From positions 62,001 to 126,000 of the forward strand of contig NZ_SJTF01000015.1 of NCBI RefSeq assembly GCF_004634245.1: DNA of 64,000 nucleotides, read 5' to 3'. This stretch comes from Flavobacterium foetidum. GTDB lineage: Bacteria > Bacteroidota > Bacteroidia > Flavobacteriales > Flavobacteriaceae. Under the pieces are notes generated by a model. It searched no databases. It was not told where the DNA came from and saw only the letters and a list, made by a program, of their open reading frames with translations. The position numbers and the translations under genes were made by a program. Shown piece by piece: positions 1 through 64,000 of the stretch (position 1 is the stretch's first letter; the number at the start of each line of letters is the position of its first letter).

Positions 1-1
1 T

Positions 2-1555
2 ATTTCAGATGCTTTTGTAATCCTTGAAGAAAGCACTATAAAGAATGATTTAGATTTGACTTCACAGTTTTTAAATCATTTGGCACTTTTGTACCCGCAT
101 ATTTCAAAACCCGAAGCATCTTATCAGGATTGGCCTGCCATTACAGAAAGAGTACTAGAACAACTTTACCTCAATAAAGGGTGCTGGACCATGGCAAATG
201 AAGCCCCGTATTTAAATGCCTATGTACAGGATTATAAAACACCTGCCGAAATTATGGTACAGCTGGCTGTTAAGCTTCCACTGCATGAATATTTGGCGTG
301 GTCAGAAACGAGTCATCCGCTTTTTGATGATCTTGACAAAGGACTTGATCAGTTTTATGATGAACGAATCAAAACTATAGTAAGATGGCATCCGGCACTT
401 GTGGATCAGCTGGACAAATCCGAGGAACAGAAAGAAGAAATGGTCATGGACTCCTGGTATCTTCATCATCCGTTATTGAATTTGGCCCGTCTGGCCCAGA
501 GAGGAGACAAAATTGCCCAGAAACTTTTCGAAGATTCGGTAGATTATGCCATTAAAGTGGCGCATCATTTTGATTACAATTGGCCTGTTTTTTATAGAAT
601 GACAACATTAGAAGTGCTCAAAGCCGAAACGGCTCCAGGAAAAGGAGGGGAGAAAGACGTTCCAGGTTCTTATGCCCATGTCATGCAGATGGCTTATAAA
701 TTAATGGGTGAAAAACGATTTCTTACCGAAGCCCGCCGTGCTTTGAAAAGTCTGGAAGGACTGGGCTTTGATATTTTCTATCAGGCTAACAACACCGCCT
801 TTACGGCTGGAGCCTTAGCAGAATTATACAGAGAAACGGGAGATGAGAAATACCTTAAGCTCAGCTATAGCTGTCTGGCAGGTGTCTTTAAAAATGTGCA
901 GCTCTGGGAGTGCGGTTACGGTTACGGAAAAAACTTCCCAAGCTTTTTTTCGGTTTTTCCGTTAAATGATGCGCCTTATACGGCCGCTTATGAAGAATTT
1001 GAAGTATATGCCGCGCTGCATCATTATATGGAAGTAACAGATGGGCTCGATATATTGCCATCTTTAAAAGTGCTTATTCCTGAATTTATTAAATACGCTA
1101 CAGGCAGACTAGCATTTTATTTTCCGCCGCTGCTCCCTGGCGATATGATAGCTGAAGAAATTAAAACCGGCCAGGTGCAGAAGGAACTCTGGGTGCCTTT
1201 AGAAGACATACATGACGGCTGGGAAAAATCTGGCGAAGTCGGGCAGGAGGTTTACGGGTCGGGAATGGCTTTTGGGATAATTCCGCGCCAGTATTTTAAA
1301 ATTAAAGAACTCAATGCTTTGGGATTTGTTGATTATCCAGCTGTGAATTTCCGTTTTGGAAAGAACAAAATTACTTTCCGTTTAACAGGTGATGTAAGAT
1401 TTAAAGCAATGATGCGAATTTTGGGAATTTCAAAAGCTGCAGTATCAAAATTGAAAATCGAAGTAAAAGAAGCCACTAAATACCAGCCGATAAAAGCTGT
1501 AAACGGCAATGAATTTGGATTTCCAGGAAATGCCAGTATTCGTATAAGCTGGTAA
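2..1555 (+). CDS. Hypothetical protein, alpha-helical, 5' end outside window
   Basis: The reading frame is open from the first bases of the window with no stop, so the start lies upstream. A TTG at 56 is only an internal candidate. At least 517 residues are visible. The protein is soluble, rich in aromatic residues and made of repeated helix pairs, with His/Trp/Tyr clusters such as SWYLHHPLLNLARLA and FPLNDAPYTAAYEEFEVYAA. This pattern is like the alpha/alpha-toroid fold of six-hairpin glycosidases and lyases, but no catalytic motif was recognised, so no function is assigned. An SDR follows 85 bp downstream on the same strand and may be co-transcribed. Confidence 0.75.
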   Translation: MSDAFVILEESTIKNDLDLTSQFLNHLALLYPHISKPEASYQDWPAITERVLEQLYLNKGCWTMANEAPYLNAYVQDYKTPAEIMVQLAVKLPLHEYLAWSETSHPLFDDLDKGLDQFYDERIKTIVRWHPALVDQLDKSEEQKEEMVMDSWYLHHPLLNLARLAQRGDKIAQKLFEDSVDYAIKVAHHFDYNWPVFYRMTTLEVLKAETAPGKGGEKDVPGSYAHVMQMAYKLMGEKRFLTEARRALKSLEGLGFDIFYQANNTAFTAGALAELYRETGDEKYLKLSYSCLAGVFKNVQLWECGYGYGKNFPSFFSVFPLNDAPYTAAYEEFEVYAALHHYMEVTDGLDILPSLKVLIPEFIKYATGRLAFYFPPLLPGDMIAEEIKTGQVQKELWVPLEDIHDGWEKSGEVGQEVYGSGMAFGIIPRQYFKIKELNALGFVDYPAVNFRFGKNKITFRLTGDVRFKAMMRILGISKAAVSKLKIEVKEATKYQPIKAVNGNEFGFPGNASIRISW

Positions 1556-1640
1556 AATGACTACAATCTATATTGATCTTAAAGCTTATGTTCTTTTAAA
1601 GAGCAAAAACTAAATTACTTAAATTAAATAAAAGCAACTT

Positions 1641-2396
1641 ATGAAAAACTTATCAGATTACTTTGGGCGTAATATAAATCGTAAACGCATCGTTATAACT
1701 GGCGGTACTACAGGAATCGGAAAAGACACTGCCGAACTTTTGGCTTCTCTGGGAGGAAATGTTTTTATTTTCGGAAGAGACAAGGACGATTTTGATCAGG
1801 CTATTGCTGACATCAAACAGCAGGCAGAGGGCGATGTATGCGGTATTACAGCCGATATTACACGCAGGGAAGATATCGAACTGATCTGGCAGGAAATAGA
1901 CCAGACATTAGGCGGTATTGATATTCTTATAAACAATGCGGCGCTTCCTGCGGGAGGAATTAATGATGAAGAATATGAAAATATAAAATACATCATTGAC
2001 ACCAATGTAATAGGTTACATCTCTTTTGCTAAAGAAGCTGTCATCCGAATGAAAGCCCATGGACATGGACATATCGTTAATATAGGTTCTATGAGCGCAG
2101 AAGTAAAGGAAGAAACAGGAACTGTATATGTTGCTACTAAATCTGCTATTAGAGGTTTTAGCGCAGCTCTTCGAAAAGAGGTCAATTCAGAAGGTATAAA
2201 GGTGTCTCATATCGAACCTGGCAGTGTTATTAGTGATATGCAGCCAGCACCTAAAGAAGAACAGTGGGATAAAATGAAAAAGATGGAAATGCTCAAAGCA
2301 GAGGATATTGCCATGAGTGTTTTGTTTTGTCTTTCTCAGCCCCTACGCTGTGATGTAGTAACCATACAGGTAAGACCTCATTTACAGATTATTTAG
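1641..2396 (+). CDS. SDR family NAD(P)-dependent oxidoreductase
   Basis: A 251-residue classical short-chain dehydrogenase. The cofactor motif TGGTTGIG is at residues 20-27, the NNA motif at 98-100, the catalytic Ser at about 150 and YVATK (Tyr163, Lys167) supplies the active-site pair. The length is normal for the family. The substrate cannot be read from sequence; this YxxxK group includes sugar, keto-acyl and alcohol dehydrogenases. It sits between an unknown helical protein and a ferritin-like protein, all on the plus strand with short gaps, so one transcript is possible. Confidence 0.88.
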   Translation: MKNLSDYFGRNINRKRIVITGGTTGIGKDTAELLASLGGNVFIFGRDKDDFDQAIADIKQQAEGDVCGITADITRREDIELIWQEIDQTLGGIDILINNAALPAGGINDEEYENIKYIIDTNVIGYISFAKEAVIRMKAHGHGHIVNIGSMSAEVKEETGTVYVATKSAIRGFSAALRKEVNSEGIKVSHIEPGSVISDMQPAPKEEQWDKMKKMEMLKAEDIAMSVLFCLSQPLRCDVVTIQVRPHLQII

Positions 2397-2445
2397 AGTT
2401 GTTTACTTATCGGATTGTTATTTACACTATTTAAAAAATAGAAGT

Positions 2446-3024
2446 ATGAAAAGAAGTAGATTAATACCGAAAGTCCGAAAAGGTGCCAAAGTTTACGGCA
2501 TCTTTGAGAAATTATGGATGATGCAGTTGCGGGAGCTTTTAAGTTCTGAACGTCAGAGTATGCAGACGCTCCCCAAGATTGTACAAAAGGTGTCGTCTCC
2601 AAATCTAAAAGATGTCCTGAAAGGCTATATTGAAATCACACGTCAGCAAATCATTCGTCTTGAGCAGATTTTTGCCCTCAGAGATACTCCTGCAAGGGGC
2701 AGAAAGGGAATAGCTTCATCGGGACTTTTAAAGGAAGTTCTCAGCGTGTCGGCCAATACCATTTCGGGCCCCGTGTGGGATGCTGGTACAATTGCTGCCG
2801 TTCAAAAAATTATTCATTACCAAATCGCAGCCTATCATACCTTAATGTCTTGGAGTCGCACTCTCAGTGAAGAGCGAATTGCTGAGATGCTCGCTGTAGC
2901 ATCATGCGAAGAAAAAGAAGCCGATCGTTTACTTACGGAAGCTGCTCACACCACTATTAATTTTGATGCAGCTATTGATGAAAACAAAAAAATAGCAACA
3001 GAACATTACAATCCCAAATTATAA
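2446..3024 (+). CDS. YciE/YciF-like ferritin-like protein (DUF892)
   Basis: 192 residues, all helical. The order of segments matches the DUF892 (YciE/YciF) family: an N-terminal helix with a QLRELLSSE-like stretch, the central RLEQIFAL helix followed by a short loop with ARGRKG, then an AAVQKIIHYQIAAYHTL helix and an EEKEADRLL helix. Family members are stress-induced four-helix bundles. Here the helix that usually reads EHYEIA has IHYQIA, and the HxxET of the preceding helix reads TRQQI, so several expected metal-ligand positions are replaced. The role is unknown. A strong hairpin follows the stop. Confidence 0.75.
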   Translation: MKRSRLIPKVRKGAKVYGIFEKLWMMQLRELLSSERQSMQTLPKIVQKVSSPNLKDVLKGYIEITRQQIIRLEQIFALRDTPARGRKGIASSGLLKEVLSVSANTISGPVWDAGTIAAVQKIIHYQIAAYHTLMSWSRTLSEERIAEMLAVASCEEKEADRLLTEAAHTTINFDAAIDENKKIATEHYNPKL

Positions 3025-3093
3025 AGCATGCTTGTTGTAGAGTCTAAAATTTGTTCATTCTATTCGATAAATTTTTAATGGTCCGAGGAAATA

Positions 3094-3131
3094 AAATTGG
3101 GTTGTCTCAAAAAGTTGGGACAACCCAATTT
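3094..3131. terminator. Bidirectional hairpin between convergent genes
   Basis: Inverted repeat AAATTGGGTTGTCTC / GGGACAACCCAATTT with an 8-base loop and one mismatch in 15 pairs. It lies between the plus-strand DUF892 gene and the minus-strand sulfatase, where a shared terminator is expected. The T-tract is weak. Confidence 0.65.
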
Positions 3132-3197
3132 ATTTATAATGCGTATTGTCTTTTTTTGGTAAATTGTGATAATGCAAGTGTTATTTAAAAAATGGAA

Positions 3198-4639
3198 TTA
3201 TTTTTTAGGAACCTTATATGGATCGGGTGTTCCAGGTTTAATGAGCGGATATTTGGAAGTACTTTTTTCAAATTCTCCAACTATTTTCATCATAGATCCA
3301 ACCACCCATGCATTTGGAGTTAAACTTGAAGGATATTCTTCTTTAGGGTCCGTATATAAATCAAAAATCTGAGGTACACCGAGTTTGACTGGAGTACTCC
3401 ACCAATCTCTTTCAGACTGATAAAAAGCCATCTTGAAATTTTTCCATTTAATGGCTTCTAATCGATCAGCTAAAAAAATTGGGAATCCTTCACGATTTGA
3501 TGTTGTTTTGCCAAGGAAAAAATCAGACTGGTCCAGGCCATCAATTGGACGATCTGTAGGTTTATCAACGCCTGCAATCTTCGCAAATGTTACAAATGTG
3601 TCGACTTCGTGTACGATTTCGTTGCTTACCCGACCTGCTGGAATCTTTCCTGGCCATCGAATAATAAAAGGTGTTCGAAGTGAACCTTCCATATGGGTAA
3701 AGTAATAGCCGCTCCATGGCCCAGAGAATCCTTGTGAAGGAGCGGTAGGATCGGGACCGTTGTCGCTTGTAAATACAAAGATGGTGTTCTCACGAATTCC
3801 AAGTCTATCAACAGTGTCAGTTATTTCACCTACATGGCTGTCCATTTCGGCAAGTGCGTCGGGAAAGTCCCCATTTCCCGTTTTACCGCTAAAGTCTGGA
3901 TTCGGTAGAGCTGGAAAATGAACTAAGGTAAAAGGTATATAAGCGTAGAATGGTTTCCCAGCCTGTACACTTCGCTGCATAAAATCGATAGTATACTTAG
4001 TAATTTCTGCATCAATCGTACGACGTTTGTCCAAATCATAGACCGCAATATCTCTACTATTTTCACCTTTGCGTCCTTGCATAACCTGCATAAAAGGTAT
4101 TCCTAACGCTTTTGCACCGGGCTGGGAGGGAAACATCGACTCATCTGTTGTTCTGGGAATTCCGTACCACTCATCAAAACCCTGCTTGTTTGGAAGCCGG
4201 GATTGATCGCTTCCTAGATGCCATTTGCCAAAATGTGCTGTTGCATAACCGGCATCAGAAAGTAATTCGGCAATTGTTACTTCCCATTGTGTAAGGCCAT
4301 CAGGTAAACCTGGTAATGGCACAGAGTGGGTTCCTGAACGAATGGCATATCGGCCGGTAAAATAGCCGAACGGCTGGGTGTACATTGCGCTTCAACATTG
4401 AAATTTGTTAAACGAGTGCCTTCTGCGGCCAGCTTATCTATTCTCGGTGTAGCAGCTCCTCTTATTTCTCCACCGCCGTAACATCCCACCTCACCATAAC
4501 CAAGATTATCCATCAGTATAAAAACAATGTTTGGTTTTGCTGAAGATGAGGATGGGTTTTGTTGTGCTGTGAGATTTATTGCTACAAAAAAAGATGATAT
4601 CAAAGAAATGATAATTTTTTTTAATTTGATTGCTAACAT
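3198..4639 (-). pseudogene. Secreted arylsulfatase, interrupted by a one-base frameshift
   Basis: Two overlapping frames make one sulfatase of about 480 residues. The 5' part (4639 down to about 4360) has a signal peptide ending near LTAQQ, the metal-site start FILMDNLGYGE and the formylglycine motif C86-TPSR-90. After ...RSAIL the frame changes and the family sequence TGRYAIRSGTHSVPLPG continues in the other frame to 3198, with DNG, HFPALPNP and IFDLYTDPKEE. Restoring one base in the run CGGTAAAATAGCC (about 4357-4363) would join them. All catalytic parts are present, so this is either a recent pseudogene or a homopolymer sequencing error. It lies 39 bp downstream of an outer-membrane protein gene. 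Confidence 0.85.
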
Positions 4640-4678
4640 ATAAAGTGCTTTTTGGTAATGTCAAAAATAAATTGTGGG

Positions 4679-5650
4679 CTATTGATTAACCGGGCTTTTT
4701 GGCGCAAAGAATTTTACGCACGGGGCTAATGTGATAAAGAAAGAATTTCCCTCTGTACGATTAATTGCTCCGAGTTCAGACAGCCAGCGAACGCCTATAC
4801 TAGATTTTATGGAGGGTATAAAGATATTGGCCTCAGCACCTAGTGCATAAATTTTATCCTTGTTTTTCAATTCAAATGTGCTGCTATTGATTTGGGGAAC
4901 AGTCATTTTGTCTTGTCCTGTTTTAAACTGTATATAGTATACCATCCCTGCATTAATAATCATCGGAAGCGGATTATCGTTTACTTTTTTTTCCCAGGTT
5001 TTTCCAAGACCGCCTTCAATGCTAAGTAGACTTCCAGGCTTTATTTCGTTATTTCCGGTATTCTTTTTTTTACTGTTCAAGGCATAGGAAAGTAAAGCCG
5101 AAATATTCCATTCTTTTTTGGTATCAAAATAATAGGTGCTCCCGGCAGAGAATTCATTGGTAAAAATACCCATTCCAGCATTTTCATTGCCTCCCAATTC
5201 ATATTTGCCAGTAGGAAGATAAACGGCATAACCAACAGTAAAATCTGCTTTTTTAGAATGCCATCCTAACTGAACAGGCTGTACATATATATCGGTAAAA
5301 GCAAGTGAAGATTTAGTAGAAATAACATCACCTTCAATTCTGCTGGAAGCAAAAGCTAATAAAATGGAACCTCCATAATTACCGCCGAGTATTTTTAAAT
5401 TAGTTACAAAATTCCCCCCAAAACCCAGTAGAAACATATTAATATCAGGAATATTGAGTTTTTCCCCTTCACCGTTGAAAAGCTTTGAAGTCTTATAATT
5501 ATATAAGGCTAAGGCAGGCATGAAAGACGGAGGAGGCTGAGTACCTGACTGTAGCCCAACATCACCCAAAAGATGAGTGCCTTTTAGCTGTCCATATGTC
5601 GAATCGCCAGAGAAAATAAGTATAGAAACCCAAAAGATAGAGATTATCAT
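4679..5650 (-). CDS. Outer-membrane transporter-like protein (Phenol_MetA_deg type)
   Basis: About 323 residues from the Met at 5650, chosen because a signal peptide (MIISIFWVSILIFSGDSTYGQ) begins there; the frame is open to 5836 but those residues are not signal-like. The mature part has alternating beta-strands with Gly/aromatic residues, AVYLPTGKYE and a C-terminal strand ending in Phe. This is typical of the Phenol_MetA_deg/transporter family of outer-membrane barrels. Such proteins are often paired with sulfatases, as here. The substrate is unknown. Probable operon with the sulfatase. Confidence 0.72.
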   Translation of the reverse strand: MIISIFWVSILIFSGDSTYGQLKGTHLLGDVGLQSGTQPPPSFMPALALYNYKTSKLFNGEGEKLNIPDINMFLLGFGGNFVTNLKILGGNYGGSILLAFASSRIEGDVISTKSSLAFTDIYVQPVQLGWHSKKADFTVGYAVYLPTGKYELGGNENAGMGIFTNEFSAGSTYYFDTKKEWNISALLSYALNSKKKNTGNNEIKPGSLLSIEGGLGKTWEKKVNDNPLPMIINAGMVYYIQFKTGQDKMTVPQINSSTFELKNKDKIYALGAEANIFIPSIKSSIGVRWLSELGAINRTEGNSFFITLAPCVKFFAPKSPVNQ

Positions 5651-6100
5651 CGATTTAAAAAAGTAAACATTTTTTATGGTTTGCGCTACAGGATGACCGT
5701 TGCTAAATTCAAATTCCTTATTAGGATCATTGGCAAGACTAGATTTCTTGTACGAATTGTTTTCTGTTTTCTTTCGCAAGTAGCAAACAAAAATGTGATG
5801 CTTCGAAAGAGCCCAAAGGTAGATTTTCGCTTTCATGATTTTTAGGATTTTGATTTTAATGGGTTATTCTCTATAAAATTAATATTGTATAAGAATAGTT
5901 TTATAGAATTGAAAAGAGAATTGGTTGCAAGTTATAATTTGCAACATGTTTTTAAGGTGAGTAATAGTCAATCACTATTATTGATTGGGAAGTGTGGTTA
6001 TGAAGTAAATTAAAAATCATGATTAGTAAGCAACATAATAAGAAGTCATTAACTAAAGCAAAATTCCAAATAATGGTAATGGCATTAAATTTATTTTAAA
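5651..6100. other. Intergenic region, no gene recognised
   Basis: About 450 bp between divergent genes. The first 186 bp are an open upstream extension of the barrel gene with no signal-like character. The rest is AT-rich, with no RNA gene or coding remnant that I can recognise. The MarR-type promoter lies at its right end. Confidence 0.5.
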
Positions 6101-6136
6101 TTATAGTTGCCTTAAGCAACTATAATCATATATTTG
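6101..6136 (+). promoter_or_regulatory. Promoter with embedded MarR-type palindromic operator
   Basis: A perfect inverted repeat TTATAGTTGC-CTTAA-GCAACTATAA spans 6101-6125. Within it, TTG at 6107-6109 is followed after 19 bp by TATATTTG at 6129-6136, matching the Bacteroidota -33/-7 consensus TTG-N19-TAnnTTTG. The start codon is 20 bp further on. The operator overlaps the -33 element, as expected for autorepression by the MarR domain encoded just downstream. Confidence 0.75.
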
Positions 6137-6156
6137 CAGTAAATAATAAAAAACTT

Positions 6157-7083
6157 ATGGAAAATATTGTGTCAGAAGTTAGAGCATTCAATCGATTTTA
6201 TACCACTGAGCTGGATATTCTAGACAAAAGCTACCTTAACAGCAGTTACTCACTTAGTGAGGTCAGGATATTATATGAAATCAATGTGCGCCAGAATGTA
6301 ACTGCTCAGCAACTAAGTGAGACTGTAAGATTAGACAAAGGCTACCTAAGTAGGATTCTTAAAGGTTTTTTAAAAGAGGAGCTTATTGTGAAGGTTGCCT
6401 CTTCAATGGACAAACGCAGTTCAGATATAAAACTTACCGCTTCAGGTCGTAAACTACTAAATGAGTTAAATAAAAATGCAGATTTACAAATCTCGGAAAA
6501 ACTGCAAAAGCTTTCTGAGATTGAAAAAATAAGGCTGGTAGATTGCATGAAGGAAATAGAGGGTATACTGCAATGCGGGTCAGTCAGTGAATTATCTCCT
6601 TCAGATATTGTTTACCGATCTGATCTAAGACCTGGTGATATAGGGTACATCATATATCTCCATAGCAAAATATATGGCCAGGAATCTGTCTTTTCAAATG
6701 AATTTGAAGCGTATGTTGTAAAAACATTCCATAATTTTCTTGCCGAATATTCATCAGAAAAAGACCGTCTCTGGTTTGCTGAATATAAAGGGGAGATTAT
6801 TGGCTGCATCGCCATTATCCATAGTGCTGGTAATGATGCGCAGCTACGATGGTTTTTGTCAGATCCTGCATTTCGGGGACTTGGAATAGGAAAAAAATTA
6901 CTTTTAGATGCCTTGGAATTTTGCCGTGAAAAAAAATATAAAAGCGTATTTCTGCTGACAACTAATCTTCAGCAGCAGGCGGTTAAAATGTACAAAAATG
7001 CCGGATTCAAATTAACGGAGTCAAATCAGGTAGAGCAGTGGGGTGCAAGCTTTATGGAAGAACGATATGATTTAAAGCTGTGA
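6157..7083 (+). CDS. MarR-family regulator fused to GNAT acetyltransferase
   Basis: 308 residues in two domains. Residues 1-140 form a MarR winged helix: recognition region VTAQQLSETVRLDKGYLSRILKG (about 48-70), then a wing with MDKRSSDIKLTASG (84-97). Residues about 152-308 form a GNAT fold with the acetyl-CoA loop RGLGIGK at 240-246 and the C-terminal AVKMYKNAGFKLTE. Such fusions are a known bifunctional regulator/acetyltransferase class. The acetylated substrate is unknown. Its promoter contains a perfect palindrome, so autoregulation is likely. It is divergent from the barrel/sulfatase pair. Confidence 0.9.
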   Translation: MENIVSEVRAFNRFYTTELDILDKSYLNSSYSLSEVRILYEINVRQNVTAQQLSETVRLDKGYLSRILKGFLKEELIVKVASSMDKRSSDIKLTASGRKLLNELNKNADLQISEKLQKLSEIEKIRLVDCMKEIEGILQCGSVSELSPSDIVYRSDLRPGDIGYIIYLHSKIYGQESVFSNEFEAYVVKTFHNFLAEYSSEKDRLWFAEYKGEIIGCIAIIHSAGNDAQLRWFLSDPAFRGLGIGKKLLLDALEFCREKKYKSVFLLTTNLQQQAVKMYKNAGFKLTESNQVEQWGASFMEERYDLKL

Positions 7084-7219
7084 ATTGTTTTGCGAGGCAA
7101 TGGGTGCAATCTGCATAGCTGTTTGCAATAGTTTGCTTTGTAAAATTCATACTTATTTGATTAGTATGCTTCAGGTGGGGATTCGGGAATATGTGATTTT
7201 CCAACTATACATTGGAAAG

Positions 7220-7330
7220 ATGTATAAGCAATATGTTCGTGACACTATTCCCAAATACTGGAAAAAACAGGATTTCCCTGAGTATGAATTTATTATTGAA
7301 GAAATGACAAAATTTAATTTAACTCATTAA
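7220..7330 (+). CDS. Possible short gene or gene remnant
   Basis: A 36-codon frame with protein-like composition (MYKQYVRDTIPKYWKKQ...EEMTKFNLTH). The frame extends upstream to 7085 but the extra residues are not convincing. There is no recognised family and no clear ribosome-binding or promoter signal. It may be the broken 3' end of a lost gene. Confidence 0.2.
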   Translation: MYKQYVRDTIPKYWKKQDFPEYEFIIEEMTKFNLTH

Positions 7331-7493
7331 TTGTCGCTCGATTGAGATTAAAATTGACTTAGTTTTTGGTTTTGTACTTGGAAAATTTGTAAATAACGGA
7401 AAAATCTCGCATCTTTAATTGCAAAACTCGTTTAGCGCCAGAACGTTAGCAGTACATAATCAACACCATTTTAAATTTAATCATTAAAAAACC

Positions 7494-8606
7494 ATGAAAA
7501 TTCTTAGCTATTTGATTTTGTTAATTTTCACCGTAAATATAACCATCGCTCAAAATCCGGTATCCTATCCAAAGGACACTGCTATTTCAAAACCGGAATT
7601 AAACTTTGAAGTGTTATGGCATACTTTCGAGGACAACTATGCCTTCTTTAAGTTAAGGAATATTGACTGGCATGCCACCTATCAAAAATATAGACCGCTG
7701 ATAAAGGCCAATACTTCTGATGATTCCTTATATACGGTTTTTTCTCAGATGCTGGCTCCTTTTCATGACAATCATATCAATGTTATCGTTCCGGGAATAA
7801 AGCAATTCAAATCCGTAAAACCTTCTCAGTTCGTAAAAGAGTTCCCAACGGATAGTTTACGTAATGAGTTTTGGCAAATGGTAAATTCTTCCTTATCGCA
7901 AAAGCATTTTACGGCGTTGCAATACGCAGGTCCTGAATTTAATCATATACCTCTGTTTGCTTATTCGACTTCAAAAAATATTGGATACCTGCGTTTCAAC
8001 AGATGCTTCGTTGATCAAGATTCCGACAATGTGCCTGATGCAGTAGTTGCAGGTAAACTATTGGATACACTGTTTGCAAGTTTTAAAGATGTGAAATCAA
8101 TTATCGTAGATGTGAGAGATAATATTGGGGGCAATGATGAATTTGCTTATGAAGTTGCTGGCAGATTTACCACTAGTAAATTAATTGGGATGCATAAAAA
8201 AACAAGAATAAGAAAGGGAGGATACGAAGATTTCGGGCAACTTGAAACATGGTACATTGAACCTAAAGGTGTTTTTCAATTTATAAAACCTGTAGTAGTC
8301 TTAACCAATGACAAAACAGTAAGCGCCGGAGATTTATTTGCTTCGATAATGAGAGAACTGCCCAATGTAAAAATTGTTGGATCAAACACACGCGGCATTT
8401 ACTCAAATATGTATGGTTTTACACTTCCGAATGGTTGGCTTATTTCGCTCTCTAATGAGCGGTACTACGACAACAAAATGATTTGTTATGAAGGAATCGG
8501 CGCACCTGTTGACATTCATGTTCTAAATACCCAAAATGATTTGCTAAAAGTGAATGACCCTGTATTAGACAGGGCTATCAAAGAACTATTAAAGACCGAG
8601 GATTAA
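7494..8606 (+). CDS. Secreted S41-family (C-terminal processing type) peptidase
   Basis: 370 residues with an N-terminal signal peptide (SYLILLIFTVNITIAQ). The C-terminal half carries the S41 core: IIVDVRDNIGGNDEF, then NDKTVSAGD with the probable catalytic Ser277, followed by VGSNTRGIYSNMYGFTLPNGW. There is no PDZ domain, as in the short Bacteroidota S41 group. It is probably periplasmic or lipid-associated, with a protein substrate that is unknown. It is convergent with the LytTR regulator downstream. Confidence 0.85.
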   Translation: MKILSYLILLIFTVNITIAQNPVSYPKDTAISKPELNFEVLWHTFEDNYAFFKLRNIDWHATYQKYRPLIKANTSDDSLYTVFSQMLAPFHDNHINVIVPGIKQFKSVKPSQFVKEFPTDSLRNEFWQMVNSSLSQKHFTALQYAGPEFNHIPLFAYSTSKNIGYLRFNRCFVDQDSDNVPDAVVAGKLLDTLFASFKDVKSIIVDVRDNIGGNDEFAYEVAGRFTTSKLIGMHKKTRIRKGGYEDFGQLETWYIEPKGVFQFIKPVVVLTNDKTVSAGDLFASIMRELPNVKIVGSNTRGIYSNMYGFTLPNGWLISLSNERYYDNKMICYEGIGAPVDIHVLNTQNDLLKVNDPVLDRAIKELLKTED

Positions 8607-8667
8607 ATTCACCTTCGCATTTTTTGCAGAAAAGGCATCAAGTGTGGCAACACACAAACAAATAACA

Positions 8668-9372
8668 TTAATTATTCTTAAGCATTTTAAAAACATACTC
8701 TTTGTAACTAGCTCCAATCGGAACTTCGATTTGCCCAATTTCGACGTCATAAGCTGTAAATGCAGTAATGTTTTTTAGATTGATGATAAATGAGCGGTGT
8801 ATGCGCAGGAAATTTTTATCCTGTAGTTCCATTTCAATATCGCTGATTTTATATTTAGCATTCAGTTTTACGCCTTCTTTTTGATGTACTACGATATAAT
8901 CTTTTACACTTTCGATGTACAAAATAGAGGCGACGCTTATCTTGTTGAATTTTGGTCCGTTTTTGATGTATATAAAGTCTTCCTGAGTTGGTGTAATGAT
9001 TTTATTATTGACAGGACTGTTGATTCGTAAATAACGATCTGTGGCTTTAAAAAAGCGGTCAAAAGTTATGGGTTTTAAAAGATAATCGACAATCTCAAGC
9101 TCATAACTTTCTAGTGCATATTCGCGGTAAGCGGTAGTAAAAATAACAGACGGCGGATTTCGTAAGGTCTTTAAAAAATCAATTCCAGTAATCTGAGGCA
9201 TCTTAATATCCAAAAACATAAGGTCAACGGCAGTAGTTCTTAAAACCTCAGCCGCTTTTAGCGCATTCGGGCATATGCCAACAACTTCTAGATAATCTAA
9301 TTTACTAATATGGTTTTGCAGTAAACTGATTGCCAGTGGTTCGTCGTCGACTAATAAACACTTTATTTTCAT
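8668..9372 (-). CDS. LytTR-family response regulator
   Basis: 234 residues. The receiver domain (1-120) has the acidic pair D9/D10, phospho-acceptor D55 in LMFLDIKMP and a conserved Lys in YLLKPITF. The LytTR DNA-binding domain (about 130-234) has FIYIKNGPK, ILYIESVKDY and LRIHRSFIINL. It is encoded 2 bp downstream of a 2TM-type histidine kinase, giving a typical Bacteroidota two-component operon. The divergent TonB-dependent receptor gene is a plausible target, by position only. Confidence 0.93.
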   Translation of the reverse strand: MKIKCLLVDDEPLAISLLQNHISKLDYLEVVGICPNALKAAEVLRTTAVDLMFLDIKMPQITGIDFLKTLRNPPSVIFTTAYREYALESYELEIVDYLLKPITFDRFFKATDRYLRINSPVNNKIITPTQEDFIYIKNGPKFNKISVASILYIESVKDYIVVHQKEGVKLNAKYKISDIEMELQDKNFLRIHRSFIINLKNITAFTAYDVEIGQIEVPIGASYKEYVFKMLKNN

Positions 9373-9374
9373 CT

Positions 9375-10460
9375 TTAAACTAAATTATATTTTGATGTAA
9401 GATTTATTTTTAATACTGCAGTAAAATCATCATCTGTTTTGGTGACATTAAATGTATAATTTTCGGGATAAATTTTATCAAGCTGCTGGATAATATTATT
9501 CAGTCCAATTTTACTACTTGAAGCTTCAAGTTCTGTTTTACAGATTGTATTTCGAACCGTAAAATCAAAGTTATTGTTTGTTAATTTTAGGTCAATTTCG
9601 ATTTTTGGCGCACTTCCAATATCTTCACCAGCTCCATGTTTAAAGGCATTTTCTACCAAAGAAAGTAAAATCAAAGGTGCTATCATTCCATTTTGATCCA
9701 TTTCATGATTGAAAACTACGCTCAAGCGATCGTCATAACGCAGTTTTTCCAGCGAAATATAATTTTCTAACAATGTTATTTCTTGTGTAAGAGGCACATA
9801 CATACTGCTGCAACGGTACAAAATACAATCTAAGATTTCGGATAAAACTGCAATGGACTGCGATGTTATAGGCGAATTTGCAACAGAAAGCGAATAAATA
9901 TTATTAAGTGTATTGAACAGAAAGTGCGGATTTAATTGCGCTTTCAGAATTTTTAATTCCGTTTCGGCTTTTTGCTTTTCTAATAATAAAGATCTTTTTT
10001 GAATGATATATTGGTCTTTTATCAGCTTTATAAAAATGAAAAATATGGATAAAGAAAGTATATGCAGCGAATAGGAGACAAACAAAGTAGGCAAATCTGT
10101 AAGAATCTCTTGTATAGATTCCTGAGGTATAGGTGGGCGAGTGATAGGTTCGATACCATAAATCATCGTTATTCTTGCAACGACAGAAATAGTATAGGCT
10201 CCTAAAAAAAATTCTGCCCAAGCCCAATTGTGTCTTTGTGGTGTCATTAAACGAGGCAGGATTCTATAGGATAAAAAATAAGCCCCAATCATCGAAAAGC
10301 TTTCGTAGTATACTGTGTACAATACATCAATATACAGTCCTTCTGATTCTGAGGAAGTATTTTTACTAAAAAACATAATAAAAATAAACACCCAAAAAAG
10401 AACATGAGTAGTTATTCTGTGGGCTGTAGCGAAGTTTATAATTTTCTCGAATGGTGTCAT
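9375..10460 (-). CDS. LytS-type membrane sensor histidine kinase
   Basis: 361 residues starting at the Met at 10460 (MTPFEKIINFATAHR); the frame is open to 10556 but those residues do not fit the family. Four membrane segments lie in the first half. Then comes the His_kinase (PF06580) core LNPHFLFNTLNNIYSL with phospho-His at about 179, and the ATP-binding N-box SLVENAFKHGAG. It lacks the usual DHp helix pair, as is normal for this family. It forms an operon with the LytTR regulator and is divergent from the TonB-dependent receptor gene. Confidence 0.9.
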   Translation of the reverse strand: MTPFEKIINFATAHRITTHVLFWVFIFIMFFSKNTSSESEGLYIDVLYTVYYESFSMIGAYFLSYRILPRLMTPQRHNWAWAEFFLGAYTISVVARITMIYGIEPITRPPIPQESIQEILTDLPTLFVSYSLHILSLSIFFIFIKLIKDQYIIQKRSLLLEKQKAETELKILKAQLNPHFLFNTLNNIYSLSVANSPITSQSIAVLSEILDCILYRCSSMYVPLTQEITLLENYISLEKLRYDDRLSVVFNHEMDQNGMIAPLILLSLVENAFKHGAGEDIGSAPKIEIDLKLTNNNFDFTVRNTICKTELEASSSKIGLNNIIQQLDKIYPENYTFNVTKTDDDFTAVLKINLTSKYNLV

Positions 10461-10667
10461 GCAGTCAAAATTACGATTTATTTGCAAAGTGAAATTGTTT
10501 GTCGACGAACAGGCAAATAAAAGATACAGACAAATTAAAATTGCATACAAACACAACTTAAAGCCGTTTTTTGATTATTTATCGCTCATAATTGCCCGTA
10601 TATCATGCATGAGAATTTTGATTGGATTTATTAAAGAGTTTTGCTTCAAATTCTAAAATCAATCAAA

Positions 10668-13016
10668 ATGAAACCATTCAAATTACTAATTGCATTATTA
10701 TTCGGATTCGCTGCTTTTGCACAATCGCCAGAATTTAAAATCAAAGGAAAAGTTGTAGACGCTAAAACAAAACAGCCTTTGCCATATGTCACAATTACTT
10801 TGTTGTCATCTTCTCAAAAAGTAAGAGAAACCACTTCTGACGAAAACGGAAACTACATTTTAAAAAGGGTATCTGGAACTTATCAATTAAAAGCAGAATT
10901 CCTGTCTTTTAAGACCTTTATTTCGGATAGTTTTGAAATGAATCAGGATTTGGTTCAAAATATTTCTCTGGATGAAGAAGTTCAACAATTAGAAGAAGTA
11001 AATGTTGTAGCAGAAAAATCGGCTGTAGAACTTAAATTGGATAAAAAAGTATTCAATGTTGGGAAAGATATTTTGTCTCCAGGCGGTTCTGCCAACGATA
11101 TTTTAAACAATGTTCCTTCTGTAAATGTAGATGTTGCGGGTGTTGTAAGTCTTAGAGGAAATAATAGTGTTACGGTTTTAATTAACGGGAAACCATCGAT
11201 TTTAGCGGCCAATAATGGTTTATCTCAGATTTCTGCGGCCAATATTGAAAAAGTAGAAGTAATCACCAATCCGTCTGCAGCTTATGAAGCGCAGGGCGGT
11301 GGCGGTATCATTAATATCATTTTGAAAAAGAACAGTTTAAAAGGTTTTAATGGTTCGCTTCAGGCTGGAATCGGAAATCCTGAAAATTACAATATGAATG
11401 CCAATGTGAGCTACAAAACAGAAAAAATAAACCTTTTTTCGAATCTGGGTTATCGCGAGCTGAATATTTATGGCTACGACAAGTTATTTCAAAGAAACAG
11501 CAATAATGGCGTTACGAGTATTTTAAATCAGTACAATCATAATAGAGGAAATTATAGTACGATAAGTGTTTATATTGGAGGAGATTATTACATCAATGAT
11601 AAAAATACTTTGACTGGGAGTTACTATCGTTCTAAAAATACCAATAGAGAAAATACCAAATATAATTATAACTATTCTGATGTCAACAATGCAGCTGATA
11701 GTATTATCTCAAGATCTCAAAAATATGTAGAGCCGCAGATTTATAATGTTTTAGAGCTGAATTATGCTAAGACATTTGACAAAAAAGACAAAAAATGGAC
11801 TTCAAGTCTGCAATATGTTTTTTGGAATGATAATGAAAATCAATACATCGACCAGCAAAGAACATTTCCTGATCAATCTCCTGTTTCTAATTTGTATACC
11901 AATGACATTGAAAGCAGTAACGATATTTTTATTAAGTCAGATTTTGTGAATCCGATTAGTGAAAACTCTAAAATCGAAATGGGAATCAGAAGTGATATGA
12001 GAGCCATAAGCAGTGATTATTATACTATTTTGGATGATATGCTTCAGAAGCAATTCACCAATAAATTGAAATACGGAGAAAACTTATACAGCGCTTATTT
12101 CCAATTTGGAAGCAAAATAAAAAGATTTGATTATTTATTGGGCTTGCGTTCTGAATTGTCAGACATCAAAATTTCTGATCGAAAAAATACTTTCAACAAC
12201 AGTAAAAATTACATCAACTTGTTTCCGACCGTACATTTGGTATACAACTTAACATCAAAAACAGATTTGCAATTAAGCTATAGCAAAAGAATAAACCGAC
12301 CTAGATTTTGGCAGTTGAATCCGTTTTCTGGGCTTTCGGATTTAAGAAATTTAACTGTTGGAAATCCAGACCTTAATCCGATGTACACCGATTCATTTGA
12401 GTTTACCGTTTTAGCAAAACCAGGAAAGTTTAGTATCAATCCGTCAGTTTATTACAAGCATACAACCAATTTTTTTGAATATATAGTAGAACGCACCGAT
12501 GAAAATTATTTTATAAATACTCCTGTAAATCTGGGAACAGAAAATCGTTATGGTGCCGAAGTCTCTACAACTTGTAACCCAGCAAAATGGCTTCGTTTGT
12601 CTTTAGATTTTAATTATTATCACTTTAAGCAAGACGGAGAATATAAAGATGTAAGTTACAATGCCGAAGATCAGACTTGGCTGTCGAGTTTTCGTTCTGT
12701 AGTTAAATTTCCTAAGATTATTTCAGGTGATTTTAGTTTCAGATATCGCGGAAAAAATCAAGGAGTGCAGACGCTTACCGAACCACAATATAGTGCGAAT
12801 ATAGGTTTGAGCAAAGATTTTTTTCAAGAAAAGATGTCTGTGACTTTAAATGTAAACAACCTTTTTGATTCTCAAATCAGAAAAAGCGAAACTCAAACTT
12901 CGTCATATTATTTGGACTCAGAATTTAAATCACAAGGGAGATATGTAAACGTAACTGTAATTTATCGTTTTAATCGTAACAAAACTGATGCTGACAGATT
13001 GCCAAGTTCAATGTAA
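10668..13016 (+). CDS. TonB-dependent receptor-like outer-membrane beta-barrel protein
   Basis: 782 residues from the Met at 10668, where a signal peptide begins (MKPFKLLIALLFGFAAFAQ). Next is a carboxypeptidase-regulatory-like domain (about 20-105: GKVVDAKTKQPLPYVTITLL), a plug domain with ILNNVPSVNVDVAGVVSLRG and NPSAAYEAQGGGGIINIILKK, and a long beta-barrel (OMP_b-brl_3 type). The substrate is unknown; there is no SusD partner. It is divergent from a LytTR two-component operon. A 137-bp piece very similar to its 3' end recurs at 19522-19658. Confidence 0.9.
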   Translation: MKPFKLLIALLFGFAAFAQSPEFKIKGKVVDAKTKQPLPYVTITLLSSSQKVRETTSDENGNYILKRVSGTYQLKAEFLSFKTFISDSFEMNQDLVQNISLDEEVQQLEEVNVVAEKSAVELKLDKKVFNVGKDILSPGGSANDILNNVPSVNVDVAGVVSLRGNNSVTVLINGKPSILAANNGLSQISAANIEKVEVITNPSAAYEAQGGGGIINIILKKNSLKGFNGSLQAGIGNPENYNMNANVSYKTEKINLFSNLGYRELNIYGYDKLFQRNSNNGVTSILNQYNHNRGNYSTISVYIGGDYYINDKNTLTGSYYRSKNTNRENTKYNYNYSDVNNAADSIISRSQKYVEPQIYNVLELNYAKTFDKKDKKWTSSLQYVFWNDNENQYIDQQRTFPDQSPVSNLYTNDIESSNDIFIKSDFVNPISENSKIEMGIRSDMRAISSDYYTILDDMLQKQFTNKLKYGENLYSAYFQFGSKIKRFDYLLGLRSELSDIKISDRKNTFNNSKNYINLFPTVHLVYNLTSKTDLQLSYSKRINRPRFWQLNPFSGLSDLRNLTVGNPDLNPMYTDSFEFTVLAKPGKFSINPSVYYKHTTNFFEYIVERTDENYFINTPVNLGTENRYGAEVSTTCNPAKWLRLSLDFNYYHFKQDGEYKDVSYNAEDQTWLSSFRSVVKFPKIISGDFSFRYRGKNQGVQTLTEPQYSANIGLSKDFFQEKMSVTLNVNNLFDSQIRKSETQTSSYYLDSEFKSQGRYVNVTVIYRFNRNKTDADRLPSSM

Positions 13017-13129
13017 TCCAAAACCTGGATTAACAATTCATAAATTTTATAAAATTCAAAGTAAAATAACGATGAAAATTCACATTTTTAAGTCTTGCCT
13101 ATTTTGTTCTGCATTGTATAAATAAAAAA

Positions 13130-13235
13130 ATGGCGTCAATTGTCTTCAATTGGCGCCATTTGGCGTTGTGACCCACAAAGGACAGATTACAAGCATTTTA
13201 TGGGGATTTAAAGAGATTGGCTTAGGGCATTGATT
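13130..13235. repeat. Dispersed repeat copy A: hairpin plus conserved flank
   Basis: The 300-bp gap after the receptor gene holds a hairpin at 13130-13159 (arms ATGGCGTCAATTG / CAATTGGCGCCAT, loop TCTT, one mismatch). It is nearly identical to hairpins at 20484 and 34038. From 13180, GGACAGATTACAAGC and GGGATTTAAAGAGATTGGC match the start of the repeats at 20048 and 23830. The hairpin can end transcription of the receptor gene. Confidence 0.7.
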
Positions 13236-13317
13236 CCGAAGATACGGCAGGGCCAATCATCATGTAAAGCCATGGTTTGTAATTAATTTTTATATTTGAT
13301 TATTAAATTGATTAAAA

Positions 13318-14106
13318 ATGGGTGAAAAAAACAAACCATACGCCTTGATAACGGGCGCCAGCAAAGGCATTGGAAAATCTATTGCTTATGAATTTGCCAA
13401 ACATGGTTATCCATTATTGCTTGTTGCAAGAAGCGAGGCCGAATTAAAAGCGCTATCTAAAGATCTTCAAGTAAAATTCGATATCAATGCCGCTGTTTTA
13501 CCGCTTGATCTTTCTGTAAAAGACGCATCATTAAAAGTAGCCGATTGGATAAAACTCAATAATTATCCCGTTGGCATTTTAGTCAACAATGCCGGTTATG
13601 GAGTGTGGGGCGATTTCAGCAACTCTGCTCTAATCGATCAGTTGGGTATGATGCAGCTCAACATGAACGTAGTGGTAGAACTTTCACACCTGCTAGTGCC
13701 TATACTGTTACAGGAAAAGCAAGCATACATATTAAATATATGCAGTACAGCAGCCTATCAGGCAGTGCCTACATTAGCGGTTTATTCGGCTACAAAGGCT
13801 TTTGTTTTGTCATTTACCCGTGCGCTGCGTTTCGAATTGGCCCAAACTTCAATTTCAGTAACCTGTTTTAGTCCGGGCCCGGTCGATACTGGTTTTGCTT
13901 CGAGAGCTGGTTTGGATGCTCTGAGCAAAATGGCTCAAAAGTTTAATATGCAGCCGGATGAAGTCGCAAAAATAGCAGTTAAAGCTATGTTCAAAAAAAA
14001 ATCAGAAGCTATTCCAGGCTTTGCCAATATCATTTCAGTGTATGCCAATCGCTTACTGCCAAAGGCTTTCATCGAAAAAACAGCAGCCGGGATTTATAAA
14101 GTTTAA
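13318..14106 (+). CDS. SDR family oxidoreductase
   Basis: 262 residues. Cofactor motif TGASKGIG at 12-19, NNAG at 90-93, catalytic Ser143, and YSATK with Tyr156/Lys160. The C-terminal part (LPKAFIEKTAAGIYKV) is like the acyl-chain reductase-type SDRs annotated as DltE-like or 3-ketoacyl reductases. A possible -7 box TATATTTG lies at 13291-13298. It is followed by the poly-Cys leader and a lipid-type operon, so a role in lipid reduction is plausible but inferred from position. Confidence 0.88.
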   Translation: MGEKNKPYALITGASKGIGKSIAYEFAKHGYPLLLVARSEAELKALSKDLQVKFDINAAVLPLDLSVKDASLKVADWIKLNNYPVGILVNNAGYGVWGDFSNSALIDQLGMMQLNMNVVVELSHLLVPILLQEKQAYILNICSTAAYQAVPTLAVYSATKAFVLSFTRALRFELAQTSISVTCFSPGPVDTGFASRAGLDALSKMAQKFNMQPDEVAKIAVKAMFKKKSEAIPGFANIISVYANRLLPKAFIEKTAAGIYKV

Positions 14107-14157
14107 TTTTTTTTTCAAAAAAATAAGAAAATAGTCCTCGTAAATAAAAAAAAATAA

Positions 14158-14165
14158 TATCTTTG
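14158..14165 (+). promoter_or_regulatory. -7 box before the poly-Cys leader peptide
   Basis: TATCTTTG matches TAnnTTTG. No clear TTG is seen 19-21 bp upstream, so it is a partial promoter. It would start a transcript about 20-25 bases before the leader ORF at 14194 and leave an untranslated leader of about 160 bases ahead of the dioxygenase gene. Confidence 0.45.
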
Positions 14166-14193
14166 CTTTAAATCTCTACCAATTCGATAGAAT

Positions 14194-14283
14194 ATGTATA
14201 ATAAAAGAAACATGTTTAATTTTCCTAAAGGGCAAATGCACGCAATGCGAATGTGCTGTTGCTGCTGTTGCAGCTGTTGCTAA
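14194..14283 (+). CDS. 29-residue poly-cysteine leader peptide
   Basis: A short frame with ATG at 14194 and TAA at 14281. The peptide is Met-rich at the front (MYNKRNMFNFPKGQMHAMRM) and ends with six Cys, one Ser and two Cys. It starts about 28 bp after a TAnnTTTG box and ends 52 bp before the PhyH-type dioxygenase gene. Nine terminal codons of which eight are Cys is very unlikely by chance. The layout resembles leader peptides of amino-acid attenuators, with ribosome stalling when Cys-tRNA is scarce. A small metal-binding peptide is the alternative. No clear terminator/antiterminator pair is visible after it. Confidence 0.6.
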   Translation: MYNKRNMFNFPKGQMHAMRMCCCCCCSCC

Positions 14284-14335
14284 ACTTTTAGGTAAAAATT
14301 CAAACTTATTTTTCATTTATTAAATATATAATATC

Positions 14336-15142
14336 ATGGTATCTTCATATAAAACATTTACCCTGGCTGATCAATTGACTGATGAGCAGATCAGCTTTTT
14401 TAACCAATACGGTTTTATCCACTTCAAAAAATTTATAAACCCGGAAACGGTCGCAGCAATCATTGATGCTTCGAAAGAAGTCGAGCAGCAATGGATTGAA
14501 AAGGCTCTTCAGAAAGTAAATGGTGTTCCTATTAAATACGGAAAAGATTTAGATGGATCTCCCATAGTGCAGCGTTTTGCATTTATCAACCAGCACCATC
14601 AGGTCTTAAGCGGCCTATTGCTTGATCCTAGATTGGATGGCTTATTGCCATTGGCAGGCGATGGCGCACGATTGGGCACCGAAGAAAAAGACGGAATGGT
14701 TTTCAATCATTATATCAACGGGCCAGAAAGCAAGTTTGCTAAAATGGGCTGGCATACAGACGGTTTGAGAGATGTTTTTTATGGCACAAAACTAAATCCG
14801 ATGCTGAATTTGGGTATTCACTTAAGCACTTTAAAACCGGAGAATGGCGGTCTTAAAATCATTCCCGGCACACACAAGCAAAGTCTTTACCAAATGCTTT
14901 TCCGTAAAAAATACTTTTTAGACCATAAGGCAGATCCAGAGGAAGTATCCATCAATCCGGAAGCTGGAGATTTAACCATTCATGACGGCCGTTTATGGCA
15001 TAGAGTTGCAGAATCGGCTGTACGTGGCGAAGAAAGCAGAAGAAGGGTTATTTATGTTCCGATCATAGCAGGGAAATATGCTCCAAAAAATGAGAACAGC
15101 CCAACGGTTTTTTATCAGCGTTTTGCAGGAATTGTTAAATAA
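14336..15142 (+). CDS. Phytanoyl-CoA dioxygenase (PhyH) family protein
   Basis: 268 residues. It has the Fe(II)/2-oxoglutarate facial triad with H140-T-D142 in GWHTDGLRD and a distal His at about 222 in HDGRLWHRV, followed by an Arg-rich strand (ESRRRVIYVP) suited to 2-oxoglutarate. The region GGLKIIPGTHKQSLY is typical of the PhyH family. Members hydroxylate acyl chains or small metabolites; the substrate is unknown. It is the first large gene after the poly-Cys leader, and a phosphatidyltransferase and GtrA protein follow on the same strand. Confidence 0.85.
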   Translation: MVSSYKTFTLADQLTDEQISFFNQYGFIHFKKFINPETVAAIIDASKEVEQQWIEKALQKVNGVPIKYGKDLDGSPIVQRFAFINQHHQVLSGLLLDPRLDGLLPLAGDGARLGTEEKDGMVFNHYINGPESKFAKMGWHTDGLRDVFYGTKLNPMLNLGIHLSTLKPENGGLKIIPGTHKQSLYQMLFRKKYFLDHKADPEEVSINPEAGDLTIHDGRLWHRVAESAVRGEESRRRVIYVPIIAGKYAPKNENSPTVFYQRFAGIVK

Positions 15143-15281
15143 CATGCTGATCGTTATTGCATTTAGTTATCTGGTCAGATCAGGTAAGCTAAAAAGAACT
15201 TCCGTTTTTTTAAAAAAAACGCAAAGAAAGATAAGGTTAAAAATTATAAAATTGGAATTCGGTATACTATAAGGCTTATTT

Positions 15282-15980
15282 ATGTTGGTTATTATGGAAA
15301 CAGAAAAACAAGTTGAAGGAAATAATGCCATCGTACAAAGAGCATTTTCAGACCGTAAACGAACTAATATTTTAAAAGAAGCAGAACAGTCAGCGATTGT
15401 ATTTTTACTTCCAAATGTGCCTGGATTCGTTTCGCCAAACCTGCTCACGCTAATAGGAACACTTGGCTCGGGATTCGTTTTCCTGGCTTTTGTTTTAGGC
15501 GCTTATGCGGCCGATTGGTATCTCTTATTGGCGATTATAGGGTTGGCCGTAAATTGGTTTGGCGATTCTTTGGACGGAAGACTGGCTTATTATAGAAATA
15601 TTCCCCGTCGCTGGTATGGTTTTGCTCTCGATATTATTGCCGACTGGATTGGTATTGTATTGATAGGTTTTGGCTACTATATTTATGCTGAAAATAGCAC
15701 ACAGATTATAGCTTTTGCTTTTGTTGCATTGTATGGCTGGTCGATCATTATCAGCCAGCTTCGTTATAAAATTACGAATGAATACAGTATAGATTCCGGT
15801 TTTGTAGGTCCTACAGAACTCCGATTCATAATTGCTTTCATTTTAATTGTAGAAGTTTTATTCCGTGGATCAATTGCCTATCTGGCTGGCTTAATCACTC
15901 TTGTTTTGCTCATAATTAATATTATAGACAGCGTAAAGCTTTTAAAGCTGGGCGATTTAAAAGATAAAAACCAAAACTGA
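15282..15980 (+). CDS. CDP-alcohol phosphatidyltransferase family membrane protein
   Basis: 232 residues (an ATG at 15294 giving METEKQ is an equally good start). Five to six membrane segments are visible. The signature is D95-SLDG-99-RLA-Y103 ... G113-FALD117-IIAD121, i.e. DxxDGxxA..GxxxDxxxD; the Arg normally after the Ala is Tyr here. The family transfers a phosphatidyl group from CDP-diacylglycerol to an alcohol in the inner membrane. The alcohol acceptor is unknown. The stop overlaps the GtrA start (TGATG), so the two are translationally coupled. Confidence 0.8.
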   Translation: MLVIMETEKQVEGNNAIVQRAFSDRKRTNILKEAEQSAIVFLLPNVPGFVSPNLLTLIGTLGSGFVFLAFVLGAYAADWYLLLAIIGLAVNWFGDSLDGRLAYYRNIPRRWYGFALDIIADWIGIVLIGFGYYIYAENSTQIIAFAFVALYGWSIIISQLRYKITNEYSIDSGFVGPTELRFIIAFILIVEVLFRGSIAYLAGLITLVLLIINIIDSVKLLKLGDLKDKNQN

Positions 15981-16411
15981 TGTTTACGAAAAAAGCCATT
16001 TTGACCTTTCTAAAGGCCCAAGTTGCGGCATTTTTAGGTGGCATTACGGATTATGGCTTAATGATTTTATTGACAGAGGCATTTAAACTGCATTTTGCCT
16101 TTTCCATTTTAATCTCTGGGACCGTTGGCGCTATTATTAATTTCAGTATCAATAGATTTTGGGTATTTAAGAATAAATCCGGCTACAGCAGTCACATCAA
16201 TAGCCAGCTTTTAAAATTTGGACTGGTGGTATTGGGAAGCATTTCCTTAAAATCATTTGGTACGCTTATTTTGCAGAATGCTTTTCAGATTGATTATAGA
16301 ATTGGAAGAGTCATCACGGATCTTTTTGTTTCGTATGGCTTTAATTATCCACTGATCAAATATTGGGTTTTTAGGATAAACGGAAAACAGCCTGTACTCG
16401 AATCAGATTAA
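15980..16411 (+). CDS. GtrA-like membrane protein
   Basis: 143 residues with four membrane helices. NFSINRFWVFKNKSGYSS after helix 2 and a C-terminal NYPLIKYWVF are the hallmarks of the GtrA family. GtrA proteins are proposed to help move lipid-linked sugars or other isoprenoid-linked groups across the inner membrane. Its start overlaps the stop of the phosphatidyltransferase gene by one base, which points to a shared membrane-lipid or surface-glycan task. Confidence 0.88.
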   Translation: MFTKKAILTFLKAQVAAFLGGITDYGLMILLTEAFKLHFAFSILISGTVGAIINFSINRFWVFKNKSGYSSHINSQLLKFGLVVLGSISLKSFGTLILQNAFQIDYRIGRVITDLFVSYGFNYPLIKYWVFRINGKQPVLESD

Positions 16412-16427
16412 TATATTGAATTTCGTT

Positions 16428-17006
16428 ATGAACAAATTATTATTTGGATATTATAAAAAGTCACTGATCGTTATAACGATTTTAGCAGGCATAATTTCTG
16501 TGGATGTGTCGGCACAGAGCGATAATCCGTCGCCATTGCAATTCCCTACGCCCAAAAATATAGATGATATGGTGTTTTACATACAGCGCGACCCAAATAC
16601 AAATACTGCAGTTTATGCCATAAACTATCAGGAAAATGGAGAAATAAACAAAAGCAATCCTATAAAAGCTTATTGGATTCGGTATGCTGAGAAAGGAGAA
16701 AAAAAAGATTTTACTTATATGCAACGCAAATTTGCTTACGGATTAGAAAGTAAAACAGTAAATAATGATGAATTTGAGCTTCAGTTTGTCTCGTATAAAA
16801 AGCTGCCTTTAACCTTGAAAAAGATGGATTTTGATCAAAAATACCATGCTTTTGTAAATGTAAATCAGAAAAAAATACAAATAGAAAAAATATTTGTGCG
16901 CATCGAAGGAGGTTCTTTTTGGTTGCCCAACGTAAAGTATGCCGAAGTAACTGGAATTGACGCTTCTTCAAATAAAAGAATTACGGAAAGATTGCTGTTA
17001 AAATAA
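16428..17006 (+). CDS. DUF4833-type secreted protein
   Basis: About 192 residues from the ATG at 16428; a TTG at 16416 is less likely. There is a signal peptide (KKSLIVITILAGIISVDVSAQ), then DDMVFYIQRDPNTNTAVYAINYQ and YWIRYAEKGEKKDF, which fit the DUF4833 family of periplasmic proteins often found with phosphatidyltransferase/GtrA genes in Bacteroidota. The function is unknown. It is 16 bp after the GtrA gene and the likely last major gene of the operon. Confidence 0.75.
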   Translation: MNKLLFGYYKKSLIVITILAGIISVDVSAQSDNPSPLQFPTPKNIDDMVFYIQRDPNTNTAVYAINYQENGEINKSNPIKAYWIRYAEKGEKKDFTYMQRKFAYGLESKTVNNDEFELQFVSYKKLPLTLKKMDFDQKYHAFVNVNQKKIQIEKIFVRIEGGSFWLPNVKYAEVTGIDASSNKRITERLLLK

Positions 17007-17158
17007 TACGCCTCTGCAGCTTGGCTAATCTTTCTTTAAATATTTAGGCTTTGAATTGCCGCTCTGATTTTACGCATCTCAAGATTTAATGTTGCTGGAA
17101 ACTAGAAATTTTTTTATAAAGAATAGATTCATTGATAACCGACAGACAAGTATTGACG

Positions 17159-17287
17159 ATGCAGAAAACAATACAATTGCGCTCGATAGGATTATTTATT
17201 TGGCAGACAATTGTTCTGGCATCTGGCATTTCCATGCTGTATCTGCTGTTCTTATTGTTTAAGTTTTTGCGAAAAGGTGCTAGGTAG
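17159..17287 (+). CDS. Possible 42-residue single-helix membrane peptide
   Basis: A short frame, ATG 17159 to TAG 17285: a charged start (MQKTIQLRSIG), one long hydrophobic stretch (LFIWQTIVLASGISMLYLLF) and a basic end (KFLRKGAR). It lies in the 380-bp gap after the DUF4833 gene, same strand. The topology is like known small membrane proteins, but there is no family match and no clear promoter. The rest of the gap holds nothing I recognise. Confidence 0.3.
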   Translation: MQKTIQLRSIGLFIWQTIVLASGISMLYLLFLLFKFLRKGAR

Positions 17288-17384
17288 TCAAGCGGATATA
17301 AGCGGTAAAAACTAGCTTTTATTATATTCAGACGTTGTTTAGACAGGGACGGCGTTCTAATGAATTTTATCTTAATTCATTTTA

Positions 17385-18551
17385 CTAAAAGATAAATTTT
17401 ATCATTAGTCCCGCTACAGCTGCTATTGCAATGATGACCGGCTCCTGAATTTTCTTGATATACAGTAAAAGAAGAATTGCGCAAAAAGCAATCAAAGCAG
17501 TCGGAAAATCTATGATGCTTCTTTTCGCAATTACGATTACCGATCCCACCAGAGCGCCAACAACGGCTGCCGTGATGCCTTCCACAAAGGCCTTTACGCT
17601 TTTGTTATGGACTATTCTTTTAAAGAATGGAGCAAGCGCAATGGTGAACAGATAGCAGGGAAGGAAGGTTGCCGTTGCTGCGGCAATAGCACCCGCAATG
17701 CCATCTACAAGGTATCCTATAAAACCTACTGTTATCACAACAGGGCCGGGTGTAATCATTGCAACAGCCACCGAATCCAGAAACTGCTGCTCGGTCAGCC
17801 ATTTGTTTTCAACCACTACTCCCGAGTGCAGAAAGGGAACGATGGCCAGTCCGCTTCCAAATACAAAGGCACCAGCTTTGGCGAAGAAAATAAAAATCTT
17901 TAAAAGTGTTCCGCTTTCAAAATCCCATATTCCGGACAAGAATACAATGGAGATGTTGGCTGTTTTTGAAATTTTAGCCAAAGGGCGTGCTTTGATCAGC
18001 ATATAGATCAGACCGGCAGCAATGAATACCAGAATCTGCTCGCGTTCGGTTATATAGGTAACTGCTAATAAAATGATAAAGAACAGCCAGAGTAGCCATT
18101 TTTCCTTCAAGGATTCCAGACTGAATTTTCCAATTGATTTAACGGTAAGCCTGTATGCGCTCAGGGTGATTATTCCGATAACGCCTGCACCTACGCCATA
18201 AAAAACCGACTGGATCCAAAGCAGTCCGCCGTAGAGCTGGTAGACAATGCCAAGTGTCAGCACCATCAGAAAAGAAGGCAGCACAAAAGCGAATCCGGCC
18301 AGAGTGGCACCAAGAAAGCTGTAGTGAACATAGCCGATATATATGCCCAGCTGCGCAGCCAGAGGACCGGGAGCCAGCTGCGCAAGTGCCAAGCCTTCTC
18401 TGTACTCTTCTTCGGAAATCCATTTCCTGTCTTCCACCAGATCTCTATGCATATAGCCGACTAGGGCAACGGGGCCTCCAAAGCCTAATGTGCCTAGTTT
18501 TAAAAAGTATTGTGTGATTTCTTTTAATGAGTATTTTGGTTTTTGGTTCAT
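17385..18551 (-). CDS. chrA: Chromate transporter family protein (ChrA)
   Basis: 388 residues with about ten membrane helices in two homologous halves. The N-terminal half has FGGPVALVGYMHRDLVEDRKW and LAQLAPGPLAAQLGIYIGY. The C-terminal half has GSGLAIVPFLHSGVVVENKWL and AMITPGPVVITVGFIGY. This is the full-length bidomain CHR arrangement. It predicts proton-linked export of chromate or a related oxyanion at the inner membrane. It is 4 bp downstream of a damaged outer-membrane-like gene, in the same orientation. Confidence 0.9.
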   Translation of the reverse strand: MNQKPKYSLKEITQYFLKLGTLGFGGPVALVGYMHRDLVEDRKWISEEEYREGLALAQLAPGPLAAQLGIYIGYVHYSFLGATLAGFAFVLPSFLMVLTLGIVYQLYGGLLWIQSVFYGVGAGVIGIITLSAYRLTVKSIGKFSLESLKEKWLLWLFFIILLAVTYITEREQILVFIAAGLIYMLIKARPLAKISKTANISIVFLSGIWDFESGTLLKIFIFFAKAGAFVFGSGLAIVPFLHSGVVVENKWLTEQQFLDSVAVAMITPGPVVITVGFIGYLVDGIAGAIAAATATFLPCYLFTIALAPFFKRIVHNKSVKAFVEGITAAVVGALVGSVIVIAKRSIIDFPTALIAFCAILLLLYIKKIQEPVIIAIAAVAGLMIKFIF

Positions 18552-18555
18552 GATC

Positions 18556-19059
18556 TCAGTATTTAAAAAACGATTCAGGCTTGGAATCAGACAGTAAATG
18601 AAGAAGGGTGGTCATTGCCAAAGCGGACGGGCAAGGGCGGTGAAAAAAATAACTGCAGTTTGCACTTTTAAGCACAGTCTTGCTCAGAACGGGGGTAAAA
18701 CCATATCTTCCCGAAGACTCTAAAGCGGCTCTTCCGGCAAAGATGTATCCTTTTCCCAAGGCTGCCAGAATTCCGGGATGAAACAGCAGATTGGTTACCT
18801 TTCTGCTTCCCTGATCGTCTTTAATATTGGGCACAACCTCAAAAGAAAATCCGATTTTTTTACTTTTCCATAAGTTTATTCCCACTGGAAACCCTACTGC
18901 ATAATAATCCCTGAAATTGACCATTGTTTCGTCCCTATTTATGGTCACGATAGGATGCAGGATCCCGACGTAGGCCGTTATCTTATGGAAGCTGTTTTGT
19001 GAAAATGAGGCGGCTGATAATGGCACCATGAAAATGAGATGCAATTTTTTTGACGACAT
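18556..19059 (-). pseudogene. Small outer-membrane-like protein with frameshifted C-terminus
   Basis: 167 codons. There is a signal-like start (LHLIFMVPLSAASFSQ), then a beta-strand-rich body (ITAYVGILHPIVTINRDE, DYYAVGFPVGINLWKS, FAGRAALESSGRYGFTPV) of a family commonly next to chrA in Bacteroidota. The last 30 residues are not barrel-like. In the neighbouring frame, after a T7 run near 18638, LPVRFGNDHPSSFTV appears, then TGA, FQA, TGA, IVF and TAA at 18563. That is the expected ending with two Gly codons turned to TGA. The gene is therefore probably decaying. Confidence 0.6.
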
Positions 19060-19085
19060 TGGCTTTTGCTTTTAGGTTATAAAAA

Positions 19086-19114
19086 CAAAATTAGCTGTAC
19101 TGGAGCAGACGCAA
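19086..19114 (-). promoter_or_regulatory. Candidate promoter for the chrA locus
   Basis: On the minus strand, TTG at 19114-19112 is followed after 18 bp by TAATTTTG at 19093-19086 (TAnnTTTG). The ATG of the outer-membrane-like gene is at 19059, 26 bp downstream. Confidence 0.45.
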
Positions 19115-19143
19115 TAGAACGTATTTTACATTTTGTATATTGC

Positions 19144-19521
19144 TTACTTTTTTTGGATTTTTTTTCGGTTGGCAGATGGATTTTTGCCTGTGTGGGCCTT
19201 GAAAATTCTGGTGAAATGGCTCTGTTCGGAAAATCCGGTCCTGCAGGCGATTTCAGTAAGGGTGTATTCTGTATTCTCAATGAAGCTGATTGCTTTTTAA
19301 ATCCGCTGCTTTCTGACATATTCGCCAAAATTAAGATCCTCGAAGTATTTGGAGAATTCCTGCGAAATATAGGAAGGACTCAGGTCCAGTTCAGCAGAAA
19401 TTTTTTTCAGGTCGAAAGTAAACTGCACCTCGATCTGGTCTTGGATTATGTTTTTCAATTCCTTGCCCCAAGCGGATGTTTTAGCCTTTTTGCCGTCTTT
19501 TAAAACTTGCTGAATACTTCA
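19144..19521 (-). pseudogene. AraC-family regulator fragment (C-terminal HTH domain)
   Basis: On the minus strand the sequence encodes an AraC/XylS DNA-binding domain: LKKISAELDLSPSYISQEF, then FGEYVRKQRI, an in-frame TAA at 19297-19299, and KAISFIENTEYTLTEIACR / TGFSEQSHFTRIFKAHTGK, ending with TAA at 19144-19146. There is no N-terminal sensing domain; an in-frame stop lies just upstream near 19520, where the TonB receptor fragment begins. It may be the former regulator of the adjacent chrA locus. Confidence 0.75.
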
Positions 19522-19658
19522 CTTACAGAACTACAGTACAGCGTGAATTTAGGTTTGAGCAAAGATTTTCTTCAAGAAAAAATGTCTGTGACTTTAAATG
19601 TAAACAACCTTTTTGATTCTCAAATCAGAAAAAGCGAAACTCAAACTTCGTCATATTA
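19522..19658 (+). pseudogene. Fragment of a TonB-dependent receptor 3' region
   Basis: 137 bp matching 12774-12910 of the receptor gene at 10668-13016, without gaps. The first 30 bp differ mostly at silent or conservative positions (LTELQYSVNLGLSKDF against LTEPQYSANIGLSKDF); the rest is almost identical (VTLNVNNLFDSQIRKSE). The frame ends in TAA after SSY. It lies between an AraC fragment and a transposase fragment. Confidence 0.85.
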
Positions 19659-19664
19659 ATTAAT

Positions 19665-19814
19665 TACCAATCAATCCTGAACTATTTTGACAATAGAAGC
19701 ACAAATGCTTCTGCAGAATCTTTTAATGCAAAAATAAAGGCATTTAGAAGTCAATTCAGGGGAGTAAGAAATATAGACTTCTTCTTGTTCAGATTATCAA
19801 ATCTTTTTGCGTAA
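19665..19814 (+). pseudogene. C-terminal fragment of an IS transposase (ISAon1/ISL3-like)
   Basis: The plus-strand frame reads YFDNRSTNASAESFNAK, then IKAFRSQFRGVRNIDFFLF and RLSNLFA, stop at 19812-19814. This is the conserved C-terminus of Bacteroidota transposases of the ISAon1/ISL3-like group. The upstream catalytic part is missing; the frame joins the TonB receptor fragment directly. No IS ends were identified. Confidence 0.8.
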
Positions 19815-20000
19815 TCCCCAACTTTTGCACCTGATCCAATTCAATCGTTTATCGATTTACAAAGACTTATATTTCTATATAGACTTTTGCAGATTCTACT
19901 TAATTTTTTCCAACTCCACAACATTTTGTATTGATCCATTTTGTATTGATCCCCTGATCCTCCATAAAGAGTATTAAAACTGTATGAAAAGCATAAAAAA

Positions 20001-20026
20001 AACGCTAAAACCTAAGTTTTAACGTT
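20001..20026. terminator. Hairpin with A and T tracts
   Basis: AACGCTAAAAC / GTTTTAACGTT with one mismatch, an A-tract before and T7 after, so it could work in either direction. It directly precedes GGTAGTGACGGGGACAGGAC, the tRNA-end-like start of the repeat at 20048. Confidence 0.6.
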
Positions 20027-20047
20027 TTTTTGGTAGTGACGGGGACA

Positions 20048-20217
20048 GGACAAATTACAACATCATTTTTGGATGATTTGAAGCAATTGGCTTTCTATAT
20101 GTAGTGTCTGTCTTCCATTGGCTATGTAAATTTGGTTTAGATGTCCTGTTGGGGATTGATGCAAAAATTATAAAAATAAATTGTCTTATGGCAGTAAACT
20201 AATATACAATTCTACAA
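20048..20217. repeat. 170-bp direct repeat, copy D
   Basis: Starts GGACAAATTACAACATC and ends ACTAATATACAATTCTACAA. Roughly nine of ten positions match 23830-24000 in the same orientation. The two copies bracket the SDR/DUF2147/AraC operon. There is no open reading frame of note inside. The surrounding gap (19815-20598) also holds a 15-bp tandem duplication (CATTTTGTATTGATC) near 19922 and repeat copy B, and no gene. Confidence 0.8.
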
Positions 20218-20404
20218 TATTTTATGATTTACCAATCATTGCAGTCAGAAGAAGTGTCCTTGTGTACTTTTTGACAATGCTTCAAACTATTATTCGTGAA
20301 TTATCATCTCTTGTTCTCAATTAGTCCCCTCGCATAGTCAGAAAATGAATTTGTGCAAGAGCCACTTGCACAAATTACTTCGAATCATCTCATTAGGTTT
20401 CTTA

Positions 20405-20575
20405 TGAAAGCATTATTTTAAAGAAAGAAAATTAAAAAAGAATAATTCAAAGTTATCGTAATTTAGTAGGAGTAGTAAAAAAAATGGCGCCAATTGTCTT
20501 CAATTGGCGCCATCTGGCTTTGTGAACTCACTGAACAATTTACAAACCATTTTATGAATGATTTAAAGAAAGGGG
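20405..20575. repeat. Dispersed repeat copy B: hairpin and tRNA-end-like flank
   Basis: Hairpin 20484-20513 (arms ATGGCGCCAATTG / CAATTGGCGCCAT, loop TCTT) is identical over 30 bp to the hairpin behind tRNA-Arg at 34038-34067. The ~75 bp to its left (AAAGAAAGAAAAT...) also resemble 33968-34037. To the right, CATCTGGCTTTGTGAACTC resembles CATCTGGCTGAGTGACCTC at the tRNA end. The segment then runs into GAACAATTTAC...ATTTAAAGAAA, shared with the 170-bp repeats. Confidence 0.75.
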
Positions 20576-20598
20576 CTTGTTTTCAAGTGAATTAAATA

Positions 20599-21507
20599 TC
20601 AATTTAAGTTTCTATACTCCTTAGGAGTCTTTCCTGTCTTACTTTTAAATAGTTTGCTAAAATACTGAGGGTATTCAAAACCAAGAGAATAGGCAATTTC
20701 TGCAACAGAAGAATCTGTATTCATTAAAATGCTTTTGGCTTCTTCCATGAGAAAATAATGAATATGATCTTGGGCATTCATTCCAGTTTCTTTTTTTAGC
20801 AAATCCGTTAAGTAATTTGGAGACAAGTGAAGTGCATATGCAAGATCTTTTACTGTTGGAAGACCGTTCTTTTTTAGATCACTTTTAGCAAAATATTCTT
20901 TAACAAGGTTTTCCACTTTAGCGACAATATCCCGATTCGAATTTTTTCTGGTAATAAACTGTCGGCCATAGTAACGCGTACAGTAATTTAAAAGCAATTC
21001 GATATTGGATACAATTAAAGTTTGGCTATGATTGTCAATGTTTTCCTGAAGTTCGTTTTGAATCTTTACAACACAGTCATGCAATATTTGTTTTTCTTTT
21101 TCGGAAAGGTGTAAGGCTTCGGATGTTTCGTAAGAGAAAAACGTGTATTCTTTCATTTTTAATCCCAAGGAAGTATTGCGGATAAGATCTGGATGAAAAA
21201 AAAGTCCCCAGCCCATCATGTCGTCTCTTTTTTCAATTTCATTATCCATCGTCATTGTCTGTTTAGGCGCAATGCATATTAGGCTTCCTTCCTGAAAATC
21301 ATATGTCTGCTTGCCGTATCGGAGTCCGTTTGCACAATAATTTTTAAACATTATCGAATAAAAATCACAGCAGATGCGTGTGCCTTCTTCGACATATTCG
21401 TCTACTTTGCTAAAATCGATAACAGCGACCAGCGGATGATTGATATTGCCCTGCTGCACAAACTTATTTATGTCGGAAATGCTTTTTAGATTGATTATCG
21501 GTTTCAT
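20599..21507 (-). CDS. AraC-family transcriptional regulator
   Basis: 302 residues. The N-terminal half (about 1-180) is a cupin-like sensing domain (YDFQEGSLICIAPKQTM). The C-terminal 100 residues hold the double HTH: TVKDLAYALHLSPNYLTDLLKKE and DSSVAEIAYSLGFEYPQYF, followed by KSKTGKTPKEYRNLN. It is 48 bp downstream of a small membrane protein and is the last gene of an SDR/DUF2147 operon, which it may regulate. Such AraC-SDR pairs are often induced by small aldehydes or ketones; that is inference. Confidence 0.9.
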   Translation of the reverse strand: MKPIINLKSISDINKFVQQGNINHPLVAVIDFSKVDEYVEEGTRICCDFYSIMFKNYCANGLRYGKQTYDFQEGSLICIAPKQTMTMDNEIEKRDDMMGWGLFFHPDLIRNTSLGLKMKEYTFFSYETSEALHLSEKEKQILHDCVVKIQNELQENIDNHSQTLIVSNIELLLNYCTRYYGRQFITRKNSNRDIVAKVENLVKEYFAKSDLKKNGLPTVKDLAYALHLSPNYLTDLLKKETGMNAQDHIHYFLMEEAKSILMNTDSSVAEIAYSLGFEYPQYFSKLFKSKTGKTPKEYRNLN

Positions 21508-21555
21508 ATTCTCTTGATCAAAAACAAATTATTAATTTACTTTAACTCTTTAGTT

Positions 21556-22065
21556 TTAAATTTTTGCATTGCTTAATTCTATTGCTATCATTTCGTAATA
21601 TGCATTGGCTCTCTCCTGCGAAAAATAATCAACCATTAATCCGGCTAAGGCAAAAAGGGCAAGTCCAAGGCCTAATCCGTGAAGAGCTGGACTTTTAGAG
21701 AACCAAAAGAGCAGCAGCGTACTAGGAAAAAAAACAGCGGCCACAATCTTTGATATCAAATATTCGATCTGAAAATCCTCAACGCGTTTTTTTTCGGCTT
21801 TTACAAAAGCATGATGGTCTTTTTCAAAATCCTGTTTATAGGATGTTAATCGGTTATTGTTTGATACAATCATCGAGAGTCCAATTGCAGCATAAATTAT
21901 TCCCACCACAATTAAAGGAATAACTAATGCTTTGGCATTTAAGGTAGAACCGAATTTTCCAAATAAAATGCCACCAATGATCGTGATAATGCCAAAGTTA
22001 GTGATAAAATAGGCTTCAAATAATTCGCCTGTTATCCAATTTAGGGTATGATTGTAAAAATTCAT
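21556..22065 (-). CDS. Hypothetical four-helix membrane protein
   Basis: 169 residues with about four hydrophobic segments (FGIITIIGGILFGKFG, ALVIPLIVVGIIYAAIGLSMIVS, IVAAVFFPSTLLLFWF, LGLALFALAGLMVDYF) and a charged central loop. The family is not recognised by name. Its start overlaps the stop of the DUF2147 gene by 4 bp (ATGA), so the two are translationally coupled. The function is unknown. Confidence 0.75.
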   Translation of the reverse strand: MNFYNHTLNWITGELFEAYFITNFGIITIIGGILFGKFGSTLNAKALVIPLIVVGIIYAAIGLSMIVSNNNRLTSYKQDFEKDHHAFVKAEKKRVEDFQIEYLISKIVAAVFFPSTLLLFWFSKSPALHGLGLGLALFALAGLMVDYFSQERANAYYEMIAIELSNAKI

Positions 22066-22502
22066 GATTTGTATCTATGCCAGGTTACTGTTTTTCCTAA
22101 TAATGATATTCCTAAATAACCTCTTAAGTGAAGTTTTCCGTCTTCCATCCATGCCTTGCAGGTATAGGTGTCACCGCTTGGTGGATCATAAATTTTTCCA
22201 TTAGTGTACTCTTTACCGTTCCATTCCAAGCCTGTTAAGCTGATAATGCCAAGAATGTTTCTAGTCCTTAATCTTGCATCTGGGTTTTTGCTGTCTTTTT
22301 TAGAAGTTATGCCATCTTTTTCAACCACAAGATTTCCCCATAAAAGTTTGGCCGAATAACTAGTTCCATCTTTAAAAAATTCCATTCGCACATCCTTTTT
22401 ATCAGATTCCCACACGCCGACTATCGATTTCTCATTAACTTGAGCCTGTATTTTAGAGGCCATCAGCAATAAAATCAAAAACAAAATTTTAGCTGTCTTC
22501 AT
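22062..22502 (-). CDS. DUF2147 family secreted protein
   Basis: 146 residues with a signal peptide (ILFLILLLMASKIQAQ). The body shows the DUF2147 pattern: SIVGVWESDKKDVRMEFFKDG, NGKIYDPPSGDTYTCKAWME and LHLRGYLGISLLGKTVTWHR. It is a small periplasmic or surface beta-rich protein of unknown function. It is second in the SDR-DUF2147-membrane protein-AraC operon. Confidence 0.85.
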   Translation of the reverse strand: MKTAKILFLILLLMASKIQAQVNEKSIVGVWESDKKDVRMEFFKDGTSYSAKLLWGNLVVEKDGITSKKDSKNPDARLRTRNILGIISLTGLEWNGKEYTNGKIYDPPSGDTYTCKAWMEDGKLHLRGYLGISLLGKTVTWHRYKS

Positions 22503-22526
22503 CGTTTTTATTTTTATGCATAGGTT

Positions 22527-23342
22527 TTACATTTGGCTCATTACAATTTTATCAAACAGCTTATCTCCCAGATATGTCCTCATCCAGACCATTGGTTTTG
22601 CAAATTTTCCAACCCTGTAACGTGTTTTTGGATTATTGCTGTTTACAATTTTAAGGACAGTATCAGAAATAATGGATGGATTGGAAGAGCCATTTCCTTC
22701 TGCCGACTTTTTGGTTCCTTCAACGATTTTTTCCATCAGGTTTTTATAAGCGCTTTTTGGGGAGATTTTTGAGAAGTTGTCCAGCAAAATAGAACCAAAT
22801 TCAGTTGCAATAAAGCCAGGTTCCAAAACCACAACCTTGATGTTGAATGCTTTCAGTTCTAATCGCAGACAGTCACTTAGCCCTTCAACTGCGTGTTTGG
22901 AAGCGTGATACCATGCTCCCATAGGAAAGTACATTTTTCCTCCCATTGAAGAGGTATTGATGATTGTCCCTGAATTTGCTTTACGCATATGCGGCACCAC
23001 TTTTTGGGTTACTGCCGCAATTCCAAAAACATTTACTTCGAATTGTCTTCTGGCTTCATCCAAGGAAACATCTTCAACTGATCCATACAAACCGAAACCG
23101 GCGTTATTCCATAAGACATCAATTTTTCCCTCTTTTTGAATAATTGCATTCACAGCAGTTTCTATTTCAGATTCATTTGTAACATCCATTTGAATTGGAT
23201 ATCCTCCCAATGCTTTTAAATCCTGCATCTGGTTAATCCGTCTTGCGGCTGTGTAAACTGTATGGCCTTGTCTGATAAGTGCTTTCGCAGTTTCTTTACC
23301 CATACCTGAACTCGCGCCTGTAATTAAGATTATTTTTTTCAT
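22527..23342 (-). CDS. SDR family oxidoreductase
   Basis: 271 residues. TGASSGMG at 8-15, NNAG at 79-82 and YHASK with Tyr145/Lys149 define a classical short-chain dehydrogenase of the retinol/17-beta-HSD-like group (LRLELKAFNIKVVVLEPGFI). The substrate is unknown. It is the first gene of the operon; a -7-like box TAATTTTG lies on the minus strand at 23376-23369 without a clear -33 partner. Confidence 0.9.
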   Translation of the reverse strand: MKKIILITGASSGMGKETAKALIRQGHTVYTAARRINQMQDLKALGGYPIQMDVTNESEIETAVNAIIQKEGKIDVLWNNAGFGLYGSVEDVSLDEARRQFEVNVFGIAAVTQKVVPHMRKANSGTIINTSSMGGKMYFPMGAWYHASKHAVEGLSDCLRLELKAFNIKVVVLEPGFIATEFGSILLDNFSKISPKSAYKNLMEKIVEGTKKSAEGNGSSNPSIISDTVLKIVNSNNPKTRYRVGKFAKPMVWMRTYLGDKLFDKIVMSQM

Positions 23343-23789
23343 TTCTTATTCCGTTTAAAATTATAAGGCAAAATTAGAATGATAATAGAAGTTAGAATTA
23401 ATACAATCCATGATAGTTGTAAACTTTTCTAATATAAAAGCTTAAGAATATTCAACATTTGCATTTTGTATTTCTATACTTTGATTTTGGCCTGCAAAAT
23501 TGTTTTGGGAGGGCTGCTGGTAAAAGATATAGAATTGATGGAATTGAGATAAGGGCGCTATAATTAATTTGGGAATTGCTAGTATTAACAAAATTGAGAT
23601 AAGCTAAAAAGAGAAAAAAATCCTGCTATAACGGGATTTCGAACCATCGTTCAGCTTCGATTAAATCTCTAATAGCGCCACTTTAAGCCTGTTTATTCCA
23701 AACAGGCCAAGAATTTCCTGTGAAAAAATCGAACCGCAAATATTGGGCTGTAAAGGCTTGAAAAATCTACACGTTTGTGTAAAAAAAAG

Positions 23790-23805
23790 AAGCAAATATT
23801 TGCTT
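23790..23805. terminator. Perfect 16-bp palindrome before repeat E
   Basis: AAGCAAATATTTGCTT with an A8 run to its left (T8 on the minus strand). A second hairpin, GCCTGTTT-ATTCC-AAACAGGC, lies at 23687-23707. Both stand where copies A, B and D also carry a hairpin next to the conserved repeat, though with a different sequence. Confidence 0.55.
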
Positions 23806-23829
23806 AGTTGTCTCCTTAAGTGATCAACG

Positions 23830-24000
23830 GGACAAATTACAACATCATTTTTGGATGATTTAAAGAAATTGGCTTTCTATATGTAGTGTCTGTCTTTCAT
23901 GGGCTTTGTAAATTTGATTTAAATGTCCTGTTGGGGATTGACGCAAAAATTATAAAAATTAAATAGGTTTATGGCAGTAAACTAATATACAATTCTACAA
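23830..24000. repeat. 170-bp direct repeat, copy E
   Basis: Direct repeat of 20048-20217. A more diverged copy of its middle part seems to follow at about 24006-24075 (GGGGATTTAAAAAGATT, TTGTCTTTCTTTGGCTCTATG). The whole 1.6-kb gap from 23343 to 24936 contains no protein gene I can support. Confidence 0.8.
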
Positions 24001-24093
24001 ATATTATGGGGGATTTAAAAAGATTATTATATTTTAATGTACAGTTGTCTTTCTTTGGCTCTATGAATTGATTTCTGGGGTTTCATATTAATG

Positions 24094-24182
24094 AGTTTTA
24101 GGAGCTTTTCCCGCTATACGTTCTAATCTTTTGTGCCCAACCCCGGCACAAAAGGATTTCCACTGCTATCGGGGCTGAAAAG
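24094..24182 (-). other. Structured intergenic element, copy 1
   Basis: On the minus strand: CAGCCCCGATAGCAGTGGAA, ATCC, a strong hairpin CTTTTGTGCC-GGGGTTG-GGCACAAAAG, then GATTAGAACGTATAGCGGGA and AAAGCTCC. A copy with the same order (AGCCCCGAT, GG-ATCC, hairpin, GATA, CG, AGCGGGAAA) is at 60733-60794 on the plus strand. This type of element is common between Bacteroidota genes. It may belong to a catalogued RNA motif (for example Flavo-1), which I could not check. Confidence 0.55.
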
Positions 24183-24290
24183 TTAAAAAGACAATTTTTA
24201 ATTGTAAAATCGGTCCCGTTTTTATCTAACATTAAAAAGCAAATTGAAAAAAAAATCAGAGTGTTAGAGAGTCAGTTTCTGTCTATTTCT

Positions 24291-24325
24291 GGTGTTTGAA
24301 TCCTGTTAAGTTATCAAAGGATAAA
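24291..24325. repeat. Left copy of repeat flanking the peptide-antibiotic island
   Basis: GGTGTTTGAATCCTGTTAAG followed by TTATCAAAGGATAAA. It matches 33881-33916 (GGTGGTTCGAATCCTGTTAA...) in the same orientation with a few differences. The first half resembles a tRNA T-arm (GTTTGAATCC). Confidence 0.6.
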
Positions 24326-24616
24326 GATGGATTTAAAAACAGAAGATTGTGAGGGCAGATTTAGCTTTTTACATTAAAATCATTGGTACATCCTCAAGAT
24401 TTAATTAAGCTAGCGTAAACGCTTTTGTCTAAAATCGGAGCAACGATTATTAATTTGATATTTTATTCGTAAACAGAGTTATGAAATGTTAAATTATTTA
24501 ATTTTTTGTTTTGTAAAGCTCAATAAAGGCTGATATTTCTTTCTTTTTTTTTATAATATTTTAAAGAAAAATATTATAAATGCGGAAAGCCGTAAAGATT
24601 TAAAAGAGATAATGTT

Positions 24617-24624
24617 TAAGTTTG
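24617..24624 (+). promoter_or_regulatory. Possible -7 box upstream of the lanthipeptide precursor
   Basis: TAAGTTTG matches TAnnTTTG, about 310 bp before the precursor gene. No TTG at the right distance upstream is seen, so support is weak. Confidence 0.25.
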
Positions 24625-24868
24625 TTCTTACATTTTTTCTAAATAATAAAATCTAGAATTTATTTTTTATATGGATTTTGAAAAAAATCACAACTGCGAT
24701 AGTCCCATTTAGGATACAATTTACAATAGTAAAGACTTGCAGCAATTTGAGTACATATAATCAAATAAAATTATAATTATGAAAAAAGGAAAGAGATTTG
24801 CACCAACTTAAGATTTTTTGACAATTGTGCAAACACCAGTAAAAGAAGCTGATTTATCACTGAGGTCC

Positions 24869-24906
24869 AAGCACTCCCTCTAGAATTATCAGGAAATGCT
24901 TTTTTT
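24869..24906 (+). terminator. Possible hairpin with T-tract ahead of the precursor gene
   Basis: AAGCA ... TGCTT arms around a partly paired middle, followed by T7, 31 bp before the precursor ATG. A ten-codon frame (MKKGKRFAPT, stop) begins at 24779 upstream. Together these could be an attenuated leader, but the stem is weak. Confidence 0.3.
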
Positions 24907-24936
24907 ACATTAATTATTTTTTAACACTATATAATT

Positions 24937-25116
24937 ATGAAAAAAATTAAGCAAAATAAAAAAACTTTAAAACTTGATAAAAAGTTGATTACAAATTTAA
25001 GCGCGGATCAAATGGAAATGATTAAGGGTGGTAAACAGCAGGATCAGCCACAGATAACTGTCACGGTTGATTTAACTGATACGGGAGGCAGCCTTTTATG
25101 CACAGTTAGTATGTAG
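24937..25116 (+). CDS. Class I lanthipeptide-type precursor peptide
   Basis: 59 residues, too short for usual gene finders. The leader (1-32) is LKLDKKLITNLSADQMEMIKGG-like, with the hydrophobic/acidic LSADQMEMIKGG ending typical of Bacteroidota double-glycine RiPP leaders. The 27-residue core KQQDQPQITVTVDLTDTGG... continues SLLCTVSM: seven Ser/Thr and a single Cys (Cys55), so at most one lanthionine ring, for example Ser52-Leu-Leu-Cys55 or Thr49-Cys55. The genes for a LanJ-like reductase and split LanB dehydratase follow, which fixes the interpretation. Double-Gly cleavage is inferred; no dedicated protease is nearby. Confidence 0.8.
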   Translation: MKKIKQNKKTLKLDKKLITNLSADQMEMIKGGKQQDQPQITVTVDLTDTGGSLLCTVSM

Positions 25117-25206
25117 ACAGAGTAAATCTGCTTATGTGATTTTTTTAGGAACTCAGCGATTTATTCAAAGAGTTCCTTAATTAAAGAAATATTTTAAAAA
25201 AAATTT

Positions 25207-26343
25207 ATGAAAAGTGTCTCTCTTATAGGAAACAATATTGACGGCCCTTCAAGTATCAAATTTTCAGGTAATTTTAAACTTGAGAGTGAAAACATTAATG
25301 TAGGTCTGGTTGAAGAAGAGGATCTTTCTTTAGCGGAATCTTCTGATCCAGATAATAGGGTTCTAATTAAGAAAAGAGGAATTTCATGTAATTATAGAGA
25401 TAAATCATTAATACTTAAGTATAACGAGCAGATTAACACACTCAGAGAAAAAGGAGAGACTGCTTTTTCATATATCGGCTCTGAATTTGTAGGGGAGGTT
25501 ATAGCTGTTGGTAAAAATGTTAAAACGCTTAAGATTGGAGATCGCGTTGTAGCAAATGCAGCATATCCATCTTATACCAAGGGGTATATTGGCGGGCTGC
25601 CAACGAACCATGCATCAAGAAAAATTGATGACTTTAGCGAAAATAAGCTTATTAAAATTCCTGATGCCTTAACAGATGATATTGCTTCGGCTTTTGTGAT
25701 AGCGGCGTTCACCACGTACTCTATGATTCGAAAAGTAGTTATCCCAAATATAAAAGTTTTAGTTACAGCGGCTAAATCAAATACATCTTTGGCTATCATT
25801 AATGCTTTAAGAAATTTTCCTGTAGAAGTATATGCGATGACATCAAATTTTAGGAATAATGAAATACTTTATGATTATGGCGTAAAAAGAGTTTTTGTAG
25901 TAGATCATGATGCTGATAGTTATCTTGAGGGTGATGAAATTTCTGACTTTGTCAGTAAGAATGGACTTTTTGATGCAGTTATTGATCCTTTGTTCGATAT
26001 TCACCTTGGCAGAGTTATGAAATTAATTAATTATGACGGCAAGTATGTCACTTGTGGTTTTTATAATCAGTTTCCAGAATTTTTGGATAGTAATTTTTTT
26101 ACGAGGGATTCTTTAGAGGATATAATGAAATTAGCTATGGTTAGAAATATCTCTATTATTGGGAACTGTTTAGGAATCAAAGAAGATTTTGACTTAGCTC
26201 TCGAACATTTCCTTGCAGGTAAATTTTCAATCCTAATTGACAAAGTTTTTTTTGAAGGCGAAGAAAAGGAGTTTTTTGATTTGAGTTATAATTTTAATGA
26301 TAGATTGGGCAAAGTTGTCTATTTATATGATAAAAGACCGTAA
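25207..26343 (+). CDS. LanJ-like MDR (zinc-type alcohol dehydrogenase fold) reductase
   Basis: 378 residues with the medium-chain dehydrogenase layout: an N-terminal GroES-like domain (RVLIKKRGISCNYRDKSLI, GSEFVGEVIAVGKNVKTLKI-GDRVVANA), then a nucleotide-binding domain (VLVTAAKSNTSLAIINALRN). The usual GHE of zinc enzymes reads GSE and no standard GxGxxG is present, so zinc use is uncertain. In lanthipeptide clusters, LtnJ-type enzymes of this superfamily reduce dehydroalanine to D-Ala. Its place between the precursor and LanB supports that role. The exact family cannot be confirmed by eye. Confidence 0.7.
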   Translation: MKSVSLIGNNIDGPSSIKFSGNFKLESENINVGLVEEEDLSLAESSDPDNRVLIKKRGISCNYRDKSLILKYNEQINTLREKGETAFSYIGSEFVGEVIAVGKNVKTLKIGDRVVANAAYPSYTKGYIGGLPTNHASRKIDDFSENKLIKIPDALTDDIASAFVIAAFTTYSMIRKVVIPNIKVLVTAAKSNTSLAIINALRNFPVEVYAMTSNFRNNEILYDYGVKRVFVVDHDADSYLEGDEISDFVSKNGLFDAVIDPLFDIHLGRVMKLINYDGKYVTCGFYNQFPEFLDSNFFTRDSLEDIMKLAMVRNISIIGNCLGIKEDFDLALEHFLAGKFSILIDKVFFEGEEKEFFDLSYNFNDRLGKVVYLYDKRP

Positions 26344-26395
26344 GATTTTATCTTGAAACCAGTAATAAAAAAAAAATATTTTCTATCTCAAACTC

Positions 26396-28609
26396 ATGAA
26401 AAAGAATAAGTATCATTTACTTGATAAATTTGTTTTGAGGACACCTCTTCTAAGGTATAATTCAGTTTTTTTTGCAGCATTAAAAGAAGAAGATTTAGTG
26501 TCGCTTCTTGAGGATGAAATAATTAAGGAATCGATTTATTTTGCTTCCAGTGATCTGTTAAATGAAGCAAATAAACAAATTGAATTGAACCGAAAACTAA
26601 GTAAAGAAAGCCTGTTTGCTATTTTAAAATATTTTTCACGCATGAGTACAAGATGTACTCCATTTGGACTATTTGCTGGAACATCTGTTGGAAATTTTGG
26701 GAGTGAAGAAAGTACCCCAAAGCTTGGAAAACTTAAAAATTATAAAAAGCATGTCCAATTGGATATGAATGTAATTTTTTCCATTTTCCAGCTAATCAAT
26801 CAGAATAAAAAGATCAGAAAATATTTTACCTATTATACAAATACCACTATTAATTCAGGCGCATATCAAGATGGATTAACTTATATAGAATATATATACA
26901 GAAAGGGCAGGAGAAACCATATGCTGAATTCGGTAACAAATAGTTTTTTTCTGGATCTAATTTTTACAAAAAATGAGGGAGGTTTGAAATTTAATGAATT
27001 GGTGAAGTTGCTTGTATCGCAAGATATAGAAAAGAAGGAAGCTTGCAAATACATTAATGATCTTATTGATTCACAACTCCTAGTGAGTGAATTGGAGCCT
27101 TATACAACTGGAAACGAACCGCTCAAATTTATATTGGAGAAGATCAATGGCATCATCGAATTAAAAGATCTGTATCAAAGTTTAAGCGAAATAAACAGCA
27201 TATTAGAGGATTTAAACAGTACATTTTCAGATAAATTTTGTAATGTTAAACATTATCTAAGAGTACAAGAGATTTTGAACGGCCTGCATATAGCATTTGA
27301 TAAAAAAAATCTATTTCAAGCTAACCTTAATACAATTTTAGAGCAAAGAGCGCTGTGTTCTAAAGCTCAGAAGGAAGTTTTTAAAGGAATAGAAGTATTG
27401 AACAGATTAACAGTAAAACAGTCAAATGCAAACTTACAAACTTTCAAAAAGGAATTCTATGACCGGTATCAGGATCAAGAAGTGGTCTTGTCTGAAGTTT
27501 TGGACATAGATAAAGGTATTGGCTACTGTAATACTTCGACAAAGACTGATTCTCCTCTGCTGGAAGGTCTTTATTTTCCTGTGATATCCCAGAAAAGGCC
27601 GGTTAAATCACAATACGTGCATGATTTTTTTTTGAATAAATTATCTGAGGCGTCTTATTGTAATTATAAAGTAATTAATTTATCGGATAAGGACTTGGAG
27701 AATTTCGAATTGAACTGGGAAGATCTTCCGCCAACCATGTCTTCTTTAGTAGAGATTTATGCAAAAGATGATTCTCAAAACATATATGCTATCACAAATT
27801 GCGGAGGAAGTTCCGCAGCCAATTTATTGGCCCGATTTTGCAACTCAAATAATGAAATATCAAATTTTGTATCAGATGAGATTATTAAAGCTGAAAACAA
27901 ATTAATTGATGGAAATTTTATACTTGCGGAAATTAGCCATTTACCCGAATCTCGAGTTGGCAATATTTTACTGCGGCCGCAATTAAGAAAATACGAAATC
28001 CCATATCTGGCCAAATCAAATCTGCCGGTTGAAAACCAGATATTTATAAAAGATATTTGGGTTTCCCTTAGAAACGATACTATTTATTTATATTCAAAAA
28101 AACTAAAGAAGTATATTATTCCAATATTGACATCTGCACATAATTATAATAATCCTTCTATGGTTTCAGCTTACCGATTTTTATGTGATATTCAAAATCA
28201 AAGCGGAAGAACTTCCATGGGGTTTTCTTGGGGGCCAGTTTCTGAAAATTTTATTTTTCTGCCGCGTGTGCAGTATAAAAATATTATTATATCGAAAGCA
28301 TTTTGGAACTTCAAAAAATGCCATATAGCGCATCTTTATAATTTGGAGAATGAAACGTTGATATCTGAAATTCATAAATGGAGAGCCAGGTACCATATTA
28401 ATGAAGAAGTAATCATCAAAGAGTTGGATAATAAATTGTACATAAATTTTAATAATATATTATATATTGAATTGTTTCTTAAGGTATTAAAAAACAGAGA
28501 TAGTTTTATAATCGAAGAGTTTTTATATAATGAATTCAAGTCTATAGTTAAATCAGATACAGGCATGCATACCAATGAATTTATATTCTCACTTTTTAAA
28601 ATCGACTAA
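26396..28609 (+). CDS. Lantibiotic dehydratase, glutamylation domain (split LanB N-part)
   Basis: 737 residues. The start (DKFVLRTPLLRYNSVFF) and the block FSRMSTRCTPFGLFAGTSVG are hallmarks of the Lant_dehydr_N domain, which uses glutamyl-tRNA to activate Ser/Thr of the precursor. Full LanB enzymes are about 1000 residues; this one stops before the elimination domain. The missing part is the next gene, sharing one base (TAATG). The same split is known in pinensin-type and thiopeptide-type clusters. A weakly conserved middle section and a C-terminal LRPQLRKYEIPYL block are also present. Confidence 0.9.
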   Translation: MKKNKYHLLDKFVLRTPLLRYNSVFFAALKEEDLVSLLEDEIIKESIYFASSDLLNEANKQIELNRKLSKESLFAILKYFSRMSTRCTPFGLFAGTSVGNFGSEESTPKLGKLKNYKKHVQLDMNVIFSIFQLINQNKKIRKYFTYYTNTTINSGAYQDGLTYIEYIYRKGRRNHMLNSVTNSFFLDLIFTKNEGGLKFNELVKLLVSQDIEKKEACKYINDLIDSQLLVSELEPYTTGNEPLKFILEKINGIIELKDLYQSLSEINSILEDLNSTFSDKFCNVKHYLRVQEILNGLHIAFDKKNLFQANLNTILEQRALCSKAQKEVFKGIEVLNRLTVKQSNANLQTFKKEFYDRYQDQEVVLSEVLDIDKGIGYCNTSTKTDSPLLEGLYFPVISQKRPVKSQYVHDFFLNKLSEASYCNYKVINLSDKDLENFELNWEDLPPTMSSLVEIYAKDDSQNIYAITNCGGSSAANLLARFCNSNNEISNFVSDEIIKAENKLIDGNFILAEISHLPESRVGNILLRPQLRKYEIPYLAKSNLPVENQIFIKDIWVSLRNDTIYLYSKKLKKYIIPILTSAHNYNNPSMVSAYRFLCDIQNQSGRTSMGFSWGPVSENFIFLPRVQYKNIIISKAFWNFKKCHIAHLYNLENETLISEIHKWRARYHINEEVIIKELDNKLYINFNNILYIELFLKVLKNRDSFIIEEFLYNEFKSIVKSDTGMHTNEFIFSLFKID

Positions 28610-29475
28610 TGGAAATTCAGAGAAAGTTTTTTTTAGGGGACCAATGGATTTATTATAAAATTTATCTGGGTGAATTTACGTCTGATTTTATTCTAGTAGA
28701 TTTAATTAAAGGGTTGGCTGAGAAACTGCTGGAATCTGGAATTGTTGATAAGTTTTTTTTTATTCGTTATAATGAGAACGGATACCATTTAAGAGTGAGA
28801 TTTCATCTGACCGACAAAGAAAAAATTATTCATTTGATCATGCTTTTTAACGATACTTTTAAAGAAAGTATGGAAAAAAACTTCGTTTCAAAGATTCAGG
28901 TTGATACATATGATCGCGAACTTGAACGTTATTTTGATGAATGCATTATTTTTTCAGAAAACATATTTTACCGTGACAGCATTGCTATTTTAGATTTTCT
29001 AGCTCTTATGCAAAAGCAGAATTTTGAAGAGAATTACAGGTGGCTTTATGGAATCTATATGATTGATTGTTTAATAAAAGATTTTGGATTCAACATTAAT
29101 GAAAAGCTTAAAATCGTTGAGTCACTTAATGAATCATTCAGTAGAGAGTTTCATTTAGATAAGAGGCTAAAAGATCAGTTAGATGCTAGATTCCGAGCGG
29201 AAAGAGAAAAAATTGAAAGAATATTACGTGGTGAAAATAAAGATTTTCAATCTCACATGAGATTGAAATCACTTCATATTTCGCCGGATATTTTGAATTT
29301 AAAATTAAGACTTGGCAGGGATGAATTAATTAAAATCCTTGTCAGTTATATTCATATGTCCTGCAACAGATTATTTAGGAGCAGTCAGCGAAAACACGAA
29401 TTTGTTTTATATCATTTTTTATGGAAACATTACAGATCTGAAGTTGGAAGAACAAAGCATCAAATCAATCTCTGA
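28609..29475 (+). CDS. Thiopeptide-type/SpaB C-terminal domain protein (LanB elimination part)
   Basis: 288 residues. The start QWIYYKIYLGE and the block FFFIRYNENGYHLRVRFHL match the Lant_dehydr_C (SpaB C-terminal) elimination domain, which removes glutamate to leave Dha/Dhb. The C-terminal SYIHMSCNRLF and EFVLYHFLWKHYRS are also typical. It overlaps the LanB N-part by one base, so the two are made in equal amounts. No LanC cyclase, transporter or peptidase gene follows; an alpha/beta hydrolase comes next after 178 bp. Confidence 0.88.
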   Translation: MEIQRKFFLGDQWIYYKIYLGEFTSDFILVDLIKGLAEKLLESGIVDKFFFIRYNENGYHLRVRFHLTDKEKIIHLIMLFNDTFKESMEKNFVSKIQVDTYDRELERYFDECIIFSENIFYRDSIAILDFLALMQKQNFEENYRWLYGIYMIDCLIKDFGFNINEKLKIVESLNESFSREFHLDKRLKDQLDARFRAEREKIERILRGENKDFQSHMRLKSLHISPDILNLKLRLGRDELIKILVSYIHMSCNRLFRSSQRKHEFVLYHFLWKHYRSEVGRTKHQINL

Positions 29476-29653
29476 AATCAAAATGAAAGCCGTCTTAGAT
29501 TTTATAAAAGATAGAATTGTATGATTTAATGATTATTAAAAGGACGTGGGAAAAATCTTTATATTACGCTGACATAATTTAATTTTTAATTTAAGAAAAA
29601 TACTATATTTGATTTTTACAACTAATACAAGAATTTTATAACCCAAATCGTAA

Positions 29654-31045
29654 ATGAAAAAAAAAATATTAATGCTGCTGAGCTTTATAACTTTTGCAGC
29701 CAGTGCTCAGCAGATCAACGGAAGCTGGGCAGGAACCCTTAAAGTGCAGTCTGCTTCACTGAGGCTGGTATTTCATATCTCAAAGACAGAAACAGGATAT
29801 ACTGCAGTTATGGACAGCCCCGACCAGGGAGCTTACGGGCTGCCTGCTGGAAATGTTACATTTACTAATCCCTCGCTTTTAATTGAAGCCCCTGCGATGG
29901 GAATTAGCTACAAGGGAGAACTTAAAAATGATCATATCACAGGAGAGTTCAAGCAGGGAGGTCAGAAATTTAACGTAGATCTGTACCGTACTCAGGCGCA
30001 GAAGCCTGAGGAAAGAAAAAGACCGCAGGAGCCTTCAGAGCCCTATCCTTATTATACGGAAGAAGTTGTTTTTAAAAATGTAAAAGAAGGCATCGAGCTG
30101 TCGGGTACGCTCTCTCTTCCAAAAAAAGAAGGTATGTTTCCTGTTGCAATTCTTATAAGCGGAAGCGGGCCTCAGAACAGAGATGAAGAACTTATGGGAC
30201 ACAAACCTTTTCTGGTGCTTTCTGACTATCTGGTTAGAAGAGGGATAGGCGTACTTCGTTATGATGACCGCGGAACTGCTAAATCAGGCGGAGTATTCAA
30301 AACAGCGGTTACTGCTGATTTTGCACAAGATGCCTTGTCAGCAGTTGAGTATCTGAAAACCAGAAAAGAAGTCAATAAAAACAAGATAGGGCTTATAGGA
30401 CACAGCGAAGGAGGTCTTATTGCGCCGATAGTGGCAAACAAATCAAAAAAAACAGCATTTATTGTACTAATGGCTGGTCCTGCAATATCTGGAGATCAGC
30501 TCCTTTTGACCCAGCAGGTGTATATAGGGAAGGCTTTAGGAAAAAGTGAGGCGGAGATTCAGAAATCAAAGTCAGAGAATGAAAAGGCTTTTGAGATTGT
30601 AAAAAAATATAGTGATCCTGCAGAATTAAAAGCTAATATGATCCGATACATAACCGAAATTTCCCAAAATGATCCTGCTAAACCTGAAGGAATTTCCCAG
30701 AAGGATTATGTTGAAGGTCAGGTTGCAAGAATTCTGAACCCTTGGATGACCAGTTTTATAAGATATAATCCTGAGCCTGCACTAGAGAAGGTAAACTGCC
30801 CCGTGCTGGCTTTAAACGGAGAAAAGGATCTGCAGGTTGTGCCAAAAGAGAATCTTGCTGCCATCAATAAAGCGCTGAGTAAAGGAGGAAATAAAAATAG
30901 TACTGTTAAGGAGCTGCCAGGTTTAAACCATATGTTTCAGGAATGCTCAACAGGACTGCCGAGCGAATATTCTCAGATTGAACAGACAATTTCTCCTTTA
31001 GCTCTTAGAACAGTCTCTGAATGGATTATTCTGAAAGTTAATTAA
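29654..31045 (+). CDS. Secreted alpha/beta hydrolase
   Basis: 463 residues with a signal peptide (MLLSFITFAASAQ). An N-terminal beta-rich domain (about 20-115: INGSWAGTLKVQSASLRLVF) precedes an alpha/beta hydrolase domain. That domain has the oxyanion region ILISGSGPQNRDEELMGHKP, the nucleophile elbow GHSEGG (Ser251) and a likely catalytic His in PGLNHMFQE. Length and layout match Bacteroidota serine aminopeptidase/esterase-like proteins. TATATTTG at 29604-29611 may be its -7 box, so it probably has its own promoter. A link to the flanking antibiotic genes is unproven. Confidence 0.85.
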   Translation: MKKKILMLLSFITFAASAQQINGSWAGTLKVQSASLRLVFHISKTETGYTAVMDSPDQGAYGLPAGNVTFTNPSLLIEAPAMGISYKGELKNDHITGEFKQGGQKFNVDLYRTQAQKPEERKRPQEPSEPYPYYTEEVVFKNVKEGIELSGTLSLPKKEGMFPVAILISGSGPQNRDEELMGHKPFLVLSDYLVRRGIGVLRYDDRGTAKSGGVFKTAVTADFAQDALSAVEYLKTRKEVNKNKIGLIGHSEGGLIAPIVANKSKKTAFIVLMAGPAISGDQLLLTQQVYIGKALGKSEAEIQKSKSENEKAFEIVKKYSDPAELKANMIRYITEISQNDPAKPEGISQKDYVEGQVARILNPWMTSFIRYNPEPALEKVNCPVLALNGEKDLQVVPKENLAAINKALSKGGNKNSTVKELPGLNHMFQECSTGLPSEYSQIEQTISPLALRTVSEWIILKVN

Positions 31046-31172
31046 GAAAAATACTAATTAAATTGTTTTTTTTATAAGTTTTTATTTATTTTTTTATTTT
31101 TTTTATTTGAATATTATTATATATTCGCAGGATAATTCCTATTACAAATAATAACCTAAAAACATTATTAAA

Positions 31173-31856
31173 ATGAAAAAAATCAGAAAATTTTCCAGCA
31201 GTCCGCTGGCTATTATCCTAGTGGCACTGAATTTATTATTTGCCAGCTGTTCCAGTGACACGGTTTCATCTGTGAACGACCAGACATCAGCCAAGCTCAG
31301 CGGTGAAGAGCTTTTTAAGTCCTTAATATTTGCTGACGGAGAATTATCAGAGGCTGTTCCGGCACTGAAAAGTGCATTTGACATGAATGATCTTACTGCA
31401 GAGCAGAAAGCAAATTACAAGAAAGCGGAGCAGGAAGCTATTGCCTACCTTAAAGGAAAAGATGCCGCATATTTTGAAAAATTCCAGAAGGAGATTTATT
31501 CAAAGGATCCTGAAATTATTCTTGCAAGCATAAAAAAGGTCGCTGGGGATATAAAACCGCTTATTGATAGTAAATTAGCTGTTTATAACCTGTCAGTTGA
31601 AAAAATCAGTAAAGAGTATTACCAGAAAAATGCAAAAAATGCCCCATTATCTGCAAAGGTACAGGTAGAGGCTTGCGGTGTATGGGCTCTGGCTATAGGT
31701 GTAGTAGTGGTTGCAGTGGCTGTTTTCTATGTAGCGGCAATCTCTGAGGTTACTTTTGGACTTTCGGAGCCACTGCCTCCAATTACAGAGGAAACTATTG
31801 CCTTGCAGGTAGCTGAAGGAATTGATGGACTTGAGAGACCTATCGGACTGGAATGA
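31173..31856 (+). CDS. SdpC-like antimicrobial peptide precursor (lipoprotein-type signal)
   Basis: 227 residues. The N-terminus is a lipoprotein-like signal (NLLFASC, Cys26). The region KLSGEELFKSLIFADGELSE fits the conserved block of sporulation-delaying-protein (SdpC) family toxins. Near the C-terminus, Cys168 starts a long hydrophobic stretch (CGVWALAIGVVVVAVAVFYV, 168-187), the likely mature toxin, followed by an acidic tail. B. subtilis SDP has a disulfide, but only one Cys is present here. The stop overlaps the sdpA start (ATGA). Confidence 0.75.
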   Translation: MKKIRKFSSSPLAIILVALNLLFASCSSDTVSSVNDQTSAKLSGEELFKSLIFADGELSEAVPALKSAFDMNDLTAEQKANYKKAEQEAIAYLKGKDAAYFEKFQKEIYSKDPEIILASIKKVAGDIKPLIDSKLAVYNLSVEKISKEYYQKNAKNAPLSAKVQVEACGVWALAIGVVVVAVAVFYVAAISEVTFGLSEPLPPITEETIALQVAEGIDGLERPIGLE

Positions 31857-32383
31857 AAAGAAGCTTTTTAAAAATAGCCTATTTCTATTTTCTGGCGGCA
31901 GTATGCTTCTGCATAATCTTATATCTTACGGTTTTGAGTGTAAAGCCCAATCCGATAACACTGCGTTACGATCTGCCGTTTAAAAATACGTTAAATGCCC
32001 TTGCCCCTCAAGGCTGGGCATTTTTCACCAAAGACGTTAAAAAGGATTATTTTAATCTTTATTCACAGAACAGAGAGGAGTTTCAGCTAAAAGCTTCTGG
32101 TACTGAACAGTTATTTGGGTTTAAGCGTGACAACAGAATCATCAATCATAAAATTGGAAGTGTACTCAATAATGTGAATGCCAAATACTGGTATTCTTTC
32201 AAGGGCGACCCCCGCAAAGTGCCTCAGGACTCCCTTACCAAACTCTCTATAAAGATAAGTCCTCCCATGGTTTACGGAGTGTTTTTAGTTGAGAAAGGCA
32301 AGCCTCTTCCATATGAGTGGCACATTTCAAAGTTGAATGTCCGCCAGACCATGGATTATGTATTGCTTGAAATAAAAAAATAA
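31853..32383 (+). CDS. sdpA: SdpA family protein, antimicrobial peptide maturation
   Basis: 176 residues. One N-terminal membrane helix (YFYFLAAVCFCIILYLTVL) is followed by the SdpA block LAPQGWAFFTKDVKKDYFNLY, then a soluble domain ending near YEWHISKLNVRQ. In B. subtilis, SdpA and the membrane protein SdpB are both needed to turn SdpC into active toxin. Its start overlaps the SdpC-like gene stop by 4 bp, and sdpB follows after 4 bp. Confidence 0.85.
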   Translation: MKRSFLKIAYFYFLAAVCFCIILYLTVLSVKPNPITLRYDLPFKNTLNALAPQGWAFFTKDVKKDYFNLYSQNREEFQLKASGTEQLFGFKRDNRIINHKIGSVLNNVNAKYWYSFKGDPRKVPQDSLTKLSIKISPPMVYGVFLVEKGKPLPYEWHISKLNVRQTMDYVLLEIKK

Positions 32384-32387
32384 ACGC

Positions 32388-33323
32388 ATGATTTTAAAAC
32401 AACTCAGCGCAGCTGAATCATTTGTAAATAAAAACTGGTGGTCAAACTGGATAGGACTTAGCAGGACCATTATGGCATTATCACTGATGCTGACACTGCT
32501 GTCCAACAGCAGGTATACGCTTTTTTTTACGGGCTATCAGAATGAGACTTTCCATAAGTTCACCCATTATGAATTTAATTTTTTTTCTTTCTTCAGTGAT
32601 TTTCAGACCGGAATTGCCTTCGCCGTAGCGGGTCTCCTGCTGGTGGCTTCGGGAATTTATCCGCGTTTCACATGTGTGCTGCATTGGTTTATTGCCTATA
32701 GCTTCAGCATTACATCAACCTGCATGGATGGAGGGGATCAGGTATCTGCAATATTGACCCTGCTTTTAATACCGATCTGCGTGCTGGATAAAAGGAAATG
32801 GCACTGGTCAGAGGATAGCTCTAAGCATTCTTTTTTTGCCAAAGCAACGGCTGCAGCCGCCTTTTATCTTATGTCTTTTCAGATATTTGTGATCTACTTT
32901 TTCGCTTCGGTTGGAAAATTCAAAATAGAAGAGTGGAAAAATGGAACTGCCCTTTATTATTGGTTTACCCAGCCATTGTTTGGGGTAACTGATTTTTTCA
33001 AGCCTTTTATTGAAGTCCTTCTCAGCAGTCCGGTAATTATAACGCTGCTTAACTGGTCGGTACTCGTCATTGAATTATTGATTGCTTTTAGTATCTTTAC
33101 AATGGATGCCGGAAGAAAGAAAAAGATGGTTTTCATAGGTATTCTTTTTCACTTTTTCATCGCACTTTTTATGGGCATAATCAGCTTTTCATTTGTAATG
33201 TGTTCTGCCTTATTATTATTAATTTCTAATACCGTTAATTATGAGTTCAGAAATATTAATCTCCCTACTCTTGCTTTTGATTTCAGTGGTTTATTATTTC
33301 TTTCAGCCAAAAAAAATAAATAG
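32388..33323 (+). CDS. sdpB: SdpB family multi-pass membrane protein (HTTM type)
   Basis: 311 residues with about seven hydrophobic segments (GLSRTIMALSLMLTLL, LHWFIAYSFSITSTC, AAAFYLMSFQIFVIYFFASV and others). The motifs FASVGKFKIEEWKNGTALYY and the HTTM-like layout related to vitamin K carboxylases are typical of SdpB. It is needed, with SdpA, for toxin maturation in B. subtilis. The 3' end overlaps the SdpI-like gene by 83 bp in another frame. Confidence 0.85.
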   Translation: MILKQLSAAESFVNKNWWSNWIGLSRTIMALSLMLTLLSNSRYTLFFTGYQNETFHKFTHYEFNFFSFFSDFQTGIAFAVAGLLLVASGIYPRFTCVLHWFIAYSFSITSTCMDGGDQVSAILTLLLIPICVLDKRKWHWSEDSSKHSFFAKATAAAAFYLMSFQIFVIYFFASVGKFKIEEWKNGTALYYWFTQPLFGVTDFFKPFIEVLLSSPVIITLLNWSVLVIELLIAFSIFTMDAGRKKKMVFIGILFHFFIALFMGIISFSFVMCSALLLLISNTVNYEFRNINLPTLAFDFSGLLFLSAKKNK

Positions 33324-33564
33324 GTTTTACGGCTATAGAAGCAGTAAATCCATGAAGAATCTTTCCAACTGGCAGTATTCTAACAGACTTGCTGCCATAG
33401 TTTTATTTAGGATGTCATTATTCAATGGCATACTTTTTTTCATCGTTTCACTTGTATATGGAAGCCTTAACAAAAATATCTTCGGGATTTTTTTAATCGC
33501 CCAATTTGTTGTTATGTTTTTTTACATAGAAAAAAAGATTGGAGAGTATGAAAAGAAATTGTAG
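33241..33564 (+). CDS. sdpI: SdpI family immunity protein
   Basis: 107 residues with three membrane helices. The loop FYGYRSSKSMKNLSNWQYSN is the SdpI/YfhL signature. SdpI gives immunity to the Sdp toxin in B. subtilis. The start at 33241 is kept because the first helix (ILISLLLLLISVVYYFF) would be lost with later Mets; this makes an 83-bp overlap with sdpB. A hairpin follows 20 bp after the stop. Confidence 0.85.
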   Translation: MSSEILISLLLLLISVVYYFFQPKKINRFYGYRSSKSMKNLSNWQYSNRLAAIVLFRMSLFNGILFFIVSLVYGSLNKNIFGIFLIAQFVVMFFYIEKKIGEYEKKL

Positions 33565-33584
33565 ATTACTTTGTTAAGAATTGT

Positions 33585-33630
33585 AAACCTTATAAAGCCT
33601 TTTAAGTCGTGTGATTTTTAAGGTTTTTTT
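33585..33630 (+). terminator. Terminator after the sdp operon
   Basis: AAACCTTA / TAAGGTTT arms with a 26-base loop, then a T-tract. It closes the SdpC-A-B-I operon. The rest of the gap to 34037 is AT-rich and non-coding as far as I can see. Confidence 0.65.
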
Positions 33631-33880
33631 GTGGTTTGTTATATCAGTGGATAAATCTATCTATGAATCTATAGCCTTTACAGAACGACAATTATTTAAT
33701 ATCAGATAAGAGAATAGTGGAACAAACCATTTTTTGTTTCAGTGGAACAACAATCATATTGGAAAACGGGAAATTTAAATAATTTGAAATATAAACCATT
33801 TAAGAATGAGAATTCATTTTCTGAAATTGAAAAGTAATTAGAAAAAATAGAAATTATAAGTCATAATTTTTCTTTATTCA

Positions 33881-33916
33881 GGTGGTTCGAATCCTGTTAA
33901 GTTATCGAATGATAAA
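33881..33916. repeat. Right copy of repeat flanking the peptide-antibiotic island
   Basis: GGTGGTTCGAATCCTGTTAA followed by GTTATCGAATGATAAA; direct repeat of 24291-24325. Some similarity continues to its right (ATTTAGCT...TTACA). It begins like a tRNA T-arm. Confidence 0.6.
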
Positions 33917-34037
33917 TTAACTATCTGTGCTGTTTTTTATAGAAATATATACACTGAAGCAATTTAGCTATTATTACAAAGAAAGAAAATAAAAGGAAAA
34001 ATCTTCAAAAGTCAGCTTGTTTAGTGGCATAACTAAA

Positions 34038-34067
34038 ATGGCGCCAATTGTCTTCAATTGGCGCCAT
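34038..34067 (-). terminator. Terminator of tRNA-Arg (repeat copy C)
   Basis: A perfect 13-bp hairpin ATGGCGCCAATTG / CAATTGGCGCCAT with loop TCTT, followed on the minus strand by TTTT. It starts 9 bp after the tRNA 3' end. The same 30 bp occur at 20484-20513, and a one-mismatch copy at 13130-13159. Confidence 0.8.
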
Positions 34068-34076
34068 CTGGCTGAG

Positions 34077-34150
34077 TGACCTCGACAGGATTCAAACCTG
34101 TAACCTTCTGAGCCGTAATCAGATGCGCTATTCAGTTGCGCCACGAGGCC
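34077..34150 (-). tRNA. tRNA-Arg (anticodon ACG)
   Basis: 74 nt on the minus strand. The acceptor stem GGCCTCG/CGAGGTC has one G-U pair. The D-arm is GCGC-AACTGAATA-GCGC, the anticodon arm TCTGA-TTACGGC-TCAGA with ACG, and the T-arm ACAGG-TTTGAAT-CCTGT; the discriminator is A. CCA is not encoded. The ACG anticodon (read as ICG) serves CGN codons. A consensus promoter lies upstream and a hairpin terminator downstream. Confidence 0.97.
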
Positions 34151-34205
34151 TATTTTTCTCAATTCGGCTATTTTTAGTAGCTTTGTTGATTGCTGTTTGC
34201 GGGTG

Positions 34206-34235
34206 CAAAGATAGGCATAAATGTGAGATATACAA
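34206..34235 (-). promoter_or_regulatory. Promoter of tRNA-Arg
   Basis: On the minus strand TTG (34235-34233), a 19-bp spacer and TATCTTTG (34213-34206) match the Bacteroidota promoter consensus. The tRNA 5' end at 34150 is 55 bp downstream. Confidence 0.75.
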
Positions 34236-34263
34236 GGAAAAAATAACAGAAAATTAAAAAAAA

Positions 34264-34776
34264 ATGAAGATAGAAAATTATATACGTGATATTCAGGGGT
34301 TTCCAAAAGAAGGAATTTTGTTTAAAGATATTACGCCTCTATTAAATAATCCTCAGGCTAGAACAGAGTGCCTAAAAATTTTGGTTGATTCCTTAAATGG
34401 ACAACAAATTGATAAGGTGGTAGGAGCAGAATCAAGGGGCTTTTTTTTCGGAATGTTGTTAGCAAATGAACTTAACGCCGGATTTATTCCTGTTCGAAAG
34501 CCTAAAAAACTTCCATACGAAACAATTTCTGCTTCATACGAATTAGAATACGGGATTGATACTTTAGAAATGCATAAAGATGCCATACAAAAAGGAGATC
34601 GTATACTAATTCATGATGATGTTTTGGCTACTGGTGGTACAGCAAAAGCGGTTTGTGATTTGGTTACCGAATTGGGTGGCGAAATTGTTCAGTGTAATTT
34701 TTTAATGGAGCTTTCTTTTCTAAACGGAAGAGAAAAAATAAAGGATAATCCTATATTTGCTGCTATAACTTATTAG
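34264..34776 (+). CDS. apt: Adenine phosphoribosyltransferase
   Basis: 170 residues, normal length. The start IENYIRDIQGFPKEGILFKDITPLL, the VVGAESRGFFFG loop and the PRPP-binding motif ILIHDDVLATGGTAKA are diagnostic. It makes AMP from adenine and PRPP in purine salvage. It is transcribed away from tRNA-Arg, and a lipoprotein gene follows after 10 bp. TAGCTTTG at 34178-34185 could be its -7 box. Confidence 0.96.
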   Translation: MKIENYIRDIQGFPKEGILFKDITPLLNNPQARTECLKILVDSLNGQQIDKVVGAESRGFFFGMLLANELNAGFIPVRKPKKLPYETISASYELEYGIDTLEMHKDAIQKGDRILIHDDVLATGGTAKAVCDLVTELGGEIVQCNFLMELSFLNGREKIKDNPIFAAITY

Positions 34777-34786
34777 CCTTTCGCAA

Positions 34787-35557
34787 ATGAAATTACTTTA
34801 TGCTCTAACAGTACTTGTTTTATTTTCTTCTTGTAACAAAAAAGAAGAAGCTAAAAAAATACCGCTTAAAACTCCGTCAAAAGAAAAAATTACTGAAAAT
34901 AGTATTGGTAAATTTTCAAATACTACATTCAAAAGTATTTTACGACCAAATCAAGATCTAGAGTTAAATAAAGTGTATACTGATACAGTTCAATTTATTG
35001 AATATAATACTGATTTTGATTACTATTTTATTGATGTAAAAAAAGTAAATGAAATCGTAGGTCTAAATACCAACAGTGACGATATAGACTTTAATCGAGG
35101 TGATGTACTAGAAGTAAAATGGAAAATTGACAGCATATTTATTGCAGGAGATGGCGAAAGGCTGGATTTTTCTGAGTGGCTTGTAGATGTAAAGAAAATT
35201 AAAGATGGAAATCTAAGTCTATTTAAAAAGAAATATAAGAAACCAATAAAATTTTATACCACTCAAGAGGATATGTCTGATGGGTACAAAGATTTTTTGT
35301 ACAGAACAGTTGAATATTATTTGGCAAATTCTAAAAAAGAACTTGTGAAACTGCACATTCAAAACCAATTACCAGACGAGCAACTGAGTTATTCTATAGA
35401 AGATCGAGAACTCGGCGGAAGATCTTATGCTGTATTAGGATTGGCTAACGAATTTGAACATAGAACCAGCATAATCCAATGGTTATATGTTGATAAGGAA
35501 AGTAAAAAGCTTTATGAATACGATTTGGGAAATGATAAGTTAGTAGAGTTTCCATAA
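34787..35557 (+). CDS. Hypothetical lipoprotein
   Basis: 256 residues. The start MKLLYALTVLVLFSSC is a lipoprotein signal with Cys16. The mature part is charged and soluble, with FNRGDVLEVKWKIDSIF, suggesting a beta-rich fold. No family recognised. It is 10 bp after apt and convergent with the NarL-type regulator, the two stops being 16 bp apart. Confidence 0.75.
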   Translation: MKLLYALTVLVLFSSCNKKEEAKKIPLKTPSKEKITENSIGKFSNTTFKSILRPNQDLELNKVYTDTVQFIEYNTDFDYYFIDVKKVNEIVGLNTNSDDIDFNRGDVLEVKWKIDSIFIAGDGERLDFSEWLVDVKKIKDGNLSLFKKKYKKPIKFYTTQEDMSDGYKDFLYRTVEYYLANSKKELVKLHIQNQLPDEQLSYSIEDRELGGRSYAVLGLANEFEHRTSIIQWLYVDKESKKLYEYDLGNDKLVEFP

Positions 35558-35573
35558 AAATCTTTTTTGTTTG

Positions 35574-36227
35574 CTATACACAAACAATTTTATGCTTTAT
35601 GGCATATAAAACCAATCCGATACGCGTTTTTATTTCGAGTTTATCAAAAAGTGATTCTCTGTAACCGTCAATTGTTTTTGGGCTTAGACACATTTCAGAG
35701 GCAATTTCTTTATAAGTCATTTCAGTACAGGCGTGTTTGATGAAGACAATTTCTTTCTCTTTCAGACTGATTTTTTTATTATCGCTGTTGACTTTGTTGA
35801 TAAGCATTCCAGAAACGAGTTCAGTAAAATAAAAACCTTTCTCAATCACGCATTCAATCGCTTCTCTAAAAATTTCTGGAGAGGTGTCTTTCAGCAGGTA
35901 TCCTTTTGCTCCATTGGTAATCATTTTGATTATGATATCTTCATCATCATTTACCGATAATGCAATAACCTTTAATTCTGGTCGGTTGTCCTTAAGCCAT
36001 TTCATGGTGCTCAAGCCATCGAGAACCGGCATATTTACATCAAGCAAAATAAGGTCTATGAGCTCTGAATCATGGTTTTCTAGGTAATCAATAAACACTT
36101 TCCCGTTTTCGAAACGCTCTATAACTTCGTAATCGCCAAAGCTTTTAATCAGCAGTTCAAGAGACTGAGAAAAAAGCAGATGGTCGTCTACGATTATGAT
36201 TTTGTTTTTTGAATTAGTTTTCATCAC
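35574..36227 (-). CDS. NarL/FixJ-type response regulator
   Basis: 217 residues. The receiver has D14/D15, phospho-acceptor D63 (LILLDVNMPVLDG) and Lys in GYLLKDTSPE. A LuxR-type HTH ends the protein (LKEKEIVFIKHACTEMTYKEIA, LSPKTIDGYRESLFDKLEI). Its start overlaps the histidine kinase gene by 14 bp, forming a two-component pair. Targets are unknown. Confidence 0.93.
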   Translation of the reverse strand: MMKTNSKNKIIIVDDHLLFSQSLELLIKSFGDYEVIERFENGKVFIDYLENHDSELIDLILLDVNMPVLDGLSTMKWLKDNRPELKVIALSVNDDEDIIIKMITNGAKGYLLKDTSPEIFREAIECVIEKGFYFTELVSGMLINKVNSDNKKISLKEKEIVFIKHACTEMTYKEIASEMCLSPKTIDGYRESLFDKLEIKTRIGLVLYAIKHKIVCV

Positions 36228-36996
36228 ATTGTATTAAAGGATATTCTAATGTTACGCTAGTTCCGGTCTGGTCAGATGCCAAAACAAGTTTGGCTCCAAT
36301 CAACTTTGCCCTTAGTTTCATATTATTGAGTCCTAAACCTGAAGTTGAGTTTTCGAGGTCATAACCGATTCCGAAATCTTTTAAGATTAATCTAAAAACT
36401 TTTGATGTCGTTTCAATAAAAACATCAAATGAATCGCTTCTTGAATGTTTTAGGCTATTATGAAGCGCTTCCTGAAAAATACGATAAATAATAAGCTCGT
36501 GTTCTTCGCTTATGCAAGGTATTTCTCCGATCTGATTAAAATTGTACTTTATTTTTTTAAGCTTTTTAATTCGTTCCAAATCCTGCTGAATGGCTTCAAG
36601 AAAATTGTTCTGCAGCAAATTGTCTTTATTTATTATTCGCGAAAGGATCCGTAATTCGTCCAGAGATTTTGCTAAAACTGCCTTTAAGTCCTTAAGTTCG
36701 TTTATTTCTACATTTTCGCTGCTGATAGAAATATTGAGCTGCATAATGGCAACAGAAATAATCTGGCCAATATTATCATGCAGTTCCTTACTGATTTCAG
36801 AAAGAGTCTGGTCTTTAATCTCAATCCGTGTTTTGATCAATTCAGATTGAAAATAGAGTTCAGATTCCATCTTATCTACCAAATAACTATTCTTTTTCTT
36901 CAAAAAATAAAAGAAAATAATGAGCAGAATAACCAGTAATGTAAAAAAAACAATGCCTAACGAAATAACTAATAATTGTATTTCTTTTCGCTCCAT
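36214..36996 (-). CDS. Sensor histidine kinase, HisKA_3 type
   Basis: 260 residues: one N-terminal membrane helix (LGIVFFTLLVILLIIFFYFL), a coiled linker, the HisKA_3 dimerisation motif SKELHDNIGQII with phospho-His73, and a HATPase_c domain (IFQEALHNSLKHS, DFGIGYDLENSTSGLGLNNM). There is no separate sensor domain, so input may come from the membrane protein encoded upstream, which it overlaps by 28 bp. It pairs with the NarL-type regulator. Confidence 0.9.
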   Translation of the reverse strand: MERKEIQLLVISLGIVFFTLLVILLIIFFYFLKKKNSYLVDKMESELYFQSELIKTRIEIKDQTLSEISKELHDNIGQIISVAIMQLNISISSENVEINELKDLKAVLAKSLDELRILSRIINKDNLLQNNFLEAIQQDLERIKKLKKIKYNFNQIGEIPCISEEHELIIYRIFQEALHNSLKHSRSDSFDVFIETTSKVFRLILKDFGIGYDLENSTSGLGLNNMKLRAKLIGAKLVLASDQTGTSVTLEYPLIQCDEN

Positions 36997-37616
36997 GCAA
37001 ATCCAATTATAAAACAGCCGTGCATCAAAAAGTTTAAAATAAACAACACCAGACTGAATATCGATTCATCTTGTTTGATCAAAAACCAGTTAATTGCAAG
37101 CATAAAGGGAAGAAATGGAACATGAAAAACCAAAATTCCCAAGATGTACCAAAAAAAGACTGATTTTTTAAAATTTAAAATTTTGTCCGAATTAAAAATT
37201 TCTACCAAATATAAGCAGGATAAAATCATTACAAGCAAAACTCCGATAGCAAAACTGTAAGTAAACGATTGATTTATTTCTTCCTTAAAATATAAAAGGT
37301 TTAAAACAAACGAAACCATAAACAGGATTAAAAAAAGTACGGCAGCAATTCTGTTGTTGATCTTAGTGAGTAGAGATCTTATGAGTAGTATGTAAGCAGT
37401 AAAACTTGCAAACATATAAAAATTGTAAACATAATAATTGAGTAACCCAGTCCAGTAGGTAAAATAGTACCCCACTATTTCTATGAGCACTGCAAACCAG
37501 ATTAGAACTACTAAAAATTTAGCTTTATTGCCAGGGAGTTTCGGTAACGAAAGTACTCCGATTACCCCTGACAATAAAGCCATATAAATAATGTAAGATC
37601 TTAAAAATTCGAACAT
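36969..37616 (-). CDS. Hypothetical polytopic membrane protein
   Basis: 215 residues with about six to seven hydrophobic segments and short loops (YIIYMALLSGVIGVLSLP, AKFLVVLIWFAVLIEIVGYY, YAFAIGVLLVMILSCLYL-like). No named family recognised. Its 3' end overlaps the histidine kinase gene by 28 bp. It may act as membrane sensor or partner for that kinase (inference). Confidence 0.8.
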   Translation of the reverse strand: MFEFLRSYIIYMALLSGVIGVLSLPKLPGNKAKFLVVLIWFAVLIEIVGYYFTYWTGLLNYYVYNFYMFASFTAYILLIRSLLTKINNRIAAVLFLILFMVSFVLNLLYFKEEINQSFTYSFAIGVLLVMILSCLYLVEIFNSDKILNFKKSVFFWYILGILVFHVPFLPFMLAINWFLIKQDESIFSLVLFILNFLMHGCFIIGFAWSEKKYNY

Positions 37617-37624
37617 AAATTTTA

Positions 37625-38056
37625 TTAATATAATAAGCTTGGCGGTCTGCCGATATTTCCGTAGTTCATTGGTTCAAGGCTTTGTATGTCTTCAGATGTT
37701 TCCTCAACTTCTACAAAATTTTGAATCTTTGCTGTTTCATTCTTTGCAACTTTTTTACCGGTCGGAACCAAAAATAAGGTCGTCATTCCGGCTTTTTCTC
37801 CAAGTTTTTCATCTTCAGGATAAACACCAAAGTAAAATCGGATTCCGTCAACCGCATATCCCTCTTCTGCTCCTTGGGTTTTTACATAGTGTATGTATTT
37901 CTCCAATTCTTCTATAGAATACCAAATTGCGTTGGCATCTTCTTTTTGCTTTTTGTTTGCAGCTAGAGAGGCTCTTTTACTGTTGTAATTTACATTTAGC
38001 TGTTTTGCAAATTCTTTTGTGATTAATTGACTTGGTTTTGAGGGAGGATTTTTCAT
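37625..38056 (-). CDS. Hypothetical protein, small soluble
   Basis: 143 residues, no signal peptide or membrane helix. The charged N-terminus has KRASLAANKKQKEDANAIWY, a helical middle (SIEELEKYIHYVKTQ) precedes GIRFYFGVYPEDEKL and LFLVPTG, and the end is MNYGNIGRPPSLLY. The IRFYFGVY block is seen in Flavobacteriia hypothetical proteins encoded beside such membrane/kinase genes; the function is unknown. It is the first gene of the four-gene operon, with a good promoter 68 bp upstream. Confidence 0.75.
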   Translation of the reverse strand: MKNPPSKPSQLITKEFAKQLNVNYNSKRASLAANKKQKEDANAIWYSIEELEKYIHYVKTQGAEEGYAVDGIRFYFGVYPEDEKLGEKAGMTTLFLVPTGKKVAKNETAKIQNFVEVEETSEDIQSLEPMNYGNIGRPPSLLY

Positions 38057-38123
38057 GGTTTATTAATTTGTTTATGGGTTAATTTAATTGGTTGACTGTT
38101 CCTTTTTAGATTGATTGTGGCGA

Positions 38124-38154
38124 CAAAACTATTGGAAACATAAAATAACAACAA
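38124..38154 (-). promoter_or_regulatory. Promoter of the NarL-type two-component operon
   Basis: On the minus strand TTG (38154-38152), a 20-bp spacer and TAGTTTTG (38131-38124) match TTG-N19/20-TAnnTTTG. The first ATG of the operon is at 38056. Confidence 0.65.
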
Positions 38155-38302
38155 GGGGAAAAATACCCTTTTTTGGCTTGGGTAAATGTATTTAAAAAAT
38201 TCATTTAAAATATGATTTTTTGATATTTTGTAATAATTTACTTTTACATTGTTGTTTTCGTACAAGAAAAGTATTTCAATTTGTTTTCTATCGAAAATTT
38301 AA

Positions 38303-38701
38303 ATGATACAAGATGATTTCGCCTTCGTTGATTCTGGTGGTACAGGCGAATATAGACGTTTAGAAAAGGCGAAAAAGCTGTCTCAGGACAAAAAAGTTGT
38401 CGATGCGGCAAGTAGCGGAGTTTCTTGGGGATTGTTTCAGCTAATGGGATTTAATGCAGTTTCTCTCGGATACAGAAGCATTGATGAATTTGTCAAAAAA
38501 TGAGTGAAAATGAGGGCGCACATTTAAAAGCGTTTGGACTTTTTCTGGAAAAGTATAATTTGATTGCTCTTTTGAGGGAAAAGAATTGGGCTTAGTTTGC
38601 ACGTAAATACAACACACCCGCCTACAAAACCAATAAATTATGAGGAGAAACTAGAACGGACTTATGTGAAATATTCAAAACAAACAAAACAAAAAACCTG
38701 A
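38303..38701 (+). pseudogene. N-acetylmuramidase (endolysin-type) C-terminal remnant
   Basis: Three consecutive frames give one protein end. Frame 1 (38303-38503): GGTGEYRRLEKAKKL and VSWGLFQLMGFNAVSLGYRS, IDEFVKK. After one missing A in an A6 run near 38495, frame 2: MSENEGAHLKAFGLFLEKYN, LREKNWA, an in-frame TAG, FARKYNTPAYKTNK. After another shift at about 38638, frame 3: YEEKLERTYVKYSKQTK to TGA at 38699. This matches the C-terminal half of the peptidoglycan-cleaving N-acetylmuramidase domain found in phage lysins and some cell-wall enzymes. The N-terminal half is missing. Confidence 0.8.
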
Positions 38702-38728
38702 CAGAATCCAAAAAATGGTTGTCAGGTT
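38695..38728 (-). terminator. Terminator of pheT
   Basis: AACCTGACA / TGTCAGGTT, a 9-bp stem with a 16-base loop; on the minus strand it is followed by a T-run. It lies 22 bp beyond the pheT stop and overlaps the end of the muramidase remnant. Confidence 0.8.
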
Positions 38729-38750
38729 TGGTTTTTATTTCTTTAAAGCT

Positions 38751-41171
38751 TTATCTCAAACTTGCTCCAAGCTCAGTTTCAAAAGTCTGTTGCAATTTAG
38801 ACATGATTTTATCAATCTGAGAGTCAGTCAGCGTTTTGGTGTTGTCCTGAATCGTAAAGCTTAAGGCATATGATTTTTTTCCTTCCGGAAGATTGTCGCC
38901 TTGGTAAACATCAAATAAATTGATATCTTTTAAAAGCGTCTTTTCAGTCTGTTTGGCAAGATTAAAGATTTTCTCGTATGTAGTGCTTTCATCAATAAGC
39001 AATGCCAAATCTCTTCGTACTTCAGGATACTTCGGTATTTCGGAATATTTGATTTTTCCAGTAATGATTTTTAGAATCAAATCCCAATTGAAATCGGCAA
39101 AATAAACATCTTGTTTGATTCCGAAATGTTTTAAAATAGGTTTTTTCACAACACCCATTTCAACCAAAATATCATTATTGTAAGTAATAGCTGTTCCTTC
39201 GGAATAAACATCAGACTGAACAGGCGCATTTGAAACTTTCTCGATTCCTAAACGATTTAAAACCGCTCTAACATAGCCTTTCAGCAAAAAGAAATCGGTT
39301 CCTTTTTGAGGAGTTGTCCAGCTTTCTTTGTTTCTATTTCCTGAAATAGACAAGGTCAGATGTTTGTGTTCTTCGTAACCGTTTAAATATTTGTGATACG
39401 ATTTTCCGAATTCAAATAGTTTTAGATCCGAATTTTTTCTGTTGATGTTGTATGAAATAGCTTCCAGAGCAGAGAACAACAAAGACTGACGCATAACAGC
39501 CAAATCACTGCTCAACGGATTAAGCATAGTTACATTGTGCTCTTCTTTTAAAACAGTCGATAATTTGGCGTAAGTTCCGGTAGTCAAGGAATTGGCCATC
39601 ATTTCATGAAATCCTTGAGAGTTCAACTGAGAAGCGATTACGTTTTGTACTTTATAATCTTCTGTTCTAGGAGAATTGGATACAGTTGCATTGAATTTTT
39701 TAGAAAACTCAATATTGTTATAACCGTAAACCCTTAGAATCTCTTCAATAACGTCAATTTCACGCTGTACATCTACACGATAAGCTGGAATTGTTAATCC
39801 TAAGCCGGTATCTGAAACGCTGTTTACTTTAATGTCTAGAGAAACCAATATTTTCTTAATGGTATCTTTCGGAATCTCCTGCCCAATGATTTTGTAAACA
39901 TGACTGAAATTCAATAATACAGAGAAGTCTTCTACCTTTTTAGGATAGACTTCAACCACATCAGAAGTTACTTTTCCTCCAGCAACTTCTTGGATCAAAA
40001 GTGCTGCACGTTTTAAAGCATATTCTGTAATAGTAGGGTCGATTCCTCTTTCAAATCTAAAAGAAGCATCTGTATTTAATTGATGTCTTTTTGCTGTTTT
40101 ACGAACGCTTACGGCGTCAAAATAAGCACTTTCTAAGAAAATAGAAGTAGTTCCTTCAGAAACTCCTGATTTTTTCCCTCCAAAGACACCGGCTATGCAA
40201 AGCGGCCCTTTTTCGTCACAAATCATTAAATCTTCAGCATGTAATGTTCTTTCAACATCATCAAGAGTAACAAATTTTGTTCCTGCAGGTAATGTTTTTA
40301 CAATCACTTTTCCGTTGATTTTCGCAGCGTCAAAAGCATGAAGCGGTTGTCCTAATTCATGTAAAACATAATTAGTAACGTCAACAATATTATTTTTTGG
40401 GGTTAATCCAATAGCTTTTAAGCGGTCTTGCAGCCAAGACGGAGAATCCTGCACAGTAATTCCAGAAATGGTAACACCACAATATCTTGGTGCCAATGCA
40501 GGTTCTTCAACATTTACATCAATTTTGAGTGTACGCATGTCAACTCTGAAATTGCTCACAGAAGGGGTGATCAATTCTACGTTTACCCCACGTTGCAGCA
40601 TTCCGGCTCTTAAATCGCGAGCAGTACCGTAATGGCTCATTGCATCGGCACGGTTTGGTGTCAATCCGATTTCAAAAACTTCGTCATTTACGATTTTAAA
40701 AACTTCTGCAGCGGGAGTTCCTGGAATAAGATCTTCAGCGAGAACCATAATTCCGTCATGACTGTTTCCAAGACCTAATTCGTCTTCGGCGCAAATCATT
40801 CCATGACTTTCCTGTCCTCGAATCTTTCCTTTTTTTATAGTAAACTCCGCACCTTCTTTATCATATAAAACGGTTCCGATTGTTGCAACAGGAACTTTCT
40901 GCCCCGCAGCCACATTCGCAGCTCCGCATACGATTTGCACTGGTGCTTCTAAACCGATATTTACGGTTGTAACTTTTAATCTGTCGGCATCAGGATGTTT
41001 TTCGCAGGTAAGTACGTGTCCGACAACAACTCCTTCCAGGCCGCCTTTAATTGATTGATATTTTTCAACAACTTCTACTTCAAGTCCCAGATCAGTAAGC
41101 AATTCTGAAGTCTGTTCAGAAGTCCAATCTGTTTTAATGAATTGCTTTAACCAGTTGTAAGATATTTTCAT
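38751..41171 (-). CDS. pheT: Phenylalanine-tRNA ligase beta subunit
   Basis: 806 residues from the Met at 41171 (MKISYNWLKQFIKTDW), the conserved PheT start; ten further codons upstream are open but not conserved. It contains the EMAP/OB-type tRNA-binding domain (VVVGHVLTCEKHPDADRLKV), B3/B4 editing domain, B5 domain, the core with ISGNRNKESW and the C-terminal anticodon-binding domain (SEIPKYPEVRRDLALLID). It charges tRNA-Phe together with PheS, which is encoded elsewhere. TATATTTG at 41206-41199 (minus strand) may be its -7 box. Confidence 0.97.
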   Translation of the reverse strand: MKISYNWLKQFIKTDWTSEQTSELLTDLGLEVEVVEKYQSIKGGLEGVVVGHVLTCEKHPDADRLKVTTVNIGLEAPVQIVCGAANVAAGQKVPVATIGTVLYDKEGAEFTIKKGKIRGQESHGMICAEDELGLGNSHDGIMVLAEDLIPGTPAAEVFKIVNDEVFEIGLTPNRADAMSHYGTARDLRAGMLQRGVNVELITPSVSNFRVDMRTLKIDVNVEEPALAPRYCGVTISGITVQDSPSWLQDRLKAIGLTPKNNIVDVTNYVLHELGQPLHAFDAAKINGKVIVKTLPAGTKFVTLDDVERTLHAEDLMICDEKGPLCIAGVFGGKKSGVSEGTTSIFLESAYFDAVSVRKTAKRHQLNTDASFRFERGIDPTITEYALKRAALLIQEVAGGKVTSDVVEVYPKKVEDFSVLLNFSHVYKIIGQEIPKDTIKKILVSLDIKVNSVSDTGLGLTIPAYRVDVQREIDVIEEILRVYGYNNIEFSKKFNATVSNSPRTEDYKVQNVIASQLNSQGFHEMMANSLTTGTYAKLSTVLKEEHNVTMLNPLSSDLAVMRQSLLFSALEAISYNINRKNSDLKLFEFGKSYHKYLNGYEEHKHLTLSISGNRNKESWTTPQKGTDFFLLKGYVRAVLNRLGIEKVSNAPVQSDVYSEGTAITYNNDILVEMGVVKKPILKHFGIKQDVYFADFNWDLILKIITGKIKYSEIPKYPEVRRDLALLIDESTTYEKIFNLAKQTEKTLLKDINLFDVYQGDNLPEGKKSYALSFTIQDNTKTLTDSQIDKIMSKLQQTFETELGASLR

Positions 41172-41293
41172 TTGATTTTTATTCTTTTTATGAGGATACA
41201 AATATAAGGATTGCGCTGCTGAGTAAGAAAAAATTAATTATTTTTTTGAGAACATACACATACAGGCTGTTTATAAAATTAATACTAAAGTCT

Positions 41294-42157
41294 TTAGATC
41301 AGTTCCTCTATATGTTTTTTGATGTTTTCGGATATTTTTTTTGTAGGCAAATCGTTTTCATCATCTCCAAAAGGATCTTCGATTTCTTCTGCAATCAACT
41401 CAAGACTCGCCAATACATAGAATATAAAAACAACGACTGGCGCTACAAAATAGCCTAAACTTACTGCATAGCCAAAAGGCAAGGTCATGGTATAAAAGAA
41501 AATGAATTTTTTTATAAAAGCGCTGTAAGAGTAGGGAATAGGCGTGTTTTTTATTCGTTCGCAAGCACCACAGATGTCGGTAAAAGCAACCAGCTCATCA
41601 TTTAAAGTAATGAGCTGTTCGCCAGTAATTTTATTTGCATCATAAAGATCATTAATCTTCTGATACATAATTCTTTTTAGTTGGTTTGGCTTATGCTTAT
41701 GATGGTCAATTTCTAAATCAACATCCTCAAAAAGCTGTTTGCTGGTGTCTTCATCTTTTAAATGAATCTGAAGAATGTGAGCATACATCGGAATGTATTT
41801 TCTAAAAAACTTGCGGTCATTTTCATCTTTTAAGATAGCCGAAAGTTTTATAGCCAGATTGCGACTGTTGTTCACTAGGCTTCCCCATAGTTTGCGTCCT
41901 TCCCACCAGCGATCATAAGCGGTATTGGTTCTAAAAACAAGCAATAGAGAGATTACAAACCCAAGCATTCCGTGCATGATCGGAATATTATGAATGTAAT
42001 CCTTATTGGTAACTTTAAAATAATGAACTTCTAGATAACCGACCGTTGCGGCATAAATCCCGATGGCTGCCATAATTGGAAGCAATTTTCTAACTGTATC
42101 AGATTTGTGAAAATGAAATATAAAAGTAAACCAGTCTTTGGTGTTGTACGAAATCAT
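41294..42157 (-). CDS. Bestrophin-like (UPF0187) membrane channel
   Basis: 287 residues with four membrane helices. HGMLGFVISLLLVFRTNTAYDRWWEGRKLWGSL is split across helix 2 and is the bestrophin signature (RTNTAYDRWWEGR). The acidic end EEIEDPFGDDENDLP matches the regulatory region of bestrophins. Bacterial homologues conduct ions, sodium in the one studied best. It is the last gene of the minus-strand run after the efflux genes, 27 bp from tolC-like, but probably functionally separate. Confidence 0.9.
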   Translation of the reverse strand: MISYNTKDWFTFIFHFHKSDTVRKLLPIMAAIGIYAATVGYLEVHYFKVTNKDYIHNIPIMHGMLGFVISLLLVFRTNTAYDRWWEGRKLWGSLVNNSRNLAIKLSAILKDENDRKFFRKYIPMYAHILQIHLKDEDTSKQLFEDVDLEIDHHKHKPNQLKRIMYQKINDLYDANKITGEQLITLNDELVAFTDICGACERIKNTPIPYSYSAFIKKFIFFYTMTLPFGYAVSLGYFVAPVVVFIFYVLASLELIAEEIEDPFGDDENDLPTKKISENIKKHIEELI

Positions 42158-42184
42158 TTAAGTTTGTTTTGAAACAAATTTAAA

Positions 42185-43495
42185 TCAAAAATTAATATTT
42201 CCAGCTAATTCTTTTAAGGCAATTTCTGATAATTTTGCTTCGTATTGCGCATTGCTGTAACGAACTTTTGCATTGACATAATTAAGTTGCGCTGTTCTGA
42301 AATCGATAGTAGTAATGGTACCGATTTTAAATTTGTCAAGCGTTATGTCTAAATTCTGTTTTGCAATTGCTTCGTTGTCTTCCTCTAAGTCAATTAATTC
42401 TAAATTAGTTAGATAAGTTTGAAAAGCCGTGCTCAATTGGGTATCCAAAATTAGATTCTGCTGTTCTATAGCAATCTGAGTATTCTCTATCTGTAGTTTG
42501 GCAACTTTCTCATTACGATGCTGATTGAAGCCGTCAAAAATATTCATGGAAGCATTAAAACCGTAATTTAGACCTCGTGATGAAGTTTCGCTGGTAAAAC
42601 CCAAACTAGATTGGCTTTCAGAGAAATTGTATCCTGTGGTTAATCGCAATATAGGATAGCGATCTGCCTTAACTTGTTTCAATTGCAATTCGGCAATTCG
42701 CTTGTTGATTATTTGTGCTTCCAGTGTTGGATTCTGTTTTTTTGCCAATTCCATTAAATCTACCAAAACCAATTTATTGTCAACAGTTACTTCATCGGTA
42801 ACCTTAAAGTCAATTTTTGGATCTCGTGCTAGATGTTGGTTTAGCAATATTTTGGCATTGGCATACGATTCTTTTTGTCTTAGCAGCGCCACTTGATCAG
42901 AATTTAAATCTACTTGAGCATTTAAAACCTCTAATTTTGAAGCTTTTCCGATACTAAAACGATTTTGCGCCAAAGTAAGTCTCTGATTTGAAATAACAAT
43001 TGTAGTGTCTAAGGCAGCCAACTGCTGCTGCTGCTGTACCAAATCGTAATATGCAGAATTTACCTGACCAATTTTTAACAAAATGGTTCTTTTAAGTTCA
43101 GCATCTCCCAATTTTTGGAGTTCCTTCAGTTGATCAAGTCTTGCAAACATTTTCATTCCGTCAAAAACAGTCCATCCTAAACTCACACCATAGGTTAAGC
43201 TATTGTTTTTGGCATTGTCTAGAGATGTTGTAGTTCCGTCTTGACGAGTCTGAGACGAATTCATAATACTGTTGTTGTCCAGCACATTTGCAGTTGCTGT
43301 TGGCAACATTCCAGCATTTCCAATCGTTACGTTGGTCTCGCTGATTTTAGTATTGTTTTTCGCAATCTTAATTTCAAAATTGTTTTCCAAAGCTATTTTC
43401 ATAGCCTCTTCAATAGTAAGAACTTCCTGTGCAGCAAGATTAGCTGAACAAAACAAGCTTACAATCAAACTAAAGAATAAAACCTTAATATTCAT
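42185..43495 (-). CDS. TolC-family outer-membrane efflux protein
   Basis: 436 residues with a signal peptide (KVLFFSLIVSLFCSANLAAQ). It shows the duplicated OEP pattern of TolC proteins: LTIEEAMKIALENNFEIKIAKNN at the start, long coiled-coil helices with heptads (RLTLAQNRFSIGKASKLEVLNAQ, IAKQNLDITLDKFKIGTITT-IDFRTAQLN) and beta-strands between them. It forms the outer-membrane exit duct for the RND pump encoded immediately upstream. Confidence 0.93.
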   Translation of the reverse strand: MNIKVLFFSLIVSLFCSANLAAQEVLTIEEAMKIALENNFEIKIAKNNTKISETNVTIGNAGMLPTATANVLDNNSIMNSSQTRQDGTTTSLDNAKNNSLTYGVSLGWTVFDGMKMFARLDQLKELQKLGDAELKRTILLKIGQVNSAYYDLVQQQQQLAALDTTIVISNQRLTLAQNRFSIGKASKLEVLNAQVDLNSDQVALLRQKESYANAKILLNQHLARDPKIDFKVTDEVTVDNKLVLVDLMELAKKQNPTLEAQIINKRIAELQLKQVKADRYPILRLTTGYNFSESQSSLGFTSETSSRGLNYGFNASMNIFDGFNQHRNEKVAKLQIENTQIAIEQQNLILDTQLSTAFQTYLTNLELIDLEEDNEAIAKQNLDITLDKFKIGTITTIDFRTAQLNYVNAKVRYSNAQYEAKLSEIALKELAGNINF

Positions 43496-43560
43496 ATGTT
43501 TTTTGTTTGCCTCAAATGTTGTATTTCAGTTAAATAGAAAGACAAAATTAAGGTTTATAA

Positions 43561-46500
43561 TTATTTACTTTCTCTTTCGTATTCGTCGATTTTGTCAAAT
43601 TCTGGATAATGCTTTCTGGCTTTTGACCACATAAAATAAATTGCTGGAATGACAAAAAGTGTCAATGCTAATGAAAAGATAGTTCCACCAACGATTACGA
43701 CTCCCATACCGATTCGGCTGGTTGATGCTGCTCCAAGTGACATTGCAATAGGAAGCGCTCCCAATGCGATTGCTAAACTTGTCATTAAAATCGGACGCAG
43801 ACGTGCCTCAGAGGCTTCTAAAATAGCTTCCATTTTTGGTTTGCCTTGTTCGCGGAGCTGGTTCGCAAATTCGACAATCAAAATACCATTTTTGGTTACC
43901 AAACCAATGAGCATTACAGTACCAATCTGGCTAAAGATATTCCATGTCTGATTAAAGAGCCATAACGAAAACAAAGCTCCTGCAACTGCCATCGGCACGG
44001 TAAGAATGATAATAAACGGATCAATAAAACTCTCAAATTGTGCAGCCAGAATCAAGAAAATTAATAATAATGCCAAGCCAAAAGCAAACGACGTATTAGA
44101 AGAACTCTCAACGAAATCTCTTGATTCTCCACTTAAATCGGTTGTAAAGCTTTCATCAAGGACTTTTGCTTTTATTCTGTCCATTTCTGCAATACCGTCA
44201 CTGATGCTTTTTCCTGGAGCTAAACCAGCAGAAACAGTAGCCGACATATAACGGTTGTTGTGATACAATTGAGGAGGATTACTTTGTTCTTCGACATTTA
44301 CCACATTGTCCATCTGAATCAGCTGTCCCTTGTTATTTTTTACAAATATCGAAGTCAGGTCTAAGGGTTTAGAACGATCTTTTTGATCAAACTGACCTAT
44401 CACTTGGTATTGTTTTCCGTTTTTAATGAAATATCCAAATCTTTGTCCGCTTAACGAAAGCTGTAAAGTCTGTGCGATGTCAAGGATCGAAATGCCTAAA
44501 CTTTCCGCTTTTTCACGATTTATACTGACATTGATTTCGGGTTTGTTAAATTTCAGGTTTACATCAGAAATCGAGAAAACATCACTTTTTCCAACTTCAT
44601 CCATAAAAACAGGGATCTTCTCTCTCAGTTTTTCAAAATTCGGAGCCTGAATAATATACTGAATCGGTAGTCCGCCTCGTCTGTTAACTGCAATTGTAGG
44701 TTGTTGAATAACAGAGGTTTTTGCGTCAGGATATTGTTTGGTCCATTTAGTAAGTTTATCTGCGATGTCTTTCTGAGATCGAGTACGTTCGTCAGGCTGT
44801 TTTAATGATAATCTGATAAACCCGGTATTAGTTGCCGAAGCTCCAAATCCAGGTGCGGTAATAACAAGACTTACCTTTTTTTCTGGAATCGAATCGTCTA
44901 CCAATTGCGAGATTTCTTGCATGAAACGATCGGTATATTCATATGACGAACCTTCTGGCGTAGTCATACGCATTGTTACAGAACTTCTGTCGTCATAAGG
45001 AGCAGTTTCTTTTGGCAATATTGTAAAGAACAGGTAAATCAGTCCAAAACAGGCAATTAGTATTGGAAAACTGAGCCATTTTCTATCCATAAATTTTGAA
45101 AGCGCTTCAGCATAACTGCTGTTCATTTTTTCAAAAAATGGTTCAGTTTTGATATAGAATTTCGACTTCTTCTGTTCGCCGCCTTTCATCAGATAAGCAT
45201 TAAGCATCGGAGTCAATGTCAATGATACGAAAGCAGAAATTAAAACCGCAGCACCAATGACCACACCAAATTCCCTAAAAAGCCTTCCAACGAATCCTTC
45301 GAGGAAAATTACGGGCAAGAATACAGCAGCCAAAGTAACCGAAATGGAGATTACTGCATAGAAGATTTCATTTGAGCCTTTGATGGCCGCTTCGATAGGC
45401 GACATTCCTTCTTCTACCTTTTTAAATATATTTTCAGTGACCACGATTCCGTCATCCACAACAAGACCAGTTGCTAATACAATCGCTAAAAGGGTTAATA
45501 CATTGATTGAAAACCCAAAAAGCCACATTATGAAAAAGGTTGCAATTAGCGAAACAGGAATATCAATTAAAGGTCTGAAAGCGATTGCCCAGTCTCTAAA
45601 GAACAAATAAATGATCAAAACCACCAAAACGATTGAGATTCCTAAAGTCTCAGCAACTTCTAAGACAGATTTTTTTACGAATACGGTGTTGTCAAGTGCG
45701 ATGTTCAGCTTTATATCTTTCGGAAGGTCTTTTTTTAGCGCCTCGTATTTTTTATAAAATTCGGCAGAAATATCTAGATAGTTTGCACCTGGCATCGGTA
45801 CGATTGCAAGACCAATCATCGGAAGTCCGGACTGGCTTAATTTGGTTTCAATATTTTCAGGACCCAATTCGGCGCCTCCAATATCGCTCAAACGTACAAT
45901 TTTGTCGCCGTCAGTGCGGATGATAATATTATTGAATTCTTCCGGTTTAGAAAGATTTCCAATCGTTTTTACGGTCAGTTCGGTATTGTTTCCCGTCAAT
46001 TTTCCCGACGGAAGTTCCACATTCTGTGCATTCAATGCCGTTCGCACATCAGCTACCGTACATTTATATGCTGTAAGTTTTGCAGGATCAATCCATAAAC
46101 GCATGGCGTAGCGCTTCTGACCCCAGATTTGTACACCGCTTACTCCCGGAATTGTTTCCAAGCGTTGCGAAATTACATTTTCTGCGTAATCGCTTAATTC
46201 CAAAGAACTTCTAGTGTCACTTTGAACTGTCATCGAGATAATTGCATCACTATCAGCGTCGGCTTTAGAAACAACTGGAGGAGCATCAATATCCTGAGGT
46301 AAATTCCTAATCGCCTGCGACACTTTATCACGAACATCATTGGCGGCTTCTTCCAAATCTTTATCAAGATTAAACTCAATAGTGATGTTGCTGCTTCCTT
46401 GATTACTCGAAGAGGTTATATTTCGGATACCGTCAATGGCGTTTACAGCTTTTTCTAAAGGCTCTGTAATCTGCGATTCAATAATATCTGAATTGGCTCC

Positions 46501-46656
46501 TGTATAGTTGGTCCTGATCGATACCTGTGCCGGATCAATAGAAGGAAATTCTCGAACACCTAAAAATGTGTAACCAATGAAACCGAATAAGATAATCAAA
46601 AGATTCAGTACAATGGTTAAAACAGGTCTTCTAATACTTGTAGTTGATAAACTCAT
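43561..46656 (-). CDS. RND efflux transporter permease (HAE1/AcrB-like)
   Basis: 1031 residues with the RND duplication: twelve membrane helices and two large periplasmic loops. Recognisable blocks are IRRPVLTIVLNLLIILFGFI at the start, IVLATGLVVDDGIVVTENIF (helix 4 proton-relay Asp pair) and MLIGLVTKNGILIVEFANQLRE (helix 10). It exports hydrophobic compounds by proton antiport in a tripartite complex with the adaptor and TolC-like proteins encoded on either side. Confidence 0.96.
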   Translation of the reverse strand: MSLSTTSIRRPVLTIVLNLLIILFGFIGYTFLGVREFPSIDPAQVSIRTNYTGANSDIIESQITEPLEKAVNAIDGIRNITSSSNQGSSNITIEFNLDKDLEEAANDVRDKVSQAIRNLPQDIDAPPVVSKADADSDAIISMTVQSDTRSSLELSDYAENVISQRLETIPGVSGVQIWGQKRYAMRLWIDPAKLTAYKCTVADVRTALNAQNVELPSGKLTGNNTELTVKTIGNLSKPEEFNNIIIRTDGDKIVRLSDIGGAELGPENIETKLSQSGLPMIGLAIVPMPGANYLDISAEFYKKYEALKKDLPKDIKLNIALDNTVFVKKSVLEVAETLGISIVLVVLIIYLFFRDWAIAFRPLIDIPVSLIATFFIMWLFGFSINVLTLLAIVLATGLVVDDGIVVTENIFKKVEEGMSPIEAAIKGSNEIFYAVISISVTLAAVFLPVIFLEGFVGRLFREFGVVIGAAVLISAFVSLTLTPMLNAYLMKGGEQKKSKFYIKTEPFFEKMNSSYAEALSKFMDRKWLSFPILIACFGLIYLFFTILPKETAPYDDRSSVTMRMTTPEGSSYEYTDRFMQEISQLVDDSIPEKKVSLVITAPGFGASATNTGFIRLSLKQPDERTRSQKDIADKLTKWTKQYPDAKTSVIQQPTIAVNRRGGLPIQYIIQAPNFEKLREKIPVFMDEVGKSDVFSISDVNLKFNKPEINVSINREKAESLGISILDIAQTLQLSLSGQRFGYFIKNGKQYQVIGQFDQKDRSKPLDLTSIFVKNNKGQLIQMDNVVNVEEQSNPPQLYHNNRYMSATVSAGLAPGKSISDGIAEMDRIKAKVLDESFTTDLSGESRDFVESSSNTSFAFGLALLLIFLILAAQFESFIDPFIIILTVPMAVAGALFSLWLFNQTWNIFSQIGTVMLIGLVTKNGILIVEFANQLREQGKPKMEAILEASEARLRPILMTSLAIALGALPIAMSLGAASTSRIGMGVVIVGGTIFSLALTLFVIPAIYFMWSKARKHYPEFDKIDEYERESK

Positions 46657-46743
46657 ATTGTGATTTTAGATTTTAGATAGTTGATTTTAGATTTCTGATG
46701 TTTCATCTGAAGCCTATTCCCAATAAGGGACTAAAATCTCTAA

Positions 46744-47802
46744 TTATTTAACTTTAACTATAATTGGTGCTTCATTTTTTAAAGACATAACACCACTGGT
46801 AATTAGCGTATCCCCAGCCTTTAATCCTGATAAAACCAAAATTGATGCGTCTGTTCTTGTTGTTGCTTCTACCATTACCTCTTTGGCTTTTCCGTTATCA
46901 GCAATATAGACTTTTTTACCGCTCTGTACCGGTATGATAGCTTGAGTTGGCACCACAATAGCATCTTTAATAATGCTTAATGGCAGTTTTACATCAGCAA
47001 ATGTTCCAGGAAAAAGCTTGCCGTCAACATTGTCTGCAATAGCACGAATTTGCAGTGTTCTGGTTTCAACAGCAACTTCTGGTTCGATAGCGTAAATTTT
47101 GGCATTATAAACTTTTTCAGAACCAGAAACGGTAAAATCTATAACCGACCCGTTTTTAACCTGCGAAGCATATTTTTCTGGAATAGAAAATGTAATTTTT
47201 AGTTTTGCTGTATTTACCAATTTGGCAACCAAAACTGTTGGAGTAATATAGGTTCCTGGCGAAATAGAACGCAGACCTATTTTTCCTGAGAATGGAGCTT
47301 TTACAGATGTTTTTGCAATCTGCGCTCTTATTAATTGACTTTGCGCTTGCGCAGAAGCGTGATCAGCTCTTGCCACATCATATTCTTCCTGACTTATGGC
47401 TTCTTTTTGAAGCAATAATTTTGCTCGTCTTTCATTTTCAGAAGTCAGGCTTTGTTTTGTTGCAGCCTGCTGCAGTTGCGCTTTTAATTCGATATCATTA
47501 ACTTTAAAAAGTACTTGTCCTTTATTTACATAACTTCCTTCATTGAAGAAAATCCCTTCTACGATTCCAGATACTTCACTATGAATTTCTACTTGCTCAT
47601 TTGCCTCAATAGAACCAGAAAGCGAGAGATTGTTATCAAACGTAGAAGTTTTTACGACCATACCCGTTACGGTTGTCGGCTTGTCTTTGTCGTTGAATTT
47701 TTTAGAATCATCATTCTTACTTTTGTTTGAAACTATTCTGTAAGTAATAAATCCTCCTATCACAATGACTAGCAGGGCGTAAATGAGATGTTTTAATTTC
47801 AT
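46744..47802 (-). CDS. RND efflux periplasmic adaptor (MFP) subunit
   Basis: 352 residues. An N-terminal membrane anchor (LIYALLVIVIGGFITYRIV) precedes the lipoyl half-motifs (IEANEQVEIHSEVSGIVEGI and KAPFSGKIGLRSISPG), an alpha-hairpin (AATKQSLTSENERRAKLLLQ) and a beta-barrel region (FPGTFADVKLPL). It is the first gene of the efflux operon; 87 bp separate it from the pump gene. A possible -7 box TAAATTTG lies on the minus strand at 47857-47850. Confidence 0.94.
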   Translation of the reverse strand: MKLKHLIYALLVIVIGGFITYRIVSNKSKNDDSKKFNDKDKPTTVTGMVVKTSTFDNNLSLSGSIEANEQVEIHSEVSGIVEGIFFNEGSYVNKGQVLFKVNDIELKAQLQQAATKQSLTSENERRAKLLLQKEAISQEEYDVARADHASAQAQSQLIRAQIAKTSVKAPFSGKIGLRSISPGTYITPTVLVAKLVNTAKLKITFSIPEKYASQVKNGSVIDFTVSGSEKVYNAKIYAIEPEVAVETRTLQIRAIADNVDGKLFPGTFADVKLPLSIIKDAIVVPTQAIIPVQSGKKVYIADNGKAKEVMVEATTRTDASILVLSGLKAGDTLITSGVMSLKNEAPIIVKVK

Positions 47803-48692
47803 AAGAAATAAGGTAATTAGGGATTTTAGGTTTTGTTTTAGTAAGCTTGCAAATTTAGCTTTTTGGGGCGAAATCGAAAGTTCTTACCCTTTATTTAACA
47901 TTTGCATTTATAAAGGTTTTCATTAGACTAGAAAAGGCGCAAAAGGTTTAATTAATTTTTTATTTTTTTTGCTTTTTTTAGACTTTATAGGGTTTGTCTG
48001 ACTTTGCAGGAGGCTGTTGTTTGTCTAGTTTTAGCACTCTCTTATTTTTTCATTTAGTGCCGTTATACCATGGGATTCATGAGTCTGATATTTACTGTAA
48101 ATGATGTTTACTGTATATTTTTGTTTTTTTTATCCGATTATTTTGAGCTTTACAAATATAATTTGTAACATTGGCAATGTTAAACAAAATACAAAATTAC
48201 AATTCTTAAAGTTTGTCTCTAAAAATAAAATATTGTTAAATAATCTATTGATTTATAGTGTTTTATGGTTTTTAGTAAATTATAGAACTAAAAGTATTAA
48301 CATTTGTTTATATATTTAAAGAAGTGAAATGTAATTTTTTCTGAGGACAATCCAAAAAGTAATTTACATACTTCATTGCATCTCCCGAAATATTCGAAAT
48401 TTAAATTTGACCCCCAACAAATCTAAAATCAAAACTATAACCTAGTTGAATATTTTCACTTAATCTTATTTAAGCGAGATGTGATGGAGTTTTTTTTGTT
48501 TGTTTTAAGTTTGAGGTTTCGAGTTTCAAGTTTCAAGTTTCAGGTTTCAGGTTTGAGGTTTCAAGTTTCAGGTTTTGCAGTTTAATATTCAATGTGTAAT
48601 TGACTCCTTAACTTAATGGCATAGAACCTTAGCAACTCAGTACCTTAGCAGCTTAGTAGCTTAGAACCTTAGCACCTCATTCCCCCATCACC
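47803..48692. other. Long intergenic region with period-7 and other simple repeats
   Basis: About 890 bp without a gene I can support. At 48507-48576 there are ten 7-bp units of the form (A/G)(A/G)GTTT(C/G). At about 48620-48680, CTTAGCA-type units recur (ACCTTAGCAACTCAGTACCT and similar); the same unit type appears near 60436 and 60840. The rest is AT-rich. Confidence 0.6.
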
Positions 48693-50801
48693 TTAACTAA
48701 TATAATTCCAAATATTTTTCTTTTTAGTAAGCTCCAGAAAAATAGATTTTAAGATAGTATGTTCTGGTTTTTGAAGTGCTGAATCTTCTTTTAAAACTTT
48801 CATGGCATAGTTTCTGGCCAACGACAAAATATCACGGTCTCGAACTATATCTGCAATCTGAAGATTCAGAACACCGCTTTGTTGTGTTCCCATTAAATCG
48901 CCAGGGCCTCGTAGTTTAAGGTCGACTTCGGCAATTTCAAATCCGTCATTGGTTTTAACCATGGTCTCCATTCTGATTTTACTGTCGGAACTTAATTTAT
49001 GGCCAGTCATCAGAATGCAATAACTTTGTTCTGCGCCACGGCCTACGCGTCCGCGAAGCTGGTGAAGTTGTGATAAGCCAAAACGTTCTGCGCTTTCTAT
49101 GATCATTACACTGGCATTTGGCACATTTACTCCAACTTCAATTACTGTTGTAGCAATCATAATGTTGGTCTTTCCTTCCGAAAAGCGTTTCATTTCAGCG
49201 TCTTTGTCGGCGGGTTTCATTTTTCCGTGAAGAATAGAAATAGAATAGTGGGGCAACGGAAAATCGCGTGATATGCTTTCGTAACCGTCCATCAAGTCTT
49301 TGTAGTCCATTTTTTCAGATTCCTGAATGAGCGGATATACAATATAAATCTGTCTCCCTTTTGCTATTTCGTCTCGAAGAAATTTCCACACTTTTAGGCG
49401 ATTGCTGTCAAAACGATGAACAGTCTGGATAGGTTTTCTGCCCGGTGGCAATTCATCGATAATCGAAATATCCAAATCGCCATATAGGCTCATGGCAAGA
49501 GTTCTCGGAATAGGAGTAGCGGTCATGACCAGAATGTGTGGCGGAATTTCATTTTTCTTCCATAATTTGGAACGTTGTTCTACGCCAAAGCGATGCTGTT
49601 CGTCAATAACAGCAAGACCCAAATTTTTAAATTTTACTTTATCTTCTAATAAAGCATGCGTACCAATCAAAATCTGCAGACTTCCATTTTCAAGTTCTTC
49701 ATGAATGATTTTTCTCGCTGCAGTTTTGGTTGAGCCGGTTAAGATTTTTATGTTTAAGTTTAAAGTCTGTGCTAGTTCTGAAAGTCCTAAAAAGTGCTGA
49801 TTGGCCAAGATTTCTGTTGGTGCCATAAGACAAGCTTGAAAACCGTTGTCTAACGCCAGAAGCATGCTCATAAAAGCGACAATCGTTTTTCCGGAACCTA
49901 CATCACCTTGAAGCAAGCGGTTCATTTGAGCGTTGCTGCCCATATCGGTTCTGATTTCTTTTATTACTCTTTTCTGCGCATTGGTTAGGCTGAAAGGCAG
50001 ATGATTCTGATAGAATTCATTAAATAATTCTCCAACTTTCGTAAAAGGATGGCCTTTGATTTTATGTTTCCGAATCAAATTTTTGGTTATAAGCTGCAAC
50101 TGAATAAAAAACAATTCTTCAAATTTTAAGCGGAATTGCGCTTTCGCTAAAATCTCAGCACTTTTTGGGAAATGTATATTAAATAATGCAGCTCTTTTGG
50201 GAATCAGTTTTAATTCTTCAATCAAATAAGGAGGAAATGTTTCTGTAAACAAAGCCTGTGTTTCAATAAAAAGCTGCTCCATCAGTTTATTGATGGTCCG
50301 ATTCGAAATGCCTTTGTTGGTAAGGGCTTCTGTCGAAGGATAAACAGGTTGCATGGCCGAACGAAGGCTTTTTTCGTGTTCGCTCAGCAGTTCTATTTCC
50401 GGATGCGCCATACTGAACTGACTTCCGTACAAAGAACATTTTCCAAAGATTACACAAGGTTCGTTCAGCTTTAAGCTTTCTCTGATCCATTTGTGTCCTT
50501 GAAACCAATTTAATTCAATCTGCCCTGTATCGTCTACGAAAGAAGCTACAAGGCGTTTTTTATTTTTAGCAAACTCAACTGTTTTGATGTTGATTATTTT
50601 CCCGATAATCTGAACCTCTGAACCTGTATTCTGTAATTCATTAATCTTATAGTAACGGGTTCTGTCTATATATCGATTCGGAAAAAAATTGACCAAATCT
50701 CCATATTTGTGAATTCCCAATTCCTTACGAAGCAACTGACCTCGACTGGGACCAACACCTTTTAAGTATTCGATAGGGGTTTCTAGGAGATTATTAGACA
50801 T
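48693..50801 (-). CDS. recG: ATP-dependent DNA helicase RecG
   Basis: 702 residues, normal for RecG. The N-terminal wedge domain carries the OB fold (TGSEVQIIGKIINIKTVEFA). The SF2 helicase core has Walker A LLQGDVGSGKTIVAF, DEQHRFGVEQR, TATPIPRTLAMSLYGDLD and QLRGRVGRGAEQSYCIL, and the TRG region follows. It remodels stalled forks and Holliday junctions. It is a stand-alone core gene. Confidence 0.97.
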   Translation of the reverse strand: MSNNLLETPIEYLKGVGPSRGQLLRKELGIHKYGDLVNFFPNRYIDRTRYYKINELQNTGSEVQIIGKIINIKTVEFAKNKKRLVASFVDDTGQIELNWFQGHKWIRESLKLNEPCVIFGKCSLYGSQFSMAHPEIELLSEHEKSLRSAMQPVYPSTEALTNKGISNRTINKLMEQLFIETQALFTETFPPYLIEELKLIPKRAALFNIHFPKSAEILAKAQFRLKFEELFFIQLQLITKNLIRKHKIKGHPFTKVGELFNEFYQNHLPFSLTNAQKRVIKEIRTDMGSNAQMNRLLQGDVGSGKTIVAFMSMLLALDNGFQACLMAPTEILANQHFLGLSELAQTLNLNIKILTGSTKTAARKIIHEELENGSLQILIGTHALLEDKVKFKNLGLAVIDEQHRFGVEQRSKLWKKNEIPPHILVMTATPIPRTLAMSLYGDLDISIIDELPPGRKPIQTVHRFDSNRLKVWKFLRDEIAKGRQIYIVYPLIQESEKMDYKDLMDGYESISRDFPLPHYSISILHGKMKPADKDAEMKRFSEGKTNIMIATTVIEVGVNVPNASVMIIESAERFGLSQLHQLRGRVGRGAEQSYCILMTGHKLSSDSKIRMETMVKTNDGFEIAEVDLKLRGPGDLMGTQQSGVLNLQIADIVRDRDILSLARNYAMKVLKEDSALQKPEHTILKSIFLELTKKKNIWNYIS

Positions 50802-50922
50802 TTAATAGCGTTTGTTGTATTATTGTTGGAATTTAGAATTTAGAATTTAGTATTTTGGGATTTGTTTTTGGAGTTTCTAAAAAGCGAAGATAAATTTTAA
50901 TTGGGAAAATTGAAAATACAAT

Positions 50923-51058
50923 ATGCTTAACCCCTTGGGTGAAATTATTTTTTTTCGATTCTATAAAATTAGCTTAGATGTAAATCTGCTTTAACCTGTT
51001 TGAATCTGCATGAAAAATTTATAAGCAAAAGGATTTTCACCCAACGAGTTATGCTTAA
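50923..51058. mobile_element. MITE-like element with 8-bp flanking direct repeats
   Basis: ATGCTTAA at 50923-50930 and again at 51051-51058. Between them lie about 120 bp whose ends are imperfect inverted repeats: left CCCCTTGGGTGAAA (50931-50944), right TTTCACCCAACGAGTT (51035-51050); 14 of 16 positions pair if the adjoining AA is counted. There is no coding content inside. The surrounding gap (50802-51155) also has three ATTTAGA-type heptamers near 50828. Confidence 0.5.
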
Positions 51059-51155
51059 GAATTTCTATGTTAATTTTACATAAAAATGATTTTACAAGAC
51101 GCAACTATTTTGAGAAAACAGAATCTTATTAGTAATTAACCTTAAACTTTTGAAA

Positions 51156-51575
51156 ATGAAAAAAATTGGAATTTTAATTGTAATGTTTGTCTCGTTTGTG
51201 TCCTGTTCTACTGATGAAGCTAAAAAAGATGAGAAAGTAATCATTACTGATTATTACGGAAAATGGGTGCAATACGCAGACAGTAGATTTGCAGATGATG
51301 CGATATCAAGACAGTTTTCTTATATATTTAATAAAGACAACACTTTTACAAAGACAAGAATTTACAATAATGTAACGAGCAATTTATCTGGTACATTTGA
51401 GATTATTAAAAACGAAAAAGGTGTTTTCTTTGTTTTGACTTACCCAGAATACAATAGTTTGATATCAAATTGTACCAGCGGTTTAAAAGAAAGTTTTACG
51501 CTCACTGATTCAGGACGTTTAAGTGATGATGCCCGTGCATGCGATCGTTCTTATGAATATGTAAAAGTAGATTAA
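51156..51575 (+). CDS. Hypothetical lipoprotein, lipocalin-like
   Basis: About 139 residues from the ATG at 51156. Lipoprotein signal KKIGILIVMFVSFVSC with Cys at position 17, then a small beta-rich domain (YYGKWVQYADSRF, SYIFNKDNTFTKTRIYNN, NLSGTFEI) like the lipocalin-type domains common in Bacteroidota lipoproteins. It is probably anchored in the periplasm or outer membrane. The ligand is unknown. A strong terminator follows. Confidence 0.75.
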   Translation: MKKIGILIVMFVSFVSCSTDEAKKDEKVIITDYYGKWVQYADSRFADDAISRQFSYIFNKDNTFTKTRIYNNVTSNLSGTFEIIKNEKGVFFVLTYPEYNSLISNCTSGLKESFTLTDSGRLSDDARACDRSYEYVKVD

Positions 51576-51596
51576 AATGATATTTTTATTTGTGTA

Positions 51597-51623
51597 AAAC
51601 TCCGTTGATGACGGAGTTTTTTT
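51597..51623 (+). terminator. Rho-independent terminator
   Basis: AAACTCCG / CGGAGTTT, an 8-bp stem with a 7-base loop, then T7. It lies 21 bp after the lipoprotein stop. Confidence 0.85.
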
Positions 51624-51702
51624 ATTTTATCGTAGCTATTGTTGTAATAAAAAGATAATCACTAGTTTTGTTAAAAAACACATATATAAGCCTAAGTTAG
51701 AA

Positions 51703-53460
51703 ATGAAAGAAGAAAAAGTCCCTTTTGAAAGCATGCAATTTGGCGGAGTTCAATTTAAAGTAATCAACAGACACAAAGCTCATGAAATTATCGGTAGTCT
51801 TGCCGATTTTAATAATCAGAAAATCTATAATGTTTTTGAAGACACTTGGCGTTTTCCTGATTATGAAGAGAATCCTGTTTTCTTGCTTGCAGAAGATGAT
51901 GTGCAGATGGATGTGCTTGAAATGGAATTTAGTACAGACGAAAATCCAGATGTTTTTATTCTCGGTTTCATTTTTAAGAAAGACTTGATCGTCAATAAAT
52001 TGATAAGTTCTTACGATACAGATAACTCGCCAGCGTTAATTGTCTTAGGAAAAACGACAACAATCAACATTACATTGTTTGGCAGTGTACATTATCTGGG
52101 CGGCGGTTTGCAATGCGATACGCTTTTGGGAGAGTACAATCATGGTGAACTTTATGTAAAAGGCGAGGTTTCGGCATGGCTTATTTACACCGATGATATG
52201 AATATGCATTTTGAAGGTTTTAACAACGTACAAGCCGTTATCAATGCAGGCCGTCCGGATATTTTGATCTGCAGCAGGCTTACCGACACCGACGGCTCCA
52301 TAATATATGTCGAAAACTACTTTCCGTCTACTCATAAATTATCAGATGTTGTTGCCGATTCTTTCCTTGAACATGACGAAGTGTACGATAGAGAAACATT
52401 CATAGACGATTATTACAATACTGTTTTCAAGAAAGGAGACTCGTTTATTGATCATAACAAAGAAGATCGTTATTTGTATACTGGTTTCAGGGATAATTTT
52501 ATTGATATGATCCAAACATTGTCTGATAAACTCGAAACGAAAAACGAGGAGAGTTTGTTTTATGATGATGGATCTACAAATTACAGTTTTGTGCATTTTG
52601 AATACGATGACAAAAAGTACAGTCAGATTGCTGCAACGATTTTAAATGGCTTTAACATTCGAATGCGTGGTTTGTGGTGTACAGATACGCAAGAAATTCT
52701 GTTGTTATTGGAATATCTCGATGAAGCTGAAAACACAAAATACCAATGGATGAATGATGAAACAGCTGAAGGGATTGAATTTTATTCCATAAAACATGCT
52801 GTTGTTTCGGCTTTTGAAGCTTTAAACAAAGATTATGAGGAAGACGATGATGATAAAGATTATGAAGACGATGATGAACTTTCGCTAGAGGAATTTTCAA
52901 CCCAGTTCGGTGCACGCAAAATGCCGGATTATTTGGCGAAATTATTTGATTTTCAATCCCATTATGGAGAAGAAACTTTTTCGGAATGTTTTTATCTTCA
53001 TACAATCGACAAAACAGGCCTAAAAACTTGGTCTGAAGATGAAGCCTTTTACGACAGCTTTATTGAGTTTGCTCGAGCTAATGGTTCGGGAAGTTCTTAT
53101 GCCTATTGGCTAATTGATAATGATCTAAATAAATGTCCGATTGTGGTTTTTGGAGATGAAGGTGGTATTCACGTAGTGGCTGAAAACACTCAAAAACTGA
53201 TTTCGCTTCTCACTTATGATACCGAAATTTCAGTCGATTTTGACAAGGCTTATTTTTATAAAGATGAAGATTATTATCAGGAAAGCGAAAATTTAAATGA
53301 ATTTATTGATTGGGTCAAAAACGGTCTTGGTCTGCCAGTGGTAAAAACTGATGAAGATGCTGATGCCATTATAAATCAAGCAAAAATATTGTTCGGAGAA
53401 AAATTGAATGCTTTCTTGGCAGAATTTGATATCGAAACGCAAGACGAAGAAAATTTTTAG
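51703..53460 (+). CDS. Hypothetical protein, bactofilin-like N-part and SUKH-like C-part
   Basis: 585 residues, strongly acidic, no signal peptide. Residues about 105-175 (ALIVLGKTTTINITLFGSVHY, YNHGELYVKGEVSAWLIYTD) look like a polymer-forming beta-helix region. A run of Asp/Glu (YEEDDDDKDYEDDDELS) links to a C-terminal part (about 400-585) with AYWLIDNDLNKCPIVVFGDE and VVAENTQKLISLL. This resembles the SMI1/KNR4 (SUKH) domains of immunity-type proteins. The assignment is tentative; the family is widespread and cytoplasmic. Confidence 0.6.
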   Translation: MKEEKVPFESMQFGGVQFKVINRHKAHEIIGSLADFNNQKIYNVFEDTWRFPDYEENPVFLLAEDDVQMDVLEMEFSTDENPDVFILGFIFKKDLIVNKLISSYDTDNSPALIVLGKTTTINITLFGSVHYLGGGLQCDTLLGEYNHGELYVKGEVSAWLIYTDDMNMHFEGFNNVQAVINAGRPDILICSRLTDTDGSIIYVENYFPSTHKLSDVVADSFLEHDEVYDRETFIDDYYNTVFKKGDSFIDHNKEDRYLYTGFRDNFIDMIQTLSDKLETKNEESLFYDDGSTNYSFVHFEYDDKKYSQIAATILNGFNIRMRGLWCTDTQEILLLLEYLDEAENTKYQWMNDETAEGIEFYSIKHAVVSAFEALNKDYEEDDDDKDYEDDDELSLEEFSTQFGARKMPDYLAKLFDFQSHYGEETFSECFYLHTIDKTGLKTWSEDEAFYDSFIEFARANGSGSSYAYWLIDNDLNKCPIVVFGDEGGIHVVAENTQKLISLLTYDTEISVDFDKAYFYKDEDYYQESENLNEFIDWVKNGLGLPVVKTDEDADAIINQAKILFGEKLNAFLAEFDIETQDEENF

Positions 53461-53524
53461 ATTCAAGAAGTTTAGGCATTCGGTATAAATTTGGAATAAT
53501 TATCTTTACAAAAAAAATGAATAA

Positions 53525-54067
53525 ATGGTTACACATCTGGCACTTTTAAGAGGCATAAATGTCTCAGGACATAACATGATGAAAATGGAAGCCTTAAAAG
53601 CAATGCTTGAAAATATTGGTTTTCAAAACGTTCGAACTTATCTGCAGTCCGGAAATGTATTTGTAGACACAGAAGAAGGAAGCGCTTCAAAAGTTGGCTT
53701 TATGATCAAACAGGAAATTTTCAAAGTCTTTGGTCATGAAGTTCCTGTGGTTGTAATTACAAAAGAAGATTTAGAATTGTGTTTTAAAAACAATCCTTAT
53801 TTAAACGAAAAGGAGGCCGACACCAAAAAACTGTATGTGGCTTTTGTCTCTATTCCCTTAAAAAAAGAAAGCATACACGACCTAAAAATTAGTCAGTTTA
53901 AGCCGGATGAAGCCACGATAGACGGAAATCGTATTTTTATTAAATATGCAATCGGAGCCGGAAAAACACGTTTTGACCAGAAATATATCGAGAAGAAATT
54001 AAATGTAACTGCAACCATTAGAAACTGGAATACAGTGACTAACTTGCTTAATATGTATTCAGAATAA
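53525..54067 (+). CDS. DUF1697 family protein
   Basis: 180 residues. The start THLALLRGINVSGHNMMKME and the block VRTYLQSGNVFVD are the DUF1697 signature; the end has IRNWNTVTNLLNMY. The function of the family is unknown. The stop and the next start share a base (TAATG), so translation of the following gene is coupled. Confidence 0.93.
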   Translation: MVTHLALLRGINVSGHNMMKMEALKAMLENIGFQNVRTYLQSGNVFVDTEEGSASKVGFMIKQEIFKVFGHEVPVVVITKEDLELCFKNNPYLNEKEADTKKLYVAFVSIPLKKESIHDLKISQFKPDEATIDGNRIFIKYAIGAGKTRFDQKYIEKKLNVTATIRNWNTVTNLLNMYSE

Positions 54068-54468
54068 TGAAAAAGTACTTTTTAATGTTTTTTGTGTTTG
54101 CAATGAGTTTAAATACCACTATTTATGCTCAGAGTGCAAAAAAAACTTCCGAAGATTTTAATGTTTTTTTTAAGAAATTTAACGGAGACCCTAAATTTCA
54201 GGTGAGCAGAGTGATTTTTCCTTTGAAATATCAGATGAATAATGATGATTTCGAGTTATCTGATTATACGATGTCGAAAGAAAGTTACAAAATTCTTAAA
54301 TTAGACAATAAAGCAGATGAAACGCATTTAAAACGCACTGTATCTATTAAAAAGAATAAGGCTACAATTCAACAACGTGGACTGAATAATGGAATTTATA
54401 TCGATTATATCTTTGAATTAAAAGATGATAAATGGTTTTTGAAAACATGGATTGATCAATCTACTTAA
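54067..54468 (+). CDS. Secreted DUF4348-like protein
   Basis: 133 residues with a signal peptide (YFLMFFVFAMSLNTTIYAQ). The body SEDFNVFFKKFNGDPKFQVS, RVIFPLKY and DDKWFLKTWIDQS fits the small periplasmic DUF4348 domain. No function is known. The gene overlaps the convergent lipoprotein gene by 8 bp at the 3' end. Confidence 0.7.
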   Translation: MKKYFLMFFVFAMSLNTTIYAQSAKKTSEDFNVFFKKFNGDPKFQVSRVIFPLKYQMNNDDFELSDYTMSKESYKILKLDNKADETHLKRTVSIKKNKATIQQRGLNNGIYIDYIFELKDDKWFLKTWIDQST

Positions 54469-54841
54469 TTGGAATCTTTTTTAAGTACAATGTATCCGTT
54501 GTATGTAAAGCTCCTTTTTTCATACCTCCGCCAAATGGCTGCATAAATTGAATATTTTGAGATTCGTATCCTTCTTTCTTTATAGTTTCATTTACCACTA
54601 AAGACGGAGCTTCGAACCCGAAAAATGTAAATTGATGGTAGCGTTTTTCATTTAATGTAAAGTGACCATCATTTTCGCTCAAGGTTTCTCCAACAGTACA
54701 ATTTGCAAGAGGCAGTCTTGATTCTGCATCATAAATATATCCCACAATTTGTGGCCTTTCGCACCTGCTTACAAGACAGCTTTGCAACGAAAAGGAAAGC
54801 GAAATCAAAAGTGTAAAAATAAGTAATTGTCTACGCATCAT
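54461..54841 (-). CDS. Hypothetical lipoprotein with carboxypeptidase-regulatory-like domain
   Basis: About 126 residues from the ATG at 54841, which overlaps the upstream stop (ATGA); a start at 54859 is possible. Lipoprotein signal LLISLSFSLQSC, then IVGYIYDAESRLPLANCTVG, a CarboxypepD_reg-like beta-sandwich of the kind found on Bacteroidota surface proteins. The function is unknown. It is coupled to the ATP pyrophosphatase gene upstream. Confidence 0.7.
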   Translation of the reverse strand: MMRRQLLIFTLLISLSFSLQSCLVSRCERPQIVGYIYDAESRLPLANCTVGETLSENDGHFTLNEKRYHQFTFFGFEAPSLVVNETIKKEGYESQNIQFMQPFGGGMKKGALHTTDTLYLKKIPIK

Positions 54842-55581
54842 TTTTTTATTAAATCGCAATACCAGAATCCAAAATCGAAAGCACTGTCATCAGTGGTATC
54901 ACAAGCTGTGTTTGAGTTTTCGTTGCTTTTCGGTCTTTCATACTTTCGGTATACTGTTTCGCCAATTTCAAATTCAATTGGTTTAGAAAAAATAGGTCCA
55001 TCAAAAGTAAAAGTGTGAAATTCGCCGTTTTCACCGCATACATCAACATTTTCAGGCAAATCATTTATAAAATCCTGATCAATTATTCTTCCCACAAAGC
55101 TTTTATCCAGGTAACGTTCGTTTACACAAACTACGATTGTCTTGAAATTCAAAGAAATAAACTCTTGTATAAGTTCTTTCGTCGGAATTTTCCAAATCGG
55201 AAAAACGCCTTTGAAACCGATTTTGGCAAGTTGTTCTTCACGGTATTTTCGCAAGTCTTCCAAAAAAATGTCACCAAAAACAGAATCCGTAATCCCCAGC
55301 TTCTTAAAATCCGATAAGGTTTCAGTCAGTACGTTTTCGTAAATTTCCATAGAAGGCATTTCCGGAATCTCCATAATTTTCAAAGGCAGGCCAATGCCTT
55401 CGGCTTGTGCTTGAAGTAGTTCTGTGCGAACACCATGCATAGAAATGCGCTGATATTTTTGATTGACAGTGGTTAGCAAATATTCAATTTTATAATCTGG
55501 ATTTTTCAGGATTTTGTACAATGCCAAAGCAGAATCTTTACCGCTGCTCCAGTTAAATATGGCTTTTTTTATTGTTGACAC
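54838..55581 (-). CDS. Dph6-related ATP pyrophosphatase (diphthine-ammonia ligase-like)
   Basis: 247 residues. The PP-loop reads FNWSSGKDSALAL near the start, and the conserved ending VDVCGENGEFHTFTFDGPIF is typical of the Dph6/MJ0570-related family. Family enzymes activate a substrate with ATP to form an amide; bacteria do not make diphthamide, so the true substrate is unknown. The following lipoprotein gene overlaps its stop. Confidence 0.88.
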   Translation of the reverse strand: MSTIKKAIFNWSSGKDSALALYKILKNPDYKIEYLLTTVNQKYQRISMHGVRTELLQAQAEGIGLPLKIMEIPEMPSMEIYENVLTETLSDFKKLGITDSVFGDIFLEDLRKYREEQLAKIGFKGVFPIWKIPTKELIQEFISLNFKTIVVCVNERYLDKSFVGRIIDQDFINDLPENVDVCGENGEFHTFTFDGPIFSKPIEFEIGETVYRKYERPKSNENSNTACDTTDDSAFDFGFWYCDLIKK

Positions 55582-55837
55582 AATTATGGATTTTTAGGAA
55601 TGTAAACTTACAAATTTCATTCGATTAGTTGATAAAAGGTTTGTAACTTTGGGATTTTACATGCCAAAATGATGATGTTGTATAATGATAAATTTAAAAC
55701 CTATTCTAACCAATTAAAAAATTGGGATTATTCTTGTGAGCTGTTTATTTTAGTACGATAGTGACAAAAAACAGAGAATCGATTTTCGGGAACAATACAA
55801 TATCTAGTGAAACATATTCTTTAAAATAAATTTTTCA

Positions 55838-57898
55838 ATGAAATACATCCTTCTTTTATTCACAGGATTTCTTTTTGCACAACAATCTCAAAATGTCGAT
55901 TTTAAATCTGCTTCGGGACAATTGTCATTAAACGCGAAAGAAAAAACAGTTTCTGGCGCAGTAGATTACAATTTCGAGATTTTAAAAACTTGTGATACCA
56001 TTTCGCTTGATGCTAAAAACATGGAATTTTCGAATGTTAAGATTGATGAAAAAGAAGCTGTTTTTTTAAATACATCTAAACAGTTAAAAGTTATTTTTTC
56101 TTTTACAAAAGGAGAACATAAGCTCACTTTCAATTATACAGCAAAACCAAAACAAGCCTTATATTTTGTAGATATTGAAAATGATCAAGTTCAGATTTGG
56201 ACACAAGGACAAGGAAGATACACCAGCAATTGGTTTCCGAGTTTTGATGATGTAAATGAAAAAGTGATTTTCGGCCTCGGAATAACATTTGACAAGGATT
56301 ACGAAGTAGTTTCAAATGGAGTTTTAAAAGCGAAAACGACAAACGGCACTACCAATCATTGGCAGTACAAAATGGAGAAACCCATGAGTTCCTATTTGCT
56401 GATGCTTGCAATCGGAAAATTTGACAAAAATGAACTAAAATCAAAAAGCAAAATTCCGCTGCACTATTACTTTGAGCCAAAAGACAAAAATCGTTTTGAG
56501 CCTACATATCGATATTCTAAAAAGATTTTTGATTTTCTGGAGAAAGAAATCGGAGTAAAATATCCTTGGCAAATCAACAGGCAGATTCCGGTTCGTGATT
56601 TTTTGTATGCGGGAATGGAGAATACAACTTCGACTCTTTTTACTACACGTTATGTCGTAGATTCAATTGGTTTTGCAGACCGAAATTACGCCAATGTTGA
56701 CGCACATGAGCTGGCGCATCATTGGTTCGGCGATTTGGTAACTGCTGAAAGCAGTACACATCATTGGCTGCAGGAAGGTTTTGCAACGTATTATGCGCTT
56801 CTTGCCGAGAGAGAAATATTTGGCGAAGATTATTTTTATTCCAAATTGTATGATACAGCACAACAGTTAAAATTTGCTTCGAGGACAGATATGATTCCGG
56901 TTTTGAATGCCAAAGCAAGTTCTCTTACTTTTTACGAAAAAGGTGCTTGGTCATTGTTTTATCTTCATGAATCTATAGGGGATAAGGCATTTAAAAAAGC
57001 TGTAAAAAGCTATCTAGACAAATATGCCTATCAGAGCGTAAACACAGAGGATTTTTTTGATGAAATAAGAAAGGTTTCAGATTTTGATTTGGAAAAATTC
57101 CAAAAAACTTGGTTAGAATCTACTGCTTTTGATACTCCAGCTGCAAATGCCTTGTTGAGTAAAAATAAAGCCATTCAGAAAAGATTGGAAATTGATAAAC
57201 TTAAAAAAACACCTTTAAGCGAAAAAAAAGAAATTTTCAAAAGTGTTTTAGAATCCAATATTTACGAATCGGTTAAAAAAGCAGTGGTAGACCAGCTGTC
57301 TAGTGAAAAGTACGAAGACAAAAAAGAACTTTTGCTTTTGGCTCTTCAAACCAACAATGTTCAGGTTCGACAGAATGTTGCGGAGACGATGACAAAAATA
57401 CCAGAAGATTTCAGGCTTTATTACGAAACACTTTTAGACGATAAATCATATCAGACCCAAGAGATTGCGTTGTATTGGTTATGGCGTAATTTTCCGAATC
57501 ATAGAAAGAGCTACCTCGATAAGTCACAGTCATGGATTGGTTTTAATGACTACAACCTACGTACGTTATGGCTTTCGTTGGCTTTGTCTACACCAAATTA
57601 CAGTCAAAATACAGATGTGCTGGCAGATGAATTGCTTTTATTTTCGACTTCAAAATACGAAGCAGGAACTCGCCAAAATGCTTTAGAAAAATTAATTGCT
57701 TTTAAAATCATTAACGACCAGGTTTTGAGTAGTTTAGTGAGTGCAACGACACATCATATGTGGCAGTTTTCAAAATTTGGAAGAGATACCATTAGACTTT
57801 TGCTAAAAAATTCTGAAATGCGCACTGCATTTGAAAGAATTTTAAGTAATTTGAGCCCCGATGAACAGTTGCAGCTTAATCGCTTGTTGAAGGAGTAA
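55838..57898 (+). CDS. Secreted M1-family metallopeptidase (aminopeptidase N-like)
   Basis: 686 residues with a short signal peptide (LLLFTGFLFAQQ). The exopeptidase motif YAGMENTT (GAMEN position) precedes the zinc site HELAHHWFG: His290, Glu291, His294 and Glu313 in WLQEGFATYY. A C-terminal helical HEAT-like part follows (about 430-686). It removes N-terminal amino acids from peptides in the periplasm. The 256-bp gap before it holds nothing recognised. Confidence 0.93.
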   Translation: MKYILLLFTGFLFAQQSQNVDFKSASGQLSLNAKEKTVSGAVDYNFEILKTCDTISLDAKNMEFSNVKIDEKEAVFLNTSKQLKVIFSFTKGEHKLTFNYTAKPKQALYFVDIENDQVQIWTQGQGRYTSNWFPSFDDVNEKVIFGLGITFDKDYEVVSNGVLKAKTTNGTTNHWQYKMEKPMSSYLLMLAIGKFDKNELKSKSKIPLHYYFEPKDKNRFEPTYRYSKKIFDFLEKEIGVKYPWQINRQIPVRDFLYAGMENTTSTLFTTRYVVDSIGFADRNYANVDAHELAHHWFGDLVTAESSTHHWLQEGFATYYALLAEREIFGEDYFYSKLYDTAQQLKFASRTDMIPVLNAKASSLTFYEKGAWSLFYLHESIGDKAFKKAVKSYLDKYAYQSVNTEDFFDEIRKVSDFDLEKFQKTWLESTAFDTPAANALLSKNKAIQKRLEIDKLKKTPLSEKKEIFKSVLESNIYESVKKAVVDQLSSEKYEDKKELLLLALQTNNVQVRQNVAETMTKIPEDFRLYYETLLDDKSYQTQEIALYWLWRNFPNHRKSYLDKSQSWIGFNDYNLRTLWLSLALSTPNYSQNTDVLADELLLFSTSKYEAGTRQNALEKLIAFKIINDQVLSSLVSATTHHMWQFSKFGRDTIRLLLKNSEMRTAFERILSNLSPDEQLQLNRLLKE

Positions 57899-57904
57899 AA
57901 ATTA

Positions 57905-57967
57905 GAATATAGAATATAGAATATAGAATATAGAATATAGAATATAGAATATAGAATATAGAATATA
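57905..57967. repeat. Heptamer tandem repeat (GAATATA)9
   Basis: Nine perfect copies of GAATATA, six bases after the peptidase stop and about 80 bp before the patatin start. Perfect repetition makes copy number likely to vary by slippage. Confidence 0.97.
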
Positions 57968-58049
57968 GAAATTAACTCTATTCTCTTGGCTCCATATTCT
58001 ATTTTCTAAAAATAAAACCCCAAAAAAACGCATAACCTATAATAAAGAA

Positions 58050-58958
58050 ATGAGAGCATTAGTTATTTCCGGAGGCGGCAGTAAAGGCGCATTTGCCGGT
58101 GGTGTTGCCCAGTATTTAATAGAAGAAAAAAAACATGAATACGACTTGTTTTTAGGAACGTCAACAGGAAGTCTTTTGATTCCGCATTTGGCTCTCGGGC
58201 ACATCAAGAAAATTCATTCTGTTTACACCAATGTTACGATGGCTAGTATTTTTAATATCTGTCCGTTTGTTGTCAAAGTAAAAGACGGAATTGATATTGT
58301 TACCATAAATCACTTTAATGTTCTCAGACAGTTTTTTAAGGGCAAGAGAACCTTTGGCGAAAGCAAAGGACTTAGAAAATACATTCAGAATAATTTTTCG
58401 ATTTCAGATTTTAACAAGCTTAAAAAAATGGATAACGATGTGATTATTACTGTAACGAATTTTACTAAGAACGAAGCAGAATATAAATCTGTAAAAGATT
58501 GTACTTATGAGGAGTTCTGCGAATGGTCTTGGATTTCGAGTAATTATGTTCCTTTTATGAGTTTGGTCGAAAAAAATAATTGCGAATATGGAGATGGAGG
58601 ATTCTCAAGCTTGGTTCCAATTCGGGAGGCAATCAATCGTGGCGCTACTGAAATTGATGTAATCATTCTCGAAACAGAAATAAATACCACAAAAACAGTT
58701 ATTGGTAAAAATCCCTTTTCACTGATGATTGATTTGTTTCGAATTGCATTGGATCAGGTAGAAAAACACGATATTGCTATCGGAAAACTTATGGCAAACA
58801 ACAAGAATGTAAAACTTAATTTATATTATACGCCTATAAAATTGACGGATAATGCCTTGATTTTCAATAAAGATGTTATGAAAGAATGGTGGGAACAGGG
58901 TTATGAATACGCTCAGAATAAATCGGAAGTGATGAGCGATAATAAGATATTGATTTAA
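58050..58958 (+). CDS. Patatin-like phospholipase
   Basis: 302 residues. The oxyanion loop SGGGSKGAFAGG is at 7-18, the nucleophile elbow GTSTG at 36-40 with Ser38, and the catalytic Asp182 in YGDGGFSS. This Ser/Asp dyad is complete, so an active acyl hydrolase is expected, acting on phospholipids or similar lipids. No signal peptide is seen. The gene is convergent with a hypothetical gene across a long hairpin. Confidence 0.93.
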   Translation: MRALVISGGGSKGAFAGGVAQYLIEEKKHEYDLFLGTSTGSLLIPHLALGHIKKIHSVYTNVTMASIFNICPFVVKVKDGIDIVTINHFNVLRQFFKGKRTFGESKGLRKYIQNNFSISDFNKLKKMDNDVIITVTNFTKNEAEYKSVKDCTYEEFCEWSWISSNYVPFMSLVEKNNCEYGDGGFSSLVPIREAINRGATEIDVIILETEINTTKTVIGKNPFSLMIDLFRIALDQVEKHDIAIGKLMANNKNVKLNLYYTPIKLTDNALIFNKDVMKEWWEQGYEYAQNKSEVMSDNKILI

Positions 58959-58962
58959 AAGG

Positions 58963-59015
58963 TTTAGATTTTAGATTAAAGGTTTGAATCAGAACTCTGA
59001 AATCTAAAATCTAAA
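58963..59015. terminator. Long hairpin between convergent genes
   Basis: TTTAGATTTTAGATT at 58963-58977 and its exact complement AATCTAAAATCTAAA at 59001-59015, with a 23-base spacer. It lies between two stop codons. The arms are made of the same 7-bp type unit seen in other gaps. Confidence 0.65.
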
Positions 59016-59022
59016 ATATTTC

Positions 59023-59547
59023 TTAGTACCAAAGATCAGCCACTTCACTTTTAATAAAGCTCAAAGCAGCATTGCTTGGAGATTGTTTTTCTAATAATTC
59101 GTTCAAGATAACTTCGCGCAATTTATCAGCATTCTCTACTTTGTCGCTCATGGCGGCTTTGCGAATCATTTGAATGGTTGCATTTTTAGCGGTAGTAATA
59201 ATCGTCCAGCATTCTTCTGAAATATAAATCTGCTGTGTTAGATTATGCTCAAATTCCTGCTCAATCTGATCTATAATATAGTTTTCATAATCGTGTTTGG
59301 CATTAGATATTGGCGCAACTCTAATAAGTAATTTAGTCAAATTGATGCGTTCCAAAAACAAGGTCATGCGCTCGTAAGCCTGTAGGCGAATCGGCAATGA
59401 CTCTTTATGAGCTTGTTTGTTTAATAGAAAAGCACGTTTTCTATCATTGTTTTTGATGTGTAATTCAAAAAAACGGTAAGCAACAATTCCTGTTACCAGA
59501 GCTGGCAATGTATAACTCGCAAGTTCGATTATTTTATTAAAATCCAT
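59023..59547 (-). CDS. Hypothetical protein with N-terminal membrane anchor
   Basis: About 174 residues from the Met at 59547 (MDFNKIIELASYTLPALVTG); 15 more codons upstream are open but not hydrophobic in a useful way. One membrane helix (YTLPALVTGIVAYRFF) is followed by a long helical cytoplasmic part (RLQAYERMTLFLERINLTKLLIRV). A conserved Bacteroidota protein with no known role. Confidence 0.75.
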   Translation of the reverse strand: MDFNKIIELASYTLPALVTGIVAYRFFELHIKNNDRKRAFLLNKQAHKESLPIRLQAYERMTLFLERINLTKLLIRVAPISNAKHDYENYIIDQIEQEFEHNLTQQIYISEECWTIITTAKNATIQMIRKAAMSDKVENADKLREVILNELLEKQSPSNAALSFIKSEVADLWY

Positions 59548-59666
59548 TTTATAATTTTTCAGCAAAAATATACTTTTTGTGGAGAAATACATTTTAAATT
59601 TTTATCAATAAACAAAACGGAAGAGTTATTTTTACGGCTTGTTTTCTAAACTTCGATATCACATTT

Positions 59667-60434
59667 ATGGATTCATCAATTATATTTTTTCTTTGTCTAG
59701 CAGCTTTTGCAGCCGGATTTATTGATGCTATCGTCGGCGGTGGCGGACTAATACAAACGCCAATGGGATTAATTTTACTTCCTAATCTTCCGGTTTCTAC
59801 TGTAGTCGGAACTTTAAAGATTCCGGCTTTTAGCGGTACTGCTTTTGCTGCTTTTCAATATCTTAAAAAAGTGGTCATTCGATGGAAGTTGCTCATTATA
59901 ATGATGTGTTTGGCTGTTCCGGCAGCTTTTTTAGGTTCAACCGTTTTGACTCTGGTAAGCAATGATTTTATGAAACCTCTTCTGTTGGTCGTTTTGTCGC
60001 TGCTGTTTGTTTATACCTACGCCAAGAAAAACTTTGGGCAGCATGTGGCCAAAGACCATTCCGAGACGAGGCAAATACTTTATGCTGTTGTTATCAGTAT
60101 GATTGTAGGTTTTTATGACGGATTTATAGGTCCAGGAACCGGAAGTTTTTTTGTTGTGGCTTTTATTGCGCTTTTAGGTTTTGATTTTCTTCATGCTTCA
60201 GCGAATGCTAAAATGGTCAATCTCGCTACCAATTTTGGTTCAATTTGTTTGTTTATGATAAAAGGGAAAATCATCTGGTCAATTGCTGTTCCGATGGCCG
60301 TGAGCAACGGACTTGGCGGATGGCTTGGCGCTAAACTCGCGATTAATAAAGGAAATGGCTTTATTCGAATTTTCTTTTTGATAGTTGTGGTAGGAACGCT
60401 TGTTCGATTTGCATATGATGTGTTTTTTAAATAA
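59667..60434 (+). CDS. TSUP family permease (TauE/SafE)
   Basis: 255 residues with about eight membrane helices. GFIDAIVGGGGLIQTPMGLI near the start and GFYDGFIGPGTGSFFVVAFI in the second half are the paired TauE/SafE motifs. The family moves sulfite, organosulfonates or other small anions across the inner membrane. The substrate here is unknown. Stand-alone gene. Confidence 0.92.
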   Translation: MDSSIIFFLCLAAFAAGFIDAIVGGGGLIQTPMGLILLPNLPVSTVVGTLKIPAFSGTAFAAFQYLKKVVIRWKLLIIMMCLAVPAAFLGSTVLTLVSNDFMKPLLLVVLSLLFVYTYAKKNFGQHVAKDHSETRQILYAVVISMIVGFYDGFIGPGTGSFFVVAFIALLGFDFLHASANAKMVNLATNFGSICLFMIKGKIIWSIAVPMAVSNGLGGWLGAKLAINKGNGFIRIFFLIVVVGTLVRFAYDVFFK

Positions 60435-60732
60435 AGTTGCTAAGGTTCTGAGATGCTGAGATGCTAAGTTTTTTTTGCTTTCTAATACTTTTTTAAAATT
60501 TTTAAAAGAATAATAAAAGTATTTAGCTTGGATGAAATTTTAAAAGAATTTAGAAGATAGTGATTAGTTTTAATGGGAAAACTTTAATTGCAAGGATTAG
60601 AAGAAAGCAAACACAATATATTGACCGTTAGAATTATTTCTTTTTCAGATTTTATAGAAAAATTGAAAAAGATGTACGATATTTAATTTTGTTTTTTTTT
60701 AATATTTAAAAGAAAGCCATTTGTTTGATTTT

Positions 60733-60807
60733 AGCCCCGATTGAGGCGGTATCCTCGAAGTGAAGCGAGAGATAAAGCCGAAAGCGGGAAACCATGCCGA
60801 AAAAAGA
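60733..60807 (+). other. Structured intergenic element, copy 2
   Basis: AGCCCCGATTGAGGCGGTAT, CC, short hairpin (TCTCGC/GCGAGA-type: CTCG-AAGTGAAG-CGAG), GATAAAGCCGAAAGCGGGAA. The order matches copy 1 at 24094-24182 on the other strand. The 470-bp gap 60435-60903 that holds it also has TTGCTAAGGTTCTGAGATGC and CTTAGCAACTTAGGAAC repeats at its two ends and no gene. Confidence 0.5.
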
Positions 60808-60903
60808 TGCCTTTTGTTCGGCTTCAAAAAAAAACTTAGAATCTTAGCAACTTAGGAACTTTCTTTTTAAATTCTTAATTTTGCATAAAAGGAGAAAAAT
60901 TAC

Positions 60904-63240
60904 ATGCAAAAATATATTGACCAGCTCAACGAAGCACAAAGACAGCCTGTTTTGCAAAAAGACGGGCCAATGATTATTATTGCTGGTGCAGGTTCTGGAA
61001 AAACCAGAGTTTTAACGATTAGAATTGCTTATCTGATGCATCAGGGAATTGATGCATTTAATATTTTGTCGCTTACTTTTACCAATAAGGCGGCGCGTGA
61101 AATGAAGCACAGAATTGCCGATATCGTGGGAGCCTCCGAAGCCAAAAATCTTTGGATGGGAACTTTTCACTCGATTTTTGCTCGTATTCTTCGTGCAGAG
61201 TCAGAGCTTTTAGGATATCCTTCCAATTTTACAATCTACGATTCACAGGATTCGGCACGATTGATTTCTTCAATCATCAAAGAAATGCAGCTGGATCGCG
61301 ACATTTATAAGCCAAAACAAGTGTTGGGACGTATTTCGAGCTATAAAAATAGCTTGATTACTGTGAAAGCCTATTTCAACAATCCAGAATTAATCGAGGC
61401 AGATGCTATGTCTAAAAAGCCTAGGTTAGGAGAAATCTATCAGCAATATGTAGAGCGCTGTTTTAAGGCGGGCGCAATGGATTTTGATGATTTGTTGTTG
61501 AAAACCAATGAGTTGTTGACTCGTTTTCCAGAAGTGTTAGCCAAATATCAGAATCGATTTAGATATATTTTAGTAGATGAGTATCAAGATACAAACCATT
61601 CTCAGTATCTGATTGTTAGAGCTTTATCGGATAAGTTTCAGAATATTTGCGTGGTTGGAGATGATGCGCAAAGTATTTATGCGTTCAGAGGGGCGAATAT
61701 CAACAATATTCTGAATTTCCAAAAAGATTATGAAGGCGTGAAGATGTTCCGTCTGGAGCAGAATTATCGTTCGACGCGAAATATCGTAGAAGCGGCGAAT
61801 ACTGTGATGGAACACAACAAGACCAAACTGGATAAAGTAGTTTGGACAGCAAACGAATTTGGGCCAAAAATCAAAGTTCATAGAAGTTTGACAGATGCTG
61901 AAGAAGGGCGCTTTGTGGCGAGCACAATTTTTGAGCAAAAAATGCAGCATCAGCTTCATAATGGGTCTTTTGCAATTTTGTATCGTACAAATGCACAATC
62001 TCGTGCAATGGAGGATGCCTTGAGAAAACGTGATATTCCGTATCGAATTTATGGAGGTCTGTCTTTCTACCAGCGCAAAGAAATCAAGGATGTTTTGTGT
62101 TATCTGCGTTTGGTTCTGAATCCAAAAGACGAAGAGGCGCTTATTCGTGTCATTAACTATCCAGTACGTGGAATTGGGGATACTACAGTAGAAAAACTCA
62201 CCATTGCGGCCAATCATTACAAACGTTCGATTTGGGAGGTCATGGTCAATATTGATAAAATTGACTTGAAATTGACTTCGGGAACAAAAAACAAGTTGAA
62301 AGATTTTGTTACGATGATTCAAAGTTTTCAGGTAATTGATCAGAATCAGGATGCTTTTTATATTACCGATCACGTTGCGAAAAAAACAGGTCTCGTTCAG
62401 GAATTGAAAAAAGATGCTACTCCAGAGGGAATGGCAAAAATTCAGAATATAGAAGAACTTTTAAACGGTATTAAAGATTTTACTGAAGGACAGCGAGAAG
62501 TTGATGGGGCAAGAGGTGCGCTTTCTGAATTTATGGAAGATGTAGCTTTGGCAACCGATCTGGATAAAGATACTAACGATGAGGATCGTGTGGCTTTGAT
62601 GACAATTCACTTAGCGAAAGGACTTGAGTTTCCGCATGTTTTTGTAGTGGGTATGGAGGAAGATTTGTTTCCGAGTGCGATGAGTATGAGTACAAGAAGC
62701 GAATTGGAAGAAGAACGTCGTTTGTTTTATGTGGCGTTGACTCGTGCAGAACATCAGGCGTATCTGACTTATGCTCAGTCCCGCTATCGTTGGGGAAAGC
62801 TGACTGATAGTGAGCCATCTCGATTTATAGAAGAAATTGAAGGCCAGTATTTGGAATATTTGACTCCAGCTGAAACGAGTTATCGTTACAAATCGCCAAT
62901 TGATGGTGATATTTTTGGTGATGTAGATAAATCTAAACTAAGGTTAAATAAGCCGATAGGAGGAACACCTCCAAAACATATTACCGATAACAGTCCGAAA
63001 CCGGATTTAAATATTCGAAAGCTAAAACCAGTTTCTGGCAATGCACCCAGCAGTGGGAATTCAAATTTATTTGATAGCAAATTAACAGTTGGAAATATTG
63101 TGATGCACGAACGTTTCGGAAAAGGAGAAGTGATAAACCTTGAAGGCGTGGGTGCTGATAGAAAAGCTGAAATTAAGTTTGAAGTAGGTGGAATAAAAAA
63201 ACTTTTACTGCGTTTTGCTAAACTTGATGTTGTGGGCTAA
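60904..63240 (+). CDS. ATP-dependent DNA helicase, UvrD/PcrA type
   Basis: 778 residues. Superfamily 1A motifs are all present: Walker A AGAGSGKTRVL (about 28-37), DEYQDTNHSQY (motif II), GDDAQSIYAFRGA (III), YRSTRNIVEAAN (IV), MTIHLAKGLEFPHVFVVGME (V) and VALTRAEHQAYLTYA (VI). The C-terminal tail ends with a Tudor-like FGKGEVINLEG segment, as in PcrA. It unwinds DNA 3'-5' in nucleotide-excision and mismatch repair. The choice between uvrD and pcrA as a name is arbitrary here. Confidence 0.96.
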   Translation: MQKYIDQLNEAQRQPVLQKDGPMIIIAGAGSGKTRVLTIRIAYLMHQGIDAFNILSLTFTNKAAREMKHRIADIVGASEAKNLWMGTFHSIFARILRAESELLGYPSNFTIYDSQDSARLISSIIKEMQLDRDIYKPKQVLGRISSYKNSLITVKAYFNNPELIEADAMSKKPRLGEIYQQYVERCFKAGAMDFDDLLLKTNELLTRFPEVLAKYQNRFRYILVDEYQDTNHSQYLIVRALSDKFQNICVVGDDAQSIYAFRGANINNILNFQKDYEGVKMFRLEQNYRSTRNIVEAANTVMEHNKTKLDKVVWTANEFGPKIKVHRSLTDAEEGRFVASTIFEQKMQHQLHNGSFAILYRTNAQSRAMEDALRKRDIPYRIYGGLSFYQRKEIKDVLCYLRLVLNPKDEEALIRVINYPVRGIGDTTVEKLTIAANHYKRSIWEVMVNIDKIDLKLTSGTKNKLKDFVTMIQSFQVIDQNQDAFYITDHVAKKTGLVQELKKDATPEGMAKIQNIEELLNGIKDFTEGQREVDGARGALSEFMEDVALATDLDKDTNDEDRVALMTIHLAKGLEFPHVFVVGMEEDLFPSAMSMSTRSELEEERRLFYVALTRAEHQAYLTYAQSRYRWGKLTDSEPSRFIEEIEGQYLEYLTPAETSYRYKSPIDGDIFGDVDKSKLRLNKPIGGTPPKHITDNSPKPDLNIRKLKPVSGNAPSSGNSNLFDSKLTVGNIVMHERFGKGEVINLEGVGADRKAEIKFEVGGIKKLLLRFAKLDVVG

Positions 63241-63332
63241 AATTTATAGCAATGATATAAATATGAAACAAGTTGTCCTAAAAATGTAATGTGTTTTTAC
63301 CCAAACAAGCTTAACTTGAAACAAAAAAACAA

Positions 63333-63953
63333 ATGGCTGAATTTATAAAAATATATCCAGACAAACCTAGTGAAGCTGCGATTGCAAAAGTTGTAAAAGT
63401 GCTTCAGAATGGCGGATTGGTAATTTATCCCACCGATACCGTTTACGGTTTGGGCTGTGATATTACCAATTCTCGAGCTTTAGAAAAAATAGCTAAAATT
63501 AAGGGCGTAAAACTAGAAAAAGCCAATTTTTCATTTATTTGTCATGATTTAAGCAATCTGTCAGATTATGTTCGTCAGATTAATACATCGACATTCAAAA
63601 TTTTGAAAAGGGCATTGCCTGGACCCTATACATTTATTTTACCAGGAAACAATAATCTTCCTAAAGAATTTAAAAAGAAAACTACAGTAGGTATTCGTGT
63701 TCCTGATAATAACATTATTCTCGAAATCGTACGTCAGCTAGGAAATCCAGTTGTTTCAACTTCTATTCGTGATGAAGATGATGTTATTGAATACACAACA
63801 GATCCAGAATTGATTTTCGAAAAATGGCAATACTTGGTTGATCTCGTAATCGATGGTGGATATGGAGATAATGTAGGATCGACTATCATTGATTTGTCTG
63901 AACATGAACCCGTTATTGTAAGAGAAGGAAAGGGAGATATTGACATTTTGTAA
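63333..63953 (+). CDS. L-threonylcarbamoyladenylate synthase (Sua5/YciO/YrdC family)
   Basis: 206 residues, the short form without the Sua5 C-terminal domain. GGLVIYPTDTVYGLGCDI, then a KANFSFICHDL-type block (usually KxRP), LPGPYTFILPG and VGIRVPDN are conserved YrdC features. TsaC-type enzymes make threonylcarbamoyl-AMP for t6A in tRNA; the KANFSF variant suggests the YciO-like subgroup, whose activity is less certain. The gene ends 47 bp before the window edge. Confidence 0.88.
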   Translation: MAEFIKIYPDKPSEAAIAKVVKVLQNGGLVIYPTDTVYGLGCDITNSRALEKIAKIKGVKLEKANFSFICHDLSNLSDYVRQINTSTFKILKRALPGPYTFILPGNNNLPKEFKKKTTVGIRVPDNNIILEIVRQLGNPVVSTSIRDEDDVIEYTTDPELIFEKWQYLVDLVIDGGYGDNVGSTIIDLSEHEPVIVREGKGDIDIL

Positions 63954-64000
63954 AAAAATACTTCTGTCGTGTAATATTTCTCAAATAATTGCCTAACTTT

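What the first reader, a model, noticed from the sequence alone, without database searches (positions are those of the whole stretch)
24937..29475. Minimal lanthipeptide-like cluster with split LanB, one Cys and no LanC
A 59-residue precursor with a Bacteroidota double-glycine leader is followed by a LanJ-like reductase, the LanB glutamylation domain and the LanB elimination domain as separate genes. The core has seven Ser/Thr but a single Cys, so at most one thioether ring can form. No cyclase, exporter or leader peptidase is nearby. The product could be mostly a dehydrated and then reduced (D-amino-acid) linear peptide rather than a classical lanthipeptide. I cannot rule out that LanC and the exporter are encoded elsewhere.
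Basis: partly seen in the sequence, partly recalled or inferred. Interest (0 to 1): 0.82.

Follow-up and report, generated by a model that had tools for sequence, protein, structure and literature searches.

The report
Ringless lanthipeptide-like cluster with D-amino-acid reductase
A Flavobacterium carries a four-gene set that probably turns serines and threonines of a small gene-encoded peptide into mirror-image (D) residues without the ring-forming enzyme of ordinary lantibiotics, and some relatives have serine or threonine at every second position, as if to build gramicidin-like peptides from a gene.

Summary
LanA (59 aa), an MDR reductase, a LanB glutamylation protein and a LanB elimination protein lie in order at 24937-29475. 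LanC is absent from the genome by HMM; the only C39-ABC exporter found lies on another contig.

The same four genes occur in two more Flavobacterium genomes (same 7 Ser/Thr and 1 Cys; dN/dS 0.08-0.16 against one of them), in larger clusters of two genomes of another family, and decayed in Apibacter. The reductase is homologous to the gene taken to be ltnJ (D-Ala in lacticin 3147). I found 25 distinct loci pairing this reductase with LanB; no LanC was seen in any of the stretches. Many precursors of the fused-LanB group lack Cys.

Unexpectedly, split-group precursors outside Flavobacterium have Ser/Thr at every second position (runs of 7-10, p 5e-5 to 6e-4), fit for alternating L,D peptides like gramicidin or polytheonamide. 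The window's own core shows this only partly and not significantly.

Best reading: LanB dehydrates, the reductase makes D-Ala/D-Abu, and the product is largely linear. No chemistry was tested. LanC-free LanB loci without the reductase are also common, so absence of LanC alone is not distinctive.

The parts
24937..25116 (+). LanA precursor, 59 aa: leader 1-32 ending GG (LxLxKx5L motif), core KQQDQPQITVTVDLTDTGGSLLCTVSM with 7 Ser/Thr and 1 Cys
   Evidence: ORF; NF038153 class I lanthipeptide leader 25.8 bits over the cut-off of 22; conserved in G445 and F. ginsenosidimutans; dN/dS 0.083 against G445
25207..26343 (+). MDR-superfamily reductase, LanJ_A-like; proposed to reduce Dha/Dhb to D-Ala/D-Abu
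   Evidence: ADH_N; tblastn to the MDR gene behind the LanM genes of plasmid pMRC01, 31.6% identity, E 6e-34; model pLDDT 85.4 with MDR fold; dN/dS 0.095
26396..28609 (+). LanB glutamylation protein (split LanB, N part)
   Evidence: PF04738 E 1.1e-118; aligns with MadB E 1.6e-38 and NisB E 2e-13; R15, Y79, R82, R86 kept, Asp of NisB D299 replaced by Asn
28609..29475 (+). LanB glutamate-elimination protein (split LanB, C part)
   Evidence: PF14028 E 4.6e-63; TIGR03891 E 1.3e-51; aligns with MadB 769-1031 incl. HLRVRF, DRELERY and IHMSCNR stretches

Best explanation
The cluster makes a largely linear, D-amino-acid-containing RiPP. Proposed order: (1) the leader (LKLDKKLITNL...MIKGG) recruits the two LanB proteins; (2) LanB-N glutamylates core Ser/Thr from Glu-tRNA and LanB-C eliminates glutamate, giving Dha/Dhb; (3) the LanJ_A-like MDR reductase hydrogenates them to D-Ala/D-Abu; (4) an unlinked C39-ABC exporter cuts after GG and exports. 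Without LanC the single Cys stays free, forms a disulfide, or closes at most one ring without enzyme. Shown here: gene content, homology, absence of LanC by HMM, conservation, selection. Inferred: every chemical step, the order, stereochemistry and export. In some relatives the Ser/Thr spacing suggests the purpose: an alternating L,D backbone, the kind that folds into a beta-helix in gramicidin and polytheonamide.
For: Homology to the MDR gene of pMRC01, taken to be the LanJ_A gene ltnJ. Of 104 genomes with a LanB match I searched 79 for the reductase; 9 matched at E<=1e-14 and all 9 matches lie next to a LanB (coordinates); 0 of the 9 has LanC within 10 kb. 21 of 26 loci of the wider, pattern-based sweep have LanB (Apibacter only a fragment), none of the 21 with a LanC-profile hit. 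Equivalents of NisB Y80, R83, R87 and the LRTP Arg taken as R14 are kept. Purifying selection on all four genes against G445. Precursors outside Flavobacterium: alternating Ser/Thr runs of 9, 7, 10, 10 (p 3e-4, 5.5e-4, 5e-5, 1e-4). C39-ABC and HlyD sit inside the cluster in G1052 and G1216. Precedent: RodJA, a LanJ_A, reduces both Dha and Dhb (PMC11519912, passages).
Against: No chemistry was tested. LanJ_A enzymes characterised before RodJA reduced only Dha (PMC11519912, passages), and 5 of the window's 7 sites are Thr. The window's own core does not show significant alternation (lag-2 p 0.14; longest run 2, p 0.86). The fused-LanB group shows none (z -0.01). LanB-N has lost the NisB D299 Asp (N or I in 5 of 5 of this clade, against D in 90 of 94 others), though NisB D299A lowers dehydration only slightly (PMC4341554, passages). 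The MDR-LanC exclusion is only nominal (Fisher p 0.025), the rows are related, and some rows were left out.
Confidence: 0.66

Rival explanations
1. A classical, if small, class I lanthipeptide: LanB dehydrates, the one Cys closes one thioether ring spontaneously (for example SLLC) or by an unrecognised cyclase, and the reductase only mops up a spare residue.
For: The single Cys and the Ser three residues before it are conserved in the two other Flavobacterium genomes. G1052 and G1216 precursors also have one Cys. NCBI's model labels the leader 'class I lanthipeptide'.
Against: No LanC match in four of the six genomes of this group, and not on the cluster's contig in the other two. Both Apibacter precursors have no Cys. 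30 of 68 non-redundant precursors of the fused LanB group have no Cys, against 0 of 11 from LanC-bearing loci.
Confidence: 0.2
2. The reductase acts on something other than Dha/Dhb inside the core, such as a 2-oxobutyryl group formed at the N terminus, and the peptide keeps its dehydro residues as reactive electrophiles.
For: The nearest solved folds include alcohol dehydrogenases, which act on carbonyls.
Against: The closest relative with a known role is the MDR gene of pMRC01, taken to be ltnJ. By sequence the two best solved relatives are a quinone oxidoreductase and the CurF ER domain. The core here begins KQQDQ, not Ser/Thr, so an N-terminal keto group is not expected.
Confidence: 0.1
3. 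A decaying remnant of a lanthipeptide cluster that lost its LanC and exporter.
For: No exporter or LanC in the cluster. The Apibacter relative clearly is decayed: LanB-N fragment, no LanB-C found, leader out of frame with its ATG.
Against: All four genes are open and under purifying selection against G445. The five intact LanB-N beside this reductase form one clade, SH-aLRT 100, none with LanC in its locus, and its other-family members have an exporter in place.
Confidence: 0.04

Closest known systems
Lacticin 3147 and rodencin (class II lanthipeptides with LanJ_A)
   Same: Homologous MDR reductase next to a dehydratase (pMRC01 gene 31.6% identity); RodJA gives D-Ala and D-Abu (PMC11519912, passages)
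   Different: There dehydration and ring formation are by LanM; here a split LanB and no cyclase found
Pinensins and other Bacteroidota class I lanthipeptides (Walker et al. 2020, PMC7268733)
   Same: Split LanB in some clusters, GG leader with LxLxKx5L motif (passages)
   Different: That survey started from LanC (passage), so LanC-free clusters were outside it; the window's LanA does not match the pinensin leader model at E<=1
Polytheonamide (proteusin) and gramicidin A
   Same: Alternating L,D backbone is the pattern predicted for the Apibacter, G1052 and G1216 precursors (review PMC8183687, passages)
   Different: Polytheonamide D-residues come from a radical SAM epimerase (recalled) and gramicidin is non-ribosomal; here the D-residues would come from Ser/Thr by dehydration and reduction
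Bicereucin (class II, LanJ_B)
   Same: Precedent for a lantibiotic rich in D-amino acids with few rings (recalled; only the title and mentions in other papers seen)
   Different: LanM plus flavin-type LanJ_B, Bacillus, two components
Fused LanB + C39-ABC + HlyD + MDR clusters of Flavobacterium, Lacinutrix, Aquimarina (found here)
   Same: Same reductase family, no LanC in the loci, class I leader
   Different: Fused ~1040-aa LanB, often long arrays of hydrophobic precursors, exporter in the cluster, no alternation

Membership tests
Class I lanthipeptide | LanB dehydratase | tested here: met
   PF04738 and PF14028 on two proteins
Class I lanthipeptide | LanC cyclase | tested here: not met
   PF05147: 0 in the own genome; none in G445, F. 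ginsenosidimutans, Apibacter
Class I lanthipeptide | Lanthionine or methyllanthionine in the product | not testable with these tools
   needs mass spectrometry; at most one ring is possible (1 Cys)
Class I lanthipeptide | Class I leader | tested here: met
   NF038153 25.8 bits, cut-off 22
LanJ_A dehydroamino-acid reductase | Sequence homology to LtnJ | tested here: met
   31.6% identity over 86% of the query, E 6e-34, to the MDR gene of pMRC01 (that this gene is ltnJ is inferred from its place); shared motifs in a 12-sequence alignment
LanJ_A dehydroamino-acid reductase | NADPH-dependent reduction of Dha (Dhb) | not testable with these tools
   needs an enzyme assay
Pinensin type | Split LanB | tested here: met
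Pinensin type | Pinensin leader and a LanC | tested here: not met
   NF038180 not among the window LanA matches at E<=1; no LanC
Alternating L,D channel peptide (gramicidin or polytheonamide like) | D-convertible residue at every second position | tested here: inconclusive
   Window and G445 cores: run p 0.86, lag-2 p 0.14; Apibacter, G1052, G1216 cores: run p 5e-5 to 5.5e-4
Alternating L,D channel peptide (gramicidin or polytheonamide like) | D configuration and ion conductance | not testable with these tools
   needs chiral analysis and bilayer recording

The most novel reading that the evidence does not exclude
This clade is a gene-encoded route to gramicidin-like peptides: LanB and an ene-reductase convert Ser/Thr placed at every second position into D-Ala/D-Abu, giving an alternating L,D beta-helix (ion channel or membrane peptide) without any epimerase, NRPS or lanthionine ring. 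The Apibacter cores (ITISITVTVTYSWTWSW and LTITLTITITITITI) and the nearly identical cores of G1052 and G1216 (SLSVSVSLSISYSKSKSKT in G1052) are the clearest cases; the window's peptide (ITVTVDLTDTGGS...) is a shortened, degenerate version.
Probability: 0.32. Interest if true: 0.92.

Novelty: new variant of a known kind. Interest (0 to 1): 0.74.

Why it matters
Surveys that start from LanC (such as PMC7268733) cannot see these clusters, and NCBI's leader model calls their precursors 'class I lanthipeptide' although many have no Cys. If LanB plus LanJ without LanC is a real biosynthetic logic, then the Dha/Dhb-to-D-residue step, which I know mainly as an ornament on ringed lantibiotics, is here the main modification, and it is genetically simple (four genes in the window). 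The alternating Ser/Thr precursors make the idea of a ribosomal, epimerase-free gramicidin directly testable.

Tried and rejected
Rejected: 'relic cluster' for the window (purifying selection against G445; no LanC in the loci of the whole clade). 'LanC elsewhere in the genome'. In one search I left out ten rows (partial or strongly diverged matches); four of these (G482:C32, G492:C8 at 882 kb, G580:C23, G543:C309) lie next to LanC by the coordinates, and two (G426, G678) were not searched for LanC, so the LanC-bearing count is somewhat low.

Alternation was also tested in the fused-LanB arrays (68 non-redundant cores, lag-2 z -0.01) and in cores from LanC-bearing loci (11 cores, z -1.17; one of them, L130, shows LanC but no LanB in the stretch): absent. 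Cores were picked by a leader pattern, so odd precursors are missed. A scan of small GG ORFs with a start codon in all fetched loci ranked the Apibacter (first precursor), G1052 and G1216 precursors on top; two other ORFs reached runs of 6 (Prauserella locus L187, apparently not a gene) and 5 (a Mucilaginibacter precursor, L198).

Led nowhere: a solved structure of a LanJ (only distant MDR relatives). Papers on LanC-free LanB/LanJ clusters: searches listed none that I recognised as such, but listings were capped, I opened passages of only some papers, and most subscription papers are not held. Deepflavo, a Flavobacterium lanthipeptide of DeepRiPP, is mentioned in reviews; its paper is not held, so I cannot say whether it belongs here.
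Full report
WHAT IS THERE. On the + strand, in one direction: LanA 24937-25116, MDR reductase 25207-26343, LanB-N 26396-28609, LanB-C 28609-29475. Domain matches: Lant_dehydr_N E 1.1e-118, Lant_dehydr_C E 4.6e-63, ADH_N E 1.2e-8; LanA leader NF038153 'class I lanthipeptide' above cut-off. The leader contains LKLDKKLITNL, the LxLxKx5L motif that Walker et al. describe for Bacteroidetes (PMC7268733, passages). Core: KQQDQPQITVTVDLTDTGGSLLCTVSM, 7 Ser/Thr, 1 Cys. The next gene downstream is an alpha/beta hydrolase.

WHOLE GENOME. The window lies in a 5.1-Mb genome in 28 contigs, rated 100% complete. LanC-like PF05147: none. C39: two matches on contig C23: an ABC exporter with C39, ABC_membrane and ABC_tran domains and a VKOR-C39 protein, beside other GG-leader peptides. 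A second LanB pair lies on C22 with an S8 peptidase and an AraC/TPR regulator, also without LanC.

CONSERVATION. LanB-N matched in 36 of 397 genomes of the family draw and 71 of 398 of the genus draw; at most two candidates per genome were scored, so these are lower bounds. In those draws only G445 has a close copy (85%). Its locus holds the same four genes, precursor 55 of 59 identical, all Ser/Thr and Cys kept. dN/dS between window and G445: LanA 0.083, reductase 0.095, LanB-N 0.155, LanB-C 0.159. G445 has no LanC match. The reductase is rare: it matched at E<=1e-14 in 3 of 395 genomes of the order draw, 3 of 320 of G1052's family and 3 of 199 nearest relatives, the window's genome counted in the first and last.

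THE REDUCTASE MARKS A FAMILY. Searches gave 104 genomes with a LanB match; I searched 79 of them for the window's reductase. 9 matched at E<=1e-14, and by coordinates all 9 matches lie next to a LanB. A pattern-based sweep of genome contigs (84,980 species) with an alignment of nine such reductases gave 26 loci. 21 of these have LanB in the locus (Apibacter only a fragment). The other five are L202 (Listeria portnoyi, two LanM), L186 and L188 (Bombilactobacillus, Apilactobacillus; HopA1-family gene in both), L187 (Prauserella, not identified) and L208 (weak match). My LanC profile, built from 55 LanC proteins, hit only the two LanM of L202 among the 26. Adding the window, G775, G1052 and G1216 gives 25 distinct LanB-reductase loci with no LanC in the stretch seen; several stretches are cut by contig ends. 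Nine of the named genomes behind these loci were searched whole for LanC: five have none (those of L184, L204, L198, L199, L189) and four have LanC somewhere (L207, L201, L203, L200). Among tabulated LanB genes in genomes where the reductase was sought: reductase with LanC 0, reductase without LanC 9, LanC without reductase 32, neither 52; Fisher p 0.025, with related rows and some rows left out.

HOMOLOGY TO A PROVEN ENZYME. tblastn to plasmid pMRC01 hits the MDR gene behind its LanM genes, 31.6% identity, E 6e-34. That pMRC01 is the lacticin 3147 plasmid and this gene ltnJ is recalled and inferred from its place; that the LanJ_A of lacticin 3147 turns Ser into D-Ala is stated in PMC7268733 and PMC11519912 (passages). 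Of four plasmid neighbourhoods viewed, three have lanthipeptide-type genes (pMRC01 LanM; Pseudanabaena LanM; Pediococcus HopA1 family); the fourth, Azospirillum, has no annotation and no LanB or LanC profile hit. In the window protein Ser stands at the GSE motif where zinc ADHs have His (recalled); the 12-sequence alignment has Ser invariant there, the pMRC01 protein included. The AlphaFold model (pLDDT 85.4) has an MDR fold with alcohol dehydrogenase, quinone reductase and PKS enoyl reductase neighbours.

LANB. Of residues important in NisB (R14, Y80, R83, R87; PMC4341554, passages), Y80, R83 and R87 align with Y79, R82 and R86, invariant or nearly so in 99 LanB-N; R15 in LRTP is taken as R14, since the NisB alignment starts behind it. 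The Asp equivalent to NisB D299 is Asn or Ile in all 5 LanB-N of this clade and Asp in 90 of 94 others; in NisB, D299A lowers dehydration only slightly. LanB-C keeps HLRVRF, DRELERY and IHMSCNR, close to the MadB stretches. In an 88-row tree the five split LanB-N with reductase form one group (SH-aLRT 100), apart from the LanC-bearing split group and from the fused LanB with reductase (quick method, some long branches). This suggests that LanB and this reductase were brought together more than once, but the tree does not force it.

PRECURSORS OF RELATIVES. Split group: Apibacter mensalis (L185, same contig as L218 by its length) has two GG precursors without Cys, cores NKSLNESLDKSITISITVTVTYSWTWSW and ANSNNNEFLTITLTITITITITI; its cluster is decayed (LanB-N fragment, no LanB-C found, a CAAX-type protease gene in between, no in-frame ATG). 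G1052 and G1216 (another family of the order) have GIDASQEMESLSVSVSLSISYSKSKSKTLQFSGWWCL and a near copy, with the reductase (57 and 58% identity), a CAAX-type protease gene, LanB-N, LanB-C, C39-ABC and HlyD in one run. Shuffling each core: longest every-second-position Ser/Thr run 9 (p 3e-4), 7 (5.5e-4), 10 (5e-5), 10 (1e-4); for the window and G445 cores 2 (p 0.86), lag-2 pairs 3 (p 0.14). The four positive cores come from two lineages only. A scan of the fetched loci put these precursors on top. The window's ITVTVDLT lines up with Apibacter's ITVTVTYS by eye, so ten residues from that Ile keep Thr at 4 of 5 even positions; that is a description after the fact, not a test.

Fused group: 68 non-redundant cores, Cys count 0 in 30, 1 in 20, 2 in 13, 3 or more in 5; the 11 cores of LanC-bearing loci have 0, 1, 1 and 9 in the same classes. 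The fused set includes one locus (L178) whose LanB has no reductase beside it. Eight of eight scanned precursors of both groups pass the class I leader model, the Apibacter one barely (22.1 against 22 bits).

MECHANISM AND WHAT IS INFERRED. Shown: genes, homologies, LanC absence by HMM, selection, tree, spacing statistics. Inferred: glutamylation, elimination, reduction, D configuration, use of a remote C39 exporter (C39 matches exist in all five relatives tested, and inside the cluster in G1052 and G1216), and a largely linear product. LanJ_A enzymes known before RodJA reduced Dha only; RodJA also reduces Dhb (PMC11519912, passages). The Thr-rich window core and second Apibacter core would need that wider activity; the Ser-rich G1052 core hardly.

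NOVELTY. Known parts, new combination. The paper searches listed in Tried and rejected showed no description of LanC-free LanB plus LanJ clusters, within an open-licence library and capped listings; the DeepRiPP deepflavo paper could not be read. The most novel reading, an epimerase-free ribosomal gramicidin analogue, is not excluded and rests on four precursors.

Noticed in passing
L063:7825-14217 (own genome, G000:C22 about 315.8-322.2 kb): A second split LanB pair with an S8 peptidase and an AraC/TPR regulator, no LanC. This S8 type without LanC recurs in many fetched Flavobacterium loci; its product type is unknown.
   Followed up: partly
L170:12101-19828 and L203:11203-20793: Arrays of about 24 and 30 candidate GG-leader precursors with hydrophobic, often Cys-free cores beside fused LanB, C39-ABC, HlyD and the reductase; some also match a class IIb bacteriocin model.
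   Followed up: partly
window 24423-33632 and 34076-34150: A 9.2-kb block, cluster plus downstream genes, is collinear with G445 and F. ginsenosidimutans at 86.6% and ends near a tRNA-Arg; in G445 the left flank is a relaxase and a YWFCY/TraG coupling gene, so the block may be mobile.
   Followed up: partly
window LanB-N residue 310 (27323-27325): The Asp of NisB D299 is replaced by Asn or Ile in all five LanB-N of this clade; it might change tRNA or substrate use.
   Followed up: partly
L186, L188, L213: LanJ_A-like reductases in bee-associated lactobacilli and on Pediococcus plasmid pMD136 beside HopA1-family genes (and APH-like genes in L186 and L213), a class V-like set (class V parts and the bee habitat recalled).
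   Followed up: partly
L198 and L207 (Mucilaginibacter): Two different fused LanB genes and the reductase beside repeated precursors with a conserved core motif V(V/I)HGSVSGTFSR behind a different kind of GG leader.
   Followed up: no
L206 (Lacinutrix neustonica): LanB in two frames and four reductase-matching fragments in a row, suggesting duplication and decay or sequencing errors.
   Followed up: no
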